64,000 bases of DNA from an uncultured Cohaesibacter sp. (lineage in GTDB: Bacteria > Pseudomonadota > Alphaproteobacteria > Rhizobiales > Cohaesibacteraceae), in NCBI RefSeq assembly GCF_963667045.1, contig NZ_OY762934.1, forward strand, positions 1,481,501 through 1,545,500. Reading direction: 5' to 3'. Shown here in pieces: positions 1 through 64,000 of the stretch. Every line of letters begins with the position of its first letter. Positions within the stretch are counted from its first letter, which is position 1. Below the pieces are notes generated by a model. The model worked only from the letters and a program-made list of their open reading frames with translations, was not told the DNA's origin and made no database searches. The position numbers and the translations under genes were made by a program.

Positions 1-174
1 GTCTTATGGTCAGACCAAGGCGGTCGGATCAGGGCAGACAGCTAGCGCCAAAGCGGATCGAGAGTCATCAGGACTGCGGTTCGGGCGCATCTTTCAAGTC
101 CATCCTTCTGTTCCCCGCAGACGACAGACCCGATGCGATCAACACTGACAACCGCTTGAGACAGACAGCCAGCA

Positions 175-1059
175 ATGACGAAACCGTCACAGGATCCAGA
201 CATTCTCACCTTGGCTGCACCAGCCAAGATCAATCTTGCCTTGCATATCACGGGGCAGAGAGACGACGGATATCATCTTCTGGAATCGCTGGTGGTATTC
301 GGCGGTGCGGCTGATCGCATCCAGTTCAAGCCCTCCAAGCATCTGCATCTATCGGTCAATGGCCCGTTTGCCGACAGCTTGCGGCAGGAGCCGGACAATC
401 TGATGGTCCGCGCGGCGCGGCTCCTGGCAACAGAACTCAATTGCGCCGTCGCGGCAGACATGACGCTGGAAAAATTCCTGCCCATCTCCGCTGGCGTTGG
501 CGGCGGGTCTTCCGATGCGGCGGCAACCCTGCTCGGCCTGCTGCGTCTCTGGCAGCGGACCATCAACGACGACAAGCTGCGCACCATAGCGCTCAAGCTC
601 GGAGCCGACGTGCCCATGTGCCTTGAAGGCTCCTGCCTGATTGCGCGAGGCATCGGCGACGAGCTGTCCTCCGGCCCCCGGTTGCCCAAGGATCTGGGCA
701 TGGTGCTGGTCAACCCGCGTGTGCCGATTTCGACACCGAATATCTTCCGTCGCCTCAAGAACCGTAGCAATCCCCCAATGGGCCCGGTGCCCTCGGCCTT
801 CCTCTCGGCCATGGCACTGGCAGACTGGCTCGACAACCAGCGTAATGATCTGGAAATGGCCGCCATCGAACAGGCGCCGGTGATTGAAACTGTGCTGCAA
901 GCGCTGGAAGATGATGGTGATTGCCTGTTTGCCCGCATGTCCGGTTCGGGCGCAACCTGCTTTGCGCTGTTCGCCACGGTCAAACATGCGGAGTATGCTG
1001 CGCGACGCATGGCCTTCACCCACCCCAACTGGTGGGTCAGCCACGGCGGCGTTCAATAG
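175..1059 (+). CDS. ispE: 4-diphosphocytidyl-2-C-methyl-D-erythritol kinase
   Basis: This 294-residue GHMP-family kinase phosphorylates the 2-hydroxyl of CDP-methylerythritol in the cytoplasmic MEP pathway of isoprenoid synthesis. The sequence shows the N-terminal substrate motif PAKINLAL (about residues 16-23), the glycine-rich ATP loop ISAGVGGGSSDAAATL (about 103-118) and the C-terminal MSGSGATCFALF block (about 253-264), the three hallmarks of IspE. Length fits the family (280-300 residues). The ATG at 175 is the first start that keeps the whole N-terminal domain. The 174 bases upstream show no gene I can support, so any operon partner lies outside the window. The gene converges with the DUF3422 gene 44 bases downstream. 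Identification is secure. Confidence 0.95.
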   Translation: MTKPSQDPDILTLAAPAKINLALHITGQRDDGYHLLESLVVFGGAADRIQFKPSKHLHLSVNGPFADSLRQEPDNLMVRAARLLATELNCAVAADMTLEKFLPISAGVGGGSSDAAATLLGLLRLWQRTINDDKLRTIALKLGADVPMCLEGSCLIARGIGDELSSGPRLPKDLGMVLVNPRVPISTPNIFRRLKNRSNPPMGPVPSAFLSAMALADWLDNQRNDLEMAAIEQAPVIETVLQALEDDGDCLFARMSGSGATCFALFATVKHAEYAARRMAFTHPNWWVSHGGVQ

Positions 1060-1103
1060 GCTTCTTCCCCAAAAGCGCCTGCCCTTTCCGGTTCGGAGCT
1101 TCG

Positions 1104-2522
1104 TCAGTGATCCTTTGAGCCGGTCTTGTGGATCAGGCGTTGTTTGACCTTGTGCATGGAAAACCAGATGAAGCCGACCACCGGCACGACAAGCGCGGCG
1201 GACAGCGAGCTCTTGTCGAGATGGACGATCTTTGCCGCCGGTGCCAGCAGGTAGCTCAGCAGGTTGACCGCATAATAGGAGATCGCCACCACCGAAAGCC
1301 CTTCGACGGTTTCCTGCAACCGGATCTGCAGCGCAGCGCGGCGGTCCATCTGGGCCAGCAACTGCCGGTTCTGATCAGTTGTTGTCACCTGAACCCGTGT
1401 CCCCAGCAGCTCCGAGGCATGAGCGGCGCGGAACGTGAGATCATCAAGCTGGCTTTGCGCCGAGCGACAGGTGCGCATGCTGGGCTGATAGCGCCGCTTC
1501 ATGAATTCGGAGAATAGCTGCCGCTCGAGAATGCGTTGCTCGCGCAACAGACCAATGCGCTGCATAACCAGTTCCTCGTAGGCGCGGCCGGCATTGAACC
1601 GCGAGGAGCTGCTGGTTGACAGCATCGAAAGATCGGCCGAAATGCCAAGCAGCTTGTCCAGCACCACCTTGTCGCTTTCCTGCTCGTCGCCGATCCTTGC
1701 CACGGTCTCGCTGAGCTTGATGTTCAAGTCCCGAACGCTGCCCAAAACCTGCCGCGCCACCGGCAGGGTCAGCATTGACATCGCCCGGTAGGTTTCGACC
1801 TCAAGGAAGCGCTGAATGACTCGCCCCAGACGGCTGGCGCTGACATCGCGACAGGCCAGCACGGCAAGGCGAATCTGTCCGCGGTTATCGAGATCGAAGT
1901 CGGCGGCAATGGCGGCATCGCCGTCGCTGATATAGGCGGCAGCAAAACTGAATGGCGAACCGAACCAGTCGCGGACCACGCCGGACATCTGCTCCTCGAT
2001 ACCCTTGAGATCAGGCACGCTCTCGATACGGGCGGAGACCGACGAAACGATCCGACCGGGGAAAGCCTCCAGCCAATCGATGGTGAAGCAGTCGTGCAGG
2101 TCCGTGGCGAAGCTGTCCGGCTCCAGTTTTTCCGGGCGCGGAGCGTAGGTATAAAGGGTGTAGGTAGCAAATTCGGTATGGTTCTCCCACTTGAGAATCA
2201 TGCCGTCGAGGTCGGCGATGTGATAGACAGCTCCCTCCTCGGGCTGCGGTGCACCGAAGCCCTCCAGAAAGGCCCCCAGTTGATCGCGGGCCAGCTCAGC
2301 GGTATGCAGCCCGTCTTCTTCAGGCTTGAGAGCGATGAAGGCCAGGCGGCTTGGTGCGTCAAGCTCAAGGAAGGGTCGCGCATGCATCTCGCGGATCATC
2401 GGTGCCCGCATCGAATGATTGAGGCGTGCCTTGGCTAGTCTGGTTTGGCTATCGGCCACTGGATCGGTCCTTCCTTTCCCTTTATCTGCTTTGTCCGCCC
2501 GCCTTCCGGTCCAAACCGGCAA
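1104..2522 (-). CDS. DUF3422 family membrane-anchored protein
   Basis: This 472-residue protein matches the DUF3422 family, common in alpha- and betaproteobacteria and of unknown function. The first 390 residues are soluble and partly coiled; typical features are the N-terminal EMHARPF block (about residues 45-51) and a long helical stretch. Two membrane segments lie near the C-terminus (about 406-428 and 441-456), followed by a short basic tail, so the bulk of the protein is presumably cytoplasmic and tethered to the inner membrane. The ATG at 2522 precedes about 20 charged residues before the conserved part; a start at the internal ATG near residue 38 or 42 is also possible. Family assignment rests on overall pattern recognition. 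Confidence 0.8.
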   Translation of the reverse strand: MPVWTGRRADKADKGKGRTDPVADSQTRLAKARLNHSMRAPMIREMHARPFLELDAPSRLAFIALKPEEDGLHTAELARDQLGAFLEGFGAPQPEEGAVYHIADLDGMILKWENHTEFATYTLYTYAPRPEKLEPDSFATDLHDCFTIDWLEAFPGRIVSSVSARIESVPDLKGIEEQMSGVVRDWFGSPFSFAAAYISDGDAAIAADFDLDNRGQIRLAVLACRDVSASRLGRVIQRFLEVETYRAMSMLTLPVARQVLGSVRDLNIKLSETVARIGDEQESDKVVLDKLLGISADLSMLSTSSSSRFNAGRAYEELVMQRIGLLREQRILERQLFSEFMKRRYQPSMRTCRSAQSQLDDLTFRAAHASELLGTRVQVTTTDQNRQLLAQMDRRAALQIRLQETVEGLSVVAISYYAVNLLSYLLAPAAKIVHLDKSSLSAALVVPVVGFIWFSMHKVKQRLIHKTGSKDH

Positions 2523-2642
2523 AGTCTGGTCAAGGCAGTATAATAGTCATTTGTTACAGACCTGTAGAGAGCAAAAGCGAGACATCGCAACACTGACAGC
2601 GAAAGTCATGGGGATCTGTCGCGCGAAGAGATCAGCTGGCGC

Positions 2643-3149
2643 CTAGTCCCGGTCTTCGGTATTGCCCGAATAGCAGGCGATTTCCCGCATCGCGGCGCGC
2701 AATTCTTCCTTGCCCATGCTCTCGATCGGCAGGGACACAAATCGCCCGATGCGATCGGACAGTTGGGCATAGGCCGTCAGGAAAGCCAACTGCATGTCCT
2801 TGTCATCCCCCACCTCGACAGCAGGATCGGCGATGCCCCAGTGAGCAATGGCAGGATTGCCCGGCCAGATCGGGCAGCTTTCGCCAGCGGCATGATCGCA
2901 GACGGTGATGATGTGATCCATTTTCGGGCTACCCGGCTGGTTGAAATCGCTCCAGTTCTTGGAACGCAGGCGGCAGATTTGATAGCCGAATTTTTCCAGC
3001 AGCTGGATGGCCCAGGGGTTCGGCTGGCTTACCGTCAGGCTCCCGGCAGAAAAGGCCCTGAAGCGTCCCTGTCCGACACGGCCCAATATGGCTTCGGCCA
3101 TGATGGATCGAGATGAATTGCCGGTACAAAGGAAAAGGACATTCTGCAT
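2643..3149 (-). CDS. arsC: Arsenate reductase, low-molecular-weight phosphatase type
   Basis: This 168-residue protein has the low-molecular-weight protein tyrosine phosphatase fold used by thioredoxin-coupled arsenate reductases. The phosphate loop CTGNSSRS starts at Cys8, and the later cysteines Cys84 and Cys92 sit in the block TVCDHAAGESCPIWPG, where the family carries its redox cysteines. It would reduce arsenate to arsenite in the cytosol. The ATG at 3149 follows a good GAGGAG ribosome site. It lies downstream of an arsR-like regulator on the same strand, so the pair probably forms an operon. No arsenite exporter (ArsB or Acr3) is nearby, so the resistance pathway is incomplete here or the protein dephosphorylates something else. 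Confidence 0.85.
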   Translation of the reverse strand: MQNVLFLCTGNSSRSIMAEAILGRVGQGRFRAFSAGSLTVSQPNPWAIQLLEKFGYQICRLRSKNWSDFNQPGSPKMDHIITVCDHAAGESCPIWPGNPAIAHWGIADPAVEVGDDKDMQLAFLTAYAQLSDRIGRFVSLPIESMGKEELRAAMREIACYSGNTEDRD

Positions 3150-3180
3150 TGCGGGCTCCTCGCAGCGCGTTCAATCAAGG

Positions 3181-3200
3181 AATCGTAAGAGGATACGATT
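3181..3200. promoter_or_regulatory. Perfect inverted repeat between arsR and arsC
   Basis: AATCGTA and TACGATT form a perfect 7-base inverted repeat with a 6-base spacer, 32 to 51 bases upstream of the arsC start. It could be an operator for the neighbouring ArsR-type regulator or a hairpin in the arsR-arsC transcript. It has no T-run, so it is not an ordinary terminator. Confidence 0.4.
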
Positions 3201-3275
3201 GAAGGATCCCCAAAAGGGTATAATCCAGCAGACACCACACTTTTAAGGCGATTGATACTAACCCTTCGGACTAGA

Positions 3276-3683
3276 TCACGCTTCTTTTACCTGCCTTACC
3301 CCGCCATCGGCAGCATCACGGCCAAAACGGGGCCGGTCGGGGTCGATTTCCCCCGGCATCGCCGTCGGGCATTCATCCTGCAAGAAGGCCATGAGGTCAT
3401 TGAGGCAATCCTCAAGCCCGAAATAGATGATGTTGCGGCCGTTGCGCTCCGAGTTGATGAGGCCCGCCCGCTGCAAAATGGCCAGATGGGTCGACAGGGT
3501 GTTGTGCGGTACGTCTAGCGTCCTGGCAATCTCGCCAGCACCAAGCCCCTTCGGCCCCGCCTTGGACAGCAGGCGAAAGACCTCAAGCCGCGTCTCCTGC
3601 GCGAGGGCGGAAAGGATGATCTGCGCCCGTGTTTGGGATTTCCAGGTGCTGGTATTCGTATTGGTGTTGGTGGCCGTATTCAT
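3276..3683 (-). CDS. ArsR-family transcriptional regulator
   Basis: This 135-residue winged-helix repressor carries the ArsR helix-turn-helix (about residues 20-95), with the recognition-helix block NTLSTHLAILQRAGLI near residues 62-77 and the wing RNGRNIIYFG. The start was set at the ATG at 3683 because the conserved domain begins soon after; a longer frame upstream to 3761 adds only an unconserved, proline- and glycine-rich leader. The N-terminus has a curious Asn-Thr repeat (TNTNTNT) encoded by short tandem codon repeats. No clear metal-binding Cys pair of the classic ELCVCDL type is visible, so the inducer is uncertain; location upstream of arsC suggests arsenic or antimony. Confidence 0.85.
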   Translation of the reverse strand: MNTATNTNTNTSTWKSQTRAQIILSALAQETRLEVFRLLSKAGPKGLGAGEIARTLDVPHNTLSTHLAILQRAGLINSERNGRNIIYFGLEDCLNDLMAFLQDECPTAMPGEIDPDRPRFGRDAADGGVRQVKEA

Positions 3684-4084
3684 TGCAAACCTGCCTTTGG
3701 GATCTGCTGATGCGCCGTAACGAGGCGCTGCCCCCAGGGGGCAATGCGATGGAAAGGACACGATGAGACTGTGTCAGCCTGCATGAAACGGCCGACCATA
3801 GGTCGATGGATACCGACGGCTCATGACACTGACATGACAGCTCCGTCAAAAATCGCGCCTGCACATAAAAGTTGCCTGCATTTGTAATGCAATGCCCAAT
3901 CCGAGGGGATATATAGAGGGAGGAGCTTTCGTCGAGAGAACCAGGGCCGCGACGAACTAGATGGAACCGGCAAGGATGGCCCCTGCAACAGCAGGTATAA
4001 AAATGGCCCCGTTTCCAGTTTCACCTTGATCTGAGCGACAGGGCAGGTACAGAAGGACTCCTAAACAGAAGGAATGGAAAGAAA
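3684..4084. other. Intergenic region between divergent arsR and ppdK
   Basis: These 401 bases separate the divergently transcribed arsR-like gene and ppdK and must hold both promoters. No gene is supported. The segment just before ppdK contains a plausible ribosome site (AGAAGGA) about 15 bases upstream of the ATG. I see no convincing operator. Confidence 0.5.
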
Positions 4085-6757
4085 ATGGTTCTGTCGTCTC
4101 ATTGGGTCTTTAATTTCGGCGGTGGCAAAGCGGATGGCGATGCCAAGATGCGCAACCTGCTTGGCAGCAAGGGAGCCAACCTTGCCGAAATGACCAACAT
4201 GGGACTGCCGGTGCCACCGGGCTTCACCATCTCGACTGAGTTGTGTAACAGCTATTTCGCCATGGGCCATGTCTATCCGGCCAGCCTGAAGGGCCAGGTG
4301 GATGCCGCCATCGAACGCATCTGTGCGGAAACTGGCCGCCGCCCCGACGATCCCGACAAGCCGCTGCTGCTTTCGATCCGCTCCGGGGCGCGCATCTCCA
4401 TGCCGGGCATGATGGAAGCCATTCTCAATCTCGGTCTCAACGACCAGACCGTGGAAGCACTGGCACGGGAAACCGGAGATGCCCGGTTCGCCTATGACAA
4501 TTATCGTCGCTTCATCCAGAAATACAGCGATGTGGTGCTGGGCATTGACCAGATCGCCTTCGAGGAGATCATCGAAGACTACAAGGATGAGCGGAACGTC
4601 CTTTATGATTCCGCTCTCACGGCCGAAAACTGGATGGAGATCATCGATGCCTTCAAGGCGATGATCAAGGATGAGCTTGATGAGGCGTTCCCTCAGGCGT
4701 TCGACAAGCAGCTGTGGGGTGCGATCAGCACGGTCTTCTCCTCCTGGATGAATGCCCGCGCCATCACCTATCGCCATCTGCATGACATTCCGGAAGACTG
4801 GGGCACCTCCGCCATCGTGCAGGCCATGGTGTTTGGCAATCTCAATGACCAGTCCGCCGTGGCGGTTGCCTTCACGCGCAGTCAGGAAACCGGCGAAAAG
4901 AAGCTGGAGGGATGCTTCCTGCCCAATGCTCATGGCGAGGATATCATCGACGGCGAGTGCAAGCCGCTACCTCTGACCCATTTGGAGGGTTCCGACGTCA
5001 AGAGCATGCAGGAGCTGATGCCGACGCTGTTCAGCCAGTTCCTCGCCATTTGCGAGCAGCTGGAAACCCACTACAAGGACATGATGAAGCTTGGCATCAC
5101 CATCGAGAATGGCAAGCTGTGGCTGCTGCAGGCCCGGGCAGCGACCCGCACGCCGAAGGCGGCTCTCAGGGCAGCGGTGGATCTGGCCAAGGAGGGCCTG
5201 ATCTCTGAGGCCGAGGCGGTTTCCCGAGTTGACCCGCGGTCGCTCGATCAACTGCTGCACCCGACCATTTCCGACAGTGAAAAGCGCGTCGTCTTTGCCA
5301 AGGGCATGACGGCTTCGCCGGGAGCAGCGTCCGGCCACCTGGTTTTCAGCACGCGGGACGCGGAAGAATTCGTCAGCCACGGCCGCCAGGTCATCCTGAT
5401 GCGTATAGAAACCAGTCCGGAAGATGTGCATGGCATGCATGTTGCCCGTGGTATCGTCACAGCGCGTGGCGGCATGACCAGCCACGCCGCAGTTGTTGCG
5501 CGCGGCATGGGCATTCCATGTGTGACCGGCGCAAGTGCGCTGCAGATCAACTACCAGGAAGAGTCCGTCACCTCCGGTTCGGTCACCCTGCGCAAGGGCG
5601 ACCTGATCACCATCGATGGCAGCACGGGAGACGTGCTCAATGGCGACGTGCAGATGCAGAACCCGGAACTGAGCGAGGAATTTGCCACGCTGATGGAATG
5701 GGTCGACAATATCCGCCGCATGAAGGTGCGTTGCAACGCCGATACACCGCAAGATGCCAAGGCGGCGCGCGACTTCGGCGCCGAGGGCATTGGTCTTTGC
5801 CGCACCGAGCACATGTTCTTTCAGGACGACCGCATCTTCGACATCCGCGCCATGATCATTGCCACCAGCGAGGAAGACCGCCGCCGTTCGATGGACAAGC
5901 TGTTGCCGCTGCAGCGGGCCGACTTCGAAGCGCTGTTCGAGACGATGGCCGGTCTGCCGGTCACCATCCGCCTGCTTGATCCACCGCTGCATGAGTTTCT
6001 GCCCAACCAGCCCGAGGATATCGCAGCGATGGCCCGGGCGCTGAAAATGGATGAAGCAAGCCTCAAGAGCCGTATTCACGCCATGCACGAATTCAACCCG
6101 ATGCTCGGCCACCGCGGCTGTCGGCTTGCCATTTCCAAGCCCGAGGTGGTGGAAATGCAGGCCCGCGCCATTTTCGAGGCCGCCGTTGCCGCTGGCGAGA
6201 AGACCGGAGCACCGGTACAGCCGGAAATCATGGTGCCGCTGGTTTCCATTCGCGAGGAACTGGAGTTCGTCAAGGCACGCATCGATTCCACCGCCAAGGC
6301 TGTGATGAAGGAGATGGGGCACGAGATCGACTATATGGTCGGCACGATGATCGAGCTGCCACGCGCCGCCCTGCAGGCCCGCAAGATAGCAGAATCGGCG
6401 GAGTTCTTCTCCTTTGGCACCAACGACCTGACCCAGACGACCTATGGCATCAGCCGTGACGATGCGGCTCGCTTCATCGCCGACTATATCAAGGCCGGTG
6501 TTCTGGAGCAGGATCCTTTCATCTCGATCGATATCGAGGGGGTTGGCGAGCTGATCGAGATCGCCTCCGAACGCGGGCGCTTTGCCCGTCCTGACATCAA
6601 GCTTGGCATTTGCGGCGAGCATGGGGGGGATCCGGTATCCATCGAGTTCTGTGAACGGGTCGGCCTCGACTATGTCTCCTGTTCGCCCTATCGGGTGCCG
6701 ATTGCCCGGCTTGCTGCGGCTCAGGCGACCCTCAGACGGCATCAGATGATCAAGTGA
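4085..6757 (+). CDS. ppdK: Pyruvate, phosphate dikinase
   Basis: This 890-residue cytosolic enzyme interconverts pyruvate, ATP and phosphate with PEP, AMP and pyrophosphate, linking glycolysis and gluconeogenesis. The N-terminal ATP-grasp domain covers about residues 1-340. The swivelling phosphohistidine domain carries GGMTSHAAVVARG (catalytic His near 466, regulatory Thr two residues before). The C-terminal TIM-barrel PEP domain ends with CGEHGGDP (catalytic Cys near 843). Length and motif order match bacterial PPDK, not PEP synthase or PTS enzyme I. The start at 4085 follows the AGAAGGA and GGAAAG purine runs. No PPDK regulatory protein gene is adjacent. Confidence 0.97.
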   Translation: MVLSSHWVFNFGGGKADGDAKMRNLLGSKGANLAEMTNMGLPVPPGFTISTELCNSYFAMGHVYPASLKGQVDAAIERICAETGRRPDDPDKPLLLSIRSGARISMPGMMEAILNLGLNDQTVEALARETGDARFAYDNYRRFIQKYSDVVLGIDQIAFEEIIEDYKDERNVLYDSALTAENWMEIIDAFKAMIKDELDEAFPQAFDKQLWGAISTVFSSWMNARAITYRHLHDIPEDWGTSAIVQAMVFGNLNDQSAVAVAFTRSQETGEKKLEGCFLPNAHGEDIIDGECKPLPLTHLEGSDVKSMQELMPTLFSQFLAICEQLETHYKDMMKLGITIENGKLWLLQARAATRTPKAALRAAVDLAKEGLISEAEAVSRVDPRSLDQLLHPTISDSEKRVVFAKGMTASPGAASGHLVFSTRDAEEFVSHGRQVILMRIETSPEDVHGMHVARGIVTARGGMTSHAAVVARGMGIPCVTGASALQINYQEESVTSGSVTLRKGDLITIDGSTGDVLNGDVQMQNPELSEEFATLMEWVDNIRRMKVRCNADTPQDAKAARDFGAEGIGLCRTEHMFFQDDRIFDIRAMIIATSEEDRRRSMDKLLPLQRADFEALFETMAGLPVTIRLLDPPLHEFLPNQPEDIAAMARALKMDEASLKSRIHAMHEFNPMLGHRGCRLAISKPEVVEMQARAIFEAAVAAGEKTGAPVQPEIMVPLVSIREELEFVKARIDSTAKAVMKEMGHEIDYMVGTMIELPRAALQARKIAESAEFFSFGTNDLTQTTYGISRDDAARFIADYIKAGVLEQDPFISIDIEGVGELIEIASERGRFARPDIKLGICGEHGGDPVSIEFCERVGLDYVSCSPYRVPIARLAAAQATLRRHQMIK

Positions 6758-6768
6758 CAGATGCAACA

Positions 6769-6801
6769 AGGCGGAGCCGAATCTTGTCGGCACCGCCTTC
6801 T
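6769..6801 (+). terminator. Hairpin downstream of ppdK
   Basis: AAGGCGG-ag-CCG pairs with CGG-ca-CCGCCTT across a short loop about 12 bases after the ppdK stop. It lacks a T-run, so it may stabilise the 3' end or act together with the next hairpin. Confidence 0.4.
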
Positions 6802-6855
6802 GCCGCAAAAGTTTCGACCCAGAGGCGACTGAACACAGGCAAAATCGTAAAACAT

Positions 6856-6897
6856 GCGGAATTTTTCTATAATTCCGCAAAATTGATTTATTTTTTT
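6856..6897 (+). terminator. Possible second terminator of ppdK
   Basis: A perfect 8-base inverted repeat (GCGGAATT / AATTCCGC, 7-base loop) is followed by an AT-rich stretch ending in seven T. It is a candidate transcription end in the AT-rich spacer before the LysE gene; the T-run is about 12 bases away from the stem, which weakens the case. Confidence 0.4.
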
Positions 6898-7028
6898 GGA
6901 AGTATCAACACAATATTGCCTTTTTAGCAAATTCAACCATAAACTATCCGGTGTAAATAGCAGCCTTGAACCCTCATCGTGCCAGAGACTGGCGTGACGG
7001 GGGACCCTTTCCGAGCCGGACCAGCAGC

Positions 7029-7658
7029 ATGACCAGCGTCTATCTTCAGGGAACCCTTATCGGCCTTGCCATCGCGGCGCCTGTCGGGCCGATCGCCCTC
7101 TTGTGCATCCGCCGCACCTTGCGGGACGGACGGCTCATCGGCATCGCCACGGGCATGGGTGCGGCGACCGCCGACGGCATGTATGGGCTGATTACAGCGA
7201 TGGGGCTTTCGGTCTCCGGCCTGCTTGTCAGCCACGGCGACTGGATGCGCCTGGGCGGCGGGTTGCTGATCCTCTATCTCGGTGTCATCACATTTCTGCG
7301 CGGATTTCAGCCTCAGGGGCATGATGCAGCTTCGGCTCCCCCAGCCCATGCTCCGCTCAAGGCCTACGGCACCACCTTCCTGCTGACGGTTTCCAACCCG
7401 GCAACCATCATCGCGTTCATCGGCATGATCTCCGGCCTTTCCAAAGGAGCAGAGAGCGGACCGGGTGCCGCCTACTGGCTGGTGTCCGGCGTCTTTTGTG
7501 GCTCGGCCCTGTGGTGGTTCATTCTGGTCGGCATCACATCGCTGGTGCGCGGACTGGTATCTGACAGGTTCATGCAGGCGGTCGATTTTGGCTCCGGTAC
7601 GCTGCTCACGTTCTGGGGCGGCATGCTGATCTGGCAGGCTGGCCAGCAGCTGTTCTGA
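7029..7658 (+). CDS. LysE/RhtB-family amino acid exporter
   Basis: This 209-residue integral membrane protein belongs to the LysE translocator superfamily, which exports amino acids or related metabolites from the cytoplasm. The N-terminal APVGPIALLCIRRTL block (about residues 18-32) is the family signature, and about six hydrophobic segments follow. The ATG at 7029 puts the first membrane helix directly at the N-terminus; a longer frame from the TTG at 6966 would add 21 polar, arginine-rich residues and is less likely. The gene stands alone between ppdK and meaB, with no LysG-type regulator adjacent, so the substrate cannot be assigned. Confidence 0.85.
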   Translation: MTSVYLQGTLIGLAIAAPVGPIALLCIRRTLRDGRLIGIATGMGAATADGMYGLITAMGLSVSGLLVSHGDWMRLGGGLLILYLGVITFLRGFQPQGHDAASAPPAHAPLKAYGTTFLLTVSNPATIIAFIGMISGLSKGAESGPGAAYWLVSGVFCGSALWWFILVGITSLVRGLVSDRFMQAVDFGSGTLLTFWGGMLIWQAGQQLF

Positions 7659-7817
7659 GATCCTGTTGGCACAGCCACAAGCGCCAGTGCCGAAAGGCGC
7701 TCCGCAGTTGTATGGAGTGCCCCCATCAGGAGTTCTACGTCTAATGTCTGTCTGGCCTCCTCCAGGTCATATGGTTAAGCGATAAGGCAACGCCTGAAAC
7801 GCTGAAACCCGGGATCC

Positions 7818-8798
7818 ATGACCACGACAAAAGCCACCAGAAACGCCGCTGCCCTGACCCTCGACGCCATTCGCGACGGCGGCAAGAAGGCTTTGGCGCG
7901 AGCACTCAGTGCGCTGGAGGCTGAGGATGGCAGCCTTGCCGTGGCCCGGTTGCTGGACGAAGCAGCGCACAATGCAACTGCGCATGTCGTGGGGTTGACC
8001 GGCCCGCCGGGGGTTGGCAAATCAACCCTGACCAATGCCCTTATCCGCCATTGGCGCGCCAATGGTGAGCGTGTGGGCGTTCTGGCAGTGGATCCGTCCT
8101 CCCGTTTTTCGCAAGGTGCTCTGCTGGGGGACCGCACCCGGCTCGACACCGACCCGAACGACAAGGACATGTTCGTCCGCTCCATGGCTGCGCGAGACCG
8201 TCTGGGCGGGCTCTCGAATGAAGCGGTTGCGGCCATCGTGCTCATGCGGGCGCTGTTCGACAGGGTTCTGGTGGAAAGTGTCGGCATCGGCCAGTCCGAA
8301 GCCGATATTGCCTTTGCCACGGATACCGTGATTCTCTGCATCCAGCCAGGCGCGGGCGATAGCCTGCAATTCATGAAAGCGGGCGTGATGGAGCTGCCCG
8401 ACGTCATCGTCGTGACCAAGGCGGATGTCGGCAAGCCGGCCATGCGAACCAAGGCCGATCTTGAAGGTGCCCTGTCGCTGACCATGCGCAAGGATAAGGA
8501 CTGGGCCGTGCCCGTTCTGCTCGTCTCGGCATTTGACGATACAGGGTTACAACAACTTATAGCAGAAATTGACCGGCACTACGGCAGTTTGCTGAAAAGC
8601 GAAAAATTCCTGTCACTCCGCCAGGATCAGGCAACACTGTGGGTACTGGATCGCATCCGCAGAAAGTTCGGAGAGATCGGCCTCGCACAGATCAACGCCC
8701 GGGATATCATCCATCGGGCTGGCGGTCCATTCATGGCAGAACAGATGATTTCGGAGGATCTATCACAAAGACTTGCAAAAAAGGTGGGTGACTTGTGA
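7818..8798 (+). CDS. meaB: Methylmalonyl-CoA mutase-associated GTPase MeaB
   Basis: This 326-residue G3E-family GTPase (also annotated ArgK) protects and gates cofactor loading of B12-dependent acyl-CoA mutases. Visible motifs are the Walker A loop GPPGVGKST (about residues 60-68), the DPSS block near 92, the switch region ESVGIGQSEADIAF near 152 and the base-recognition motif TKAD near 200. The G3 motif reads ESVGIGQSE where most MeaB proteins have ETVGVGQSE. The family usually sits beside mutase genes; no mutase is found here, so its partner must be encoded elsewhere. The ATG at 7818 agrees with the family N-terminus. Confidence 0.93.
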   Translation: MTTTKATRNAAALTLDAIRDGGKKALARALSALEAEDGSLAVARLLDEAAHNATAHVVGLTGPPGVGKSTLTNALIRHWRANGERVGVLAVDPSSRFSQGALLGDRTRLDTDPNDKDMFVRSMAARDRLGGLSNEAVAAIVLMRALFDRVLVESVGIGQSEADIAFATDTVILCIQPGAGDSLQFMKAGVMELPDVIVVTKADVGKPAMRTKADLEGALSLTMRKDKDWAVPVLLVSAFDDTGLQQLIAEIDRHYGSLLKSEKFLSLRQDQATLWVLDRIRRKFGEIGLAQINARDIIHRAGGPFMAEQMISEDLSQRLAKKVGDL

Positions 8799-9031
8799 AA
8801 CTGGTCGACCCCAAATAAAAGCCGATGGTTAAAATAACCTGAAACGCTTCCATACATCGTCTATATCGAAAATTATTGATATGAAACAATTCAGTTCGGT
8901 ATGGAGGAAAATATTCGCGGCGAACACTTGCGTTTTGGGAGGTTAGAACTCGTATTATGGGAAAATTTTTCCATTCATAACTTTTACCTATTGGAAATTT
9001 GGTAAATTATGCAATTTAAAACGCGAAAAGG

Positions 9032-9037
9032 TATAAT
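9032..9037 (+). promoter_or_regulatory. Candidate -10 box of the small RNA
   Basis: A perfect TATAAT hexamer lies in AT-rich DNA about 225 bases before the terminator at 9229. The sequence at the matching -35 position (around TGCAAT) is weak, so this is only a candidate promoter. Confidence 0.3.
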
Positions 9038-9042
9038 TTTGG

Positions 9043-9262
9043 GGTGATTTAATATTCATTTCCAGTTAGATTTGAATTGCCTAAAAGCATGCTCAGGGGA
9101 GCGTCACCTTATTTGGCTCTAGGTGTAGTGCGGACATTCTGCGGGGACTGTTCTGACAATCGCCTCCTACGTTTGAAGTTCTTTGCTGGTTTGAACCAAA
9201 CGGAAGAGCGGGCTTTTAGGTACTACTTGCCCGGACCCTTTTCAGGGCTCCGGGCATTTTTT
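9043..9262 (+). ncRNA. Candidate structured small RNA
   Basis: The stretch before the strong terminator at 9229 contains several hairpins and no coding frame. CACCT pairs with AGGTG (about 9105-9124), and CGTTTG-AA-GTTC pairs with GAAC-CAAACG (about 9169-9201) to give a 10-pair stem with a small bulge. With the TATAAT box at 9032 this would give a transcript of roughly 180 to 220 bases, in the size range of 6S RNA, but I could not match it to 6S, SRP, tmRNA or RNase P RNA. The 5' end is a guess. Confidence 0.4.
9229..9262 (+). terminator. Strong rho-independent terminator
   Basis: GCCCGGA-CCCT pairs with AGGG-c-TCCGGGC around a four-base loop, followed directly by six T. It is 430 bases past the meaB stop and far upstream of the hydrolase, so it most likely ends a separate short transcript. 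Confidence 0.85.
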
Positions 9263-9695
9263 ATCCAGACGTCCGAATCTGTCCCCTGCGTTCACCTCCC
9301 CAACGCCTTCTACAACCGGAAATGTGCATTAGCGACCAGAATGAATTCTGTTGCCAAAAGCCTTTTCGGACCCCGATTTGCCACTTTCCTCCACATGTTC
9401 GTGCTGCAAAATGCGACGCATTGTAATTTTTCACTAGAGAAAATTTTTCCTGCCCAAGCTTTGCCTCATTGGCCAGTTAGGGGGAGCAGTCATGGAACCA
9501 GTTAAGGGTAGCCACAGAGGGCTTGCTTATGGTTTTTTAACGACAATTGCGACGTTAACGCTCTTTCAAGGTTAATGGTGCATTATTGCCTCTATGGATC
9601 GGTCGGTTTTCCGGTTTCTGTGCGTGCGCAGCCCTCGAGTATCAATACGGGCATGCGATAGAGTGTAATAGTTGCGTTGTGTAGTTGGTGACAGA

Positions 9696-11426
9696 ATGTC
9701 TAAATCCGTGCTTGGCCAAAAGAGCCTTGGTCTGACCGCCTGTCTGATGATCGGTACCGCATTGGTCCTTTCTTTCACACAATCTCTCGACGAAGACAGG
9801 TCTGCGGCGGTCTCCCTGGCCGATCTTAGAAAACAGGGTTGGACTGCGGAAACTTACGAACAAGCCTTCATGACACGGCAAGGCGCTGCCAGCCAGCAGC
9901 CAGCCGGGGCAAGCGCATCTGGAGCTTCGCAACAGCCACTCCCCGCACAAACTACTTCTTTTGCGCCAGCAAACGCTGTCGCCAGCGCTTCGGCTAGCCA
10001 GTTCAGCAAGGGCACCTATATCCAGATTTCCGAGCCTTCGGACAAGCTTCCGGACATCCGCTCGCCGCAGTCCTATGCTGTTGCCAGATTATCTGATCTG
10101 GAGCCGACCCTCACGGTCAATGCAAGCCGCAAGGGTGATCGCCGCCGCAGCTGGACATGGGAGCCTTTCAAGGTTGCCCATGGTCGTCGCGACATTGCCC
10201 TGAACTGGTCGGGTTCCGTCTGGCACATGGCAAGCCCTGTGGCAGAGGAAAGCAACGACGCCCTGCCGAAGCTGGCTTTCGAGCCTGCTGACGACCTGAC
10301 GATGGTCATGGCCGACTCGCAGCATTTCCTCAAGTCCGACAGCTTCCCGGATGGCCAGGACATGATGTTTGCGCAGAATGGCAGTGATGCAGGGACCTCG
10401 GAAGGGGTTGACCCGACCGTCACCGGCTCGACAGCCCTTGCCTATGCGCCGACCTCCGACAACACCGCAGCGCCGTTCGAAGCCATCCTGACCGAGCAGC
10501 GCAAGGGCGCCATCAGCGAAGACAATCAGGTGACCGTGATCGACGCGATCGACGATTACAACAGCACGGGAGACGATCGCTCCGCCGAACCGTCTGGCAA
10601 TGGCACAGCGCTACTTGCCTCTCTGCCCCCTATCAACGCCCTGCCCCGTTCTCGGGTTCCATATTCTTCCAAAACGGCCGAAATTGCCCAATCGCTGCCC
10701 CAGCCGCTGCCCAAAGTCAGCAAGCCACTTGATATTTCTCCCATCGTAGCCGATGCCGAGCCACATTCGGTCGACGAGACCGAAAGCATACAGCGGGCAG
10801 CACAGGAAAAAGCGGTTCCGTTGACCCTTGCCCGCAGCCAGGCGCGGCGGGCCGAGCTCAAGCTGGCCAAACTTGCCGATACCGGTGAGGAGGAGCCGAC
10901 CAAGAAGAAGTCTCGCTGGGCAAGCTGGTTCAACTTCTCCAGTCCCAAGAAAGCCAAGATCGATACCCGTGGCGAGCATGCCTGGGTAACGAACAAGATT
11001 CCGAAGTCTTCCTACACCAGCAAGCAGAAGACCTGTCTTGCCAACGCCATCTATTTCGAAAGCCGCTCCGAGCCTGAAACCGGTCAGGTCGCCGTTGCCC
11101 AGGTCGTGATGAACCGCGTCAAAAACCCGGCCTATCCGGATTCGATTTGCGGCGTGGTCTATCAGAACCAGAACATGCGCAACGCCTGCCAGTTCTCCTT
11201 CGCCTGCGACGGCATTCCGGACCGCGTCCGTTCCAAGAAGGCCTGGGATCTGGCCGTGAAGCTGGCCAATGAAGTCATCAACGAGGAAGTCTGGCTAAAA
11301 GACGTCGGCTCCGCGACCCATTATCATGCGACCTATGTCCGTCCGAAATGGGCAAAAACCATGAAGAAGGCCGACAAGATCGGGCTGCATATCTTCTACA
11401 AAACCTACGGCGGCGGCTGGAGCTGA
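9696..11426 (+). CDS. Secreted cell-wall hydrolase, SleB/Hydrolase_2 domain
   Basis: This 576-residue protein has an N-terminal membrane anchor or signal (about residues 9-30), a very long low-complexity middle rich in Ala, Ser, Pro and Asp (about 40-430), a basic patch (KKKSRWASW) and a C-terminal SleB-type hydrolase domain (about 445-560). The domain shows the typical run TCLANAIYFESRSE and later QVVMNRVKNP and CQFSFACDG, a family that cleaves peptidoglycan glycan strands. The start at ATG 9696 is preferred to the in-frame TTG at 9672. The domain architecture suggests a hydrolase held at the inner membrane by a flexible arm reaching the wall. A clear terminator follows. Confidence 0.85.
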   Translation: MSKSVLGQKSLGLTACLMIGTALVLSFTQSLDEDRSAAVSLADLRKQGWTAETYEQAFMTRQGAASQQPAGASASGASQQPLPAQTTSFAPANAVASASASQFSKGTYIQISEPSDKLPDIRSPQSYAVARLSDLEPTLTVNASRKGDRRRSWTWEPFKVAHGRRDIALNWSGSVWHMASPVAEESNDALPKLAFEPADDLTMVMADSQHFLKSDSFPDGQDMMFAQNGSDAGTSEGVDPTVTGSTALAYAPTSDNTAAPFEAILTEQRKGAISEDNQVTVIDAIDDYNSTGDDRSAEPSGNGTALLASLPPINALPRSRVPYSSKTAEIAQSLPQPLPKVSKPLDISPIVADAEPHSVDETESIQRAAQEKAVPLTLARSQARRAELKLAKLADTGEEEPTKKKSRWASWFNFSSPKKAKIDTRGEHAWVTNKIPKSSYTSKQKTCLANAIYFESRSEPETGQVAVAQVVMNRVKNPAYPDSICGVVYQNQNMRNACQFSFACDGIPDRVRSKKAWDLAVKLANEVINEEVWLKDVGSATHYHATYVRPKWAKTMKKADKIGLHIFYKTYGGGWS

Positions 11427-11852
11427 TCGCGCTCTAAGGAGTTCAGGCAGTTCTGCCGCCTGCTCTTCCCCGCAAGGGAGTGGCTTTACGAAAGCCAGAC
11501 AGTTCAAAACTCACGACACAAACTGCATCAATCGGGCCTTTCGGGGCCCGTTTTTTTGTTCCCAAAAGCGCAGTGAAGCTTTTCTCCATTTCTATCTCTC
11601 CAACAAGACTTTTCGCACCGAAATCCTGCCTCTGAAGGCGTCCGAGGTAGCAAAACCCGGCCTTTCCATTTTGGAACAACCCTAAATAGGTCTGCTATGG
11701 ACCTGATAAAAAATAATATTTCATAATTTACAAATTTACAGGAACACATCCTGACATTCCTATTTGTTATGTAAATTATTTTTTTAGATCCTTCTGACAA
11801 AATACAACCTGAATTCAGTCCCTTCGAATTTTCTCACTTACCCGGTGCCCTC
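11427..11852. other. Intergenic region between hydrolase and chemoreceptor
   Basis: It holds the hydrolase terminator and then about 150 bases of AT-rich sequence (11690-11850) that presumably carries the chemoreceptor promoter. No further gene is supported. Confidence 0.5.
11533..11557 (+). terminator. Terminator of the SleB-type hydrolase gene
   Basis: CGGGCC and GGCCCG pair across a six-base loop and are followed by seven T, about 106 bases after the hydrolase stop. Confidence 0.9.
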
Positions 11853-13838
11853 ATGTTTTTCAAATCTCGCAGGCTGGTTGCGTTTTCGCAATCGTTGAAA
11901 ATTTCCCATCGTATCATCGCTTTGACCGTAGTCTGTTTGCTCGGCGTGGCCATTCTTGGAACGACCAACTATCTCGGCTCGCAGATGCGAACCGCTGCGA
12001 TCAAGGAAGGCGAGACAGCCTCGTCGATCAAGGATATCGTGCAGCAGGTCAACCTAGCCGTGCTGAACATGCGCAGCAACGCTTCGAGCTTCCTGACGGT
12101 CAACGACCGCAAGTTCGCTGTCCGCTTTGATCTGGCCTATGAAGATGCAGACAGCTTGCTAAACAAGATCGAGCAGCTAGATAGTGAGGGAAAGACAACG
12201 GAAGCGCTTTCCGAATTGCGCAAGTCGCTATCCGATGACAAGGAAAGCTTCCACAAGATCGTGGACAAGAACACCGAGATCGGCCTGTCCGACTATAGCG
12301 GTCTGCTGGGTGACTTGAACAGCATCGCCTCGGATGTGGACGACATCATCCGCAAGTCGCACAATCAGCAGCTGATGATCCTCGTCCTCGAAATGCGCCA
12401 TCTGGAGAAGGACTTCCTGAAGACAGCTGCCGCTGACATCCTTTCGGACTTGCGGGACAAACAGAAGGAAATGACCAACGCCGCGGCTACCGCCATGTTG
12501 ACACCGGATGCCCGCAAGACCATCATCGACGGCGTCAACACCTATGTGGAGACGGTCAACAAGATCCAGTCGATGAAGAACGAACTGTTCACGATGTCAT
12601 CGGAGATGAACTCGCTCTACAACACGATGTCGTTCAAGTTTGCTTCCATTCGGGAACTGGCCAGTGACAGCAGCAATCAGGCTCAGGAAAAACTGAACAA
12701 GATCGACAAGCAGGTCACCTATATTTTTGCAGCAACCTTGGTCGGCTCGATCGCCCTTACCGTGCTGTTTGCCCTGATGCTCGGTCGCAGCATTGTCATG
12801 CCGATTCGCAATATCATCAGTTCAATGAACAACCTGGCAGAGGGTGATCATCAGTCCGAGATCCCCTATGTGGACGCCCGCAACGAAATGGGTGACATCG
12901 CCAAGGCTGTGGAAGTCTTCCGCCAGAATGCCATCGAGCGTGAACGTCTGAAGACCACGACCGAGAAGGAACAGGAAGAAAGAATGCGCCGCCAGCACCG
13001 GATGGAAGAACTGATCGAACAGTTCCGCGGCCTGGCACAGCAGACGATGGGCGCAGTTGCCGAAAAGACCAAGGGCATGGAAGAGATCGCCAGCACCCTG
13101 TCGGCCAACTCGACCCAGACCTCGACACAGGCCGATGCCGTGGAACGCTCTTCCAACGAAGCGCAAGAGCACTTCCAGGCTGTTGCCGCCGCCGCCGAGG
13201 AACTGTCCGCCTCAATCAGCGAAATCGGTCGCCAGACCGAGAGTTCTTCGATTGTCATCCAGAAGGCCGTCAATACGGCAACCGCTGCTGACCAGAAGAT
13301 CTCGAGCCTTGCCAACGCTGCCCAGCAGGTCGGCGAAGTCGTGACCATGATCCAGAATATTGCCGAACAGACCAACCTGCTGGCTCTCAACGCCACCATT
13401 GAGGCTGCCCGTGCCGGGGAAGCTGGTCGCGGGTTCGCCGTGGTGGCTGCGGAGGTCAAGGAATTGGCCAACCAGACCAGCAAGGCGACCGAAGAGATTT
13501 CGGGCCAGATTTCAGCCATTCAGGCCGAGACCGACGAAGCTGTGGAAGCCATTCGCGCCATCACCCAGACCATGACCGAGGTCGGATCGACCTCCAACAT
13601 GATCGCGGCGGCCGTGGAAGAACAGGGCAGTGCCACCGAGAACATCAGCGAGAATGTCCAGCGCGCAGCCGCAGGTGCTGCCAACATCACCGAGAATATC
13701 GGCAGTGTTGCAGAGGCAGCCGGTGCCAACCTCAACTCGGCCCAGTCCGTTCTGACGGTTTCCCACGAAATGCTGTCCCAGACTCAGGAGCTGCAGTCAC
13801 TGGTCAACCAATTCCTGGAAGATGTGGCCGCCGCCTGA
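11853..13838 (+). CDS. Methyl-accepting chemotaxis protein with helical-bundle sensor
   Basis: This 661-residue chemoreceptor has a first membrane helix (about residues 20-42), a periplasmic all-helical sensor region (about 43-287), a second membrane helix (about 288-312), a HAMP domain (about 313-365) and a cytoplasmic signalling coiled coil with the conserved hairpin tip [20 protein letters not shown] (near 505-525). The sensor is of the HBM/four-helix type by appearance (KDFLKTAA block near 190). It would control CheA activity in response to an unknown ligand. The C-terminus has no NWETF-like methylation tether. The ATG at 11853 has a weak ribosome site but no better start exists nearby. 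Confidence 0.92.
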
Positions 13839-13867
13839 CCTGATATTTGGGCCCAAAACAAAGAAAA

Positions 13868-13898
13868 CCGCGTCCGGCTTCAACCGGGGGCGGCTTTT
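13868..13898 (+). terminator. Terminator of the chemoreceptor gene
   Basis: CCGC-gt-CCGG pairs with CCGG-gg-GCGG around a six-base loop and is followed by CTTTTGTTTG, 30 bases after the receptor stop. Confidence 0.8.
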
Positions 13899-13931
13899 GT
13901 TTGCACGTTTTTCCGGGCAGGCCGTTATTCT

Positions 13932-14378
13932 CTAACGGCAAAGGGCGTTGCAGGGGATCCCGTCGTGATTGCCGTCAAGGCGGCGATTGCCGCACTGAGT
14001 GAGCTGATACTTTGCCTCTGCGCAGGACGTCATCTGCTTGCAGCTTTTCTTCACCCGACAGGAGAAAGCCTCCTGCCCGCCAGAGGGCTGTGCCACGGCT
14101 TTCACCGTGCCCGGCACGAAGGCTGCGCCACCACTGGCAGCAAGGCGTTGCTGAAAGAGGGTCATGGTATTACCGCAAATGGCTTCACAAGGAATGCCGT
14201 CATGGTCGGCGTCTCGCTGTGCGTGCCCGCAAACCCGGAAGTAATAGGTCGCCTCTGCGCAGGAGCTCATTTGCGAACAGGTCTTCTCTACCGAGCAGGA
14301 TTGGGCGAATCCCTTACCGGTGACTGCGATGGTCGTCACAAAGAGAAGACATGCTATGTGGATGTGTTTGTACATCAT
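13932..14378 (-). CDS. Secreted protein with two Excalibur domains
   Basis: This 148-residue protein has a signal peptide (about residues 1-25, cut near GFAQ-S) and two copies of the Excalibur calcium-binding domain. The first ends in DADHDGIPCEAIC and the second in DGNHDGIPCNALC; each is preceded by CSxMxSCAEAxY-type cysteines (TCSQMSSCAEATYY and SCKQMTSCAEAKYQ). Excalibur domains occur in extracellular nucleases and surface proteins, where the DxDxDGxxC loop binds calcium. No catalytic domain is attached here. Start may be either of two adjacent ATG codons. It converges with the receptor gene across the shared terminator. Confidence 0.8.
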   Translation of the reverse strand: MMYKHIHIACLLFVTTIAVTGKGFAQSCSVEKTCSQMSSCAEATYYFRVCGHAQRDADHDGIPCEAICGNTMTLFQQRLAASGGAAFVPGTVKAVAQPSGGQEAFSCRVKKSCKQMTSCAEAKYQLTQCGNRRLDGNHDGIPCNALCR

Positions 14379-14408
14379 GCAAACACATTAGCATCCAGAG
14401 CCTAAAAA

Positions 14409-15344
14409 TTATGGCTGAAATTCTTTCAGTTTGGCAGCCACTTCAAGAAGGTCCTGCCACGCGGCACGCTTCTGGGCTGGCGTGCGCAGCAGGAAGGCCG
14501 GGTGCAGGGTGGACATGGCCGGGATCTCGCGATATGGCCGGTCCTGCCCGCCAATCGCGTAGGTGCGCCAGCGCCCACGCAGGCGCATGATGCCGTCCTT
14601 GCTATTCAGCAGCTGCTGAGCCGACGTGCCACCAAGAAAGACCAGCACCTTCGGATTGACCAGCTCAATATGGCGGTGGATGAAGGGCTGCATCAGCGCC
14701 TGTTCGTCAAGGCTCGGCTTGCGGTTGCCCGGTGGGCGCCAAGGTAGAATGTTGGTGATGTAACTGTTGGAGCGGTCGAGGTGGATCGCCGCCATCATCT
14801 TGTCGAGCAACTGCCCTGCCCTTCCGACGAAGGGAACCCCCTGCAGATCCTCGTCCCGCCCCGGCGCCTCTCCGATGAACATGACATCGGCATTGGGGTT
14901 GCCATCGCCGAAGACCAGCGACTTGGCGGAGAATTTTAGGCTGCAGCCGTTGTAAGCGCCAAGGGTCGCCCTCAGGGCATCAAGGCTCGTTGTGTTGGCG
15001 GCAAGGGCACGCGCATCCTCCACCGTGCCCTGCGTGGCCGCAGCAGCACCAGCCCGGGCCGGCGGAGTCGCATTGTGCGTCGCAGCATTGGACGAAGGAT
15101 GGGATTGATTGCCCGCTGCCGCTGACGTACTCCTGTTGGCAGGACTTTGCGAGGAAGAAGGCCTGTTTTGTGGCGAAACCTGCGCAGATCGTGCCGATTG
15201 GCGCGACAGCATCTGACGCTGGCTTTCGTCAAATCGATCTTGCGGTGCAGCATCCACAAAACAATCCGCCCCCATCGCCTCGTACCAGTCGAGGAGGGCT
15301 TTGAGATCATGAGATGTTGTCACCACGTTATGCATATTGAACAC
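14409..15344 (-). CDS. Uracil-DNA glycosylase, family 4-like
   Basis: This 311-residue protein removes uracil from DNA by family resemblance: the catalytic core holds [19 protein letters not shown] (near residue 155-173), WRPPGNRKP and the substrate loop TLHPAFLLR near the C-terminus. About 90 low-complexity residues (Ser, Ala, Asn, Pro) separate a short N-terminal helical segment from the core. Family-4 enzymes bind a 4Fe-4S cluster through four cysteines; here only the first (GCSLK) remains and the expected CRPPGNR reads WRPPGNR, a variant I recall from alphaproteobacterial relatives. The start may be GTG 15344 or the ATG nine bases later. It is divergent from etfQO. Confidence 0.85.
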
Positions 15345-15447
15345 TTGGATTCGGGCTTCTTTTTCCGCTAATGGTAATCCTTATAGGGCCAACTGCAATA
15401 AGTGTCGATAGAAAGCCTGTCGACCGGATAATGAAAAGGACCTGCAC

Positions 15448-17139
15448 ATGACAGAGGCAATAGGGACTGGGGTGAGCGAACTTCCCGAACGCGAAAGCAT
15501 GGAATTCGACGTGGTGATTGTTGGCGCCGGACCTGCCGGGTTGTCTGCCGCAATACGGATCAAACAACAGGCTGCCGAGAAGAATGAAGAGATCTCGGTC
15601 GTGGTTCTGGAAAAGGGCTCGGAAGTGGGTGCCCACATCCTTTCAGGCGCGGTGATCGACCCGGTCGCCCTCAGCCGTCTCATTCCGAACTGGAAAGAGG
15701 ACGACAGCTGTCCGGTGAAGGTGCCGGTCAAGAAGGACAAGTTCCGCCTACTCGGACCCGCTGGCGCCATCGGTCTTCCCGGCTTCATCATGCCGCCTTT
15801 CATGCACAATGAAGGCAACTATATCATTTCTCTTGGCAATCTGTGCCGCTGGCTGGCAGAAAAGGCCGAAGAGCTGGGCGTCGAAATCTATCCCGGCTTT
15901 GCGGCTGCCGAATTGCTTTACGATGACAATGGCGCCCTGCGTGGCGTGGCCACCGGCGACATGGGCGTCGGCAAGGATGGTCAGCCCAAGGACACCTACA
16001 TGCGTGGCATGGAGCTTCTGGGCAAATACACCCTTATCGGCGAAGGTGTGCGCGGCTCGCTGGCCAAACAGCTGATTGCCAAATATGCGCTGGACAAGGA
16101 TTGCGACGTGCCGAAGTTCGGCATCGGCATCAAGGAAATCTGGGAGGTCGACCCGGCCAAGCATCAGGAAGGCCTGATCGAACATACCTTCGGCTGGCCG
16201 CTTGACAGCTCGACGGGGGGCGGCTCGTTCCTCTATCACATGGAAGACAATCAGGTGGCCGTCGGCCTTGTGGTCTATCTCAACTACAAGAACCCGTATC
16301 TGTCGCCGTTCGAGGAATTCCAGCGCTTCAAGACCCATCCGACCGTTGCGCCGCTGTTTGAGGGCGGCAAACGCATTTCCTATGGCGCTCGCTGCATCGC
16401 CGAGGGCGGCTATCAGTCCGTCCCGCGCCTTACCTTCCCCGGCGGCGCTCTGGTCGGCTGTGCTGCCGGCTTCGTCAACGTACCGCGCATCAAGGGCATC
16501 CACAATGCAATGGATTCGGGCATCTTCGCCGCCAATGCCGTGGTCAATGCGCTCGGTGAAGGACGGGCCAACGACGAATTGGTCACCTTCGAGGAAGGCT
16601 GGCGCAAGGGACCGATTGGCAAGGATCTGTTCAAGGTCCGCAACGTCAAGCCGCTGTGGGCCAAGCTCGGTCTGGTTCTCGGCGTCGGCCTTGGCGGGTT
16701 CGACATGTGGACCAACCAGCTGTTCGGCTTCTCTTTCTTCGGCACGCTGAAACATGGCAAGACGGACGCCAAGGCGACCCTGCCCGCAGCCCAGTGCAAG
16801 CCGATCGACTATCCCAAACCCGATGGCAAGCTCACCTTCGACCGCCTGAGCTCGGTCTATCTGTCTGGTGCCAACCACGAAGAGGATCAACCTTGCCATC
16901 TGGTGGTGGCTGACAGCGCCCTGCAGAAAAGCTCCGAGCATGATGTCTACGCCGGTCTGTCCCAGCGCTTCTGCCCGGCTGCGGTCTATGAATGGGACGA
17001 AAGCGGCGAGACGCCTGCCTACGTTATCAACGCGGCAAACTGCGTCCATTGCAAGACCTGTGACATCAAGGACCCGAACGGCAACATCACATGGACCGTC
17101 CCTGAGGGTGGAGGTGGGCCGACATACCCCAACATGTGA
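15448..17139 (+). CDS. Electron transfer flavoprotein-ubiquinone oxidoreductase
   Basis: This 563-residue inner-membrane flavoprotein passes electrons from ETF to ubiquinone in fatty acid, amino acid and choline oxidation. It starts with an FAD-binding GxGxxG motif (VGAGPAGLSAAIR, about residues 30-42) and ends with the 4Fe-4S ligands (CPAAVYEW, then NCVHCKTCDIKDP, near residues 510-545) and the conserved tail GGGGPTYPNM. A good ribosome site (AAAAGGA) precedes the ATG at 15448. The gene is intact, but its last 80 bases are repeated four times, in whole or part, downstream; see the repeat entries. No ETF subunit genes are adjacent. Confidence 0.96.
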   Translation: MTEAIGTGVSELPERESMEFDVVIVGAGPAGLSAAIRIKQQAAEKNEEISVVVLEKGSEVGAHILSGAVIDPVALSRLIPNWKEDDSCPVKVPVKKDKFRLLGPAGAIGLPGFIMPPFMHNEGNYIISLGNLCRWLAEKAEELGVEIYPGFAAAELLYDDNGALRGVATGDMGVGKDGQPKDTYMRGMELLGKYTLIGEGVRGSLAKQLIAKYALDKDCDVPKFGIGIKEIWEVDPAKHQEGLIEHTFGWPLDSSTGGGSFLYHMEDNQVAVGLVVYLNYKNPYLSPFEEFQRFKTHPTVAPLFEGGKRISYGARCIAEGGYQSVPRLTFPGGALVGCAAGFVNVPRIKGIHNAMDSGIFAANAVVNALGEGRANDELVTFEEGWRKGPIGKDLFKVRNVKPLWAKLGLVLGVGLGGFDMWTNQLFGFSFFGTLKHGKTDAKATLPAAQCKPIDYPKPDGKLTFDRLSSVYLSGANHEEDQPCHLVVADSALQKSSEHDVYAGLSQRFCPAAVYEWDESGETPAYVINAANCVHCKTCDIKDPNGNITWTVPEGGGGPTYPNM

Positions 17140-17202
17140 AGGATGTCACAGTTCCTTTCTACGATAAGCTAGTCTCGCGAGTTGCCTCGCGAGGCTTATC
17201 TA
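17140..17202 (+). repeat. Palindromic element A, copy 1
   Basis: Directly after the etfQO stop. It holds nested inverted repeats GATAAGC/GCTTATC and CTCGCGAG/CTCGCGAG with a four-base loop. Its left arm GATGTCACAG is the reverse complement of etfQO positions 17058-17067, and eight of these bases pair with GTGACATC at the start of the following tail copy. Confidence 0.9.
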
Positions 17203-17282
17203 GTGACATCAAGGACCCGAACGGCAACATCACATGGACCGTCCCTGAGGGTGGCGGCGGACCGACATACCCGAATATGTGA
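17203..17282 (+). pseudogene. etfQO tail copy L1 (80 bases)
   Basis: An 80-base copy of 17060-17139 including the stop codon. It differs from the gene at five positions, all third codon positions, so it encodes the identical last 26 residues but has no start. Third-position changes lie in the four-Gly run and in the Pro and Asn codons before the final Met. Confidence 0.93.
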
Positions 17283-17340
17283 CGGTCCATGGTCTCTTTT
17301 CGATAGGCTTTCAAGCGGCTGCACCGCTTGGCCTATCTTG
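17283..17340 (+). repeat. Palindromic element B, copy 1
   Basis: Nested inverted repeats GATAGGC/GCCTATC and AAGCGG/CCGCTT. The left arm, with the last two bases of the preceding stop codon, reads GACGGTCCATG, the reverse complement of CATGGACCGTC in etfQO (17090-17100); eight bases of it pair with GGACCGTC at the start of the next tail copy. A and B share a pyrimidine run before GATA and a similar layout. Confidence 0.9.
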
Positions 17341-17387
17341 GGACCGTCCCCGAAGACGGCGGCGGACCGACATACCCCAACATGTGA
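17341..17387 (+). pseudogene. etfQO tail copy S1 (47 bases)
   Basis: A 47-base copy of the last part of etfQO (17093-17139) with stop codon. It has seven differences from the gene, six at third codon positions and one that changes the first Gly of the four-Gly run to Asp. Its last two codons before the final Met (CCC AAC) match the intact gene rather than L1. Confidence 0.9.
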
Positions 17388-17450
17388 AGGATGTCACAGT
17401 TCCTTTCTACGATAAGCTAGTCTCGCGAGTTGCCTCGCGAGGCTTATCTG
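17388..17450 (+). repeat. Palindromic element A, copy 2
   Basis: Identical to copy 1 except for the last base (G instead of A). Same nested GATAAGC/GCTTATC and CTCGCGAG stems and the same inverted target arm. Confidence 0.9.
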
Positions 17451-17530
17451 GTGACATCAAGGATCCGAACGGCAACATCACATGGACCGTCCCCGAAGGC
17501 GGTGGCGGGCCGACATACCCGAATATGTGA
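17451..17530 (+). pseudogene. etfQO tail copy L2 (80 bases)
   Basis: A second 80-base copy of the gene end with stop codon. It differs from the gene at eight positions, all third codon positions, and so encodes the same residues. Confidence 0.93.
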
Positions 17531-17588
17531 CGGTCCATGGTCTCTTTTCGATAGGCTTTCAAGCGGCTGCACCGCTTGGCCTATCTTG
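17531..17588 (+). repeat. Palindromic element B, copy 2
   Basis: Identical in all 58 bases to B copy 1, with the same inverted target arm overlapping the preceding stop codon. Confidence 0.9.
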
Positions 17589-17635
17589 GGACCGTCCCCG
17601 AAGGCGGTGGCGGGCCGACATACCCGAATATGTGA
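17589..17635 (+). pseudogene. etfQO tail copy S2 (47 bases)
   Basis: The most downstream tail, 47 bases with stop codon, seven differences from the gene, all third codon positions. It is the copy next to the terminator, so it may be the remnant of the original gene end. Confidence 0.9.
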
Positions 17636-17663
17636 GAGTTGGCGCATTTCTGCCAGAACCAGA

Positions 17664-17690
17664 AAAGCCGGGCTGATGACCCGGCTTTTT
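17664..17690. terminator. Bidirectional terminator between etfQO array and cheZ
   Basis: AAGCCGGG and CCCGGCTT pair around a seven-base loop, with A-run on one side and T-run on the other. It can end both the etfQO transcript and the convergent cheZ transcript. Confidence 0.88.
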
Positions 17691-17733
17691 CTTGTCTTTT
17701 ACTCGTTGGATCTTCCTGTCGAGGAGAAGGATG

Positions 17734-18456
17734 CTATCCGAACAGGGCGTCGATATCGTCCTGGCTGCTGTCCTCTTCCTGCTTCAGCTTCTTGTTGCTG
17801 AAGTCCAGATCGGCCAACATGGCGTCGACTTCATCCTGCTGCACCCCTTCACCGGCATGCTGGGGACCATGAAGGATCAGCTCACGCTTGCGGCGTTCTT
17901 CGGGCGTTTCTTCATAGCAACCCTCATCGAGGTCGCTCATCTTCATGCGGTCGATGAATGTGGAAACGCGTTTGTCAATCACGTTGAGCGCGTTGACAAC
18001 CTTGGAAATGCGCTGCCCGGTGATATCCTGGAAAGAGCAGGCTTCAAAAATCTCTATCACCTTGTCATTGACCAGAGCCTGATAGGCATCCACGTCGCTG
18101 GGATCAGCGCCCATGATTTCCTCGGCTGATGACATGATGATATTCGTCGCATTCTCCGTAGCCTCGACCACGGCATCAAGCTCGCGGCCAGCATCGGGAA
18201 TTGCTGCATGACGCATCTCTGAAGGACGCAGAGCGGCAATCTCGTCTTTCATGGAAGAGATCTCGCTCGCAATGGCCGTGAACTCCTGATACAGGGAGGT
18301 ATCCATTGCCTGCAGATAGGCATCAAGGCTTCCCGCCATCACTTCGGCCAGAGCCATGATATCATTGAGAGAGATGTCTTCTCCCTTGTTCTGCTCCAGA
18401 AAAGCGACGAGTTGCGCGACTTTGTCGGCACTTAGCTGTTCTGCTTTGGCTGCCAT
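17734..18456 (-). CDS. cheZ: Chemotaxis phosphatase CheZ
   Basis: This 240-residue helical protein matches the alphaproteobacterial CheZ family, which removes phosphate from CheY-P. The catalytic helix carries CSFQDITGQRI (about residues 138-148), equivalent to the FQDLTGQ motif with the catalytic Asp and Gln. The extreme C-terminus SSQDDIDALFG resembles the CheY-binding tail of CheZ and the CheY-binding N-terminus of FliM. The middle holds long amphipathic helices for dimerisation. It lies 348 bases downstream of cheY on the same strand and may share its transcript. Confidence 0.88.
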   Translation of the reverse strand: MAAKAEQLSADKVAQLVAFLEQNKGEDISLNDIMALAEVMAGSLDAYLQAMDTSLYQEFTAIASEISSMKDEIAALRPSEMRHAAIPDAGRELDAVVEATENATNIIMSSAEEIMGADPSDVDAYQALVNDKVIEIFEACSFQDITGQRISKVVNALNVIDKRVSTFIDRMKMSDLDEGCYEETPEERRKRELILHGPQHAGEGVQQDEVDAMLADLDFSNKKLKQEEDSSQDDIDALFG

Positions 18457-18804
18457 TTCAAGTTCCCTTCAGTCAAATTACTGTTTCTTCCATGACTTGG
18501 GTGCGCTTTCGTTTCCCAATATTTCTGCGTGCTCACCGCCAAAAGCGCCTGTTCCTTTTGTTCTTTCCCGTTTTGGCGAGATTGAGCGATAGGCGCCGCT
18601 GTTGGCCATCAGGTTTTCCCTGCGGCTCCCCACTTGCACTGATGCTGTGGGGTGGTCCTGATTTCCCGGTCAAGAGGCCGGAGTCGTCTGGTCTGCCTGA
18701 TGAGTGCGCCGGGCTGCACGGCCCGGCTACTCGGCCCAACCAAACAATCAAGATGTCTTGCAAGATCTTCCCTTCTACAAGGCGGAAGAGAAGCTCCTTC
18801 CAAC
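18457..18804. other. Spacer between cheY and cheZ with a GC-rich hairpin
   Basis: These 348 bases contain no supported gene. They include one strong palindrome (listed separately) and, just upstream of cheZ, an A-rich stretch on the minus strand that could hold a cheZ promoter. Confidence 0.5.
18708..18727. repeat. Perfect hairpin between cheY and cheZ
   Basis: GCCGGGC and GCCCGGC pair perfectly around a six-base loop, about 80 bases past the cheY stop. It has no T-run. It may stabilise the cheY message or weaken read-through into cheZ. Confidence 0.5.
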
Positions 18805-19188
18805 CTAGTTATCGAATACGGCGTCGATCTTGGTTTTCAGGGTTGCTGCGTTGAAAGGCTTCACGATGTAGTTGTTCACACCTGCCTTCTTGGCTGCAAT
18901 CACGTTTTCCGTCTTGGATTCCGCAGTCACCATGATGAATGGTGTCTTGGACAGACTGTCGCTTGCACGCACCTGCTTGAGCAGCTCGTAGCCGGTCATC
19001 GGCTCCATGTTCCAGTCAGAAATGACCAGACCATAACGGCGATCCTGCATTTTTGCCAAAGCTTCGGTGCCATCGGCTGCATCATCCACATCTTCAAACC
19101 CAAGCTGCTTGAGCAGGTTCTTGATAATGCGGATCATGGTCTTGTAGTCATCGACGACCAGTACTGGCATAGAAAGATCGAGGGCCAT
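18805..19188 (-). CDS. cheY: Chemotaxis response regulator CheY
   Basis: This 127-residue stand-alone receiver domain has the acidic pair Asp13-Asp14, the phospho-acceptor Asp58 (VISDWNM), Thr88 and Lys110 (IVKPF) in the usual places, with no output domain. The DWNMEPMTGYELL block is typical of CheY rather than of DNA-binding regulators. It would carry the phosphoryl group from CheA to the flagellar switch. cheZ lies downstream on the same strand; CheA and CheW are not in the window. Confidence 0.93.
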   Translation of the reverse strand: MALDLSMPVLVVDDYKTMIRIIKNLLKQLGFEDVDDAADGTEALAKMQDRRYGLVISDWNMEPMTGYELLKQVRASDSLSKTPFIMVTAESKTENVIAAKKAGVNNYIVKPFNAATLKTKIDAVFDN

Positions 19189-19999
19189 TTGTTTACTCCA
19201 AACTCACACTGCATTGCCGCCTTGATCAGCGGAATTTTCGACTTATCAGATTGTTGGTAATAAGTTGCTCAGGAACACGGTGATCCCTGACCTGAACAGC
19301 AGACTATCTCAAGGGTTTAAAAAAGCGGTTAACTGGCGTTCAGTCTAAAAAGACCAAATCCCTAACAAACACCCGGTTTTGTTAGTAAATCATCGAAATT
19401 TGCTTCAATATTTACTTAGTTGCAGCATTTTGTTCAGCCTTTACTAACCTAAATTTCGATTAACCATAAGTGGCCGCAGCAGATCACGGTATTTCCGCTT
19501 TGATCACGGGGGCATTCCTCTTCAGACGGGCTCTGACGAAGCACCTTTGCATAGATCAATCTGCGGCAAGCCAAGCGCTAGCCTCAGCTTGCGGGGGTAA
19601 GGGGCGGGTCGTCGTCCCATCGAACAATGGCTGCCGAAAAGGGCTGCGCAAACTCTGGCAAGCCCCCTTCCAATCTATCGCCAAGACGCTCTTTGACCTA
19701 AGAAACCAATTTATGCACAGCCTTCAAAAAGTGAATCGCAACGTCTTGGGCAGAGGCAGCGCCTGCGCCTCTAGACATGCTCATCAGCGGGTCTTTTACT
19801 CGATAGAGGTCTGTTCCACTTTTGCTCAATAGACCTATGCCCTGTTGACGCGAGGCACCTTGTTGCACATGCTCAGTTTTGCTGCGCCGCAAAAGGTCCA
19901 AAAAGATTTCAGACCATGCAGCAAGGGGGCAGCAGGACCTTTCTGATGGAGATCATCATCCGCTCGGAGAGAGGCGTAAACGACCAAGGGAGAAAGACC
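19189..19999. other. Long intergenic region upstream of cheY and the MaoC gene
   Basis: These 811 bases between divergent cheY and the MaoC gene are AT-rich up to about 19465 and GC-normal afterwards. Two short frames, 120 codons on the plus strand (19470-19832) and 67 codons on the minus strand (19698-19901), overlap each other and match nothing I recognise. The minus-strand frame ends in a more protein-like stretch (DVAIHFLKAVHKLVS) and might be a gene remnant. Confidence 0.45.
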
Positions 20000-20452
20000 A
20001 TGACCGCACCACTGGAAGGCATCAAGGCGCAAACCGTCTATTATGAAGACATGCAGATCGGCCAGAGGGAAAGCTTCACCCATCAGGTGTCCGAGAGCGA
20101 TATTGCCGCCTTTGCCGATCTGACAGGCGATCACAATCCGGTCCATATCGACAAGGCCTATGGGGAAAGCAGCCGGTTTGGCAGCAATATCGCCCACGGG
20201 CTTTACACCGCCAGCCTGTTCTCCGCCATTCTTGGTATGCGCCTGCCCGGACCGGGGGCGATCTATGTTTCCCAGACCCTGCAATTCAAGGCTCCGGTAC
20301 GCCCGGGGGATGCGGTCACCGTCTCGGCAACCGTCAAGGCGAAGGAAGACAAGGGGCGTCGCGTCACGCTTGATTGCTGCGCCGAAGTGGACGGGCTCGT
20401 CGTCCTGACAGGGGAAGCGACCGTCATGGCGGTCAGGAAGCCGAAGGATTGA
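20000..20452 (+). CDS. MaoC-family (R)-specific enoyl-CoA hydratase
   Basis: This 150-residue hot-dog-fold protein carries the hydratase-2 dyad in DLTGDHNPVHID, with Asp44 and His49, and the downstream block RFGSNIAHGLYTASL. Such proteins hydrate trans-2-enoyl-CoA to (R)-3-hydroxyacyl-CoA, for example to feed polyhydroxyalkanoate synthesis, or act on related CoA substrates. The start at 20000 follows a good GGGAGA ribosome site; a longer frame from 19916 adds 28 unconserved residues. It converges with the DJ-1/PfpI gene and has no PHA genes beside it, so the pathway is open. Confidence 0.88.
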   Translation: MTAPLEGIKAQTVYYEDMQIGQRESFTHQVSESDIAAFADLTGDHNPVHIDKAYGESSRFGSNIAHGLYTASLFSAILGMRLPGPGAIYVSQTLQFKAPVRPGDAVTVSATVKAKEDKGRRVTLDCCAEVDGLVVLTGEATVMAVRKPKD

Positions 20453-20485
20453 TCTCAACGGCAGCAAGAGGGGGTGGCCTGCGGC

Positions 20486-21115
20486 TCAGGGCAGTTTGAC
20501 GCCGGTGCGTTGCCAGTCGAAATCCATCTGGCGGGCGGTCTGCTCCGCCAGCCCTTGCGAGCCGAGCCTTGCGACCATCTGTAGTGCCATGTCGATGCCT
20601 GCGGAAATCCCGGCAGAGCTGATCAATGCGCCATCTTCCACCCAGCGGACATGCTCGATAATTTCGACATCCTTGTAACGGGTGCGAAAGTCGGCGAGGT
20701 CCTCCCAATGGGTGGTTATGCTGCGACCGCTCACCAGTCCCGCTTCTGCCAGAAGGAAAGCACCGGTACAGACCGATGCCAGCAGCTCCACCTCCGCTGC
20801 CCGCCTTTTTATCCAGTCGATGAGCGGCTGGTTGTCCAGATGTGGTTCATGCACACCGCCGGGCACCAGCAGGCAGGCAAGCGCGGGGCAACTGTCATAG
20901 TCATGATCGGGCAGCACGCGATAGCCCGCGCGCGCCACCACAGGCTCCCGGTTCGCGGCGATCAGCAAAGGGGTATAAGGGAAGGCCTCTCCCCGCTTTG
21001 CGGCCACGCGCTTTGCGGTTGTGAGCACCTCGAAGGGGCCGCTGAAGTCCAGGACTTCAACCCCGTCATAAAGCAGAATGGCGATATGGCGCTCGTTTCC
21101 TTCAGTCTCGGTCAT
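20486..21115 (-). CDS. DJ-1/PfpI-family protein, isonitrile-hydratase-like
   Basis: This 209-residue protein has the glutamine-amidotransferase-like fold of the DJ-1/PfpI family. The nucleophile Cys116 lies in the elbow SVCTGAFLLAEAGLVSGRS, followed by TTHW, the pattern of isonitrile hydratases and of the N-terminal domain of GlxA-type regulators. The N-terminal LYDGVEVLDFSGPFEV block is typical of the same group. No AraC-type DNA-binding domain follows, so this is an enzyme-like single-domain member. The stop of the MATE-family efflux gene upstream is absent, as that gene ends at 21143 on the same strand, 27 bases before this start; the two may be co-transcribed. Confidence 0.83.
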   Translation of the reverse strand: MTETEGNERHIAILLYDGVEVLDFSGPFEVLTTAKRVAAKRGEAFPYTPLLIAANREPVVARAGYRVLPDHDYDSCPALACLLVPGGVHEPHLDNQPLIDWIKRRAAEVELLASVCTGAFLLAEAGLVSGRSITTHWEDLADFRTRYKDVEIIEHVRWVEDGALISSAGISAGIDMALQMVARLGSQGLAEQTARQMDFDWQRTGVKLP

Positions 21116-21142
21116 TGCTGATCCTTCCCCTATCCCCGGTTC

Positions 21143-22609
21143 TCAGTGTGGCCTGTTCAGACCATCCACTGTGACCAGATGATCAAAATTGACCAGCCCC
21201 AATCGCTCCCGATTGACAAAGCGATAGGTCAGAACCATCGCCGTGATGGCCAATCCCGCAGCCAGACCGACCCAGATCCCCTCGCCTTCCCAACCAAGTT
21301 TGAAGGCGCAGAAATAGGAGATGGGCAGCCCGCAGACCCAATAGCCGAAGACCGCAATGAACATCGGCACCTTGGTATCACTGAGGCCACGCAGGGCACC
21401 GGCCATCGTCGATTGCAACCCGTCCACAAGCTGGAACAGCCCCGCATAGGCGAGATAGCTGACGGCCAGTGCGTAAGGAACGGTGTTGGCAGCGATCGTC
21501 GGATCCAGATACAGCCCGACCAGGAAATGCGGGAAGACCAGAAAGCTGAAACAGCTGAGCGAGTTGAACAGCGCCGAAATAACCACCGCGACCCAACCGG
21601 CGCGGCGCACGCCTTCCTTGCAGCGCGCACCATAGGCAAGACCGGTGCGGACTGTGATCGCCTGACTGAGCCCCAGAGGCACCATGAAGGCCAGCGAGGC
21701 AAGCTGAATGGCAACCGTGTGCGCGGCCAGGGCATCGGTGCTGATCCAGCCCATCAGGAACACGGCAGCGGCAAACAGCCCCACCTCGACCATGACCATC
21801 AGACCAATGGGAACGCCGACGCGGAACAGTTCAAAGAATCGCGGCCAGTCAGGCTTCCAGAAATGGAACAGCAGATTGTATTTCTTGTAGCTTTTCTTGC
21901 GCAGCACATAGGCCACCAGCAGGATGAAGACAAAGGTCTGCACCACGGAGGTGGAAATCCCCGCGCCGATCAACCCAAGCTCCGGGAAGCCGAACTTGCC
22001 GAACATCAGCACATAGTTGCCAGCAAAATTGACAAAGAAGCTGGCGATGGTGGTCAGCAGGATCACACGGGTCTCGCCATGGGCTGTCACCAGCGAGCGT
22101 AAGGCAACAAAGCCGAGCGAGGGAAAGACACCCAGCGCCGCAAAATTGAGATAGCCCGCAGCCTTGGCCGAAATATCCGGCATCTGGCCACCGATCCGAT
22201 AGATATGCTCACTCTGATAAAGAAGCGCCATGATCAGCACCGATATGACCAAGGCCACCCAGATGCCCTGACGGGCCGAGCGGCGCACGGAGGTTTCATC
22301 CTTGGCGCCAATCGCCTGGGCAACCATGGGGCTCACGGCAGAAAGCGCCCCGATACCGAAAACCGCGACAGGATGCATCAGGGCAGATGCCAGAGAGCCA
22401 GCAGCCAGCGCGTCGCGGCCAATCCAGCCCATCATGATCACGTCGGTGATCTGGAGAGAAAACTGTGCCAACTGGGCCAGCACCAGCGGCCAGGCCAGCG
22501 CCAACGTGGCAGCGGCTTCGCCGCGCCAGGAAATCGGGGCACCAGAGTTGCTATCGGTTTGGGCAGTCAAATGGCTCTGCCCATCCAGCACGGGTTGCTG
22601 GTCTTGCAT
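21143..22609 (-). CDS. MATE-family multidrug/sodium antiporter, NorM-like
   Basis: This 488-residue membrane protein has about twelve hydrophobic segments in two homologous halves, after a polar N-terminus of about 30 residues. The block WPLVLAQLAQFSLQITDVIMMGWIG is cut short here but its start (about residues 40-50) is typical of NorM-type MATE exporters, which expel cationic drugs in exchange for Na+ or H+. It ends 27 bases before the DJ-1/PfpI gene on the same strand, suggesting one transcript. A second, only distantly similar MATE gene lies at 56919. Confidence 0.9.
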   Translation of the reverse strand: MQDQQPVLDGQSHLTAQTDSNSGAPISWRGEAAATLALAWPLVLAQLAQFSLQITDVIMMGWIGRDALAAGSLASALMHPVAVFGIGALSAVSPMVAQAIGAKDETSVRRSARQGIWVALVISVLIMALLYQSEHIYRIGGQMPDISAKAAGYLNFAALGVFPSLGFVALRSLVTAHGETRVILLTTIASFFVNFAGNYVLMFGKFGFPELGLIGAGISTSVVQTFVFILLVAYVLRKKSYKKYNLLFHFWKPDWPRFFELFRVGVPIGLMVMVEVGLFAAAVFLMGWISTDALAAHTVAIQLASLAFMVPLGLSQAITVRTGLAYGARCKEGVRRAGWVAVVISALFNSLSCFSFLVFPHFLVGLYLDPTIAANTVPYALAVSYLAYAGLFQLVDGLQSTMAGALRGLSDTKVPMFIAVFGYWVCGLPISYFCAFKLGWEGEGIWVGLAAGLAITAMVLTYRFVNRERLGLVNFDHLVTVDGLNRPH

Positions 22610-23087
22610 GATATCACCAGGGTTTGCGAGATTATTCAGTTTTTCGCCGACAACCCTGGGGGCAGATTTCCATCCACAGCATTCGCCCTAGACGGTGCGC
22701 CATAAGTCTTCAACGCCGAGCAGTCATATGATCGGAGACAAACCCTATCTGTGTTGTCTCTCCATGTATAGTGCTATTATTGCCTCATGTAACTTTTCCT
22801 TGCGCCGACGACGTGCCCACATCTCCTGCTTTCAGGCAACCCATTTGGCGCTCAATGGAATTTGCCTGCGCTCTGCGATTTGACCAAAGCTGAGGAAAAA
22901 GAACTGGCCTTGATCGGAGAGCCGTTATAAAACCGAGATCACAGGTATTTTGCCCTTCTGGCAAGTGTTGCTGCCGACCGTTTTCAAGCGCAGCCTTGCA
23001 CGGGGTATTCGGTCATACTGATTGCTTTTTTCGAGATTGCTCTTGCGCGGGCCCCTTCCCGACCGGAGCCGACGTCCCGAGGTTGAC
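22610..23087. other. Intergenic region between MATE gene and lipoprotein gene
   Basis: These 478 bases lie between divergent genes and must contain their promoters. I see no gene, repeat or convincing hairpin in them. Confidence 0.4.
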
Positions 23088-23630
23088 ATGTTGCGTGCAA
23101 ATCCATCTCTGCTTTCCGCCCTCGCCCTCCCCCTTGCCCTCATGGCCGGGCTCGCCGGATGCCAGACCATGCCGATGGGCATGGAAGAGATGGGCGAAGC
23201 ACTGTCCTCGGGCGAGGCGATAAGCGGTGAAGCGCAGTGGGGCTTTTCGGCGACGAGTGGCGATGTGCTACTGGTGGGCCTGCAGGATGCCTCCGGCGTG
23301 CTCAAGTCCACCGAGGTGATCCCCACTCCGGGTGTTCAGCATGCGGATTTCGTCCTGTCGATCAGCAGCAACGACCGGACCAACTGCGCCTCGCGCGGGT
23401 CCTGCCGCTATTCGGCGGAGCTGCGGGCTGGCAATGCGATCAAGGCCAGCGGCTATGTCTATTACACCACCACCCAGCATCCGGTGATTATGATGACGTC
23501 TGCCATTGCCGCCCCGCCAGAGGCCGCGGCGGCCGCGTTCGATGCCCCAACCACCAGCCAGATCGCCGCTCCGTCCACCGCTATGCAAGGGGGAAACCAT
23601 CAGGGTCTGCCCGCACCGGTCTATAGATGA
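23088..23630 (+). CDS. Predicted lipoprotein, YbaY/YscW-like
   Basis: This 180-residue protein has a lipoprotein signal with the lipobox LAGC and lipidated Cys25. The mature part contains a beta-rich segment (about residues 50-135: GDVLLVGLQDASG, then HADFVLSISSNDR and AGNAIKASGYVYYTTTQHPV) resembling the YbaY/YscW lipoprotein fold, followed by an Ala/Pro-rich tail. It would be anchored in the inner or outer membrane facing the periplasm. The ATG at 23088 is chosen because it starts the signal peptide directly; an upstream frame adds 22 arginine-rich residues. Function unknown; family link is tentative. Confidence 0.6.
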   Translation: MLRANPSLLSALALPLALMAGLAGCQTMPMGMEEMGEALSSGEAISGEAQWGFSATSGDVLLVGLQDASGVLKSTEVIPTPGVQHADFVLSISSNDRTNCASRGSCRYSAELRAGNAIKASGYVYYTTTQHPVIMMTSAIAAPPEAAAAAFDAPTTSQIAAPSTAMQGGNHQGLPAPVYR

Positions 23631-23852
23631 GCCAATGCGCGTGAGGGTCATGCAAAGCGGGAAAGGCATGCCGAGTTGTGGTGGCTGGCACGCTCTTGAT
23701 GTGGATCGGGGTGGGGCTATATTAATGGAGGCCCTTGACCTTGGTTGCGAGGTTAGGCACCTTCCCGCCCGTTCAATCCCATGTTCCGAACGACATGCGC
23801 TTTCAATTTCAACCCTGCCGGTCACGGATCGGTCAAGTGGAGTTGCCCCAAG

Positions 23853-24845
23853 ATGATGACCCCTGCTGCGTCCTTTATCGATATCAGACATCCTGAGCAG
23901 CCCTTGCCGGACAGCTTCAAGGGTAGCGTTGTCGCGATCGGCAATTTCGACGGCATGCATCGGGGCCATCAGGCCGTTCTGGAAGACGCCGTCAAGGAAG
24001 CGCGCGCGACAGGGCTCAAGGCGGTCATGCTGACCTTCGAACCACATCCACGCACCCTGTTCCGCCCCAATCGCCCGGTGTTCCGCCTGACCCCGCATGA
24101 GGAAAAGGCGCTGGTCGCCAAGGCGCTCGGTCTTGATGGCATGGTGTCGCTGACCTTTGACGAGGCCTTTGCCAGCCAGTCGCCAGACCTGTTCATCACC
24201 GACATGCTGATCTCCCAGCTCAACGCCAGAAAGGCGATTGCCGGCTATGATTTCCATTTCGGCAAGGACCGGGTGGGCACCCCGGATTATCTCAAGGAGA
24301 AGGGCGAGGCCCTGGGCATCGGCGTCACCATCGTCGACATGAAGACCGACCGCTCGGGAGATGCCGTATCATCAACCCGCATACGTCAGGCGCTGGAAGA
24401 CGGGGCGATCGCTCCGGCCAACCGGCTGCTCGGCTATCGCCATTTCTTCTCGGGCGTGGTTATTCATGGTGCCAAGAACGGACGCAAGCTGGGCTATCCG
24501 ACAGCCAACATGACGCTGCCGGAGAACAGCCGCCTCAGAGAAGGCGTCTATGCGGTCAAGTTCGTGCGCAAGGATGGTTCCCTGCATGATGGCGTGGCCA
24601 GCTTTGGCCGTCGGCCGATGTTCGACAATGGCCCGCGGGTCTTCGAAGTGCATATCTTCGATTTCGAGGACAATCTCTATGATGAGGAAGTCCGCGTCAT
24701 TCTCTACAGCTACCTGCGCGAAGAGATGAAATTCGACGGCCTTGACGCGCTGATCAACCAGATGGATACGGACAGCGTTCAGGCCCGCGCCATCCTGCGC
24801 TATGCGGAACCGCTGTCCGAGCTGGAAGCGCGGCTCTGGGATTGA
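23853..24845 (+). CDS. ribF: Bifunctional riboflavin kinase / FAD synthetase
   Basis: This 330-residue enzyme phosphorylates riboflavin to FMN and adenylates FMN to FAD. The N-terminal nucleotidyltransferase domain has GNFDGMHRGH (residues 30-39) and the SSTRIRQAL motif near 172; the C-terminal kinase domain (about 195-330) has GRKLGYPTANM near 210 and the typical FE.HIFDF block. The start at ATG 23853 gives the usual family length; an upstream in-frame start at 23781 would add 24 residues. In many proteobacteria ribF precedes ileS and lspA, and both lie a little downstream here, separated by an amidase gene on the other strand. Confidence 0.95.
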   Translation: MMTPAASFIDIRHPEQPLPDSFKGSVVAIGNFDGMHRGHQAVLEDAVKEARATGLKAVMLTFEPHPRTLFRPNRPVFRLTPHEEKALVAKALGLDGMVSLTFDEAFASQSPDLFITDMLISQLNARKAIAGYDFHFGKDRVGTPDYLKEKGEALGIGVTIVDMKTDRSGDAVSSTRIRQALEDGAIAPANRLLGYRHFFSGVVIHGAKNGRKLGYPTANMTLPENSRLREGVYAVKFVRKDGSLHDGVASFGRRPMFDNGPRVFEVHIFDFEDNLYDEEVRVILYSYLREEMKFDGLDALINQMDTDSVQARAILRYAEPLSELEARLWD

Positions 24846-24890
24846 GCTTTCAGGCTCATCAGGAGTGGCCATAGTACCACGAATGGATTG

Positions 24891-24914
24891 AGAGGCCCCT
24901 TGGGGCCTCTTTTC
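24891..24914 (+). terminator. Terminator of ribF
   Basis: AGAGGCCCC and GGGGCCTCT pair with a two-base loop and are followed by TTTTCG, 45 bases after the ribF stop. The stem is symmetric and may also serve the convergent amidase gene. Confidence 0.85.
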
Positions 24915-24938
24915 GTTTGCGTGGCCAAATGAACACCG

Positions 24939-25796
24939 TCAATCCATATCGATCAGGGTGCCGTTGATCCAGCCCTGCTGGTCACCGGCGGCCACCAGAT
25001 GCCAGACCTCGGGATGGCCGAGAGGCCTGAAGGTGCCGCTGCGAATGACATCCACCGCCGCGCCCTTGCCAATCACCTTGATGACATTATCCGCGTAGGA
25101 TGGCCAGCGGCGCAGGTTGGCATCGGTCAGCAGGGTTGGTCCGGTTGCATAATCCTGCCATTCTCCCAGCAGCGAGGCTCGCAGGCTATCAAGGGGAAAC
25201 AGTGGATTGGGGTCGATCTTGCGGCCCGGTGCGATTTCAAAGTGACCGGCGATGAAGGAGAGATCATAGCGGGCGATCAGCGTCTGGCAGATGGCTGCAA
25301 GGGTTCTGATCTGCGCTGGCGTGTAGTCGAGCCACCAGCCCTTGCCATGAGTGCGGGTCGCCGCAAAGGCAAAATGCAGACCATCGGTGCCATCGCGATA
25401 GTCGCCCTTGAACCATGGCTGAAAGGAACCATCCCGCATCCTGGCACATTTGCCCAGATTGACCATTTCGATACCGAAGGCAAAGCCGTTGACATCGCTC
25501 TTGCCCTTGTAGCTGCTCTTGCCAGCGTGCCAGGCGCAGCGGTTGAAGGCGACCTGCTGGGTTACGGTTCCGTCGCGCTCGATGGTCAGGTGCGCCGAGG
25601 CCTTGGCATCCGGTTTCAGGAACCAGCGGACGGCGCTGCCATTGTCAAGGCGGCCCGCCGTGTCATGCAGGATGATGCCGCGCGGCGCAAAGGTGGCCGA
25701 CTGGTTGGGTGACCGCGCAAAGGCCACAGGCTCGCCATTCTGGCAAAGACTGTGGTTGCGGATAGTAAATGGATTGGAGGCCGAGGTGTCGAACAT
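24939..25796 (-). CDS. N-acetylmuramoyl-L-alanine amidase with SH3-like tail
   Basis: This 285-residue protein has an Amidase_2/PGRP-type zinc domain: His44 in IILHDTAG, the NRCAWHAGKS block and GHFEIAPGRKIDP, where His and Asp complete the site. The domain cleaves the bond between MurNAc and the stem peptide. The last 80 residues look like an SH3-type module (GAAVDVIRSGTF, WHLVAAGDQQGWINGTL). No signal peptide is visible, so it may be cytosolic (AmpD-like, recycling) or a remnant of a phage or secretion-associated lysin. The start is uncertain: ATG 25796 or the upstream ATG 25865, which would add a charged leader. Confidence 0.8.
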   Translation of the reverse strand: MFDTSASNPFTIRNHSLCQNGEPVAFARSPNQSATFAPRGIILHDTAGRLDNGSAVRWFLKPDAKASAHLTIERDGTVTQQVAFNRCAWHAGKSSYKGKSDVNGFAFGIEMVNLGKCARMRDGSFQPWFKGDYRDGTDGLHFAFAATRTHGKGWWLDYTPAQIRTLAAICQTLIARYDLSFIAGHFEIAPGRKIDPNPLFPLDSLRASLLGEWQDYATGPTLLTDANLRRWPSYADNVIKVIGKGAAVDVIRSGTFRPLGHPEVWHLVAAGDQQGWINGTLIDMD

Positions 25797-26443
25797 GATG
25801 TTGCTTTTGTCCCTGTTGCTTTCTCTCCGGCTCCTCTTCTGGTCTTCTTCCGCTTCTGGGCCCATATGGGGCGCATCCGCCTGAAATCATGGGAAGCCGC
25901 CGGGCAAGCATCACATGACAGGCGAACCGGGGGATTTGTGGGATTTGTCGAGCAGGCCAGACCGCGCCAGTCGCACCAGCCACCAAGGGGCCGGACTGCT
26001 GCTCGGCACCCATGCGACAAATGCGCTGTTTTTCGAGAAAACAACGGTCATGGGGGGCTTGTGCTCAGGGAAGGCATGAATTAATGTCGCGCGCGAGAAA
26101 AAGGCAACCGCGATGCTTACGAGACATGCCCCGCGCATGAAACCAGATATGAGACTTGCCCAGTTCCGGTGCTATGCACCCCCCGCCGCAGGCCACATTG
26201 GCCAGATAGCCAGTCGAATTACTGGCCCGGCCTTCGTGTAACCGGCGCAGATGCAGCGCCCACGAGGGACCGGGACGAACAAGAGGCCGGGTGCACTTGC
26301 TGCTGCCTGATGCCTTTTCCCACGAATTCAATAGCTTGACCGAACCACACCCCGCCGCAGGACAGCCGCTTCAAGGGCCTATCCGCGGTTTTGCTCGCAA
26401 AGAGCCACTGACGACGGGTCGAGCTGCACGGAAGTGATAGACA
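25797..26443. other. Intergenic region upstream of ileS
   Basis: These 647 bases separate the divergent amidase and ileS. Short frames exist on both strands but none has a ribosome site or a recognisable product. The ileS promoter must lie here. No T-box or other riboswitch was recognised. Confidence 0.45.
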
Positions 26444-29362
26444 ATGACTGAAGAACGCGATTATTCCAAAACGCTTTATCTGCCCCAGACCGATTTTCCC
26501 ATGCGTGCGGGCCTGCCCAAGAACGAGCCCAAGATCCTTGAACGCTGGGAATCCATGAATCTCTACAAGGCGCTGCGCAAGCGCTCCGAAGGCCGCGAGA
26601 AATATGTGCTGCATGATGGCCCTCCCTATGCCAACGGCAACCTGCATATCGGCCACGCGCTCAACAAGATCCTGAAGGACACCATCACCCGCTCCTTCCA
26701 GATGCGCGGCTATGATTCCAACTATGTGCCCGGCTGGGACTGCCACGGCCTGCCGATCGAATGGAAGATCGAGGAAAAATATCGCAAGAAGGGCAAGAAC
26801 AAGGACGCCGTTCCGGTCAAGGAATTCCGTCAGGAATGCCGCGAGTTCGCCCAGCACTGGATCGGCATCCAGTCCGAGGAATTCAAGCGTCTGGGTGTCG
26901 TCGGTGATTTCGAGACCCCATACCGCACCATGACCTTTGATGCCGAAGCCCGCATCGCCAACGAACTGATGAAGTTCGCCATGTCCGGCCAGCTCTTCCA
27001 AGGCTCCAAGCCGGTGATGTGGTCGATTGTCGAGAAAACCGCACTGGCCGAAGCCGAGGTCGAGTATCAAGACCATACCTCCTTCACCATCTGGGTGCGC
27101 TTCCCGATCACCGGCCTGCATGGCACGGTCGATGAAGACAAGATGGATGACATGCTTGATGCCGATGTGGTCATCTGGACGACCACCCCGTGGACCATCC
27201 CGGGCAACCGCGCCATCTGCTTCAATCCATCCATCAGCTATGGCCTTTACGAAATCACCGCCGCTGCGGATGACAACTGGGGCAAGGTCGGCGACAAGCT
27301 GATCATGGCTGATGCACTGGCCGAAAGCGTTTTCAAGGCAGCGCGCGTTGATGGCTACGAACGCAAGTTCGACGTCGATCCGGCCCAGATTTCCGAATGC
27401 GCGCATCCGTTCGCCGGCCTTGACGACACCGATGGCTATTATGACTTCGATGTGCCGATGCTGCCAGGTGAGCATGTCACCGAGGACGCTGGTACGGGCT
27501 TTGTGCATACGGCTCCGGGTCACGGTGCAGACGACTATGAAGTCTTCATCGCCAACCGCGAGCGCTTTGCCGAATGCGGCACGCCGGAAATTCCGCACAC
27601 CGTCATGGAAGACGGCTCCTATTTCCCGCATGTTCCGCTGTTCCAGGGCCTTTACATCCTTGACCGCAAGGGCGGCGAAGGCACCACCAACGGCGCCGTC
27701 ATCAACAAGCTGGCGGAAGTCGGCTTTCTGCTGGCACGTGGCAAGATCAAGCACAGCTATCCGCACAGCTGGCGCTCCAAGGCTCCGCTGATCTTCCGCA
27801 ACACGCCGCAGTGGTTCATCGCCATGGATCGCAACATTGACGGCGAAGGCGACACCCTGCGCAAGCGGGCGCTCGATGCCATTGACGCAACCCGGTTCGT
27901 GCCGAAGTCCGGCCAGACCCGCCTGCGCTCGATGATCGAAACCCGTCCGGACTGGGTCATCTCCCGTCAGCGTGCTTGGGGCGTGCCGATCACCATTTTC
28001 GTCAAGAAGGACGACCCGACTGTCGTGCTTCAGGATAGTGAAGTGAACCAGCGCATCTTTGACGCTTTCCTTGAAGAAGGTGCCGATGCGTGGTTTGCCG
28101 AAGGGGCCAGGGAACGGTTCCTCGGGGCAGACTATGATGCGGAAGACTGGAAACAGGTCACCGACATTCTCGACGTGTGGTTCGATTCCGGTTCGACCCA
28201 TGCTTTCTGTCTGGAGCAGCGCGAAGACTTGAAATGGCCAGCCGACCTCTATCTGGAAGGCTCGGACCAGCATCGCGGCTGGTTCCACTCGTCCCTGCTG
28301 GAAAGCTGCGGCACCCGTGGCCGTGCGCCTTATAACGCTGTTCTGACCCATGGCTTCACCATGGACGAACAGGGCCGCAAGATGTCCAAGTCCATCGGCA
28401 ACACCATCGCGCCGCAGGACATCATCAAGGAATATGGTGCGGACATCCTGCGCATGTGGGTGGCCAGTGCGGATTATTCGGACGATCAGCGTATCGGGCC
28501 GGAAATCCTCAAGACCATCGCCGACGCCTATCGCAAGATGCGCAACACAATCCGCTGGATGCTGGGTTCGCTGGCCCATTATGACGGCACCGAAGTGGCC
28601 CTCTCCGACATGCCGGAGCTGGAACGGCTGATGCTGCACCGTATCCATCAGCTCGACAGGCTGGTCAATGATGCCTATGACAATTTCGATTTCAAACGCA
28701 TCATGCACGAGCTCAACTATTTCATGGGCATCGAGCTGTCGGCCTTCTATTTCGACGTTCGCAAGGATGCGCTCTATTGCGACGCTCCAAGCTCCATGCG
28801 TCGCAAGGCTTCGCTCCATGTCATCCATGAGCTGTTCATCCATCTCACGGCATGGCTCTCCCCGATACTGCCGTTCACCATGGAAGAAACCTGGCAGAGC
28901 CGCTATCCGTCGGAAAGCGACTCGGTTCACTTCCGCCAGTTCCCGGAAGTTCCGGGCGAGTGGCAGGATGATGAGCTGGCTGCCAAGTGGGAAAAGGTGA
29001 AAGCCCTGCGCCGCGTTGTCACCGGCGCGCTGGAAATCGAGCGCAAGGAAAAGCGCATCGGTTCCTCGCTGGAAGCCGCCCCGAAGGTCTATGTCTCTGA
29101 TGCAGCAATCATGGATGCCATGAAGGGCATTGATCTGGCAGAAATCTCCATCACCTCGCAGGCCGAGCTGGTCGCCGGGGATGCACCTGCCGGAGCCTTT
29201 GTGATCGAAGACGTTAAAGGCGTTGCTGTTGTGCCCGCTCTGGCGGAAGGCAAGAAATGCCAGCGCAGCTGGAAGGTTCTGCCCGAGGTTGGTTCCGATC
29301 CGGACTATCCGGATCTGTCCCTGCGGGATGCGGCTGCCATGCGTGAAATCGATGCCGCGTAA
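26444..29362 (+). CDS. ileS: Isoleucyl-tRNA synthetase
   Basis: This 972-residue class I synthetase charges tRNA-Ile with isoleucine. The ATP-binding HIGH motif is in [16 protein letters not shown] (about residues 59-74) and KMSKS in [10 protein letters not shown] (about 643-652). Between them lies the CP1 editing domain that removes mischarged valine; after them comes the anticodon-binding domain. The C-terminal zinc-binding cysteines of many bacterial IleRS (CxxC pairs) are not present: only one Cys appears in the tail (KKCQRSW), a common state in alphaproteobacteria. The gene is followed by a terminator and lspA, the usual order. Confidence 0.97.
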
Positions 29363-29384
29363 AGGTCGCATTTGAGCTTATTGT

Positions 29385-29423
29385 AAAGCCGGGGTCTGGC
29401 GTGGTTCGGACCCCGGCTTTCTG
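29385..29423 (+). terminator. Hairpin between ileS and lspA
   Basis: AAAGCCGGGGTC and GACCCCGGCTTT form a 12-pair stem around a 12-base loop, ending in TTTCTGCT. It would end or reduce ileS transcription before lspA. Confidence 0.8.
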
Positions 29424-29479
29424 CTATCCCCGGATCAGGCGCATATTCCGCCTTTTCCCTTGTATTTTTGGAGGCGTGC

Positions 29480-30016
29480 ATGTCGTCACGGTCGTTGGCC
29501 TATCTCATTGCCCTCACCGGCTTTCTGGTCGATCAGGCCTTCAAGCTCTGGCTGCTGTTCGGATATCAGATCGACAGTGTCATGCGCCTGCATGGGCCGG
29601 TACGACTTGCCCCCTTCTTCGATCTGGTACTGGTCTGGAACCGTGGCATTTCCTATGGCTGGCTGCAACAGGACGGCGATCTCGGCCGCTACCTGCTGAT
29701 CGGACTGGCCGGGGTTGCAGCCATTGTGCTGGCGCTCTGGATCTGGCGGACGCGCGACCGGCTCACGGCCTTGGCTCTGGGGCTGGTGATGGGCGGAGCA
29801 CTGGGCAACGGGCTTGACCGCATCCTGCATGGGGCCGTGGTCGACATGTTCCATTTTCATGTCGGCAGCTTCAGCTGGTATGTCTTTAACCTTGCCGACG
29901 CCTGGATCGTGGTTGGCGCTGCCTTGCTGGTGATCGAAAGCCTGTTCGGGGGCGGCAAATCGTCGTCTGCAGCAAAAAGCGACTCGACCAGCCGCAAAGA
30001 TGCCGCAAATAGGTGA
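29480..30016 (+). CDS. lspA: Lipoprotein signal peptidase II
   Basis: This 178-residue inner-membrane aspartyl protease removes signal peptides from prolipoproteins. Four membrane helices are visible. The conserved blocks are DQAFKLW near the N-terminus, NRGISYGW, GNGLDRILHGAVVDMFHFH (first catalytic Asp near 122) and VFNLADAWI (second catalytic Asp near 142). A GGAGG ribosome site lies 5-10 bases before the ATG at 29480, which makes this start clear. The following gene encodes a lipoprotein that would be a substrate. The C-terminal 20 residues are polar and low in complexity. Confidence 0.95.
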   Translation: MSSRSLAYLIALTGFLVDQAFKLWLLFGYQIDSVMRLHGPVRLAPFFDLVLVWNRGISYGWLQQDGDLGRYLLIGLAGVAAIVLALWIWRTRDRLTALALGLVMGGALGNGLDRILHGAVVDMFHFHVGSFSWYVFNLADAWIVVGAALLVIESLFGGGKSSSAAKSDSTSRKDAANR

Positions 30017-30207
30017 TTACTCCAGACAGGTGAGCTTTTTCCGCCGGGTCCGGTGCTTTTGTCTCTTGAATGACAACCTTCTCTTGATCTTGTGGCCCGT
30101 TCGGAAGTATGTCTAAATTTGTTAGGCACATATTTAACGATGTCTAGCAGGTTTGTTAGCGTATGGGCTGGCGCTTTGCTGCCCGAGTATCAAAAGGCGA
30201 GATCTTC

Positions 30208-30996
30208 ATGACTGTTAGACGGTACAAGGACCTTTTCCAATCCGGTGCCCCAACTCTCGAAAACCGGTCGGCTCGGTCGTCTGGTCTGGTCGCGCTTGCT
30301 ATGCTCGGTGCCACGGGGATGAGCCTTGCAGGCTGTTCCAGCATGTCCAGTGCCACCTATGGCACGGGTGAGACCCATGAGCAGGAACTGCTCAATGACG
30401 TGACCGGTGTCTTCGGGATGCTGCCCAACGACAAGAAACAGACCACGATCGATTACAAGGCGCGCGCCGGACTGGTTCTGCCGCCGCAGGATGCCCCCCT
30501 TCCCAATCCAAACGACAAGAGGAACAATCCGTCCTATGCCGCCGCAGACTGGCCACAGGACCCGGACGTGTTGCGCGAGATCTATAATGAGCGCATGGAG
30601 AACATGACCGACGCCGAGCGTGAGCAGTTGCTTGCCGCCATTCGTCGTCTGCCTCCAGAACAGCGCGATTCCATTATCAAGAACAATACCGCATCAGCCA
30701 AGTTCGCCCAGCAGATCAAGGAACCGGATTACTCCAAGGGGCCGGTCAGCCCCTATGAGCAGGCCGAGTATGACAGGCAGGTCAAGGAGCGCCTCGCTCT
30801 CATCAGAGGGAAGACGGACGGTGAAAAGAACAAGCGCAACTATCTGACGCAGCCGCCGGAACGCTTTACCGACGTGCCGCCGGAAGTGGCCGCCGAAATG
30901 AACAAGCTGAAGCAGGAAGATGAGAAGCCCCAAAAGAAGCGCTTCTTCTCCCGCCTCTGGCCTTTCGGCAAGAAAGACCCCAAAACAGGGTCCTGA
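30208..30996 (+). CDS. BamF-like lipoprotein (DUF3035)
   Basis: This 262-residue predicted lipoprotein has the lipobox SLAGC with Cys43 at the end of an unusually long signal with a charged N-terminus. The mature part has the block YKARAGLVLPPQDAPLP that resembles the DUF3035 family, named BamF for its place in the alphaproteobacterial outer-membrane assembly complex; that family commonly follows lspA. The C-terminal half is charged, helical and Lys-rich, longer than typical BamF. ATG 30208 follows AAGGCGAGA. I am fairly sure of lipoprotein status, less of the BamF role. Confidence 0.6.
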   Translation: MTVRRYKDLFQSGAPTLENRSARSSGLVALAMLGATGMSLAGCSSMSSATYGTGETHEQELLNDVTGVFGMLPNDKKQTTIDYKARAGLVLPPQDAPLPNPNDKRNNPSYAAADWPQDPDVLREIYNERMENMTDAEREQLLAAIRRLPPEQRDSIIKNNTASAKFAQQIKEPDYSKGPVSPYEQAEYDRQVKERLALIRGKTDGEKNKRNYLTQPPERFTDVPPEVAAEMNKLKQEDEKPQKKRFFSRLWPFGKKDPKTGS

Positions 30997-31024
30997 CACT
31001 CAGATACAGCGTCGCAGCACTTAG

Positions 31025-31063
31025 AAAAAGCCGCCCTTGATGGTTCCATCGGGCGGCCTTTTT
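31025..31063 (+). terminator. Terminator of the BamF-like gene
   Basis: GCCGCCC pairs with GGGCGGC and inside it GATGG pairs with CCATC, with AAAAA before and TTTTT after. Strong intrinsic terminator. Confidence 0.88.
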
Positions 31064-31414
31064 CATGGTAGTGACATCGAGAATTCCTTTCCGGCGCCAA
31101 ATGCTACCCAACGGGCATTTCGCTTTTCCCCTCAAAACAAACCGAATCTCTGTCGGCAAGCCCATCCGATTCTTCGGGTGGAGGCCTTTGAGCTGCCGCC
31201 TTCCATCTCGGCTGAGAGGAATCATCAGCAACGGAACACAAAAATCGGCAAGACGATTCCGTATCGACTGGATAATTTCTCTGCCGAAACACGTTGCAAC
31301 CGGATCGGGCGATCCGTAAACCCACATGATTTCTATTAACTATTCAGTAACGAACTGGCAGAAATCTGCGGTTCAAGGGCCAATTTGTGTTTTTTGTGCA
31401 ACAGTCCCTGCAAA

Positions 31415-31431
31415 GTAATCCCCCCGATTAC
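31415..31431. promoter_or_regulatory. Inverted repeat upstream of the porin
   Basis: GTAATC and GATTAC form a perfect 6-base inverted repeat with a five-C spacer, just before the candidate porin promoter. It could be a regulator binding site. Confidence 0.35.
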
Positions 31432-31440
31432 AAGAGACGA

Positions 31441-31468
31441 TTGATACAGCCGGAGAAACGAGTATTGT
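31441..31468 (+). promoter_or_regulatory. Candidate porin promoter
   Basis: TTGATA (31441-31446) and TATTGT (31463-31468) are spaced by 16 bases and would start transcription near 31475, giving a leader of about 80 bases before the porin ATG. Confidence 0.4.
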
Positions 31469-31555
31469 CTGTCTTGTCGCAAGCAGTGAATTACAGTTCT
31501 GACTGGACTGGTCACTGCAAAAAAATTTTTTGTTATGACAATGAAGGTCAGAAAC

Positions 31556-32626
31556 ATGAACATCAAGAGCCTTATCCTTGGCTCCGCAGCTGCTTTGGTA
31601 GCTGGCGGTGCAGCACAGGCAGCAGACCTGCCAGTAGCGGAACCTGTAGATTACGTTAAAGTATGTGATGCATACGGCGCTGGTTACTTCTTCATCCCAG
31701 GTACCGATACCTGCCTGAAGATCTCTGGTAAAGTTGAATTCGGCATCCAGAACGGCTTCCAGAACTACAACGGCATTCAGGGCAAATCTGTCAACGAAGT
31801 TGGTTACTATGTAGAAACCACCCTCGCATTCGACGCCAAAGAAGAAACCGAATTCGGTACTCTTGCTGCTCACATCGAGTATGACAACGATACCAACGCT
31901 GGTGCTACCGGCGGCAGCATCGCTAAGGGCGGCAAGGGCATGGCTTTCGATAAAGCTTACCTGCAGCTCGGCGGCCTGTATGCTGGTCTGACCGACTCCA
32001 TCGTCGACTTCAACGCTGGCCTGTACTACGATGATTTCGGCATCGGCCATGACGACCTGCAGTCCATCGGTTATGTTGCTGCTCTGGGCAACGGCGTTAC
32101 CGCTACTGTAGCTCTCGAAGAATACACCTCCAACACCGGCGGCGCTGGCACCACCATGCCTTCCCTCGCTGCTCGTCTGGCTGTTTCTCAGGGCTGGGGT
32201 TCTGCTAACGTAGCTGCTGCTATCTATCAGTCTCGCTATGCAGCCGCTGCTTTCTCTGCTGATCTTGGCTACATCGTTGGTGCAGAAGCTTCCTTCAACC
32301 TGATGGAAGGCCTGACCTTCGGTATCGCTGGTGGCTACGAAAACGGTTATACCAACGATGGTGCTGGCAATCTGTGGAGCAAGTGGGCTGTTTCTGGCGG
32401 CTTCGAATACGCTCTGGCTGACAACATGAAAATCGGTATTGATGCTGGCTATGTCGATTATGACGAAGCAGCTTACAAAACCTGGGGTACTTCTGCTCAG
32501 TTGACCTACTATCCGGTTAAAAACCTGGAAGTTGGCGCTCGCGTTGGCTACGAAAAGACCGACTTCGACGTTGGTGCTGATTGGGACGACGTAGCAGGCA
32601 AACTGTACCTGAAACGTACTTTCTAA
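31556..32626 (+). CDS. Major outer-membrane porin, Brucella/Rhizobium type
   Basis: This 356-residue protein has a signal peptide cut after GGAAQA (about residue 22) and a mature start with the hallmark PVDYVKVCDAYGAGYFFIPGTDTC of alphaproteobacterial porins, shortened here to PVDYVKVCDAYGAGYFF. The body is beta-rich with alternating polar and nonpolar residues and ends with KLYLKRTF, a C-terminal Phe typical of outer-membrane barrels. Codon use differs from neighbours (many GCT, GGT, GAA, TCT), as expected for a very highly expressed gene. A short AAGG ribosome site precedes the ATG at 31556. Terminator follows. Confidence 0.92.
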   Translation: MNIKSLILGSAAALVAGGAAQAADLPVAEPVDYVKVCDAYGAGYFFIPGTDTCLKISGKVEFGIQNGFQNYNGIQGKSVNEVGYYVETTLAFDAKEETEFGTLAAHIEYDNDTNAGATGGSIAKGGKGMAFDKAYLQLGGLYAGLTDSIVDFNAGLYYDDFGIGHDDLQSIGYVAALGNGVTATVALEEYTSNTGGAGTTMPSLAARLAVSQGWGSANVAAAIYQSRYAAAAFSADLGYIVGAEASFNLMEGLTFGIAGGYENGYTNDGAGNLWSKWAVSGGFEYALADNMKIGIDAGYVDYDEAAYKTWGTSAQLTYYPVKNLEVGARVGYEKTDFDVGADWDDVAGKLYLKRTF

Positions 32627-32642
32627 TCTAAGCTTCGCTTAG
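32627..32642 (+). repeat. Small hairpin after the porin stop
   Basis: CTAAGC and GCTTAG pair around TTC within a few bases of the porin stop codon. It precedes the main terminator and may protect the porin mRNA end. Confidence 0.45.
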
Positions 32643-32658
32643 ACTGGAAACAGTTCTT

Positions 32659-32690
32659 GGGCCCCGAGAGATTTCTCTCGGGGCCTTTCT
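32659..32690 (+). terminator. Terminator of the porin gene
   Basis: GGCCCCGAGAGA and TCTCTCGGGGCC make a perfect 12-pair stem with a two-base loop, followed by TTTCTTG. Confidence 0.9.
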
Positions 32691-32840
32691 TGTTTTGGGG
32701 TGGTGGATGATGGGGTGCACCGTATCCTGAGCCTGGAAAGACAGATCGGTCCAGCGCAAAACAAAAAGCCAAACCGGGGCCAGACCATATGTCAGCCAGC
32801 ACCCTGCTTGAATCAACCACAAGGCAAGTTTCGAGCCTGT

Positions 32841-33659
32841 TCAGAACAGATCGAACTGATCGCTCTGCTCCGGGGCCTTTCCCTTGTTTTCTTCTCTGTC
32901 GGCCACCGCATTCCTGCGCTTTCCGGCTTTTCCACCATCCGCATCCATCGTTTGACATATTGCGACGGTCTGCCTGCGTCCATCACGCGGCTCTGTCAGG
33001 GATGGATCGTCGTTGTGGCGCTGATTGACCCTGTCCGAGATCGGAAAGGCTATCAGCTGACGGTCAGCCGATGATGAGAGCAGCGGGCGCGCATCCTCAA
33101 ACCGGCCGGAACTTGTGTCGAGCCAGCAACCATAGGCATCAGGAGCAATAATCAGGGGTAATCGATCCGTGACTGGCCTGAAGGCGCGCGGCGCCGGTGT
33201 TGTCAGGATCGCCAGACCGTCAAATTCTTCTCCGTTCGGCCCCATCCAGGACTCCCAGATCCCGGCCAGCGCAAACAATCCCTTGTCTTCGTTCTGGAAG
33301 AAGTAGGGTGTTGTCTCTCCCGTCGCATGGCGCTGCCATTCATAAAAGCCTGTCACAGGAACAAGGCAGCGCCGATAGCGAATCGCATTCTTGAAAGACG
33401 GCTTCGTTTCAACCGTTTCCCGGCGCGCCGACGTAATCTGCGAAAATTCGCGGGGATCCTTCACCCAGTCGGGGACAAAAGCCCACTTCATCAGGCGTGC
33501 GGTGCGTCTGCCATACTCATCGACGATGGTCAGCACAGGCTCAGTCGGTGCGACGTTATGTCTGGGCGGCATCGGATGCATTCCGACCAGTTCTCCAGAC
33601 ACTCCGAATAGTTCAATAAAGTCAACAAGTTCAGCAGCAACGTGCAATCTTCCGGTCAT
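32841..33659 (-). CDS. SRAP-family protein with degenerate active site
   Basis: This 272-residue protein has the SOS response-associated peptidase (SRAP, YedK/HMCES) fold, whose members covalently shield abasic sites in single-stranded DNA through Cys2. Family blocks are present: RHNVAPTEPV, MKWAFVPDW, ARRETVETKPSF, CLVPVTGFYEW and LPLII. However, position 2 is Thr instead of Cys (MTGR, not MCGR), the usual Asn of NARAET is Ser77, and the usual His of the HxRMP motif is Thr164; only Glu107 of the four key residues remains. The upstream region gives no alternative start with Cys. The C-terminal 40 residues are charged and disordered. A paralogue with altered chemistry or a decayed copy. Confidence 0.85.
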   Translation of the reverse strand: MTGRLHVAAELVDFIELFGVSGELVGMHPMPPRHNVAPTEPVLTIVDEYGRRTARLMKWAFVPDWVKDPREFSQITSARRETVETKPSFKNAIRYRRCLVPVTGFYEWQRHATGETTPYFFQNEDKGLFALAGIWESWMGPNGEEFDGLAILTTPAPRAFRPVTDRLPLIIAPDAYGCWLDTSSGRFEDARPLLSSSADRQLIAFPISDRVNQRHNDDPSLTEPRDGRRQTVAICQTMDADGGKAGKRRNAVADREENKGKAPEQSDQFDLF

Positions 33660-33977
33660 GGCTATCTAATTCGACCTATTCTAATCGGTTTTCCAAATCT
33701 TTATCTTGTTTCATCTTTTTCACCGTAGCACCCGGACGTCAAGTATTTGGAAACTATAGCATCCTATGGTTAAAAGTGGACCGGGTAGGAAAACGGTTCG
33801 GGGGGCTGTGTGACGCCGAAATTGTCCAGCAACCTGCAAAACAACAAGTCATATCTCCTCGAACGGGATCAGATAGACCAAGGATCTGCAGGTATCATCG
33901 GCGCGACCAAGAACCGAACGCGTTCAATTCCTTTCACGTTGCCCTGCAGTCCTTGAAGCTTCGTTGAGAGTTCTAAG
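33660..33977. other. Intergenic region between SRAP gene and CheY-tail protein
   Basis: These 318 bases separate divergent genes. An AT-rich stretch at 33661-33770 could hold promoters. No gene or repeat seen. Confidence 0.4.
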
Positions 33978-34487
33978 ATGTCAGACATGTCCGTCCTTCC
34001 TGATGCCGAGCTGTTGTTGGAAGCCAACATCAACCCCGTGACGTTGTTGGCGACGGACTATCTCAACCATTTCAATGAAGTTCTGATGCTTATCGAAATG
34101 CTGCCCTCAATGCCGGAATGTGCAGAAGACATCGTCTCCTGGCGCCCCATGGGCTATCTGGACTATTTCGTGCAATCGACCTTCAAGGAAAAGCAGCTAG
34201 CCATATCCCTTTACGATTCAGTGCAGCCACAGGTGCGCGAACAGCTGGAATCGCTTGTCCATGACATCGATGCCAAGATCATGGGTCTTGTCGAACGCAT
34301 CGCCTCACCGGAAGGTGAGCAATCTGACCCCAGCTTTGACACCCTTGCTTTCATGGCTTCCACAGAGGTCCGGCCTCTGATCGACCGCGTCAGTGCCCTC
34401 GTCAACGATACGGCAAGCGCAACCGACTGGATGCTGGCCATCGACCATCCGACGGCCCAGGACGAAGTCGACCGCCTGTTCGACTAA
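33978..34487 (+). CDS. Uncharacterised helical protein with CheY-binding-like C-terminal tail
   Basis: I do not recognise this 169-residue protein. It is mostly helical, acidic, has no signal peptide or membrane segment and begins MSDMSVLPDAELLLEANINP. Its last residues, TAQDEVDRLFD, closely parallel the end of the CheZ encoded in this window (SSQDDIDALFG) and the CheY-binding start of FliM (SQxEIDALL). The same kind of tail at a free C-terminus, after what looks like a helical bundle with a Gln/Glu-rich helix (about residues 75-105), suggests a CheY-interacting protein, perhaps a second phosphatase or sink. The start at ATG 33978 could instead be the ATG four codons downstream. Confidence 0.65.
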   Translation: MSDMSVLPDAELLLEANINPVTLLATDYLNHFNEVLMLIEMLPSMPECAEDIVSWRPMGYLDYFVQSTFKEKQLAISLYDSVQPQVREQLESLVHDIDAKIMGLVERIASPEGEQSDPSFDTLAFMASTEVRPLIDRVSALVNDTASATDWMLAIDHPTAQDEVDRLFD

Positions 34488-34529
34488 TCGCACAGGCCGC
34501 CGATTGCGTGCGTGGCGTGAAGGACAAGC

Positions 34530-35213
34530 CTATGCCTCGTCTTCCTCAACGATCCATGGCTCCTTCAATGCGGCCTCTTCCCATTCCTTCCAGGCCGGCA
34601 GGGTCTTCATGGCAAAGCGGTAGGCGTGGAACACCTCGCTGTCTGTCAGGGCGTATTTCTCAAAGCGGTTGATGACCGGAGCAAACATCGCGTCCACCGC
34701 CCCGAAGGAGCCAAACAGGAAGGGACCACCGGATACCTCCAGGCTTTCGCGCCAGATCTGTTCGATCCGCTCGACATTCTTGACCACGGCCGCTGCACTA
34801 TAGGGGTCCAGATCAAGCGGCTTGATCTCGCGGCGCATGTTCATCGGACAACTGCCCCTGAGGCCGAAAAAGCCTCCATGCATTTCAGCGGCATAAGCTC
34901 TAGCCTTGGCCCGGTCGATCAAATCCTCCGGCCAGAGGCCAGCTTCTGGGAAGAGTTCAGACACCACTTCAAGGATTGCCAGACTCTCACAAATGATCAC
35001 GGGCTTCTTGCCCTCTTGCTCGATTTTCAGAGCGGGGACTTTCTTGGTCGGAGAGAATTCGATGAAGTGCGCGTGGCCCGTTGCCTCGTCAAATTGTAGG
35101 AAATGCTCTGTGAAGGCGATATTCTTCGTCTTCATCGCAATCCATGGCCTAAAAGACCAGGAGGAGTAATTCTTGTTGGCGATATAAAGCGTCAGCTTGA
35201 GAGTCTCGGTCAT
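34530..35213 (-). CDS. Glutathione S-transferase family protein
   Basis: This 227-residue protein has a thioredoxin-like N-terminal domain with NKNYSSWSFRPWIAM (about residues 9-23), where Ser residues take the catalytic place, the cis-Pro block KVPALKI and ICESLAILEV for glutathione binding, and an all-helical C-terminal domain. Such GSTs conjugate or reduce small electrophiles in the cytosol. The ATG at 35213 follows AAAGGTG and gives the family N-terminus; the longer frame from 35258 adds 15 residues. Substrate unknown. Confidence 0.9.
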   Translation of the reverse strand: MTETLKLTLYIANKNYSSWSFRPWIAMKTKNIAFTEHFLQFDEATGHAHFIEFSPTKKVPALKIEQEGKKPVIICESLAILEVVSELFPEAGLWPEDLIDRAKARAYAAEMHGGFFGLRGSCPMNMRREIKPLDLDPYSAAAVVKNVERIEQIWRESLEVSGGPFLFGSFGAVDAMFAPVINRFEKYALTDSEVFHAYRFAMKTLPAWKEWEEAALKEPWIVEEDEA

Positions 35214-35393
35214 ATCGGCACCTTTTGAAATCGGGTTTATCCGCTCGTCTGTGCTCAACCCTATTCGGAAATGAAAAAAACGGAAATAGGGATTTCATAT
35301 CATATGCACGGAGCGTCCTGTCCCTTCCGCTTTTCTCTTGCAGGAGATATTCCACAATTCTATGGTGTGGGCACCTTCTTTCATTCAGCATGA

Positions 35394-35855
35394 CATAGCG
35401 CGTCCGATCAGGACCTCGTGTTACTGATCTATGCGGATTATTGCGCCCTGTCTCCCCAACAACGCGCTCACCTGCTTGCAAAGATGCGCGGCCAGTTGCG
35501 TGATGGAGGTCACATCATTCTGGATGTTTTTTCCGACCTGATTTTTTCACAGCTGTCGGAAAGCCTGACCATCGAGCAGGATCTCATGGGAGGTTTCTGG
35601 GCTCCGGCTCCCTATGTTGGCCTTAAATGAAGCTGGCTTTGGCCGGAGACCATGCTTGCCCTTGACCACTATCTCATCGCAAACGAAAGCGAGCAGTTAG
35701 AGATCTACAACTGGATGCAATATTTCTCACCTGAAGACCTCCGGCGGGAACTTGCCAGTTTTGGCTTCGAAAAGGTGCAAATGGTCGACATACGTACAGG
35801 AGAGGCGCTTGGCAATGAACAGCCAAGGGAGTTTGCAGCAATTCTGTCTCTATAG
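35394..35855 (+). pseudogene. Decayed SAM-dependent methyltransferase
   Basis: Two pieces in the same frame resemble the C-terminal half of a class I methyltransferase: LLIYADYCALSPQQRAHLL with DGGHIILDVFS and DLMGGFWAPAPYVGLK, then, after an in-frame TGA at 35628, SWLWPETMLALDHYLIA and NWMQYFSPEDLRRELASFGF. The N-terminal SAM-binding domain is missing: a stop codon lies at 35391, just before the first conserved residues. With both a truncated front and an internal stop the gene cannot make the full enzyme. Confidence 0.8.
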
Positions 35856-35913
35856 TCACCATGCGAACTGACCAGTGTCTCTACCGGTCTGTGTAGCAAA
35901 CTGAGAACAATCG

Positions 35914-38900
35914 TCAGGGCTGGGGGTAACGTGGCGGCACCGTGGCAATCGCTGCGCGACTCTCGTCCTCGGCCACCAGTTCCTCGGCTGCCTCCAGATT
36001 GACCGAGACCAGTTGCGACACACCGCGCTCGGCCATGGTCACGCCGAACAGCCGGTCCTGTCGTGCCATGGTGATGGGATTGTGGGTGATGGTCACGAAG
36101 CGGGTTTCCGTAAGGGCGCGCATTTCCTCCAGCAGCGCACAGAAGCGCTCCACGTTGGCGTCATCAAGCGGCGCATCGACCTCATCCAGTACGCAGATCG
36201 GGGCCGGGTTGGTGAGGAACACCGCAAAGATCAGCGCCATGGCCGTCAACGCCTGCTCACCACCGGATAAGAGGGTCATGGTCTGCGGCTTCTTGCCCGG
36301 CGGGCGGGCGATGATGTCCAGCCCAGCCTGCAACGGATCATCCGCTTCGGTCAGGATCAATTCGGCCTCACCGCCGCCAAAGAGTTTGGCGAACAGCGAT
36401 TTGAAGTGATTGTTGACCACATCAAAGGACGACAGCAGACGAGCGCGCGCTTCCCGGTTGAGGTTGAAGATACCGGTGCGCAGCTTCTTGATAGCCTCGA
36501 TCAGGTCGTCCCGCTCGGTCTCCATGGTGGTGAGCTGTTCGGAAATCTCGGTTGCTTCCTCGTCGGCACGCAGGTTGACCCCGCCAAGCCGCTCCCGCTC
36601 TGCCTTCAACCGGTCCAGCTTGCCTTCCACCGATGTCATCGACGGCAACGGCGCATCCTTGCGCAATCCGGAAAGACCAAAAGTGGCGGCAGGCGCACAC
36701 TCCATCGCATCATCGATCTGGCGAGTCAGTTCGGCCTTGCGGGCCCTGATGCCGTTGATGCGTTCGTCGGCCCGGCTGCGTTCCTCGCGCGTGCTGCCAA
36801 GCGCCTCAAGTGCAGCCTTTGCCGCAACGCCAGCTTCAAGGGCCGTACGTTCGGCCAGCGCCAGCTTGTCGCCGGTTTCCTTCTGGGCCTGCTCGGCCTT
36901 GCCGATTTCCGAAAGCAGCGCCCGGCGCTTGATGGAAATGTCGTCCGGCCTGTCCAGCAAGTCATCACGTTCCGTTTCGGCTTGCGCCAGACGTTCGTCC
37001 AGTGTGGCAATCTGGACATCGGCATTGTCCGCGCGAGACACCCAGCTAGCCCGTTCACGTTCAATGGCGGCAAGCCGTTTGGCGCGCATCAGGGCATCGC
37101 GGACCAGCCCGTCCGCCTCGGCGCGGACCTCGGTCAAGAGCGCACGCTTTTCGGTCTGGAGCAGCCGGGCGCTATCCCGCTCGCGCTGCAAATGGTCGAT
37201 GGCGGGCAATTCCTTCTGCTGCCGCTCGGCATCGGTCAGCGCGGCCCTTGCCTCGGCCTCTTCTTCGGCCAATCGACCGATGGTGGCTTCCAACGTAGCC
37301 TTGCGGGCAAGGATCTGGTTGGCGTCGCGCTCGGCCCGTGCCAGCGTGTCGCGCAGGGTGGAAAGGCGTTTCTGGGCATCGCGCCAACGGTTCCGCGCGG
37401 TCTGTTCGTCCCGTTCCTTGCCTGCCGCCAGCGAGCGCTGTTCCTCGAAGGCATAGCGGGCGTTCTCAAGATGCTCCTCGGCCTCACCAAGGCGACCTTC
37501 CAGCTCTTCCAGCCTGTTGCGCTGTTCAAGCCGCTGGGCGGCGGCTGTGGGCGCACCGGCGCGCATGACCAGTCCATCCCAGCGCCACAGATCCCCTTCC
37601 CTGCTGACCAGCCTCTGGCCCGGTTTCAGGCGCTTTTGCAACTCTGCACCAAGGTCGGCGGCCACAATGCCGATCTGGTTGAGGCGTCGGCCAAGCCGCT
37701 GAGGGCCGGAAACATGGGCGCTGAGGCGCGGCAGATCACCGGGCAACGACAGCGCGTCATCATCGCCGTTGACCTCCCCCCAGTGGCGCGGTGCGGCCGC
37801 ATCAAGCGGCGCATCCAGATCGTCGCCAAGGGCTGCTGCGAGCGCCACCTCGAACCCGGCCTCGACCTTGAGGCTATCAAGCAGAGGCGGATAGCGCCTG
37901 TCCTGCCCGCCTTCGACAATCTTTTGCAGTGTGCGCGCTTCGGTATCGAGCCGATTGAAGGCGCTTTCCGCATCCGCGCGGGCGCGACGGGCAGCGCTCT
38001 CCGCTTCCCGTGCCTCTGCGACGGCACCTGTGGCCTCCTCGGCCTCCTGCTCCAGCGTTTCGAGAACGTCGGAAGCGATATCCACCTCGTCGCGGAGGGT
38101 GTCAAGCCCGGCATCCCTGTCGAGTTGTTCACTGACCCGATCGAGATCCCGTTCGCTCTGTGCCTTCTGACTGGAGAGGCGCGCCAAGCGACCGCGTGCC
38201 GCCTCGGTTGCCTGCTGCAATTGCCGCGCAGCCCCTTCGGCCTCGGCCAGACGCGAGGTCCAGTCGCTGGCAACCACCTCGGCCTTTGCCAGATCGGCCT
38301 CGGCCTTCTTGAGCGCTTCATTGGCGGCGAGCTGGGCGGTGGCCGCCCCCTCGTCTTCCGCCATCAGCTCGGCCCGTTCCTCATCAAGCGCCTTCAGCAG
38401 ATCGGCATTCTCGGCCAGCATCTGCTCCTCGCGCTGCTTGTCGGCCTTCAATTGTTCGACGCGACGGGCGAGATCGGCCAGCTTTTCCTCAACCCGCTTT
38501 TCCTCATTGTCGAGTTCACGGGCGGCAAGGGTCAGGCGCTGCAGACCGGCGGCCTTGGCGGCGGCTTCGTCGCGCAGAGCTGGCAGGGTGTGGTTGGCCA
38601 CGGCCTCCTCTCGCGCCGCAGCGGCCTGAGCCGTGGTCGCCTCGGCGACCTTGAGATCGGCGATCCGCAGTGTCTCCTGCGCCTTTTGCTCCTCGTCCAA
38701 CAGCTCCTGCCAGCGCAGGTGATAAAGGGTGGCTTCGGTCGCACGGATGTCGGCGGAAAGATTGCGATAGCGGCTGGCCTGACGGGCCTGACGCTTCAGG
38801 CCTTCCAGCTGGGTAGAGATCTGCGCCATGATATCCTCAAGGCGCTCCAGATTGGTCTCGGCGGCCTTGAGCCGCAACTCCGCCTCATGGCGGCGGCTGT

Positions 38901-39420
38901 GCAGACCGGAGATGCCGGCTGCTTCCTCCAAAAGACCGCGCCGCTGGGTCGGCTTCTGGCTGATGATCTCGCCGATGCGCCCCTGCCCGACCAGCGAGGG
39001 AGAGCGCGCCCCGGTCGAGGCATCGGCAAACAGCAGCTGAATGTCGCGGGCGCGAGCATCCTTGCCGTTGATGCGGTAGTTGGATCCGCTCTCGCGCTCG
39101 ATACGGCGGGAAATTTCCAGCTCGTCACTGTCGTTGAAGCCAGCCGGAGCTGTTCGATCGCTGTTGTCCAGATAGACGGTTACTTCGGCGGTGTTGCGAG
39201 CAGGACGGTTGGTGGACCCGTTGAAGATGACGTCATCCATGCCCGAAGCACGCATGTTCTTGTAGCTGTTTTCGCCCATCACCCAGCGCAAGGATTCCAC
39301 CAGATTGGATTTGCCACAGCCGTTCGGCCCGACGATGCCAGTCAGGCCGCCTTCGATGACAAAATCCATGGGCTCAACAAAGGACTTGAACCCCAGTATG
39401 CGCAGTTTGGTGAATTTCAT
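35914..39420 (-). CDS. smc: Chromosome segregation protein SMC
   Basis: This 1168-residue ATPase organises and segregates the chromosome as a dimer with ScpA and ScpB. The N-terminal Walker A loop is GPNGCGKSN (residues 31-39), long coiled coils flank a hinge (about 500-650), and the C-terminal head has the signature LLSGGEQAL (near 1050) and Walker B ICVLDEVDAPLDD (near 1073-1085). The ATG at 39420 begins directly with MKFTKLRILGFKSF, the family start. A long open frame on the opposite strand is an artefact of codon bias. dsbA lies 198 bases upstream on the same strand, an arrangement seen in other Hyphomicrobiales. Confidence 0.97.
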   Translation of the reverse strand: MKFTKLRILGFKSFVEPMDFVIEGGLTGIVGPNGCGKSNLVESLRWVMGENSYKNMRASGMDDVIFNGSTNRPARNTAEVTVYLDNSDRTAPAGFNDSDELEISRRIERESGSNYRINGKDARARDIQLLFADASTGARSPSLVGQGRIGEIISQKPTQRRGLLEEAAGISGLHSRRHEAELRLKAAETNLERLEDIMAQISTQLEGLKRQARQASRYRNLSADIRATEATLYHLRWQELLDEEQKAQETLRIADLKVAEATTAQAAAAREEAVANHTLPALRDEAAAKAAGLQRLTLAARELDNEEKRVEEKLADLARRVEQLKADKQREEQMLAENADLLKALDEERAELMAEDEGAATAQLAANEALKKAEADLAKAEVVASDWTSRLAEAEGAARQLQQATEAARGRLARLSSQKAQSERDLDRVSEQLDRDAGLDTLRDEVDIASDVLETLEQEAEEATGAVAEAREAESAARRARADAESAFNRLDTEARTLQKIVEGGQDRRYPPLLDSLKVEAGFEVALAAALGDDLDAPLDAAAPRHWGEVNGDDDALSLPGDLPRLSAHVSGPQRLGRRLNQIGIVAADLGAELQKRLKPGQRLVSREGDLWRWDGLVMRAGAPTAAAQRLEQRNRLEELEGRLGEAEEHLENARYAFEEQRSLAAGKERDEQTARNRWRDAQKRLSTLRDTLARAERDANQILARKATLEATIGRLAEEEAEARAALTDAERQQKELPAIDHLQRERDSARLLQTEKRALLTEVRAEADGLVRDALMRAKRLAAIERERASWVSRADNADVQIATLDERLAQAETERDDLLDRPDDISIKRRALLSEIGKAEQAQKETGDKLALAERTALEAGVAAKAALEALGSTREERSRADERINGIRARKAELTRQIDDAMECAPAATFGLSGLRKDAPLPSMTSVEGKLDRLKAERERLGGVNLRADEEATEISEQLTTMETERDDLIEAIKKLRTGIFNLNREARARLLSSFDVVNNHFKSLFAKLFGGGEAELILTEADDPLQAGLDIIARPPGKKPQTMTLLSGGEQALTAMALIFAVFLTNPAPICVLDEVDAPLDDANVERFCALLEEMRALTETRFVTITHNPITMARQDRLFGVTMAERGVSQLVSVNLEAAEELVAEDESRAAIATVPPRYPQP

Positions 39421-39618
39421 CGGCCAGCCCTTCGCTCTGCGCCAGAGGCGTTGCGCCCACGAAGGCGGACGAAAGAGCGGGTGGAAAGGCGATCAGCCCC
39501 GGTACGGCGAGGACAAACAAAAAGGTGCGCCTCGATCCGCCTCGCAAAAGATGAGAGTGCAGGATCAGGGCGCACCACAAAACGGTCGGCGGAGACAGCC
39601 CCGCCAACGGAAAAGCTC

Positions 39619-40275
39619 TTACAGCAATGGCTCCAGTAGTTTGTCGAATTCCTCATTCGACAGGGCTCCAATATGCTTTTCGCCATTCACGAAGAAGGTT
39701 GGCGTTGAGTTGATTCCGAATTCCTTCTGACCACGTTCCCGCACTGCTTCAATGGCGTCCAGCAATTTATCGTCGGAAACGGCTTTCTCAAAGCTTTCCT
39801 GTGAAAAACCGGCCAGTTTGGTCAGACGCTGCAGGTTGCCTACCGGATCGTCGGTGAAGGCCCAATTACGCTGCTGACTGAGCAACAGGTCGATCATGGC
39901 GATCGCCTTGCCACCGGGCGTGCGCCGCGCCAGCATGGCACCTGCGGTTGCCAGTGGATCAAGCGGGAATTCACGCAGGATGAAACGCATCTTGCCGGTG
40001 TCGATATATTTTTCCTTGAGATATTTATAGGTCGTGCCGTGGAAGTGGGCGCAATGGCTGCAGGTCATCGAAAAATACTCGATCACCGTTATCGGTGCGT
40101 CTTCTTTTCCTTCAGCAATGTCTTTCAAATCCCCGGGCGTCTTGAGCATTTCCTCAAGGGGATAGGATTCTGCTGCTGCCGGAGCAGCCATTGCAAGGGG
40201 AAGAGCCGCCAGGGCAACGAAGCCAGCTGTTGCTTTTGCGCCGGTGATCAGGAAGTCTCTACGGTTCAAAGCCAT
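39619..40275 (-). CDS. DsbA-family thioredoxin-like protein with Tat-type signal
   Basis: This 218-residue periplasmic thiol-disulfide oxidoreductase has the redox motif Cys72-Ser-His-Cys75 (MTCSHCAHFH), a helical insert and the cis-proline segment NSTPTFFV near residue 183. The N-terminus NRRDFLITGAKA followed by a hydrophobic stretch and an Ala-rich cleavage zone looks like a twin-arginine (Tat) signal, not a standard Sec signal. AAGGA sits 8 bases before the ATG at 40275; a longer frame to 40377 is not needed. Members next to smc and mutY are conserved in Hyphomicrobiales. Confidence 0.9.
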   Translation of the reverse strand: MALNRRDFLITGAKATAGFVALAALPLAMAAPAAAESYPLEEMLKTPGDLKDIAEGKEDAPITVIEYFSMTCSHCAHFHGTTYKYLKEKYIDTGKMRFILREFPLDPLATAGAMLARRTPGGKAIAMIDLLLSQQRNWAFTDDPVGNLQRLTKLAGFSQESFEKAVSDDKLLDAIEAVRERGQKEFGINSTPTFFVNGEKHIGALSNEEFDKLLEPLL

Positions 40276-40491
40276 GGTGTAGTTCCTTAAGAGTTGCGAT
40301 ATGGATCGTTGGGGGCAGTTGTCAGCATTTTGGCGAGAAAGCCCCGGCAGTCCTGTTACTTGTCTTACCCTATCCAATCACATTTTGGCGATGAGAGGGC
40401 AAGCTGCGACGAAATGCCATTCGTTACAAAATTGTAATTTTCGTTTCTTCGAAAATTGCCGCGTATTTTCAGAGTTTTTCCTTATTTGCGA

Positions 40492-41118
40492 TCAGAGTTT
40501 GCGGGCGACGATGAAGCGAACCTCAGTCGCTTTGGGGAAGGTGCAGGATTCCAGGATCTCGAAGCCCTGCGCCTGCATCAGCAGTTCCAGTTTCTCTGCT
40601 GAAATGTAGCTAACGTGAGGTGCCTTGCCAAACCATTGCATGACAGTGATCGGGATGCGCAGCAACCCGTGCCAGCCAGACAGGCAGCCGGTCTTGGAAA
40701 TCAGCACCCCACCAGGTTTGAGCAGCTTGTGCATGCGCTCCAGCGACGCCGGGATATTTTCCAGAAGGTGAATGAAGTTGAAGGCCCAGATGCTGTTGTA
40801 GGGAGCGTGTTCATCAATGGCCGGAACATGGATGTCACCGTGGATGAAGTCCACATTGATCACGTTCTGGTCCTTTGCCTTCTGACTGCCGATCTCGATC
40901 AGTCGGGACGATATGTCACTGGCCCAGATGTGCCCCACATGAGCTGATAGCAACAGCGCCGTAGAGCCGGAGCCACAGCCCAGCTCCAGCACCTTGTCAT
41001 CGGGCTTGAGATAGAGGCGCGTGCGCTCCATCGTCTTTTCATAGGCCTCGACATTCTTGATCGGCTTGGCAGCATAGGTGCTGGCCATGGCGTCCCAGAA
41101 CTGTTCCGATGTCGGCAT
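40492..41118 (-). CDS. Class I SAM-dependent methyltransferase
   Basis: This 208-residue enzyme has SAM-binding motif I, VLELGCGSGSTALLL (about residues 43-57), an acidic loop (IWASDIS) and the later LLKPGGVLISKTGC block. A strong GGAGGAG ribosome site precedes the ATG at 41118. The substrate cannot be told from the sequence; the WHGLLRIPITVMQWFGKAPHV stretch (broken here after 20 residues) is more hydrophobic than usual and may contact a lipid or quinone. It stands alone between dsbA and ohr. Confidence 0.85.
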   Translation of the reverse strand: MPTSEQFWDAMASTYAAKPIKNVEAYEKTMERTRLYLKPDDKVLELGCGSGSTALLLSAHVGHIWASDISSRLIEIGSQKAKDQNVINVDFIHGDIHVPAIDEHAPYNSIWAFNFIHLLENIPASLERMHKLLKPGGVLISKTGCLSGWHGLLRIPITVMQWFGKAPHVSYISAEKLELLMQAQGFEILESCTFPKATEVRFIVARKL

Positions 41119-41435
41119 AGGTCATCTCCTCCTCATTCCCTGGCAACAGGCTTGCCTCTTGAAACTGGTTTGCCTCTTGGAACTGGTTGGAATGACCGGC
41201 CCGCCGCAGCTTTCTCACTGCTCGTCGGGGCCTTTCTCCGGGCTTTGAGGGCACGTCTCAGCCAGCAGGGGTTGTGCTCCTACCTTACATGGGAATACCT
41301 GGAGGAAAAACAAAGAGCTTCGCGCTATTCTCATAAAAATGGCGCTTCCTGCAGTCAGGAGCGCCATTTCACGCATTCTTGATCAAGAGCTCTATTGGCG
41401 TCGCAAGCCAGCCCCCGCTTAAGATCGTTATCCGA

Positions 41436-41855
41436 CTACTTTGCCGAGACGGTCACTTCGATGTTGTTGCGGGTGGCGTTGGAATATGGGCAAACCTGAT
41501 GGGCTTTTTCCAAGAGGGCATTTGCAGTTGCGGCATCCAGATCCTTGAGATCGGCGACCAGATCAACCTTCAGGGAGAATCCGACGCCATCGTCATTGGG
41601 GCCAATGCCTACCTTGGCGGTGATGGCGGGATCTACCAGTTTGACCTTGTCCTGCGAGGCGACCAGCTTCAGGGCACTTAGGAAACAGGCTGCATAGCCA
41701 GCTGCAAACATCTGTTCGGGGTTGGTCCCCTCACCGCCTGCACCGCCCAGTTCCTTGGGGGTCACCAAGGTCACCTGCAACTGACCGTCGTCTGATCTGG
41801 CCGATCCTTCGCGGCCGCCGGTTACTGTTGCGCTCGTGCTGTAAAGAATTTTCAT
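41436..41855 (-). CDS. ohr: Organic hydroperoxide resistance protein Ohr
   Basis: This 139-residue thiol peroxidase of the OsmC/Ohr family reduces organic and fatty acid hydroperoxides using lipoylated proteins. Both reactive cysteines are visible: Cys57 in FAAGYAACFLSALK and Cys122 in AHQVCPYSNATRNN. The N-terminal MKILYSTSATVTGGREG and GTNPEQMFAAGYA blocks are typical. A GGAGAG ribosome site lies before the ATG at 41855. The gene follows ohrR on the same strand, with two operator-like repeats between the reading frames. Confidence 0.95.
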   Translation of the reverse strand: MKILYSTSATVTGGREGSARSDDGQLQVTLVTPKELGGAGGEGTNPEQMFAAGYAACFLSALKLVASQDKVKLVDPAITAKVGIGPNDDGVGFSLKVDLVADLKDLDAATANALLEKAHQVCPYSNATRNNIEVTVSAK

Positions 41856-41907
41856 GGGCTTGTTCTCTCCATTTTTTGTTTGCTGTCCGACAGCAATAAA
41901 CCGATGA

Positions 41908-41927
41908 TTTGTTATCGCGCTAACTAA
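41908..41927. promoter_or_regulatory. OhrR operator-like site 1
   Basis: TTTGTTATCGCGCTAACTAA, 53 to 72 bases upstream of ohr. It is an imperfect palindrome that shares a 12-14 base core (GTTATCGCGC) with two more sites in the same locus. Confidence 0.6.
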
Positions 41928-41980
41928 TTAACTGTCATTAAGACAGTGAGCGCGCCCTGCTTCCTCTTGATTATCGTAAA

Positions 41981-42000
41981 TTTAGTTATCGCGCAAACTA
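41981..42000. promoter_or_regulatory. OhrR operator-like site 2
   Basis: TTTAGTTATCGCGCAAACTA. The site overlaps the ohrR stop codon and lies about 126-145 bases upstream of ohr. TAGTT and AAACTA give near-perfect dyad symmetry. Confidence 0.6.
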
Positions 42001-42435
42001 TTTTTGAGACTCTAGAAGATTTTTTCTCAACGCTTCCAGTATCTCCTTCAACTCGATGAGTTCCGGAATAGACATGCCACAGGCTTCGGCGACACAAGGG
42101 CCAACCTCGGAGGCAGGCTTACGCAGCGCCGCGCCTTTGTCCGTAAGACTAATCTTGAGGGCACGTTCGTCCTTTTCATCGCGAATGCGCCTGACGAGCC
42201 CATCCTGCTCCAGCCGCTTGAGAACCGGGGTCAGTGCGCCAGACTTCTGCCCGAGCCGGGCTCCGATATCCTTAAGGCTCACCCCGTCTTTCTCCCACAG
42301 GATCAGCATGATAAGATATTGCGGATAGGTCAGCCCGAGCGGCTCCAGCAGAGGCTTGTAAAGCTGGGTCATGGCCAGAGAGGTCGAGTAGAGAGAAAAA
42401 CAGAGTTGCCGGTCGAGGGGCATGATATCGGTCAT
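41998..42435 (-). CDS. ohrR: MarR-family peroxide sensor OhrR
   Basis: This 145-residue winged-helix repressor has the conserved redox-sensing Cys12 in DRQLCFSLYSTS and the helix-turn-helix with LGQKSGALTPVLKRLEQDGL, the two hallmarks of OhrR. Oxidation of the N-terminal cysteine by organic peroxides releases DNA. Two more cysteines (near 109 and 114) could resolve the sulfenic acid. It sits upstream of ohr on the same strand; the three operator-like sites around it fit control of both genes by OhrR. Confidence 0.93.
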   Translation of the reverse strand: MTDIMPLDRQLCFSLYSTSLAMTQLYKPLLEPLGLTYPQYLIMLILWEKDGVSLKDIGARLGQKSGALTPVLKRLEQDGLVRRIRDEKDERALKISLTDKGAALRKPASEVGPCVAEACGMSIPELIELKEILEALRKNLLESQK

Positions 42436-42448
42436 GGCGCGTTCCTGA

Positions 42449-42468
42449 TTTGTTATCGCGCAAGGTAA
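42449..42468. promoter_or_regulatory. OhrR operator-like site 3
   Basis: TTTGTTATCGCGCAAGGTAA, 14 to 33 bases upstream of the ohrR start, where binding would block its own transcription. Same GTTATCGCGC core as sites 1 and 2. Confidence 0.6.
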
Positions 42469-42614
42469 TCATGCTCCGGGCAGTTGACAAGGTGTTCTTA
42501 AGTGGGCATCGATGCCCCTTGGACAATGCATCCGCAAACAGGCATCATGACCTGTTACTTAGCAAGGATCTGGCAAGATCTTGGAGGAGGACAGGGAATC
42601 AACGTGAGGGCTGG

Positions 42615-43163
42615 TCATTTACGGGCCAGAACCGCGTGGCCCAGACGACGCAGGGCGGCAGCCATCTTGTCGTCTTTCACCCCTTCGATCTGATGCTCAA
42701 GGGCATCCGCCTCACTCACCGTCAGGGCGCGCAAGGGATCGGGGCGTCGCGATGGTTTGGCGTGAACCGGGCGTTGCAAAATCTGGATGCGGTCGATGGC
42801 CGGATAGCCGAAATAGGCGTTGACGCGCTGGATGATAGTGGCCTGTTCATGTTGCAGGAAAACCGACTGGGCACCTTCGCAATGCAGCACAAGCGTTCCG
42901 GGCTTGAAGCCTTGGGCTTCATCCCGGCGAGGCCAGCGGATGCGCTCCGGCTCGGTGCATTCGGCAAACTGCGGACCGACGATCTCGCCCCAGAAGCGCA
43001 GGATATCAGAAGACGCAAAACCCTGTTTGCGACACAACGGAGTCAGGGAAGACCCAATGACGTCGCGCAGCTGTACCGCACTCTTTCTCTGATAGCGGCG
43101 ATTGGCGGCCTCGAAAGAGCGCTGTGCCGATTGCCTGTCGTTGCTGCCTTCTGTTTTCTTCAT
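42615..43163 (-). CDS. DUF721 (DciA-like) protein
   Basis: This 182-residue protein belongs to DUF721, related to DciA, the loader of the replicative helicase in bacteria without DnaC. The conserved core WGEIVGPQFAECTEP, followed by a LVLHCEGAQSVFLQH segment and VNAYFGYPAIDRIQI, covers about residues 55-130. In Hyphomicrobiales this gene typically lies between mutY and the dsbA-smc pair; here ohr/ohrR and a methyltransferase lie between it and dsbA. The C-terminal helix is not conserved. Role in helicase loading is an inference from the family. Confidence 0.82.
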   Translation of the reverse strand: MKKTEGSNDRQSAQRSFEAANRRYQRKSAVQLRDVIGSSLTPLCRKQGFASSDILRFWGEIVGPQFAECTEPERIRWPRRDEAQGFKPGTLVLHCEGAQSVFLQHEQATIIQRVNAYFGYPAIDRIQILQRPVHAKPSRRPDPLRALTVSEADALEHQIEGVKDDKMAAALRRLGHAVLARK

Positions 43164-44830
<1,667 letters not shown>

Positions 44831-45016
44831 TGGCCCCTGCTCGTTTCCGGCGGACCAGTTGGCCCGCCCTAAAGGTTTAACCAAGGAGATGTTCTGAGTT
44901 CCGGTTTTTCGGTGAAATCCTGATCAAGATCCAATGTCGCCTGCCTTGAGTTTTGCGTAGCAGGCGACGGAGGCTTGTTCTGACCCAGTTTGCGACCTCG
45001 TGATTTTCACCCAACT

Positions 45017-45044
45017 AAAGGCGGCCTGATGGCCGTCTTTTTAT
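45017..45044. terminator. Terminator between ccrM and the MarR-GNAT gene
   Basis: AAAGGCGGCC and GGCCGTCTTT pair around TGAT and are followed by more T. It lies between convergent genes and could serve both strands. Confidence 0.85.
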
Positions 45045-45077
45045 TTGGGCGGCAGGGCACACACGGTTCCGAAAGGA

Positions 45078-45953
45078 TCACAGCTGCTTTTCGAAGAACA
45101 GGTCCGGATAGGGATCTTCGTTGAAGCGTTCGATCTCGTACCAGCCGAGCTTGTGATACATGGCCACGGCGTCGCTCAGGACACTGTTGGTATCAAGCCT
45201 CAGACAGGCAATGCCAAGATCACGCGCTCTTGCCTCGGCTTCCCTCATCATGCGCTGAGCAAGGCCCATGCCGCGGGCGGTGGGGGCAATCCACAACCGC
45301 TTCAGCTCCGCATAGCCTTTGTCCGTTCCCTTGAGGCCGATACAGCCGATCGGCATCCCGTCCTGCATCGCCAGCAGAAAGGCTCCGCGTGGGTGCTCCA
45401 TGTCACTTGCTTCGGGATCCGCGGACAAATTGACGTCGAAGCCACTCTTGAGACGCCTTGCCAGCTCGTCATAATAGGCTTCAAGGCAGACAATGGCTCG
45501 CGGGTCGAGCGGCGAGACAATCTCGATGGTCGTGCGCTCGAAGCCAAGGGCGGTGGCGACGATATCCATGGCCTGCAACAGCACCTCCGGATGCGGATGG
45601 CGGGCAACAATGTCGGCTGCCTGCTTGTCTGACAGGGCTTCATAGGCGGCGAACTCCGCCTCACCAGCCTCAGTCAGGGCGACTGAACGGCGACGGCCGT
45701 CCGTCTCACTGCTTTCAACCGTCACCAGCCCCTCTTCCTCCAACCCGCGCAGCAGGCGGCTCATGAGGCCGGAGTCAAGCCGCAGATAGGCGCGGATTTC
45801 ACCGATGTCGGTAATGCCCCGACCAATGGCATTGAGAACCCGGGCCGGTCCCAGCGGTCGGCCTCGGCCCAGAAAAGACGCGTCCAGCACCCCCACCTCG
45901 GTGGTGACGGCACGATGAAAACGGCGGGTGCGCGCAATTGGATCTGACAGCAT
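45078..45953 (-). CDS. MarR-type HTH / GNAT acetyltransferase fusion
   Basis: This 291-residue protein joins a MarR-like winged helix (about residues 1-135; LDSGLMSRLLRGLEEEGLV and DGRRRSVALTEAGE) to a C-terminal GNAT domain (about 150-291) with the acetyl-CoA-binding stretch LWIAPTARGMGLAQRMMREAE and the LDTNSVLSDAVAMYHKLGW tail. Fusions of this type are found across proteobacteria. The ATG at 45953 is preferred because AAGGGAG lies just before it; the frame opens six codons earlier. It may acetylate a metabolite that also controls its own DNA binding. Confidence 0.85.
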   Translation of the reverse strand: MLSDPIARTRRFHRAVTTEVGVLDASFLGRGRPLGPARVLNAIGRGITDIGEIRAYLRLDSGLMSRLLRGLEEEGLVTVESSETDGRRRSVALTEAGEAEFAAYEALSDKQAADIVARHPHPEVLLQAMDIVATALGFERTTIEIVSPLDPRAIVCLEAYYDELARRLKSGFDVNLSADPEASDMEHPRGAFLLAMQDGMPIGCIGLKGTDKGYAELKRLWIAPTARGMGLAQRMMREAEARARDLGIACLRLDTNSVLSDAVAMYHKLGWYEIERFNEDPYPDLFFEKQL

Positions 45954-46118
45954 CCCCCAACTCCCTTGCATTGTTCTTCCAGCTCGCGAAGCTGCCGGAT
46001 CGGCATCTTCGTATTTACCTGACTTTAGTCAGAAATATTTTCAAGTGCAATGGGGGTAGCTGAGGAATCAACCAAAATGAAAGAGCGAATGGAGAGCAAA
46101 GGGGAACCTATGCCGCCC

Positions 46119-46469
46119 CTAGAGCCCCTCCCCGCGCCCCTCCGGGCCGGAGTAGGCCCGCTCGACGCGAGCAACGCGCAGCTCGTAATGCTCGTACCAT
46201 TGCTCAATGCCGAGCCGCTGCGCCATCAGATGCTCCGCATTCCGCTTCCAGTCGATCATGCTCTGCTCATCCTGCCAATAGGAAACCGTAATGCCGAAGA
46301 GTGCGCCATCACGGGTGCTCTCCGCTCCGAGACAACCTGGCTGTTCCAGAGCCAGACGAGCCATGGCATCCCCCATAGTCTCATAGCCATCGTGCTGCTG
46401 CCTGAGCCGGTTGGAAAAGATCACCGCGTAATAAGGCGGTTCCGGGGTTTTGGCGAAACGATCAGTCAT
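46119..46469 (-). CDS. Antibiotic biosynthesis monooxygenase-domain protein
   Basis: This 116-residue protein has a single dimeric ferredoxin-like fold (ABM family): YAVIFSNRLRQQHDGYETMGDAM, cut here at 17 residues (YAVIFSNRLRQQHDGYE), then LEQPGCLGAESTRD, ITVSYWQDEQSMIDWK and HYELRVARVERAYS. Family members are small cofactor-free oxygenases or heme-handling proteins, but many have no known role. It overlaps no neighbour and may be co-transcribed with the GNAT gene upstream on the same strand. Confidence 0.8.
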   Translation of the reverse strand: MTDRFAKTPEPPYYAVIFSNRLRQQHDGYETMGDAMARLALEQPGCLGAESTRDGALFGITVSYWQDEQSMIDWKRNAEHLMAQRLGIEQWYEHYELRVARVERAYSGPEGRGEGL

Positions 46470-46546
46470 ATTTGGGCTCCATAGTTAGGTGAGGTATCAC
46501 AGGCTCCGGGCAAACACCCTGCGACTGAGCCCGCCAGACACCGATG

Positions 46547-47026
46547 CTAATGCGCCTGCCCGACTGGCTTGCGCATCGTGATGGAGGTCGGACGGTCATA
46601 GCCTGGATGCGCGGTCTCGAGGGTTTTGACAAAGCCGAGCGCGGCAAAGATCCGGTGATTTTCGATGAGCTCGATACGGGTCTGCAACTCCAACGCCGTA
46701 TAACCGAGGGCCTCCGCCCGCTGCTCGGCAATTCTCACCAACGCCCGCCCCAAGCCATCGCCTCGAGCATCGCCGGATACGGCCATCTTGCCCAGATAGA
46801 GACAATCGGGCTTACCCGTGAGGAACACGCAGGCTCTCACGGGGGAACCGATCGACCAGACTTCGCCAATTTCGCATTGGCGGGCGATGTCTTCAACGGT
46901 CAGCCGATGCATGGAGCTTGGCGGGTCGATACGTCCATCCATATATGCAAATGCCTCATGGACGAGCGCCAGAATCTCGCCGAGAGCAGCATCCTCAGGG
47001 GTGTGTTTGGTTGGTTTCAGGGTCAT
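46547..47026 (-). CDS. GNAT-family N-acetyltransferase
   Basis: This 159-residue single-domain acetyltransferase has the acetyl-CoA loop in YLGKMAVSGDARGDGLGRAL (about residues 75-94) and the C-terminal LGFVKTLETAHPGYDR block. Its ATG (47024-47026) overlaps the mutY stop codon (ATGA), so the two are probably translationally coupled. The longer frame upstream would lie inside mutY and is not used. Substrate unknown. Confidence 0.85.
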   Translation of the reverse strand: MTLKPTKHTPEDAALGEILALVHEAFAYMDGRIDPPSSMHRLTVEDIARQCEIGEVWSIGSPVRACVFLTGKPDCLYLGKMAVSGDARGDGLGRALVRIAEQRAEALGYTALELQTRIELIENHRIFAALGFVKTLETAHPGYDRPTSITMRKPVGQAH

Positions 47027-48159
47027 GGGGTTAACTCCACCACTTTGCGGAAGACAGTTGGCAGGGCCTCGCCTCTGATCTGGTCCGGTGTCGACCACCA
47101 GCCCTGAGCAAGCGGAGCCTGCGCTTCACACGTCGTTTCATAGATATCGAGTTCGAGATGAAAGTGGGTGAAGGTGTGGGTGACCTGCCCCAATTTCTTG
47201 TGAAAGTGCAAGCCCGCCGGGGCTGCCGCAAGCGCTGTTTCCGGATCGAAGCGCTCGCCTTGTTTCTTGTCGAACCAGTCGGTGGTCGGCACTGCTGTCA
47301 TCGAGGCAAGCAGCCCCTTGTCCGGGCGCTTCTGAAGCCACACGGCACCATCAGGTCGGCGGATGAGAAAGGCCGCGCCGCGTCGGACCGGCCTGTCTTT
47401 CTTGGGCGCCTTGACGGGGTAGCGTTCCATGTCGCCCACCATCTCGGCTTCACAGGCGCCACTGAAGGGACAGAGCGAGCAGGCGGGCCTCTTGGGGCTG
47501 CACAGGCTGGCGCCCAGATCCATCATCGCCTGCGCGAAATCGCCTGGACGGTGTGCGGGAGTCAGCAGCGCCATCTTCGCCTTGATCGGCTTCTTGGCAG
47601 ATGGCAACGGCTCATCAATCCGATAGAGGCGCGCGATGATGCGCTCGATGTTGCCATCAACCACTGCCACCGGCTCGTCAAAGGCAATAGCTGCGATGGC
47701 GGCGGCGGTATAGTCGCCGATGCCCGGCAGCGCTTTCAGAGCCGTGGCGTTCTCGGGGAAGCGCCCGTCATGATCGGTAACGATGGTGCGGGCGCATTTG
47801 TGCAGATTGCGGGCGCGGGAATAATAGCCAAGCCCGGCCCACGCCTTGAGGATGTCCTCCTCGTCGGCAGCCGCCAGATCGCCAACCGTTGGCCAGCGCG
47901 CCAGAAAGGCGGTGAAATAGTCCTTGACAGCGCCGACTGTGGTCTGCTGTAGCATGATCTCGCTAAGCCAGACATGGTAGGGCTCTGGCAAAACACCCAC
48001 AGCAGCATCCGCTGGCGACGTGCGCCAGGGCAAAGTCCGGTGATGCCTGTCATACCAGGTCAAGAGAGCGGTAGCCTTCGGGGCATTTGCCGTCCCGGAG
48101 GCGCGCTGGAGCGCGGTACTGTCGTTCACTTTGGGGCCACCCGTCTTGTTGCTACCCAT
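47023..48159 (-). CDS. mutY: Adenine DNA glycosylase MutY
   Basis: This 378-residue repair enzyme removes adenine mispaired with 8-oxoguanine. It shows the catalytic WLSEIMLQQTTV (near residues 65-76), the helix-hairpin-helix ALPGIGDYTAAAI, the VVDGNIERI segment with the catalytic Asp, and the 4Fe-4S ligands of GASLCSPKRPACSLCPFSGAC (about 215-235). The C-terminal 130 residues form the NUDIX-like 8-oxoG recognition domain. It shares an ATGA overlap with the following GNAT gene. Confidence 0.96.
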   Translation of the reverse strand: MGSNKTGGPKVNDSTALQRASGTANAPKATALLTWYDRHHRTLPWRTSPADAAVGVLPEPYHVWLSEIMLQQTTVGAVKDYFTAFLARWPTVGDLAAADEEDILKAWAGLGYYSRARNLHKCARTIVTDHDGRFPENATALKALPGIGDYTAAAIAAIAFDEPVAVVDGNIERIIARLYRIDEPLPSAKKPIKAKMALLTPAHRPGDFAQAMMDLGASLCSPKRPACSLCPFSGACEAEMVGDMERYPVKAPKKDRPVRRGAAFLIRRPDGAVWLQKRPDKGLLASMTAVPTTDWFDKKQGERFDPETALAAAPAGLHFHKKLGQVTHTFTHFHLELDIYETTCEAQAPLAQGWWSTPDQIRGEALPTVFRKVVELTP

Positions 48160-48493
48160 GGGGAATCGGATTTTCCCTTAGTGTGACCATTTCTCCTCGG
48201 GCAAATCAAGCGCTGCCATACAGGGCGCTTCGCGCATAACCCCATTCAATTCAGCCGCATCATCCATAACCAGAATTTTATTTGCCATTTATTTTTACTA
48301 TAAATACGAAAGTTAACCTATGTAAAAACAACAATACAAAAAGGTAATTACGGGTAAAATATTTAGAAAATACCAAAAATAAACGCTATTACATTTTTTT
48401 AACTTGTCGAGGACAGAATTCAAAAAACATCGCAAATAGGTTGTTCTTCCAAAAAATAAAATATGAAGAAACCTTTTTCGTCAAGGATCAGTC
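48160..48493. other. AT-rich promoter region upstream of chemoreceptor
   Basis: These 334 bases between divergent mutY and the chemoreceptor gene are strikingly AT-rich from 48280 onward. They presumably hold the receptor promoter; no gene or inverted repeat was identified. Confidence 0.45.
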
Positions 48494-50233
48494 ATGTCAA
48501 TTAATCCCCTCTCCTTTCTTCCAAAATGGGCAACTTCGATAAAATTCAAGATATTTTCGATTGTATTGCTTTCTGCTATAGGTATCATCACCTTGACTAT
48601 ACAATCTGGAAGGATGACAAAAGACGACCTAATGGCAGACAAGGAACGGGAACTTGCGCACCTCGTAGAATCTGCGACAAGTATAGCTAAAAACTATAGT
48701 GAGCAGGCCCAAAAGGGCGCCATTACGGAAGCGGAAGCCAAGCAACGTGCCATGGACGCCATTTCCATGATGCGCTACAACGCGAACGACTATTTCTTCA
48801 TTCTCGGTATTGACAGCCGCGTTCTGATGCATCCGTTCAGTGCCGATGTCGTAGGCAAGGACACATCCGGCACCAAGGATATCAATGGTGTTTACACCAC
48901 GCGCAATTTCCTCAAAATCGCCAAAGAAAAGGGTGCAGGCAGCCTCAACTATGTCTGGCCGAAACCGGGTGAGACAGAGGCCTCGCCCAAGATGTCCTAT
49001 GCCAAGCTGTTTGCCCCATGGGGCTGGGTGGTAGTCACCGGCGTTTATATCGATGACATCAATGCGATCTACGCGGCCAACATGCAACGGCTCTATCTGT
49101 TTGCAGGCATCATTGCCCTCGTTATCGTCATCAGTTCCATCCTCACCGCCTTCTCCATCACCCGTCCGCTCGGCAAGGCCGTCCAGACGACCCGCCAACT
49201 GGCTGACGGCAGTCTGGATCTTGATATTCCCAACACGCACAGAACCGACGAAATAGGGGATCTGGGACGGGCGCTGATCGTGTTCCGGGACGGCGCCAGG
49301 GAACGGCTGGCGCTTGAAAAGGAACAGGCGATCCAGAAGAAGAAGGGCGAGGAACAGCAGCGCATCATGATGATGGACATGGCCGACAGGTTCGACAATA
49401 CTGTCAGCCACATCATCAAGACCGTCGCCCATGCGGCAACCGGCTTCGGGCTGCAGACCGAGCAATTAGCCGAGCGGTCACGGGAGAACAGTGATCGCGT
49501 CAAATCCATCTCCGAAGCCATGTCTGCCTCAAGCAGTAACGTGCAGACTGTTGCCGGAGCTTCCGAGGAAATGACCACCTCGATTTCAGAGATTGCCTGT
49601 CAGATCGAAGAAACCAACCGCTTCTCGCGCACCGCCGTGGATGAAGTGCAGAAGGCGTCAGGTGTCATCGGCTCCCTGTCCCAGTCCTCCAAGGCTATTG
49701 GCCAGATCGTCGGGCTGATCAAGGATATTGCCGAGCAGACCAATCTTCTGGCACTCAACGCCACCATCGAGGCGGCCAGAGCGGGCGAGGCAGGCCGGGG
49801 CTTTGCGGTTGTTGCGGCAGAGGTCAAGGATCTCGCATCCCAGACCGGCAAGGCAACCGAAGAGATTGCCGACCAGATCAACGCGATCCAGAGAATGATT
49901 TCCGAGGCCGTGGTCGCCATCGAGCATGTCGACGGCACAATCGGCGAACTCAACCGTATATCCAGCACCATCGCCTCTGCTGTGGAGCAGCAGGGCGCAG
50001 CCTCGCAGGAAATTAGCTGCAGCATTTCGGATGCCGCTCGCAACAGCCATCAGGTTACCGAGAATACCGAAGCCCTCAACGGCTTGGCGCATGAGAATGA
50101 TCGCGCTGCAGCCGACATGTCCCGGCATGCAACCGATCTGGAAACCCAGATCGCCAACCTGTCCGAGCAGGTCGAAGCCTTCCTTGAAGGGATCAGGCAG
50201 CAAAATGCCACTGGCGGAGCCAGGGCTGCCTGA
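48494..50233 (+). CDS. Methyl-accepting chemotaxis protein with single Cache sensor
   Basis: This 579-residue receptor has a first membrane helix (about residues 21-40), a periplasmic single Cache domain (about 45-190; MRYNANDYFFILGIDSRVLMHP and APWGWVVVTGVYIDDI), a second membrane helix (about 200-222), HAMP (about 223-275) and a signalling coiled coil with [20 protein letters not shown]. sCache receptors of this kind often sense small organic acids. Ends with a short unconserved tail (QQNATGGARAA). It follows an AT-rich promoter region and is closed by a terminator. Confidence 0.93.
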   Translation: MSINPLSFLPKWATSIKFKIFSIVLLSAIGIITLTIQSGRMTKDDLMADKERELAHLVESATSIAKNYSEQAQKGAITEAEAKQRAMDAISMMRYNANDYFFILGIDSRVLMHPFSADVVGKDTSGTKDINGVYTTRNFLKIAKEKGAGSLNYVWPKPGETEASPKMSYAKLFAPWGWVVVTGVYIDDINAIYAANMQRLYLFAGIIALVIVISSILTAFSITRPLGKAVQTTRQLADGSLDLDIPNTHRTDEIGDLGRALIVFRDGARERLALEKEQAIQKKKGEEQQRIMMMDMADRFDNTVSHIIKTVAHAATGFGLQTEQLAERSRENSDRVKSISEAMSASSSNVQTVAGASEEMTTSISEIACQIEETNRFSRTAVDEVQKASGVIGSLSQSSKAIGQIVGLIKDIAEQTNLLALNATIEAARAGEAGRGFAVVAAEVKDLASQTGKATEEIADQINAIQRMISEAVVAIEHVDGTIGELNRISSTIASAVEQQGAASQEISCSISDAARNSHQVTENTEALNGLAHENDRAAADMSRHATDLETQIANLSEQVEAFLEGIRQQNATGGARAA

Positions 50234-50286
50234 GCAAGCCGCCCTGCTACAGACACCTTGCGAAAATACCCGCAAGACCGACAAAG

Positions 50287-50322
50287 AAAAGCCCTCCATA
50301 GGTAAACGATGGAGGGCTTTTT
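50287..50322. terminator. Terminator between chemoreceptor and EF-hand gene
   Basis: AAAGCCCTCCAT and ATGGAGGGCTTT make a perfect 12-pair stem with a nine-base loop, flanked by A-run and T-run. It can serve both convergent genes. Confidence 0.9.
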
Positions 50323-50365
50323 GATGTTATGAAAGAGTGAGCTGCCTGCTACATATCAGAGGCGA

Positions 50366-50815
50366 TCAGGCGGACAGGTCGACCGAATTGCCGTCCTCTT
50401 CGCCGGAATTCTGCAGCTTCAGCGCGGCCTCGTATTCATCTGTCAGGTGCAGCATGTAATTGATGAAATTCTGCTTGCTTTCCTTGTTTTCCAACTGCGA
50501 GACAATCTCGGTGAAGGTGTCCTCGTTAATTCCCTCACCACCCAGAACCAGCGCCAGCGGGTTGATCGTGCTGCCCTGCCCGACTTCCTGCTTCATCTGG
50601 TTGAGATAGGACATGAACTCCGGCTTAGTCAGCTTGCCATCACCGAAGCTGTCAGCGGACTCGAAGTTCTTGCGGCTCAGGATGGGCACATTCTGCGCTT
50701 CGTCAACATCAAGATCGCCGCTCTTGTCGAGATCGTATTTGTCAACCATCAGGTCAACAGCCGCCTGATTGCTGATCCGGAAAATGGGCATGTAGCCCGA
50801 CGCACCACTAATCAT
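50366..50815 (-). CDS. EF-hand calcium-binding protein
   Basis: This 149-residue acidic protein has one canonical EF-hand loop (Asp28 to Glu39, DLDKSGDLDVDE) and a second, slightly degenerate loop (Asp55 to Glu66, DSFGDGKLTKPE, with Phe at the third position). No signal peptide is visible, so it is probably cytosolic or exported by another route. The C-terminal half is helical and acidic. Function unknown; calcium sensing or buffering is inferred. It converges with the sCache chemoreceptor. Confidence 0.75.
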   Translation of the reverse strand: MISGASGYMPIFRISNQAAVDLMVDKYDLDKSGDLDVDEAQNVPILSRKNFESADSFGDGKLTKPEFMSYLNQMKQEVGQGSTINPLALVLGGEGINEDTFTEIVSQLENKESKQNFINYMLHLTDEYEAALKLQNSGEEDGNSVDLSA

Positions 50816-51133
50816 GGCTACACTCCCTTCGTGTCTCCGCGGCCATCGTCATGGTTAATGATTTTAAGAAAATATGGTTAACCCGAGGTTTAATTTTTAC
50901 ATTGCGCAACACCCTTTAAAAAACAGACACAAATCTTCGCGCAAACCATCGGTCTGGCCTCCACTCTAGCGGTCTCAAAGATCAAAGATACTGGGGAGGG
51001 AATTTTCGGGATTCACAGGACTTTAAGCGAAGTCGTTTTTATTGTTTAATTCTTTAACTGGATATTGGGCGGCAAGCACCTTATGTCTAGAGTCAACATA
51101 GTCACACAATTGCAATCATTTCGCGGGTCCACC
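50816..51133. other. Intergenic region upstream of tldD
   Basis: These 318 bases lie between the divergent EF-hand gene and tldD. They are AT-rich around 50870-51060. No gene seen; if tldD starts at an upstream codon (51065 or 51083), its leader occupies the right end. Confidence 0.4.
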
Positions 51134-52633
51134 ATGCATTCTCTCTCTTCTTCATTGCCAGCCGCCTTTCAGGCGCTCTCGCCTGCTTCCAGTCTCATCA
51201 AGGGCGAGGGCAATGATCTGCTAGAGAGTTGTGGTCTGGACAAAGAAGAACTGCGGCAACTACTTGCCGATACGGTGCATGGGGCCGACGATGGTGAGCT
51301 GTTCTTTGAACAGACCCAGTCGGAAAGCCTGGTGTTTGACAATGGCCGCCTGAAAAGCTCGGCGTTTGATACCGGTCAGGGCTTTGGCCTTAGGGCCGTT
51401 GCTGGCGAAATGGCAGGCTACGCCCATTCCGGCGAGCTCAACATGGCCGCCATCCGGCGCGCAGCCGACTCCGTTCGTGGCGTGGCACAAGGCTACGAGG
51501 GCGTCTGGGACATGGCCCCGCCGCGGGCCAACCACCAGATCTATAGTGGTTTCAATCCCGTTGATGATCTGACCCTCGGCATGAAAATCGCCCTGCTGGA
51601 AGAGATCGACGCCTATGCGCGCGACAAGGATCCGCGCGTCCGGCAGGTGTCGGCCTCGCTGGTTGGCAACTGGCGCCGCGTCGGCATCCTTCGGCCCAAC
51701 GGTCAGTGGTTCGAAGATGTGCGCCCGCTTGTCCGGCTCAATGTGTCCGTGGTCGTGGGCGAAGGCGAGCGCATGGAAGCAGGCAGCCATGGTTTTGGTG
51801 GCCGCAACAGTTATGAATTTTTCCTGCAGGACAACGGGCTGGAAGGCGGCTGGAAGAACGCTGCTGATGAGGCCATCCGTCAGGCACTGGTCAATCTGGA
51901 AGCCATAGCAGCCCCGGCTGGCGAGCTTGACGTGGTGCTTGGTCCGGGTTGGCCCGGCGTGCTGCTGCATGAAGCGGTCGGCCATGGCCTTGAAGGCGAT
52001 TTCAACCGGCGCAAGAGCTCGGCCTTCTCTGAACTGATGGGCCAGCAGGTCGCTGCCAAGGGGGTGACGATCGTTGATGACGGTACCATTCGCGGCAAGC
52101 GCGGTTCGCTCAACATCGACGACGAAGGCACCCCGTCCCAGCGCACGACACTGATCGAGGATGGGATTCTGGTCGGCTACATGCAGGACAGGCAGAACGC
52201 CCGTCTGATGGGGACGAGTTCCACCGGCAATGGACGGCGTCAATCCTACGCTCATCTGCCAATGCCGCGCATGACCAACACCATCATGGAAGCGGGTGAA
52301 CACGATCCCGAGGAAATCCTGAAATCTGTCAAGAACGGCATCTTTGCGGTCAATTTCGGTGGTGGTCAGGTCGACATCACCTCGGGCAAGTTCGTTTTCT
52401 CCTGCACCGAAGCCTATGTCATTGAAGATGGCAAGGTGGGCGCACCGGTCAAGGGCGCAACCCTGATCGGCAATGGTCCGGAAGCGATGAAACGCATTTC
52501 GATGATCGGCAACGACATGGAGCTGGATACCGGCGTCGGTACCTGCGGCAAACAGGGTCAGGGCGTGCCGGTGGGCGTCGGCCAGCCGACCCTCCGGATC
52601 GATGGCATCACGGTGGGCGGCACGCGCACCTGA
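51134..52633 (+). CDS. tldD: Metalloprotease subunit TldD
   Basis: This 499-residue subunit forms the TldD/TldE(PmbA) zinc protease complex that trims peptides such as CcdA antitoxin and modified peptides. The zinc motif HEAVGHGLEGD lies near residue 279, followed by the GVTIVDDGTIRGKRGSLNIDDEG block, cut here after GVTIVDDGTIRGKRGSLNID, and the C-terminal TCGKQGQGVPVGVGQPTLRI. The start is uncertain: ATG 51134 gives the usual length, but the frame is open to 51065 with further starts. Its partner PmbA is at the right edge of the window, about 11 kb away. A terminator follows. Confidence 0.93.
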   Translation: MHSLSSSLPAAFQALSPASSLIKGEGNDLLESCGLDKEELRQLLADTVHGADDGELFFEQTQSESLVFDNGRLKSSAFDTGQGFGLRAVAGEMAGYAHSGELNMAAIRRAADSVRGVAQGYEGVWDMAPPRANHQIYSGFNPVDDLTLGMKIALLEEIDAYARDKDPRVRQVSASLVGNWRRVGILRPNGQWFEDVRPLVRLNVSVVVGEGERMEAGSHGFGGRNSYEFFLQDNGLEGGWKNAADEAIRQALVNLEAIAAPAGELDVVLGPGWPGVLLHEAVGHGLEGDFNRRKSSAFSELMGQQVAAKGVTIVDDGTIRGKRGSLNIDDEGTPSQRTTLIEDGILVGYMQDRQNARLMGTSSTGNGRRQSYAHLPMPRMTNTIMEAGEHDPEEILKSVKNGIFAVNFGGGQVDITSGKFVFSCTEAYVIEDGKVGAPVKGATLIGNGPEAMKRISMIGNDMELDTGVGTCGKQGQGVPVGVGQPTLRIDGITVGGTRT

Positions 52634-52680
52634 ACCCCGCTTTCTCGCCACCAGCAAACGGACGGACCAACATCAATTGA

Positions 52681-52715
52681 AAAGGAGGGGGACACAATGG
52701 CCACCCTCCTTTTTT
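52681..52715 (+). terminator. Terminator of tldD
   Basis: AAAGGAGGG pairs with CCCTCCTTT across a 14-base loop and a run of T follows, about 48 bases after the tldD stop. Confidence 0.85.
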
Positions 52716-52773
52716 CGTACAACACCTTCAAGTCAGCCCCGAGGACGGGGCGAGACAATCCGTTTGCCTAAGC

Positions 52774-53931
52774 TCAGGCCGCAGAGACATCCGCAAGAAA
52801 TTGCTCGATGTTCCTTTTCAGCGAGACGGCACTTGTGTTCAGCTCGTTGGTGGCATTCTTGACCATCTGCGCCGACTCCGTGGTCTGTGCGGCTTTCTCG
52901 GAAACCGACTGCATGTTCTGCGAGGCGGAATGGGTGCTGTTGGCTGCCTGCTGCACATTGGAGGCAATTTCGCCCGTGGCGGCACCCTGCTGCTCGACGG
53001 CGGTGGCAATCGCTGAGGTGTAGCCGTCCACCTCTTCCATAACCCGGGCAATCTTGGCGATCGACTGGACCGTTTCTCCACTCGAAGCCTGAATGGCATT
53101 GATCAGGCCACTGATTTCCTCGGTTGCCTTTGATGTCTGGGTCGCCAGTTCCTTGACTTCCGCCGCAACGACTGCAAATCCTCTGCCGGCTTCCCCTGCC
53201 CGCGCAGCTTCGATGGTGGCGTTGAGCGCCAGAAGGTTGGTCTGCTCGGCGATGGCCTGAATAAGGCTGACCACTTCGCCGATCTTGCGCGAGGCTTCGT
53301 CCAGTTCGGCGACCTTGCCGTTGGAGATCTTGGTATCTTCGGTTGCGACGGCGACCACTTCCTTGCTGCGGACCGCCTGCTGCATGATTTCGTTGATCGA
53401 GGCGGTGAGTTCCTCGGCAGCAGAGGCAACCGAGCGCACGTTAGCTGACGCATCATGGCTGGAGGCGGAGGCCTGCGAAGAGCTGCCCTCGGTCTGACGG
53501 GCGATGTCTTCGAGATTGTTGGCGGCATGATCCATTTCGCCAACCTGGGTAGCGACCACATCAAGATTTCGCCCAACGCTCTCCCGGAAGAGCCGGATCA
53601 GTTCTGACGTCCGCTCTGCCCGTTTGATGCGCTCGACATCGTTCTGCTTTTCAAGTTCTGCCAGACGGCCGCGTTCGATGGCTCCAATGCGGAATTCCTC
53701 GACAGCACGGCTCATGGCGCCGATTTCGTCATTGCGGTCCTGACCGGAGATCTCGGCATCCAGCTGGTTGTCGGCAATGGCGAGAATGTCCTGATTGAGC
53801 GCAAAAATGGGCTTGGCAATGTTGCGGGCGAGGGTAAATAGCTGATAACCCAGCATGAGCATGAAGGATATGACAAAGAAAGCAACGAGCGCGTCGAGTC
53901 GGCTCGAGATGCTATGAAAGATCTTGGACAT
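52774..53931 (-). CDS. Chemoreceptor-like protein without a sensor domain
   Basis: This 385-residue protein has a single membrane segment at residues 12-35, no periplasmic domain, then a HAMP domain (about 36-90) and a full receptor signalling coiled coil with [20 protein letters not shown] near residues 228-247. Because it lacks an external sensor, it may read membrane state, energy or a protein partner, or join arrays formed by other receptors. The C-terminus ([13 protein letters not shown]) closely resembles that of the helical-bundle receptor at 11853 ([11 protein letters not shown]). Confidence 0.9.
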
Positions 53932-54156
53932 GGTTTAGCTCCGGTGCACGCTTGTTGGTATGCTGGTTTTCTTCGTTTGGTTGCTGTTTACAATTATAGA
54001 AAGGTAAACTTACGGGAAACTTGTTACCCAAAAGCATGAGATTGGTTCTGATCAATAGAGACCATTTGCCGCATCACATACCACTTGCTATGGATCAGCT
54101 AATTTGCGTTCCCATTTTGTTTCAGTTTCTGACGTTTTTCCAAGGCGAATCAAACG

Positions 54157-54465
54157 ATGACAAAGCATCCTCTTGATCATTTGATCGAACAGCGCATTCA
54201 GGAAGCGCTCGACAACGGTGACCTTTCCAACCTGCCCAACGCGGGAAAGCCCCTGTCCGATCTAGATCTTTCGTCGGAGGACCTACTGGCCCGCGTGGTC
54301 AGGGAACAGGGTGGGGAACCAGCCTTTGTTACCCTCAACAGAAAACTGCAGATGCTTCTCAAACGGCTCGATCAGGTAAATGATCCCATCCGGCACAAGG
54401 CGCTTGAGCAGCAGATTGCCGATATGCGGACCAAGATGGCAATTGAGAAGGAACGGGGCTTCTAG
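54157..54465 (+). CDS. DUF1992 protein (DnaJ-C28-like domain)
   Basis: This 102-residue protein is a complete DUF1992 domain, the segment shared with the eukaryotic DnaJ homologue C28: HPLDHLIEQRIQEALDNGDL, then NLPNAGKPL and the helical RKLQMLLKRLDQVNDPIRHK. Small, soluble and without a J domain. The function is unknown. The ATG at 54157 starts right at the domain. It is well separated from neighbours. Confidence 0.85.
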   Translation: MTKHPLDHLIEQRIQEALDNGDLSNLPNAGKPLSDLDLSSEDLLARVVREQGGEPAFVTLNRKLQMLLKRLDQVNDPIRHKALEQQIADMRTKMAIEKERGF

Positions 54466-54811
54466 GCGTCACGATCCGACAGATTTGCAGCACAAGGTGC
54501 GGCAAAAGCCAGCCTTGCCTACGCCCGAGCCCCGGTCAAATATCCTTCCATGGCCCTGCCATGGCCCGGCAGGAGCCCCCAACTTATGCTTTGCGCCAAT
54601 CTTTTTGCCCAATTGCGTCAATCGGTGCCAAGGAACGATTGCATTTTGCAAAATCGTCCTCTACAAGGGGGCCTCACCCCGTGACATGGTTGGCCGAAGG
54701 TGCAGCTTGCCTCTGAGCAAAGAAAGCTGCGAGGGGAAAAGGCTTCAAGACGCGGGAAACAATTGACGAAGGCCAGAGCTCTGCTGGCAAGGATTTCCTG
54801 GAAAGCCTCAC
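54466..54811. other. Intergenic region upstream of the DEAD-box helicase
   Basis: These 346 bases hold no supported gene. Helicase genes of this type often have long, cold-responsive leaders; the leader here could extend over much of the gap, but no cold-box motif was recognised. Confidence 0.4.
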
Positions 54812-56644
54812 ATGACTACTTTTGAAAGCGTGCATCCCGCGCTTGCCTCCGCATTGACCAAACGCGGCTATGATCACCTCACATCCGTACAGCAAGCTGT
54901 CATCGAAGCCGATGTGAAGGGTCGCGACCTGCTTGTTTCCGCCCAGACGGGTTCGGGCAAGACTGTTGCCTTCGGACTGGGCATGGCAGAAAGCCTGCTG
55001 GACGCTGCGGGCAAACTGCCGCGCGCTTCCGAGCCTCTGGCGCTGGTCATTGCCCCTACCCGCGAACTGGCCCTGCAGGTCAAGGCTGAACTCGAATGGC
55101 TCTATGCCGACTGCGGCGCCCACATCGCGTCCTGTGTTGGCGGCATGGATATCCGCCGCGAGCGCCGCGACCTGTCCAACGGCTGCCATATTCTGGTCGG
55201 TACGCCAGGCCGCCTACGCGACCATATCGAACGCGGGTCTCTCGAGCTGGGCCAGCTCCGGGTTTCCGTGCTGGACGAAGCAGACGAGATGCTTGATCTG
55301 GGCTTCCGCGATGATCTGGAATTCATTCTGTCCAACGCTTCGGAAGAACGACAGACGTTCCTGTTTTCAGCCACCGTTCCAAAGCCGATCGAGGAGCTGG
55401 CCAAGACCTACCAGCGCAATGCCCTGCGGATCACGACCGCTGAACAGCGTCACCAGCATGCCGACATCGACTATCATGCCCATCTTGTTTCGCCAAAGGA
55501 CAGGGAAAAGGCCGTCATCAACGTTCTGCGCTTCCACGAATCCCCGAGCGCGATGATCTTCTGCTCGACCCGCGAGATGGTGCGCCACCTGTCATCGCGT
55601 CTGTCCAACCGCGGCTTTGCCGTTGTGGCCCTGTCCGGCGAGCTGAGCCAGAGCGAACGCACCCTTGCACTGCAGTCCATGCGGGACGGCCGGGCGCGGG
55701 TCTGCGTGGCAACCGACGTTGCTGCGCGCGGTATTGACCTGCCGAACCTTGATCTGGTGATCCATGCAGATCTGCCCAACAACTCCGAAACCCTGCTGCA
55801 CCGCTCGGGCCGCACAGGCCGTGCTGGCCGCAAGGGCAACTGCGCAATCATCGTGCCGCAGAACAAGCGCAATCTGGTCCACCGCCTGCTGAAATTCGCC
55901 AATGTTCGCGTCCAGTGGGAGTCTGTTCCTTCCATCGACGACATTCTCAAGCAGGATCAGGCCCGCATCTTCAACCATCCGCTGCTGAAAACTGCGCCGG
56001 AAGGAGACGACCTGGCTCTGGCCCAGAATCTTCTGGCCACCTATGGCGCCGAGCAGATCGCCCATGCGTTCCTCGGCACCCAGCAGGCAAACTGCCCTGC
56101 ACCGGAAGAACTAATCGAACTCAGCTATCAGGACGACGGCCGCAAGGGCGAGCGTGAACATGAACGCGAGCGCAACGACTTTGAAGATGGCGTCTGGTTC
56201 CGCGTGAACGCTGGCCGCAAGCACCGGGCCGAGCCGCGCTGGCTGTTGCCGCTCATCTGTCGGGTTGGCGGCTTCAACAAGAAGAAGGTCGGCTTCATCC
56301 GCATTCTCGATAGCGAGACCGTGTTCGAACTGGCCCCGGATGTCGCAGACCGGTTCCAGGACGTGATGGAAACCGAAGGCACCGGCGAAAAGAGCCTCCG
56401 GATCACCAAGATCGGGGAACGTCCAGAACAGCTTCTGGGCGGCGGTCGTGGTGGCCAGGGTGGCCGTGGCAAACCGCAGGGCAAGGGCTCGCGTTCCAGT
56501 GATGGTCCAGGCCCGCGTTCGCGTCGCCGCGATGCACGCCCAGAAGGCCGCGGCAGGGATGATGGCTTCCGCCGCGACAAGAAGCCTTACAAAAGCAAGA
56601 GCGGCAAGGGCGGAAAATCGAACTATCATCCGCTCAACGACTAG
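54812..56644 (+). CDS. DEAD-box RNA helicase, DbpA/DeaD-like
   Basis: This 610-residue ATP-dependent RNA helicase has AQTGSGKT (about residues 45-52), DEAD (about 155-158), SAT near 187 and HRSGRTGRAGRKG near 330. After the helicase core come a DbpA-type RNA-binding domain (about 445-530; WFRVNAGRKHRAEPRWLLPL, GFIRILDSETVFEL) and a Gly/Arg-rich disordered tail (545-610) that binds RNA nonspecifically. The expected role is ribosome assembly or RNA decay, especially in the cold. ATG 54812 begins with the typical MTTFESVHPALASAL. Confidence 0.92.
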   Translation: MTTFESVHPALASALTKRGYDHLTSVQQAVIEADVKGRDLLVSAQTGSGKTVAFGLGMAESLLDAAGKLPRASEPLALVIAPTRELALQVKAELEWLYADCGAHIASCVGGMDIRRERRDLSNGCHILVGTPGRLRDHIERGSLELGQLRVSVLDEADEMLDLGFRDDLEFILSNASEERQTFLFSATVPKPIEELAKTYQRNALRITTAEQRHQHADIDYHAHLVSPKDREKAVINVLRFHESPSAMIFCSTREMVRHLSSRLSNRGFAVVALSGELSQSERTLALQSMRDGRARVCVATDVAARGIDLPNLDLVIHADLPNNSETLLHRSGRTGRAGRKGNCAIIVPQNKRNLVHRLLKFANVRVQWESVPSIDDILKQDQARIFNHPLLKTAPEGDDLALAQNLLATYGAEQIAHAFLGTQQANCPAPEELIELSYQDDGRKGEREHERERNDFEDGVWFRVNAGRKHRAEPRWLLPLICRVGGFNKKKVGFIRILDSETVFELAPDVADRFQDVMETEGTGEKSLRITKIGERPEQLLGGGRGGQGGRGKPQGKGSRSSDGPGPRSRRRDARPEGRGRDDGFRRDKKPYKSKSGKGGKSNYHPLND

Positions 56645-56700
56645 AGCGCTTGAGGCTTCCCTGCCAATGTGGGAGCATATGCCGCATAACAGGTTTTCAT

Positions 56701-56731
56701 CAGCCCGGGTTTTGCCCGGGCTGACTTGTTT
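56701..56731 (+). terminator. Terminator of the helicase gene
   Basis: CAGCCCGGG and CCCGGGCTG pair perfectly around a five-base loop, followed by ACTTGTTTC, about 57 bases after the helicase stop. Only a partial T-run. Confidence 0.65.
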
Positions 56732-56918
56732 CAGGAGGGTAGTCGCGCACAAAGGCAGCAGCAAAACAGACCCGCAAAGTCAATTGCGCCCGCCCCCTTT
56801 CATTTCCCTGCAACATTGCCTATCTAGTTGTCTCACGCCCGGATGCGCATCCTGACGCGATGCGCCCCCAGATTTCCTTGCCTCTGCCCTTGCCGGCTGC
56901 CAATTGACAGGATTTTGC

Positions 56919-58406
56919 ATGACCGAAAAGATCACGCAGCCGACTTCGGCAGCCACCCCGAACAGCCAAGCAGGCCCCGCCGAAGGAGACAAGCCACAGC
57001 GACGCGCGAAATTTGTCACCGGATCCATCTTCCGTCACGTGGTAACAATGACGGCAACCGGAGCCGTAGGCATGATTGCGGTGTTCGCGGTCGATCTGGC
57101 CAACCTCTTCTACATCTCGCTGCTCGGGCAGGCCGAGCTGGCCGCCGCCATCGGTTATTCGGCAACCATCATGTTCTTCAACAATGCCCTCAGCATCGGC
57201 ATGATGATCGGCGGGTCTGCGGTCATCGCTCGTGCGGTGGGGGAAGAGCGACATGACCTGGCCAAGCGTCGGGCGGGAAGCGCGCTCATTGCCGTCTTCC
57301 TGATGATGATCGTCATGGCGAGCGTGATCTTCAGTTTCATCCCCGAGCTGCTGAGCTTCATCGGCGCGCGCGGCAACACCCACACCATCGCGACCAGTTT
57401 CCTGTCGATCGTCATCCCGTCGATGCCGTTCCTCGGCCTGTCGATGATGCTGGCTGGCATCATGCGGGCCAATGGCGACGCCAAGGGTTCGATGTATGTG
57501 ACGTTGGCTGGTGGCTTTGCCTCGGCGGTGCTTGACCCGATCTTCATTTTCGGGTTCGGGCTCGGCATCGAGGGTGCGGCCATCGCCTCCATTCTGTCCC
57601 GCTTCGTGATGATTGCTGTCGGCATCCGGGGCACGATGCGGACCAAGCAACTCATCAGCCGCCCGACCGGGCTCGCCGATTTGCTGGCACAATGGCGGGT
57701 GCTGTTCCCGATCGCCATTCCTGCCATCCTCACCAATATCGCCACGCCGGTTGGCAACGCCTATGTCACCATGGCGATTGCCGATTTTGGCGATGATGCC
57801 GTGGCGGGCTGGGCGATTGTCGGGCGCATCCAGCCTCTGGCGTGGACCGCGCTGTTCGCGCTTTCAGGCTCGGTCGGACCGATCTTTGGACAGAATCTCG
57901 GTGCTGGCCTCTATGATCGCGTGCGTATGACGCTACGAGACAGCATGTATTTTATTCTTGGCTACTCGGCGGTCGTTTGGCTCATCCTGTTCCTGGCGCA
58001 GGATCTTATCGTTGCCGCGTTTGGCGCGACAGGCGGGGCCGCGGATTTCGTCCGCTTCTTCTGCACATGGATCGCCCCGAGCGGCATCTTCATGGGCTTC
58101 CTGTTCGTGTCCAACGCCGCTTTCAACAATCTGGGCTACCCGGCCTATTCCACCGCCTTCAACTGGGGCCGTTCGACGCTGGGCACCGTGCCAACCGTGA
58201 TGCTGGGCACTTATCTGGCGGGAGCGGAAGGGGCCATTCTGGGTCAGGCGGCGGGCGCTGTGCTGTTCGGCCTGATGGCCATTCTGAGCTGCTTCCGTGT
58301 GATCAACCGCAAACAGGGTGGACCGGGGAGCGGAACCGGCGAGCCGACCGAAATCTGGTATCGGCGGGCCCTGTCACCCTTCTCCTCGGCCAAGGGCAAC
58401 ATGTAG
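56919..58406 (+). CDS. MATE-family exporter (second)
   Basis: This 495-residue membrane protein has about twelve hydrophobic segments and a polar leader of about 35 residues. It belongs to the MATE superfamily, of the branch with LANLFYISLLGQAELAAAIG near residues 58-77 and SMPFLGLSMMLAGIMRANGD, distinct from the NorM-like protein at 21143. It likely exports cations or drugs in exchange for Na+ or H+. The ATG at 56919 is favoured over the one five codons earlier because of the AGGATT spacing. Confidence 0.87.
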   Translation: MTEKITQPTSAATPNSQAGPAEGDKPQRRAKFVTGSIFRHVVTMTATGAVGMIAVFAVDLANLFYISLLGQAELAAAIGYSATIMFFNNALSIGMMIGGSAVIARAVGEERHDLAKRRAGSALIAVFLMMIVMASVIFSFIPELLSFIGARGNTHTIATSFLSIVIPSMPFLGLSMMLAGIMRANGDAKGSMYVTLAGGFASAVLDPIFIFGFGLGIEGAAIASILSRFVMIAVGIRGTMRTKQLISRPTGLADLLAQWRVLFPIAIPAILTNIATPVGNAYVTMAIADFGDDAVAGWAIVGRIQPLAWTALFALSGSVGPIFGQNLGAGLYDRVRMTLRDSMYFILGYSAVVWLILFLAQDLIVAAFGATGGAADFVRFFCTWIAPSGIFMGFLFVSNAAFNNLGYPAYSTAFNWGRSTLGTVPTVMLGTYLAGAEGAILGQAAGAVLFGLMAILSCFRVINRKQGGPGSGTGEPTEIWYRRALSPFSSAKGNM

Positions 58407-58549
58407 CATTGCGGCGGCAGGATGGGTGCAGCGTTCCCCCTTGACCGGGGGCCGCAGAAAATGCGAACAACCGGCATGACGAGGCTGGCCATGGCTCGAA
58501 ATGGGCGTTAGAACAGGGCAAGGCACAATTTCTACAAGGACATATAAGG

Positions 58550-58768
58550 ATGATGATCACTCTGCCCAATTCCGGCAAGGAAGCCGTGGTGCGATACATG
58601 GACGGCGATCTGCAGATCGTTCACGCCGGATCCTATGTCACCTGTGCGGTTACCGGTCGCCCGATCCCGCTTGATGACCTGAAATACTGGTCGGTGGACA
58701 GGCAGGAAGCCTATGTGGATTGTGAAGCATCCTACAAGGCCGAGAAGGCCGCCGCTCAAAAGGCGTAA
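58550..58768 (+). CDS. DUF2093 family small protein
   Basis: This 72-residue protein is a DUF2093 member, a short alphaproteobacterial family often next to lpxK. It shows VRYMDGDLQIVHAGSYVTCAV and the following TGRPIPLDDLKYWSVDRQE, with two cysteines that might bind metal together with nearby His. It converges with lpxK, whose stop lies 42 bases downstream. The function is unknown. Two adjacent ATG codons could serve as start. Confidence 0.85.
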   Translation: MMITLPNSGKEAVVRYMDGDLQIVHAGSYVTCAVTGRPIPLDDLKYWSVDRQEAYVDCEASYKAEKAAAQKA

Positions 58769-58810
58769 TTGGCAACAGATCTGAAGACTGAAGCGCCGCA
58801 ACCAACGCCC

Positions 58811-59830
58811 TCAGCGGCGCGAGAATTTACGCTGGGCCTGCTCTATGACCCGCCGTGGAAAGCTCATGTCATCGAACTTCATCTCGACTTCAATGACGTG
58901 GGTCTTGCTGGCCAGTCGCGCCCCGGCCTCCCCCAGCGCCTGAAGACGGACATGGTCTTTCGAGGTGGTGACAATGTCGAGATCCTGCGCCTCGGCCCGA
59001 GCCAGTATCGCTTCAGCCTCGGCTTCCGTGAAGACATGGTGGTCGTCGAAATCCTGATAGTCGACGATCTCAAGCTCCAGCTCTTCCAGCGTCAGATAGA
59101 ATTTGTCCGGCTGCCCGATGCCGCAGAAGGCAAAGACCCTTGTCCCGCCCAAGAGACTGCACTTGCCCGGACGCAGTGAGGCATGATTGCTGGGCTTGCC
59201 TAGGCGCGCCAACAGCTGGCGCAGATGGGGCGCATGACCGCCCTCCCCGACAATCAGGAACTGATCGGCGCGGCGCACCTGCGGATTGAGCGGGGCGCGC
59301 AGGGGACCGGCAGGAAAGATGAAGCCATTGCCCAGACTCTGGCGGGAATCGACTACCACCAGATTGAAATCCTTGTACAGATAGGGATTCTGGAAGCCAT
59401 CATCCATGATGAGAATGCCGCCATCCCTTTCGGCTGTGATCTGTTCGGCGAGCTTGGCCCCTTCGACACGATCACGCGACACGATGGTTGTTGCCACCCG
59501 TGCCAGCAGCAGCGCCTCATCGCCCACTTCGGCAATGGTGTGACGGGACGGGTCGACCACCAGCGGCCCCGGCTCGCTGCCCTTGAAGCCGCGCGTCAGA
59601 AAAACCGGGGACAGATTGAGCCCGGCCGCAACCCGGCCGAGCGCCAGCGCTGTCGGGGTTTTGCCTGCGCCACCCAACACCAGATTGCCGACGCAGATCA
59701 CCGGCATGTGGGCCTTGTAGCGCGGTTTCCTGTTGAAACGGGACAGAGAGAGTCTGCCGTAAAGAAGACCAAGCGGATACAGCAACCAGGCCAGCGTGGT
59801 GCGCTCAGTCCAAAAGCCGGGAGCTTTCAT
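58811..59830 (-). CDS. lpxK: Tetraacyldisaccharide 4'-kinase LpxK
   Basis: This 339-residue inner-membrane kinase adds the 4'-phosphate to the lipid A disaccharide. It has an N-terminal membrane helix (about 12-27), the P-loop GGAGKTPT (53-60; most relatives have GGTGKTP) and blocks typical of the family such as DDGFQNPYLYKDFNLVVVD and CGIGQPDKF. KdtA lies upstream with a 23-base gap on the same strand, so both are probably in one operon of the lipopolysaccharide cluster. Confidence 0.95.
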   Translation of the reverse strand: MKAPGFWTERTTLAWLLYPLGLLYGRLSLSRFNRKPRYKAHMPVICVGNLVLGGAGKTPTALALGRVAAGLNLSPVFLTRGFKGSEPGPLVVDPSRHTIAEVGDEALLLARVATTIVSRDRVEGAKLAEQITAERDGGILIMDDGFQNPYLYKDFNLVVVDSRQSLGNGFIFPAGPLRAPLNPQVRRADQFLIVGEGGHAPHLRQLLARLGKPSNHASLRPGKCSLLGGTRVFAFCGIGQPDKFYLTLEELELEIVDYQDFDDHHVFTEAEAEAILARAEAQDLDIVTTSKDHVRLQALGEAGARLASKTHVIEVEMKFDDMSFPRRVIEQAQRKFSRR

Positions 59831-59853
59831 GTCCGTCTCTCCTTGTGGGTGCC

Positions 59854-61182
59854 CTAGATCGAAGGATCGTCGCTGTTGAAGCGGTTCAGTTCAGCGTTGA
59901 TCTTGAGGGGGTCAAGGAAAGGATTGAGCGCCATCATCGTCTTGTCAAGAGCACCAGAGAAGGGCCGCATGGCGCGGCGGGCCAGTTCGATCCGGCGATC
60001 GATTTCTGCAGGCGCGGCAATGAGCCTTGCAACGGTCTGGATGAGCTCCCGCTCGTTGTTGAGGCACTGGGCGCCACCGGTCTGATCGAGGGCATCATAG
60101 ATGTTGGCGAAGTTGCTGACGCTCGGACCATGCAGGATGGTACAGCCCAGCCGCGCCGGCTCGATCGGATTCTGTCCACCGTGATTGACCAGCGAGCCAC
60201 CGACAAAGGCGATGCGCGACAGGCGATAGAAGAGCCCCAGTTCACCAATCGTATCGCCGATGTAGATGTCAGTTTTGGGGAAGAGGTCCGGTTCCTCGGA
60301 GCGCCGCTGCACGCGCGGCACAATGCCGATCATTTCCCGCACGATCTCCTCGCTGCGCTCCGGATGGCGCGGCACGATGATGGTCAGCAGATGGGGAATG
60401 CGTACAGCCATGCGGCTATGGGCCTGCGCCAGAAGGCGTTCCTCTCCCGGATGGGTGCTGGCAGCAACCCAGACCGGGCGAGACCCGATGGCGGCCCTGA
60501 GGCGCTGCAGCTGTTCCTCGTCGGCCTGCGGCGGGGGAACATCAAACTTCAGATTGCCCGTTACCTCGACCTGAGCCACGCCGAGATTGGCATAGCGTTC
60601 GCGGTCCTCTTCGGTCTGCGCCAGACACAACGGCACATTGCCGAACATCTGCCGGAAGACGGACGGGAAGCGGGACCAGCGCCGGAAGGACCGCTCGGAC
60701 ATGCGGCCGTTGACGACAATCATCGGGATGTCGCGATTGTTGAGTTCGGACAGGGTATAGGGCCAGATTTCAGACTCGACAAATAGCGCCATGTCCGGCT
60801 GCCAGGTATCGAGAAAGCGGTTGACGAAGGGCGCAATATCGAACGGCACGAACTGATGGATTGCCCCTTTTGGCAGATGCCTCTGGGCAATCTGAGCAGA
60901 GGTGACTGTGACCGTTGTTAGCAAAACCTGCGTGCCGGTTTCTGTGATCTGGGTGATCAGCGGCAACACCGCATTGGTTTCACCCACCGAGGCGGCATGC
61001 ACCCAGATGAGGGGGCCGGATGGACGAGAGAAGGTCGTTTTTCCATAGCGCTCCTTGCGGCGGGCGGGCACTTCCTTGCCCTTGCGCGCACGCAATCCCA
61101 CTAGCAGAGGAGCCAAGGGGCTCGCTGCGTATCCCGCCACGCGATAGGCGGAAAGTGCGAATCGTCCTGACCAGTCCATCAA
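59854..61182 (-). CDS. waaA: Kdo transferase KdtA/WaaA
   Basis: This 442-residue membrane-anchored glycosyltransferase (GT30) adds Kdo sugars to lipid IVA. It has a short N-terminal membrane-associated segment, the family motif HAASVGETNAVLPLI (with the catalytic Glu) near residues 62-76, SEIWPYTL near 138, ASTHPGEE near 240 and the GGSLVNHGGQNPIEPARLG donor loop near 330. It is followed by lpxK after 23 bases. Secure identification from these conserved blocks. Confidence 0.95.
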   Translation of the reverse strand: MMDWSGRFALSAYRVAGYAASPLAPLLVGLRARKGKEVPARRKERYGKTTFSRPSGPLIWVHAASVGETNAVLPLITQITETGTQVLLTTVTVTSAQIAQRHLPKGAIHQFVPFDIAPFVNRFLDTWQPDMALFVESEIWPYTLSELNNRDIPMIVVNGRMSERSFRRWSRFPSVFRQMFGNVPLCLAQTEEDRERYANLGVAQVEVTGNLKFDVPPPQADEEQLQRLRAAIGSRPVWVAASTHPGEERLLAQAHSRMAVRIPHLLTIIVPRHPERSEEIVREMIGIVPRVQRRSEEPDLFPKTDIYIGDTIGELGLFYRLSRIAFVGGSLVNHGGQNPIEPARLGCTILHGPSVSNFANIYDALDQTGGAQCLNNERELIQTVARLIAAPAEIDRRIELARRAMRPFSGALDKTMMALNPFLDPLKINAELNRFNSDDPSI

Positions 61183-61351
61183 CCTTCCGTTCCGTTTTCC
61201 TCACTATGGCCTAAACTTATGGTCTAAAAGATGGCAGTGGAGACATATTCAACCGTCACCCCGGGTATCCGGAATGGTCTCCCATTGTTCTCTCTTGCAG
61301 GTGCGCAACACAGCACAACCAAACCACTACCACGGGTTATTTTGGTCGCAC

Positions 61352-61398
61352 TTGTCAAATATTTTCAAAGTTGCCTCACCATGCAAGTGTTTTGACAA
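61352..61398. repeat. TTGTCAAA/TTTGACAA inverted repeat
   Basis: A perfect 8-base inverted repeat with a 31-base spacer between the DUF374 gene and waaA. Because the two arms each contain a TTGTCAA or TTGACAA motif, they may alternatively be -35-like boxes or regulator half-sites. Confidence 0.4.
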
Positions 61399-61402
61399 AT
61401 TT

Positions 61403-61420
61403 GCAAGACCCGGATCTTGC
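61403..61420. repeat. GCAAGA/TCTTGC hairpin
   Basis: A perfect 6-base inverted repeat (GCAAGA / TCTTGC) around a six-base CCCGGA loop, immediately beside the longer repeat at 61352-61398, about 96 bases downstream of the DUF374 stop on the minus strand. Confidence 0.4.
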
Positions 61421-61515
61421 CGACATGCGATAAGTCATCAAGTTCCGTTGCATACGGACACTGGGAGGCAATAGGCAACAAGCCCTGTCTGTCGCGGCAA
61501 GGGCACTGGCTCCAA

Positions 61516-62220
61516 TCAGCGTTCCAACGCGGCATAGGCCTTGCGGGTAGCTTCATTGAGAGCCGCTTCAACCTTCTGGCGCATCTGCTCCAGCTCTTCG
61601 TCATCAGCCTCGCGGTTCACATAGATCGGATCGCCGATGATGAAGGCAGCCCGGCCGAAAGGCAGATTGATCGATGCCTTGTCCCAGGTGTCGAGGTCAA
61701 TACGCCGGGAGGACGCATAGGCTGCCGGAATGATCGGCCGCCCGCTGAGCTTGGCCAGCGTTACAACGCCCAGCCCGCATTCCCTGGCCCCTGTCTTGGG
61801 CACATTGGCGGTCATCACGACACCGACGCCCTCGCGCAGACAGGTGATGAGGTTCTTGAGCGCCGAAATGCCGCCCTTGGTCAGGGTCTTGGAACGATTG
61901 CGCCCGCCGGAGCCGCGCACCACGCCCACCCCCAGAGCCTGAGCTGCAACGCTGTTCAGGTGGCCATCGCCGGAGCGCGAAACCAGAGCCTTGAAGGGGT
62001 CCTCTTTGCGCTTCACCAGCGGCACCATGAAATGCTGTCCGTGCCAGAGAGTCACAATCGCCGGATAGTGCCCTTCGACGCGGGCGTAGCCTTCGGCAGG
62101 ATCGTTGACCATCCGCGTGGTGGCGTGCACCAGGCGCAGCCAGAGAGCGATGAGCCGTCCACCCAACGTCAAAACAAATTTGGAGCGAAAAACTTTCTTC
62201 AACTCTCGCACAGTCTGCAT
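61516..62220 (-). CDS. DUF374 lysophospholipid acyltransferase-family protein
   Basis: This 234-residue protein belongs to DUF374, a branch of the PlsC-like acyltransferases encoded beside KdtA in alphaproteobacteria. The catalytic HxxxxD-type region reads TLWHGQHFMVP, followed by VSRSGDGHLNS and the VVRGSGGRNR and MTANVPKTGAREC blocks. An N-terminal hydrophobic segment (LGGRLIALWLRLVH) anchors it in the inner membrane. It probably adds an acyl chain to a lipid A or Kdo-lipid intermediate, but the acceptor is unproven. Confidence 0.87.
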   Translation of the reverse strand: MQTVRELKKVFRSKFVLTLGGRLIALWLRLVHATTRMVNDPAEGYARVEGHYPAIVTLWHGQHFMVPLVKRKEDPFKALVSRSGDGHLNSVAAQALGVGVVRGSGGRNRSKTLTKGGISALKNLITCLREGVGVVMTANVPKTGARECGLGVVTLAKLSGRPIIPAAYASSRRIDLDTWDKASINLPFGRAAFIIGDPIYVNREADDEELEQMRQKVEAALNEATRKAYAALER

Positions 62221-62533
62221 TTTCTCCGATCTGACCTGACGAAGAGAAATCCTGCTCGTACAAGTCAGCCAGCTCCGTCCTTTGCGCTCTCCATATAGTG
62301 CTATTTTCCAGCAAATGGAAGGGCCGAGACTGCCCCGACGGAAAAGGATGGGCGATATCAGTTGTCACGCAAAACTGCGGCCTTGGCAATCCACAAGCAT
62401 GGGGGAAAAGTCGGCATTTTGCTGGATGGTGAGGAGCGGAATTCGGACGCGATCCTCCCCCCTTTTTCCAGACCAAAAGCAAAAACTGGACAGCTGAAGC
62501 GGGTTGATCCGAGGAAGCCTTACGAGCGCAAGC
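62221..62533. other. Intergenic region between cysQ-like and DUF374 genes
   Basis: In many relatives a small DUF4170 gene lies at this place. I looked for one in the 313 bases and saw none: the open frames here have no family resemblance. It may have been lost. Confidence 0.45.
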
Positions 62534-63376
62534 TCAGTCCTGACGCCGTTGCGGAAACTGCAGCGACGGCATCATCGGGGCAACAAGCCGACTCAACGCC
62601 TTGCAGGAGGCAAACAGGCAATCATGGTGGACATTGGGCATGTTGTATTTGAGGACCATATTCTTCTTGTCCCGCAATACGCCGTTGGCCTCTTCGACAA
62701 TGAGGTCGGCAGCAGCCAGATCCCAGTCATTGGAGTAGCCACGTGCCAGCGCCAGATCGAGCGCGCCGGTGGTGACCATCACGATGCGATAGGCCAGCGA
62801 GCGAATATAGCCAGCGTTCTGCACGCCTGCGCGCGCCAAAGGCCCCCGCGCAATGGCCGGGCGCGGTCCGGCAACCCGTGCGCCTTCCAGACTGGCGAGC
62901 CGCGGGCAGACGACCGGCACATTGTTAAGCTCGGTGCCACCGAACCGGGAAGCGCAATACATTTCGCCACGCACCGGCGCATAGAGCACAGCGGCGACGG
63001 GGCGATTGTTCTCCACCACGGCAAGGGAGATGGTCCACTCTGTGCCCCCATCGATGAAGGCGTGGGTGCCATCAATGGGGTCGATAACGAAAACGCGCTG
63101 CTTGCCGAGGCGCTCGGGATTGTCCTCGCTTTCCTCGGACAGCCAGCCATAATCGGGGCGAGCGTCCAGCAGCCGCTCCTTGAGAAAGGCATCGACGGCG
63201 AGATCCGCTTCCGTCACCGGACTGGCATTCTTCTTGGTCCAGACCTGAGGATCGCGGTTGAAGTAGCGCAGAGCAAGCTCGCCGGCCTGGTAGGCGGCAG
63301 CTTCCAACAGCAGCTTGTCTTCCTTGTAGGCATGTTTGAAACCAGCAGAAGGCTCAAAAGTCTTATCGTCCGGCAA
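62534..63376 (-). CDS. cysQ: 3'(2'),5'-bisphosphate nucleotidase / inositol-phosphatase family
   Basis: This 280-residue metal-dependent phosphatase has the family motifs LSEESEDN (metal ligand Glu, about residues 78-85), DPIDGTHAFIDGG (about 97-109) and WDLAAADLIVEEANG (about 218-232). Members of the CysQ branch hydrolyse PAP from sulfate assimilation; related ones dephosphorylate inositol phosphate. The frame begins with TTG at 63376, which overlaps the pmbA stop by 14 bases, so translation is probably coupled. The gene symbol is by closest match and the substrate is not certain. Confidence 0.85.
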   Translation of the reverse strand: MPDDKTFEPSAGFKHAYKEDKLLLEAAAYQAGELALRYFNRDPQVWTKKNASPVTEADLAVDAFLKERLLDARPDYGWLSEESEDNPERLGKQRVFVIDPIDGTHAFIDGGTEWTISLAVVENNRPVAAVLYAPVRGEMYCASRFGGTELNNVPVVCPRLASLEGARVAGPRPAIARGPLARAGVQNAGYIRSLAYRIVMVTTGALDLALARGYSNDWDLAAADLIVEEANGVLRDKKNMVLKYNMPNVHHDCLFASCKALSRLVAPMMPSLQFPQRRQD

Positions 63377-64000
63377 CGGTCATTCCCTCGATCAGAATGG
63401 ACGGTGCGTTGACAGCATGCTCAAAGGAAAGGTCGTCAGCCGTGATCACCCGTGCAAACATGTCGATCAGGTTACCGGCGATCGTGATTTCGGAAACGGC
63501 TTCAGCCAGCTTACCGTCCTTGATGCGAATGCCAGAAGCGCCGCGGGAATAGTCGCCCGTCACGCCATTGACCCCATGACCAATCAGATCGGTGATATAG
63601 ACCCCGTCCTTGATGCCGGCAATCAGCTGTTCCTTGGTGTGTGACCCCGCTTCCAGTCGCAGGTTGGTTGTCGAGGGATAGGGGTTGGCACCCGAGCGCG
63701 ACGCACGACCATTGGTCTTCATCCCCAACTCGGCAGCGGTTGCGCTATCCAGAACCCACTGGTTGAGATAGCCGTCTTCCACCAGCGCCAGCGGCTGGCA
63801 ATCAACCCCTTCGCCGTCAAATGGCCGCGAGCCCAGACCGCGCCGCAGCGTCGGGTCATCATTGATAAAAACGCCAGCGGGAAATACACGCCGCCCCAGC
63901 TTGCCGTTGAGGAACGAGGTATGGCGCGCGATGGCTGCCCCGTTGATGGCCGAGGCGAAATGGCCGACCAGCGTCGTTGCCACCCGCGGCTCGAACAGAA
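63363..64000 (-). CDS. pmbA: Metalloprotease-complex subunit PmbA/TldE, partial
   Basis: The visible 212 residues are the C-terminal half of PmbA (TldE), the partner of TldD; the gene continues beyond base 64000. It shows FEPRVATTLVGHFASAINGA, the SFLNGKLGRRVFP block, RPFDGEGVDC, GANPYPSTTNLRLEAG and the end TIAGNLIDMFARVI with MTVAGR at the C-terminus. PmbA itself lacks the zinc motif of TldD. The stop codon overlaps the start of the CysQ-like gene. The missing N-terminus cannot be judged. Confidence 0.9.
   Translation of the reverse strand, partial: LFEPRVATTLVGHFASAINGAAIARHTSFLNGKLGRRVFPAGVFINDDPTLRRGLGSRPFDGEGVDCQPLALVEDGYLNQWVLDSATAAELGMKTNGRASRSGANPYPSTTNLRLEAGSHTKEQLIAGIKDGVYITDLIGHGVNGVTGDYSRGASGIRIKDGKLAEAVSEITIAGNLIDMFARVITADDLSFEHAVNAPSILIEGMTVAGR

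Follow-up and report, generated by a model that had tools for sequence, protein, structure and literature searches.

Hairpins between repeated gene ends behind etfQO and four other Cohaesibacter genes: a candidate tail-replacing element

The window, i.e. the whole stretch of DNA analysed here, comprises 64,000 nucleotides of an uncultured marine Cohaesibacter sp. (contig NZ_OY762934.1), and all features of the array described below lie on its forward strand. It carries an intact etfQO gene (electron transfer flavoprotein-ubiquinone oxidoreductase; 15448-17139), whose 563-aa open reading frame has Pfam matches to Fer4_ETF_QO and ETFQO_UQ-bd and whose three scanned neighbours encode a uracil-DNA glycosylase, a CheZ-like and a CheY-like protein. 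Behind the stop codon, copies of two gene tails (the last 80 bases of etfQO, from 17060, and the last 47, from 17093) alternate with hairpin-bearing segments. Segment A1 (17140-17202) consists of an arm (17141-17151) complementary to the gene stretch CTGTGACATC (17058-17067), which spans the start of the longer copied tail, followed by a T-rich spacer and a hairpin core (17162-17201). It is followed by L1 (17203-17282), which copies the last 80 nt of the gene, stop codon included (75/80 identical to the gene, all codon changes synonymous), B1 (17283-17340), with an arm at 17283-17292 and a core at 17301-17338, and S1 (17341-17387), a 47-nt copy with stop codon (40/47 identical, one changed codon being non-synonymous). 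On reading the sequence, the B1 arm is the complement of the gene around 17090-17098. The series then recurs as A2 (17388-17450; 62/63 identical to A1; core 17410-17449), L2 (17451-17530; 80 nt, 72/80 identical to the gene, codon changes all synonymous), B2 (17531-17588; identical to B1; core 17549-17586) and S2 (17589-17635; 47 nt, identical to the end of L2). Both L1 and L2 encode the exact gene end DIKDPNGNITWTVPEGGGGPTYPNM-stop, and a terminator-like hairpin with a T run, likewise found by reading, lies after the last copy (17663-17691).

A preliminary description of the locus had proposed this double A-L-B-S layout with units of 63, 80, 58 and 47 bases, and both the lengths and the position were confirmed; the two 248-base periods, which it called perfect, are equal in length yet identical at 236/248 positions (A 62/63, B 58/58, L 74/80, S 42/47). 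The Rfam 15 covariance models (E up to 1) gave no match to the hairpins, on which ground a described structured RNA was rejected; two sub-threshold matches were returned at 17621-17692 (+) and 17658-17802 (-). In a plasmid BLAST search, the best 20 of 24 records matched the etfQO end only, and 80% of the query was covered by none of the matching records.

Across 18 Cohaesibacter genomes, we found the same hairpin family between the stop codon and a repeat of the last 33-80 bases of the gene at five genes: etfQO, L-serine ammonia-lyase (sdaA), msrA, a 3-hydroxyisobutyrate-dehydrogenase-like gene (mmsB-like) and recQ. The hairpin is oriented in the gene sense at all five, and at the loci that were read about 44-101 nt separate the stop codon from the next tail copy. 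Empty alleles also exist: sdaA is empty in one genome (G017) but holds one unit in the related G005 and G016, and some congeners lack the array entirely. The preliminary description had suggested looking for its palindromes beside other gene ends and for empty loci in relatives, and had set against its own proposal a duplication with neither; the core does adjoin sdaA and the mmsB-like gene in the same genome, and empty loci were found. Its further claim of repeated entry is unsupported, as the same few genes and sites recur within Cohaesibacter, a pattern that also fits old insertions expanding, shrinking and swapping tails through recombination. Because the same sites recur and no insertion was caught in the act, gain and loss are inseparable here.

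Folded as single-stranded DNA, A1 and B1 reached z-scores of -6.0 and -4.9, with 0/200 shuffles as good in either case; a chance origin of the array is ruled out by this result together with the recurrence of the core at other gene ends. The shared part is the inner hairpin only (about 30-45 nt), the outer arm resembling the target gene and varying between genes, so that the two palindromes, while of the lengths first reported, are not the fixed elements they had been taken for. By eye, the 21 aligned cores (alignment A2) have a T-rich spacer followed by CGATNNGY. In the family alignment 93% of cells were paired, with 44 double-sided changes (0/500 shuffles as high), whereas two structure measures that admit further pair types did not exceed shuffles; the larger hairpin alignment was fitted to the structure. 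Stem changes were double-sided in 156 cells, one-sided in 4 and G-U in 6, and this scarcity of one-sided and G-U steps points to a hairpin acting as DNA rather than RNA.

Model R2 (83 rows, 6 of them antisense readings of hairpins) matched 17/20 family genomes at E up to 0.3. Since both R1 and R2 overlook known members, such as the mmsB-like array of the window's own genome, the number of target genes counted is a minimum; outside Cohaesibacter the two models gave no match in 199 genomes of the order and 289 of the class, under stricter filters at which weak matches are lost. Two pattern matches in viral contigs, both within phage coding genes and without tail copies, were taken as chance, and so was an intergenic hairpin-like site without a tail copy in the window's genome (C1:4369138). 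Hairpins of the same family were also seen inside or adjoining other palindromes in one genome (G002).

Differences between the copies and the functional tails fell at codon positions 1/2/3 in the ratio 17/25/227 (66/79 copies kept). In the same copies 220 differing codons were synonymous and 38 non-synonymous, where random changes would be 24% synonymous. Because the copies differ mostly at third positions, they appear to be recently functional tails, the signature expected if, as had been proposed, an old tail is displaced downstream. The last copies in the arrays were more decayed (Fisher p 0.001). At etfQO, 15/29 copies were nearer to another species' functional tail than to their own, a count biased upward by comparing the best of 13 others with one. 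Replacement of functional tails visible in close pairs was only partly upheld: at array loci the tail changed at 74/706 positions and the body at 133/2880 (summed rows), but array-free control genes also change faster at the end (25/244 vs 66/960, summed rows).

In most cases the arm preceding the hairpin is the reverse complement of the gene sequence that straddles the start of the tail copy. For the A arm this amounts to a 10-nt exact complement to etfQO starting 2 nt upstream of the copy, against at most 5 nt for control windows in the same gene end. Among the first units at etfQO, msrA, mmsB-like and recQ, 22/26 had an arm complement of 6-13 nt, starting 2-9 nt upstream of the copy in 21 of those 22 and exceeding all control windows in 20/26; the automatic tally of 24/37 with an upstream part includes three artefacts, and 21 was used. 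At etfQO G002, mmsB-like G001 and msrA G015 the wrong hairpin was taken, and these count as misses. The sdaA arms, with the G003 array not included, are short (4-8 nt), beating all control windows in 5/11 and passing the shuffles at 0.05 in only 2/11. Arms also covary with gene bases outside the copy, in 27/40 cells at etfQO (21.6 in shuffles, p 0.002) and 22/28 at mmsB-like (18.0, p 0.02), when loci with anchor-less arms or a B unit first are excluded (etfQO G001, G003, G011 and G014; mmsB-like G009). The gene changes that the arm follows there are synonymous.

Tail copies extend beyond the genus, with a different insert. They follow etfQO at 11/137 other loci, and a scan of 1,403 ORF ends found a tail copy at 12, every one of them etfQO. 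Here the first bases of the insert are reverse-complementary to the gene end, the stop codon falling in the loop (inverted-tail runs of 7-11 nt at 7/11 loci, shuffles at or below 0.02). These arrays look more like fold-back copies of the tail itself, whereas in Cohaesibacter mostly only the arm is inverted and it extends past the copied tail. The sdaA insert of G004, on reading the sequence, likewise begins with the tail end in reverse complement.

The explanation we tentatively favour, at a little under an even chance, is a short non-coding hairpin element that replaces gene tails. Its unit would be a gene tail with stop codon, an arm of about 10 nt and a conserved two-step hairpin, the arm being reverse-complementary to the gene sequence on both sides of a point p, some 33-80 nt upstream of the last base of the stop codon. 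Guided by arm-gene pairing, the unit would enter at p and bring a complete new tail, leaving the protein intact; the old tail would be left beyond the hairpin as a copy that no longer codes, and further rounds, or recombination between copies, would lengthen, shorten and shuffle the array. Entry at p, a trans-acting enzyme working on the hairpin as DNA and the origin of incoming tails in other strains or species are what we infer from this anatomy. Counting against this explanation, no enzyme was found (Y1 transposases are missing from seven hairpin-bearing genomes), the sdaA arms are short, array-free controls show some faster tail change as well, and the arrays outside the genus carry inverted tails, as fold-back replication would produce. 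Much of the original interpretation (other gene ends, empty alleles, displaced tails) is thus retained, without its fixed elements and repeated entry. A bolder version, which we think unlikely, is a self-addressing, non-coding hairpin parasite of about 60 nt that copies a reverse-complement guide from its target, conceals itself by bringing a substitute tail and carries tails from one species to another. Were it true, etfQO would be a landing site common to several families of the order, and gene 3' ends in these bacteria would be modular and horizontally exchangeable. A non-coding element of some 60 nt whose arm is copied from the target would show a way for a parasite to live inside conserved gene ends, and would make their tails horizontally mobile.

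The main rival, which we hold to be possible though on balance doubtful, is fold-back template switching during replication, in which a strand would pass the stop codon, fold onto the tail and jump forward to give tail, inverted tail and tail. Later slippage and recombination between strains would trim the inverted part to the arm, multiply units and swap tails; no mobile element is needed, and in Cohaesibacter a palindrome family would occupy the loop. Template switching is not known to us to carry one hairpin into a number of genes, nor to produce arrays of tails that were functional until recently. The inverted gene ends at 7/11 loci outside the genus and in the G004 sdaA insert are as this mechanism would have it, and the G002 hairpins in or beside other palindromes agree with it. 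Quasipalindrome template-switch mutations are reported, in the part of the source available, to create and correct inverted repeats, leaving multi-base compensatory changes (PMC8794818), which counts in its favour. It does not predict, however, a single hairpin family at five genes within one genus, arms reaching 2-9 gene bases beyond the tail copy (21/26 first units, four genes) or the restriction of tail copies to etfQO among the 1,403 ORF ends. If it is nevertheless correct, a mutational engine specific to gene ends has repeatedly struck etfQO across an order.

The persistence of arrays at the same genes over much of the genus, and the covariation of arm and gene, would also suit a selected structure at the mRNA end (for stability, termination or regulation) formed by the arm-gene stem and hairpin, with the tail copies as by-products of tandem duplication. 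We regard this as improbable: substitutions in the stems come in pairs with few G-U steps, some congeners have no array, and mostly synonymous differences in copies past the stop codon are left unexplained. A plain, ancient tandem duplication that took in the gene end and its flanking hairpins would account for the tandem layout and equal periods, but drift should then fall on all codon positions rather than mostly on the third, and neither the arrays of like layout at four other genes nor the empty alleles fit it; the codon-position result refutes it unless the copies are translated, and we give it hardly any credence.

The right end of IS200/IS605 elements has a guide (about 4 nt), a hairpin and a cleavage site in that order. 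The parts found here stand in the same order, as would suit an element of the IS200/IS605 or REP/RAYT type with a guide that pairs to the cleavage site 3' of the hairpin. Against this, Y1 transposases (PF01797 over cut-off) occur in only 10/20 family genomes and are absent from seven that bear hairpins (G003, G004, G008, G010, G012, G013 and G014, besides the incomplete G007); none of the 12 Y1 loci tested with model R1, out of 26 listed, had the hairpin in its flanks; and the arm is mostly 6-13 nt. Such elements, as far as we know, create no target duplication, whereas 33-80 nt are duplicated here. By eye, none of the 21 aligned cores has a GTAG/CGTC-type tag at the hairpin foot. This alternative is largely refuted and seems to us very improbable. 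MITEs, as derivatives of DDE transposons, have terminal inverted repeats and duplicate a few bp of target, and were rejected because what is duplicated here is some 33-80 nt of gene end, stop codon included and sometimes with post-stop bases. Diversity-generating retroelements make adenine-directed differences between template and variable repeat; gene-to-copy changes were mostly T-C, G-A and C-T (55/269 at A), and this class was also set aside. The 44-101 nt between stop codon and next copy is too short for a homing endonuclease ORF.

A literature search, with subscription journals mostly outside its reach, found no matching element. Some prophages and islands insert into a conserved gene at its 3' end and rebuild it (e.g. 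e14 in icd), likewise joining a new 3' end and displacing the old one downstream, but they encode an integrase, span many kilobases and are not known to form hairpin-tail arrays. CRISPR arrays likewise alternate repeats with inserts and keep their older units at the distal end; in Cohaesibacter, by contrast, a live gene's coding tail is what repeats, and a single hairpin family makes up the inserts. Tail replacement that spares the gene is known with enzyme-encoding elements, both in large integrating elements and in fungal mitochondria. REP and REPIN sequences, as far as the source was accessible, are also short palindromes found mostly downstream of genes and sometimes providing a stop codon, but have high copy number, a tetranucleotide tag and a RAYT enzyme, and are described there without a duplicated gene tail or target-copied arm (PMC3733652). 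The accessible part of another source describes mobile ORF elements with C-terminal duplication in fungal mitochondria (Allomyces and Glomus; atp6, atp9, cox2 and nad3), where, as proposed here, a tail brought by the element takes the place of all or part of the native one, which is left downstream (PMC3630166). Its differences from the active tail are mostly synonymous there too (here 220 vs 38 codons), the two Glomus atp6 tails being 63.5% identical in DNA and 91% in protein; these mitochondrial elements encode an endonuclease, with some 1 kb between the two atp6 tails (PMC3630166). The Cohaesibacter arrays, unlike them, are bacterial, non-coding and arrayed with a period of about 102-148 nt, and carry a target-complementary arm.

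Downstream of the intact stop codon of etfQO (electron transfer flavoprotein-ubiquinone oxidoreductase; window 15448-17139, plus strand), the window carries the series A-L-B-S twice, ending at 17635, where A (63 nt) and B (58 nt) are palindromic elements and L (80 nt) and S (47 nt) are copies of the gene end including the stop. The layout and element lengths are thus as given in the preliminary description; the two periods, which it called perfect 248-base repeats, are equal in length but identical at 236 of 248 positions. In each palindrome an outer arm is joined through a T-rich spacer to a two-step inner hairpin, which has the stem GATNNGC/GCNNATC, a variable second stem and a bulge, usually of 4 nt, on the 5' side only. 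The closest named relative found by search, Cohaesibacter marisflavi (etfQO identity 94%), has a different order, A-L-A-L-B-S. This relative puts the window's genome within or close to the genus, and on this basis the 18 genomes of its genus (G000-G017) are referred to as Cohaesibacter. None of the three etfQO neighbours scanned (a family 4 uracil-DNA glycosylase upstream, CheZ-like and CheY-like proteins downstream) is a mobility gene.

In the window's own genome (a single contig of 5.24 Mb), a loose hairpin pattern matched four times at the etfQO array and three times at a second place, the end of the L-serine ammonia-lyase gene (sdaA; TIGR00720 over cut-off), where four 34-nt tail copies are each preceded by a hairpin. 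The preliminary description had named palindromes next to other gene ends as a finding that would support mobility, and here the core was indeed found at another gene end. Two covariance models of the core, R1 (E up to 0.01) and R2 (E up to 0.3), matched in 16 and 17 of 20 family genomes, respectively, each model missing some known members. Reading the hits and fetching homologues gave five target genes in total: etfQO (array in 14 of 17 assessable Cohaesibacter genomes, decayed in G002, lacking in G006, G008 and G009, with the truncated G007 not counted), sdaA (13 of 18, with a strongly decayed copy in G016), msrA (tail copy in G004, G009, G010 and G015, i.e., 4 of 14 loci fetched, one of them unreadable), an mmsB-like gene (7 of 11 examined, the own genome among them, with a decayed copy in G002) and recQ (1 of 11). 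The mmsB-like gene belongs to the 3-hydroxyisobutyrate-dehydrogenase family by Pfam and scores below the NCBIfam cut-offs. An empty site among close relatives, a comparison proposed there for etfQO, exists at sdaA, which is empty in G017 and carries one unit in its close relatives G005 and G016, where the duplication extends to bases just past the stop.

Beyond these genes, R2 matched in G002 and, weakly, once in G016; all but three of the additional G002 sites were read, and these sit within or next to larger mosaic palindromes. At L159 (five sites), L160, L162, L163 and L164 these family hairpins stand without gene tails, some in tandem at 47-nt spacing. At G002 sdaA (L161), a single tail copy is preceded by three head-to-tail hairpins spaced 47 nt apart, and a shorter hairpin comes later, which suggests that hairpins can multiply without tails. 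Two second etfQO copies were also observed: in G017 (L119) an A-type arm and spacer follow the stop and the match breaks exactly at the expected hairpin start, and in G010 (L122) the frame leaves etfQO at EGAGGP, within the tail region copied elsewhere.

Judged by their sequences, the downstream copies are former functional tails. From 79 tail-copy alignments we counted the 66 with at least 80% identity to their own gene end (13 were dropped), and found 17, 25 and 227 differences at codon positions 1, 2 and 3, with 220 changed codons synonymous and 38 non-synonymous (expectation for random single changes: 24% synonymous). At 60% identity or more, the last copies of arrays (37 copies; 124 synonymous changes, 45 not) were more decayed than the others (36 copies; 122 and 16; Fisher p 0.001, with codons and copies not fully independent). 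The finding that 15 of 29 etfQO copies were nearer to another species' functional tail than to their own is only suggestive, because it sets the best of 13 others against one own tail over 27-78 nt. Among close species pairs, the tail differed sharply in 5 of 12 pairs with an array (e.g., sdaA in G004 and G015: body 10/240, tail 10/34) and in 0 of 4 control pairs, a weak line of evidence because pooled controls also show faster ends.

We compared the arm (the stretch of about 10 nt before each hairpin) with the gene around the tail-copy start, taking the longest exact complement in the gene-proximal unit of 37 arrays (median 8 nt). For etfQO, msrA, the mmsB-like gene and recQ, the complement measured 6-13 nt in 22 of 26 first units and exceeded every control window in 20; in 21, such a run started 2-9 nt upstream of the copy (e.g., 12 nt for msrA in G004, and 11 and 9 nt for the mmsB-like gene and recQ in G008, each with 5 of these nt upstream). 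Runs at sdaA were 4-8 nt long, above all control windows in 5 of 11 and passing shuffles at 0.05 in 2 of 11. Since the upstream bases lie outside the copy, we infer that the arm must be related to the gene itself. The arm also tracks synonymous gene changes upstream of the copy: the Thr codon before this point in etfQO is ACC, ACT or ACG depending on species, and the arm base matches in 9 of 10. Shuffling arms among genomes gave p 0.002 (etfQO, 10 genomes) and 0.02 (mmsB-like, 7 genomes), values that are indicative because related genomes are not independent.

For the Cohaesibacter arrays we favour a tail-replacing hairpin element, because one hairpin family in one orientation and with one arm rule recurs at five genes (the arm rule weakly at sdaA), and because the displaced tails bear a coding signature. 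Its steps would include an enzyme acting on the element and horizontal import of tails; these, and the direction of events, we infer. Across 21 aligned cores, 93% of cells were paired with 44 double-sided changes, values matched by 0 of 500 shuffles; 68 distinct rows, in an alignment fitted to the structure and including six antisense readings, held 156 double-sided versus 4 one-sided changes, with G-U in 6 cells and no pairing in 8%. In neither set did the number of further pair types rise above shuffles. The scarcity of G-U steps favours hairpin upkeep at the DNA level over RNA selection, and template switching is another possible source of double changes (PMC8794818). Template switching combined with recombination, the rival explanation, is strong for arrays outside the genus and may be where the array layout came from. 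In fungal mitochondrial tail-carrying elements, which encode an endonuclease, the native tail likewise ends up downstream (PMC3630166), and the excerpted account of REP palindromes in PMC3733652 describes no gene-tail duplication. By titles and abstracts, the literature searched, with subscription journals mostly outside its scope, held no description of the layout. The own genome has three equal-scoring Y1 (IS200-like) transposase genes (G000:C1 2482674, 3231277 and 3314427), and the two run through the hairpin covariance model had no family hairpin in their flanks.

Outside the genus, tail copies occurred in 10 of 77 usable etfQO loci of a first set (the best 80 by similarity among the matches listed: C. 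marisflavi, locus L003, and 79 of other genera, two unusable), with a best 20-mer of 18-20 of 20, against at most 16 in the remaining loci. A second set, hand-chosen from the BLAST match list, gave 1 of 60 (18 of 20); the two sets were sampled differently and may overlap in genomes. A further genome, G122, matches through the insert at 76% (BLAST), its tail copy being under the threshold. In the window, L159 and loci L003-L082, 1,403 ORF ends (stop-to-stop frames of >150 codons, spurious ones among them) were scanned for a tail copy matching in at least 17 of 20 positions and lying no more than 260 nt away; 12 had one, every time at etfQO and two of them in Cohaesibacter. Tail-array inserts outside the genus lack the Cohaesibacter core, and their first bases often reverse-complement the gene end, placing the stop codon in the loop; the run is 7-11 nt long at 7 of 11 loci and 3-5 nt, not significant, at the other four. 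Read by eye, 9 of the 10 first-set inserts contain CCNCC, with N matching the variable base of the gene's Gly codon GGN, for which C, A and G states were seen; inner-arm runs were not significant singly. Fold-back copying fits these arrays well. In Allorhizobium terrae (L020), the tail array downstream of etfQO is interrupted by an additional hairpin that is GC-rich (CCCGGCATC...GATGCCGGG).
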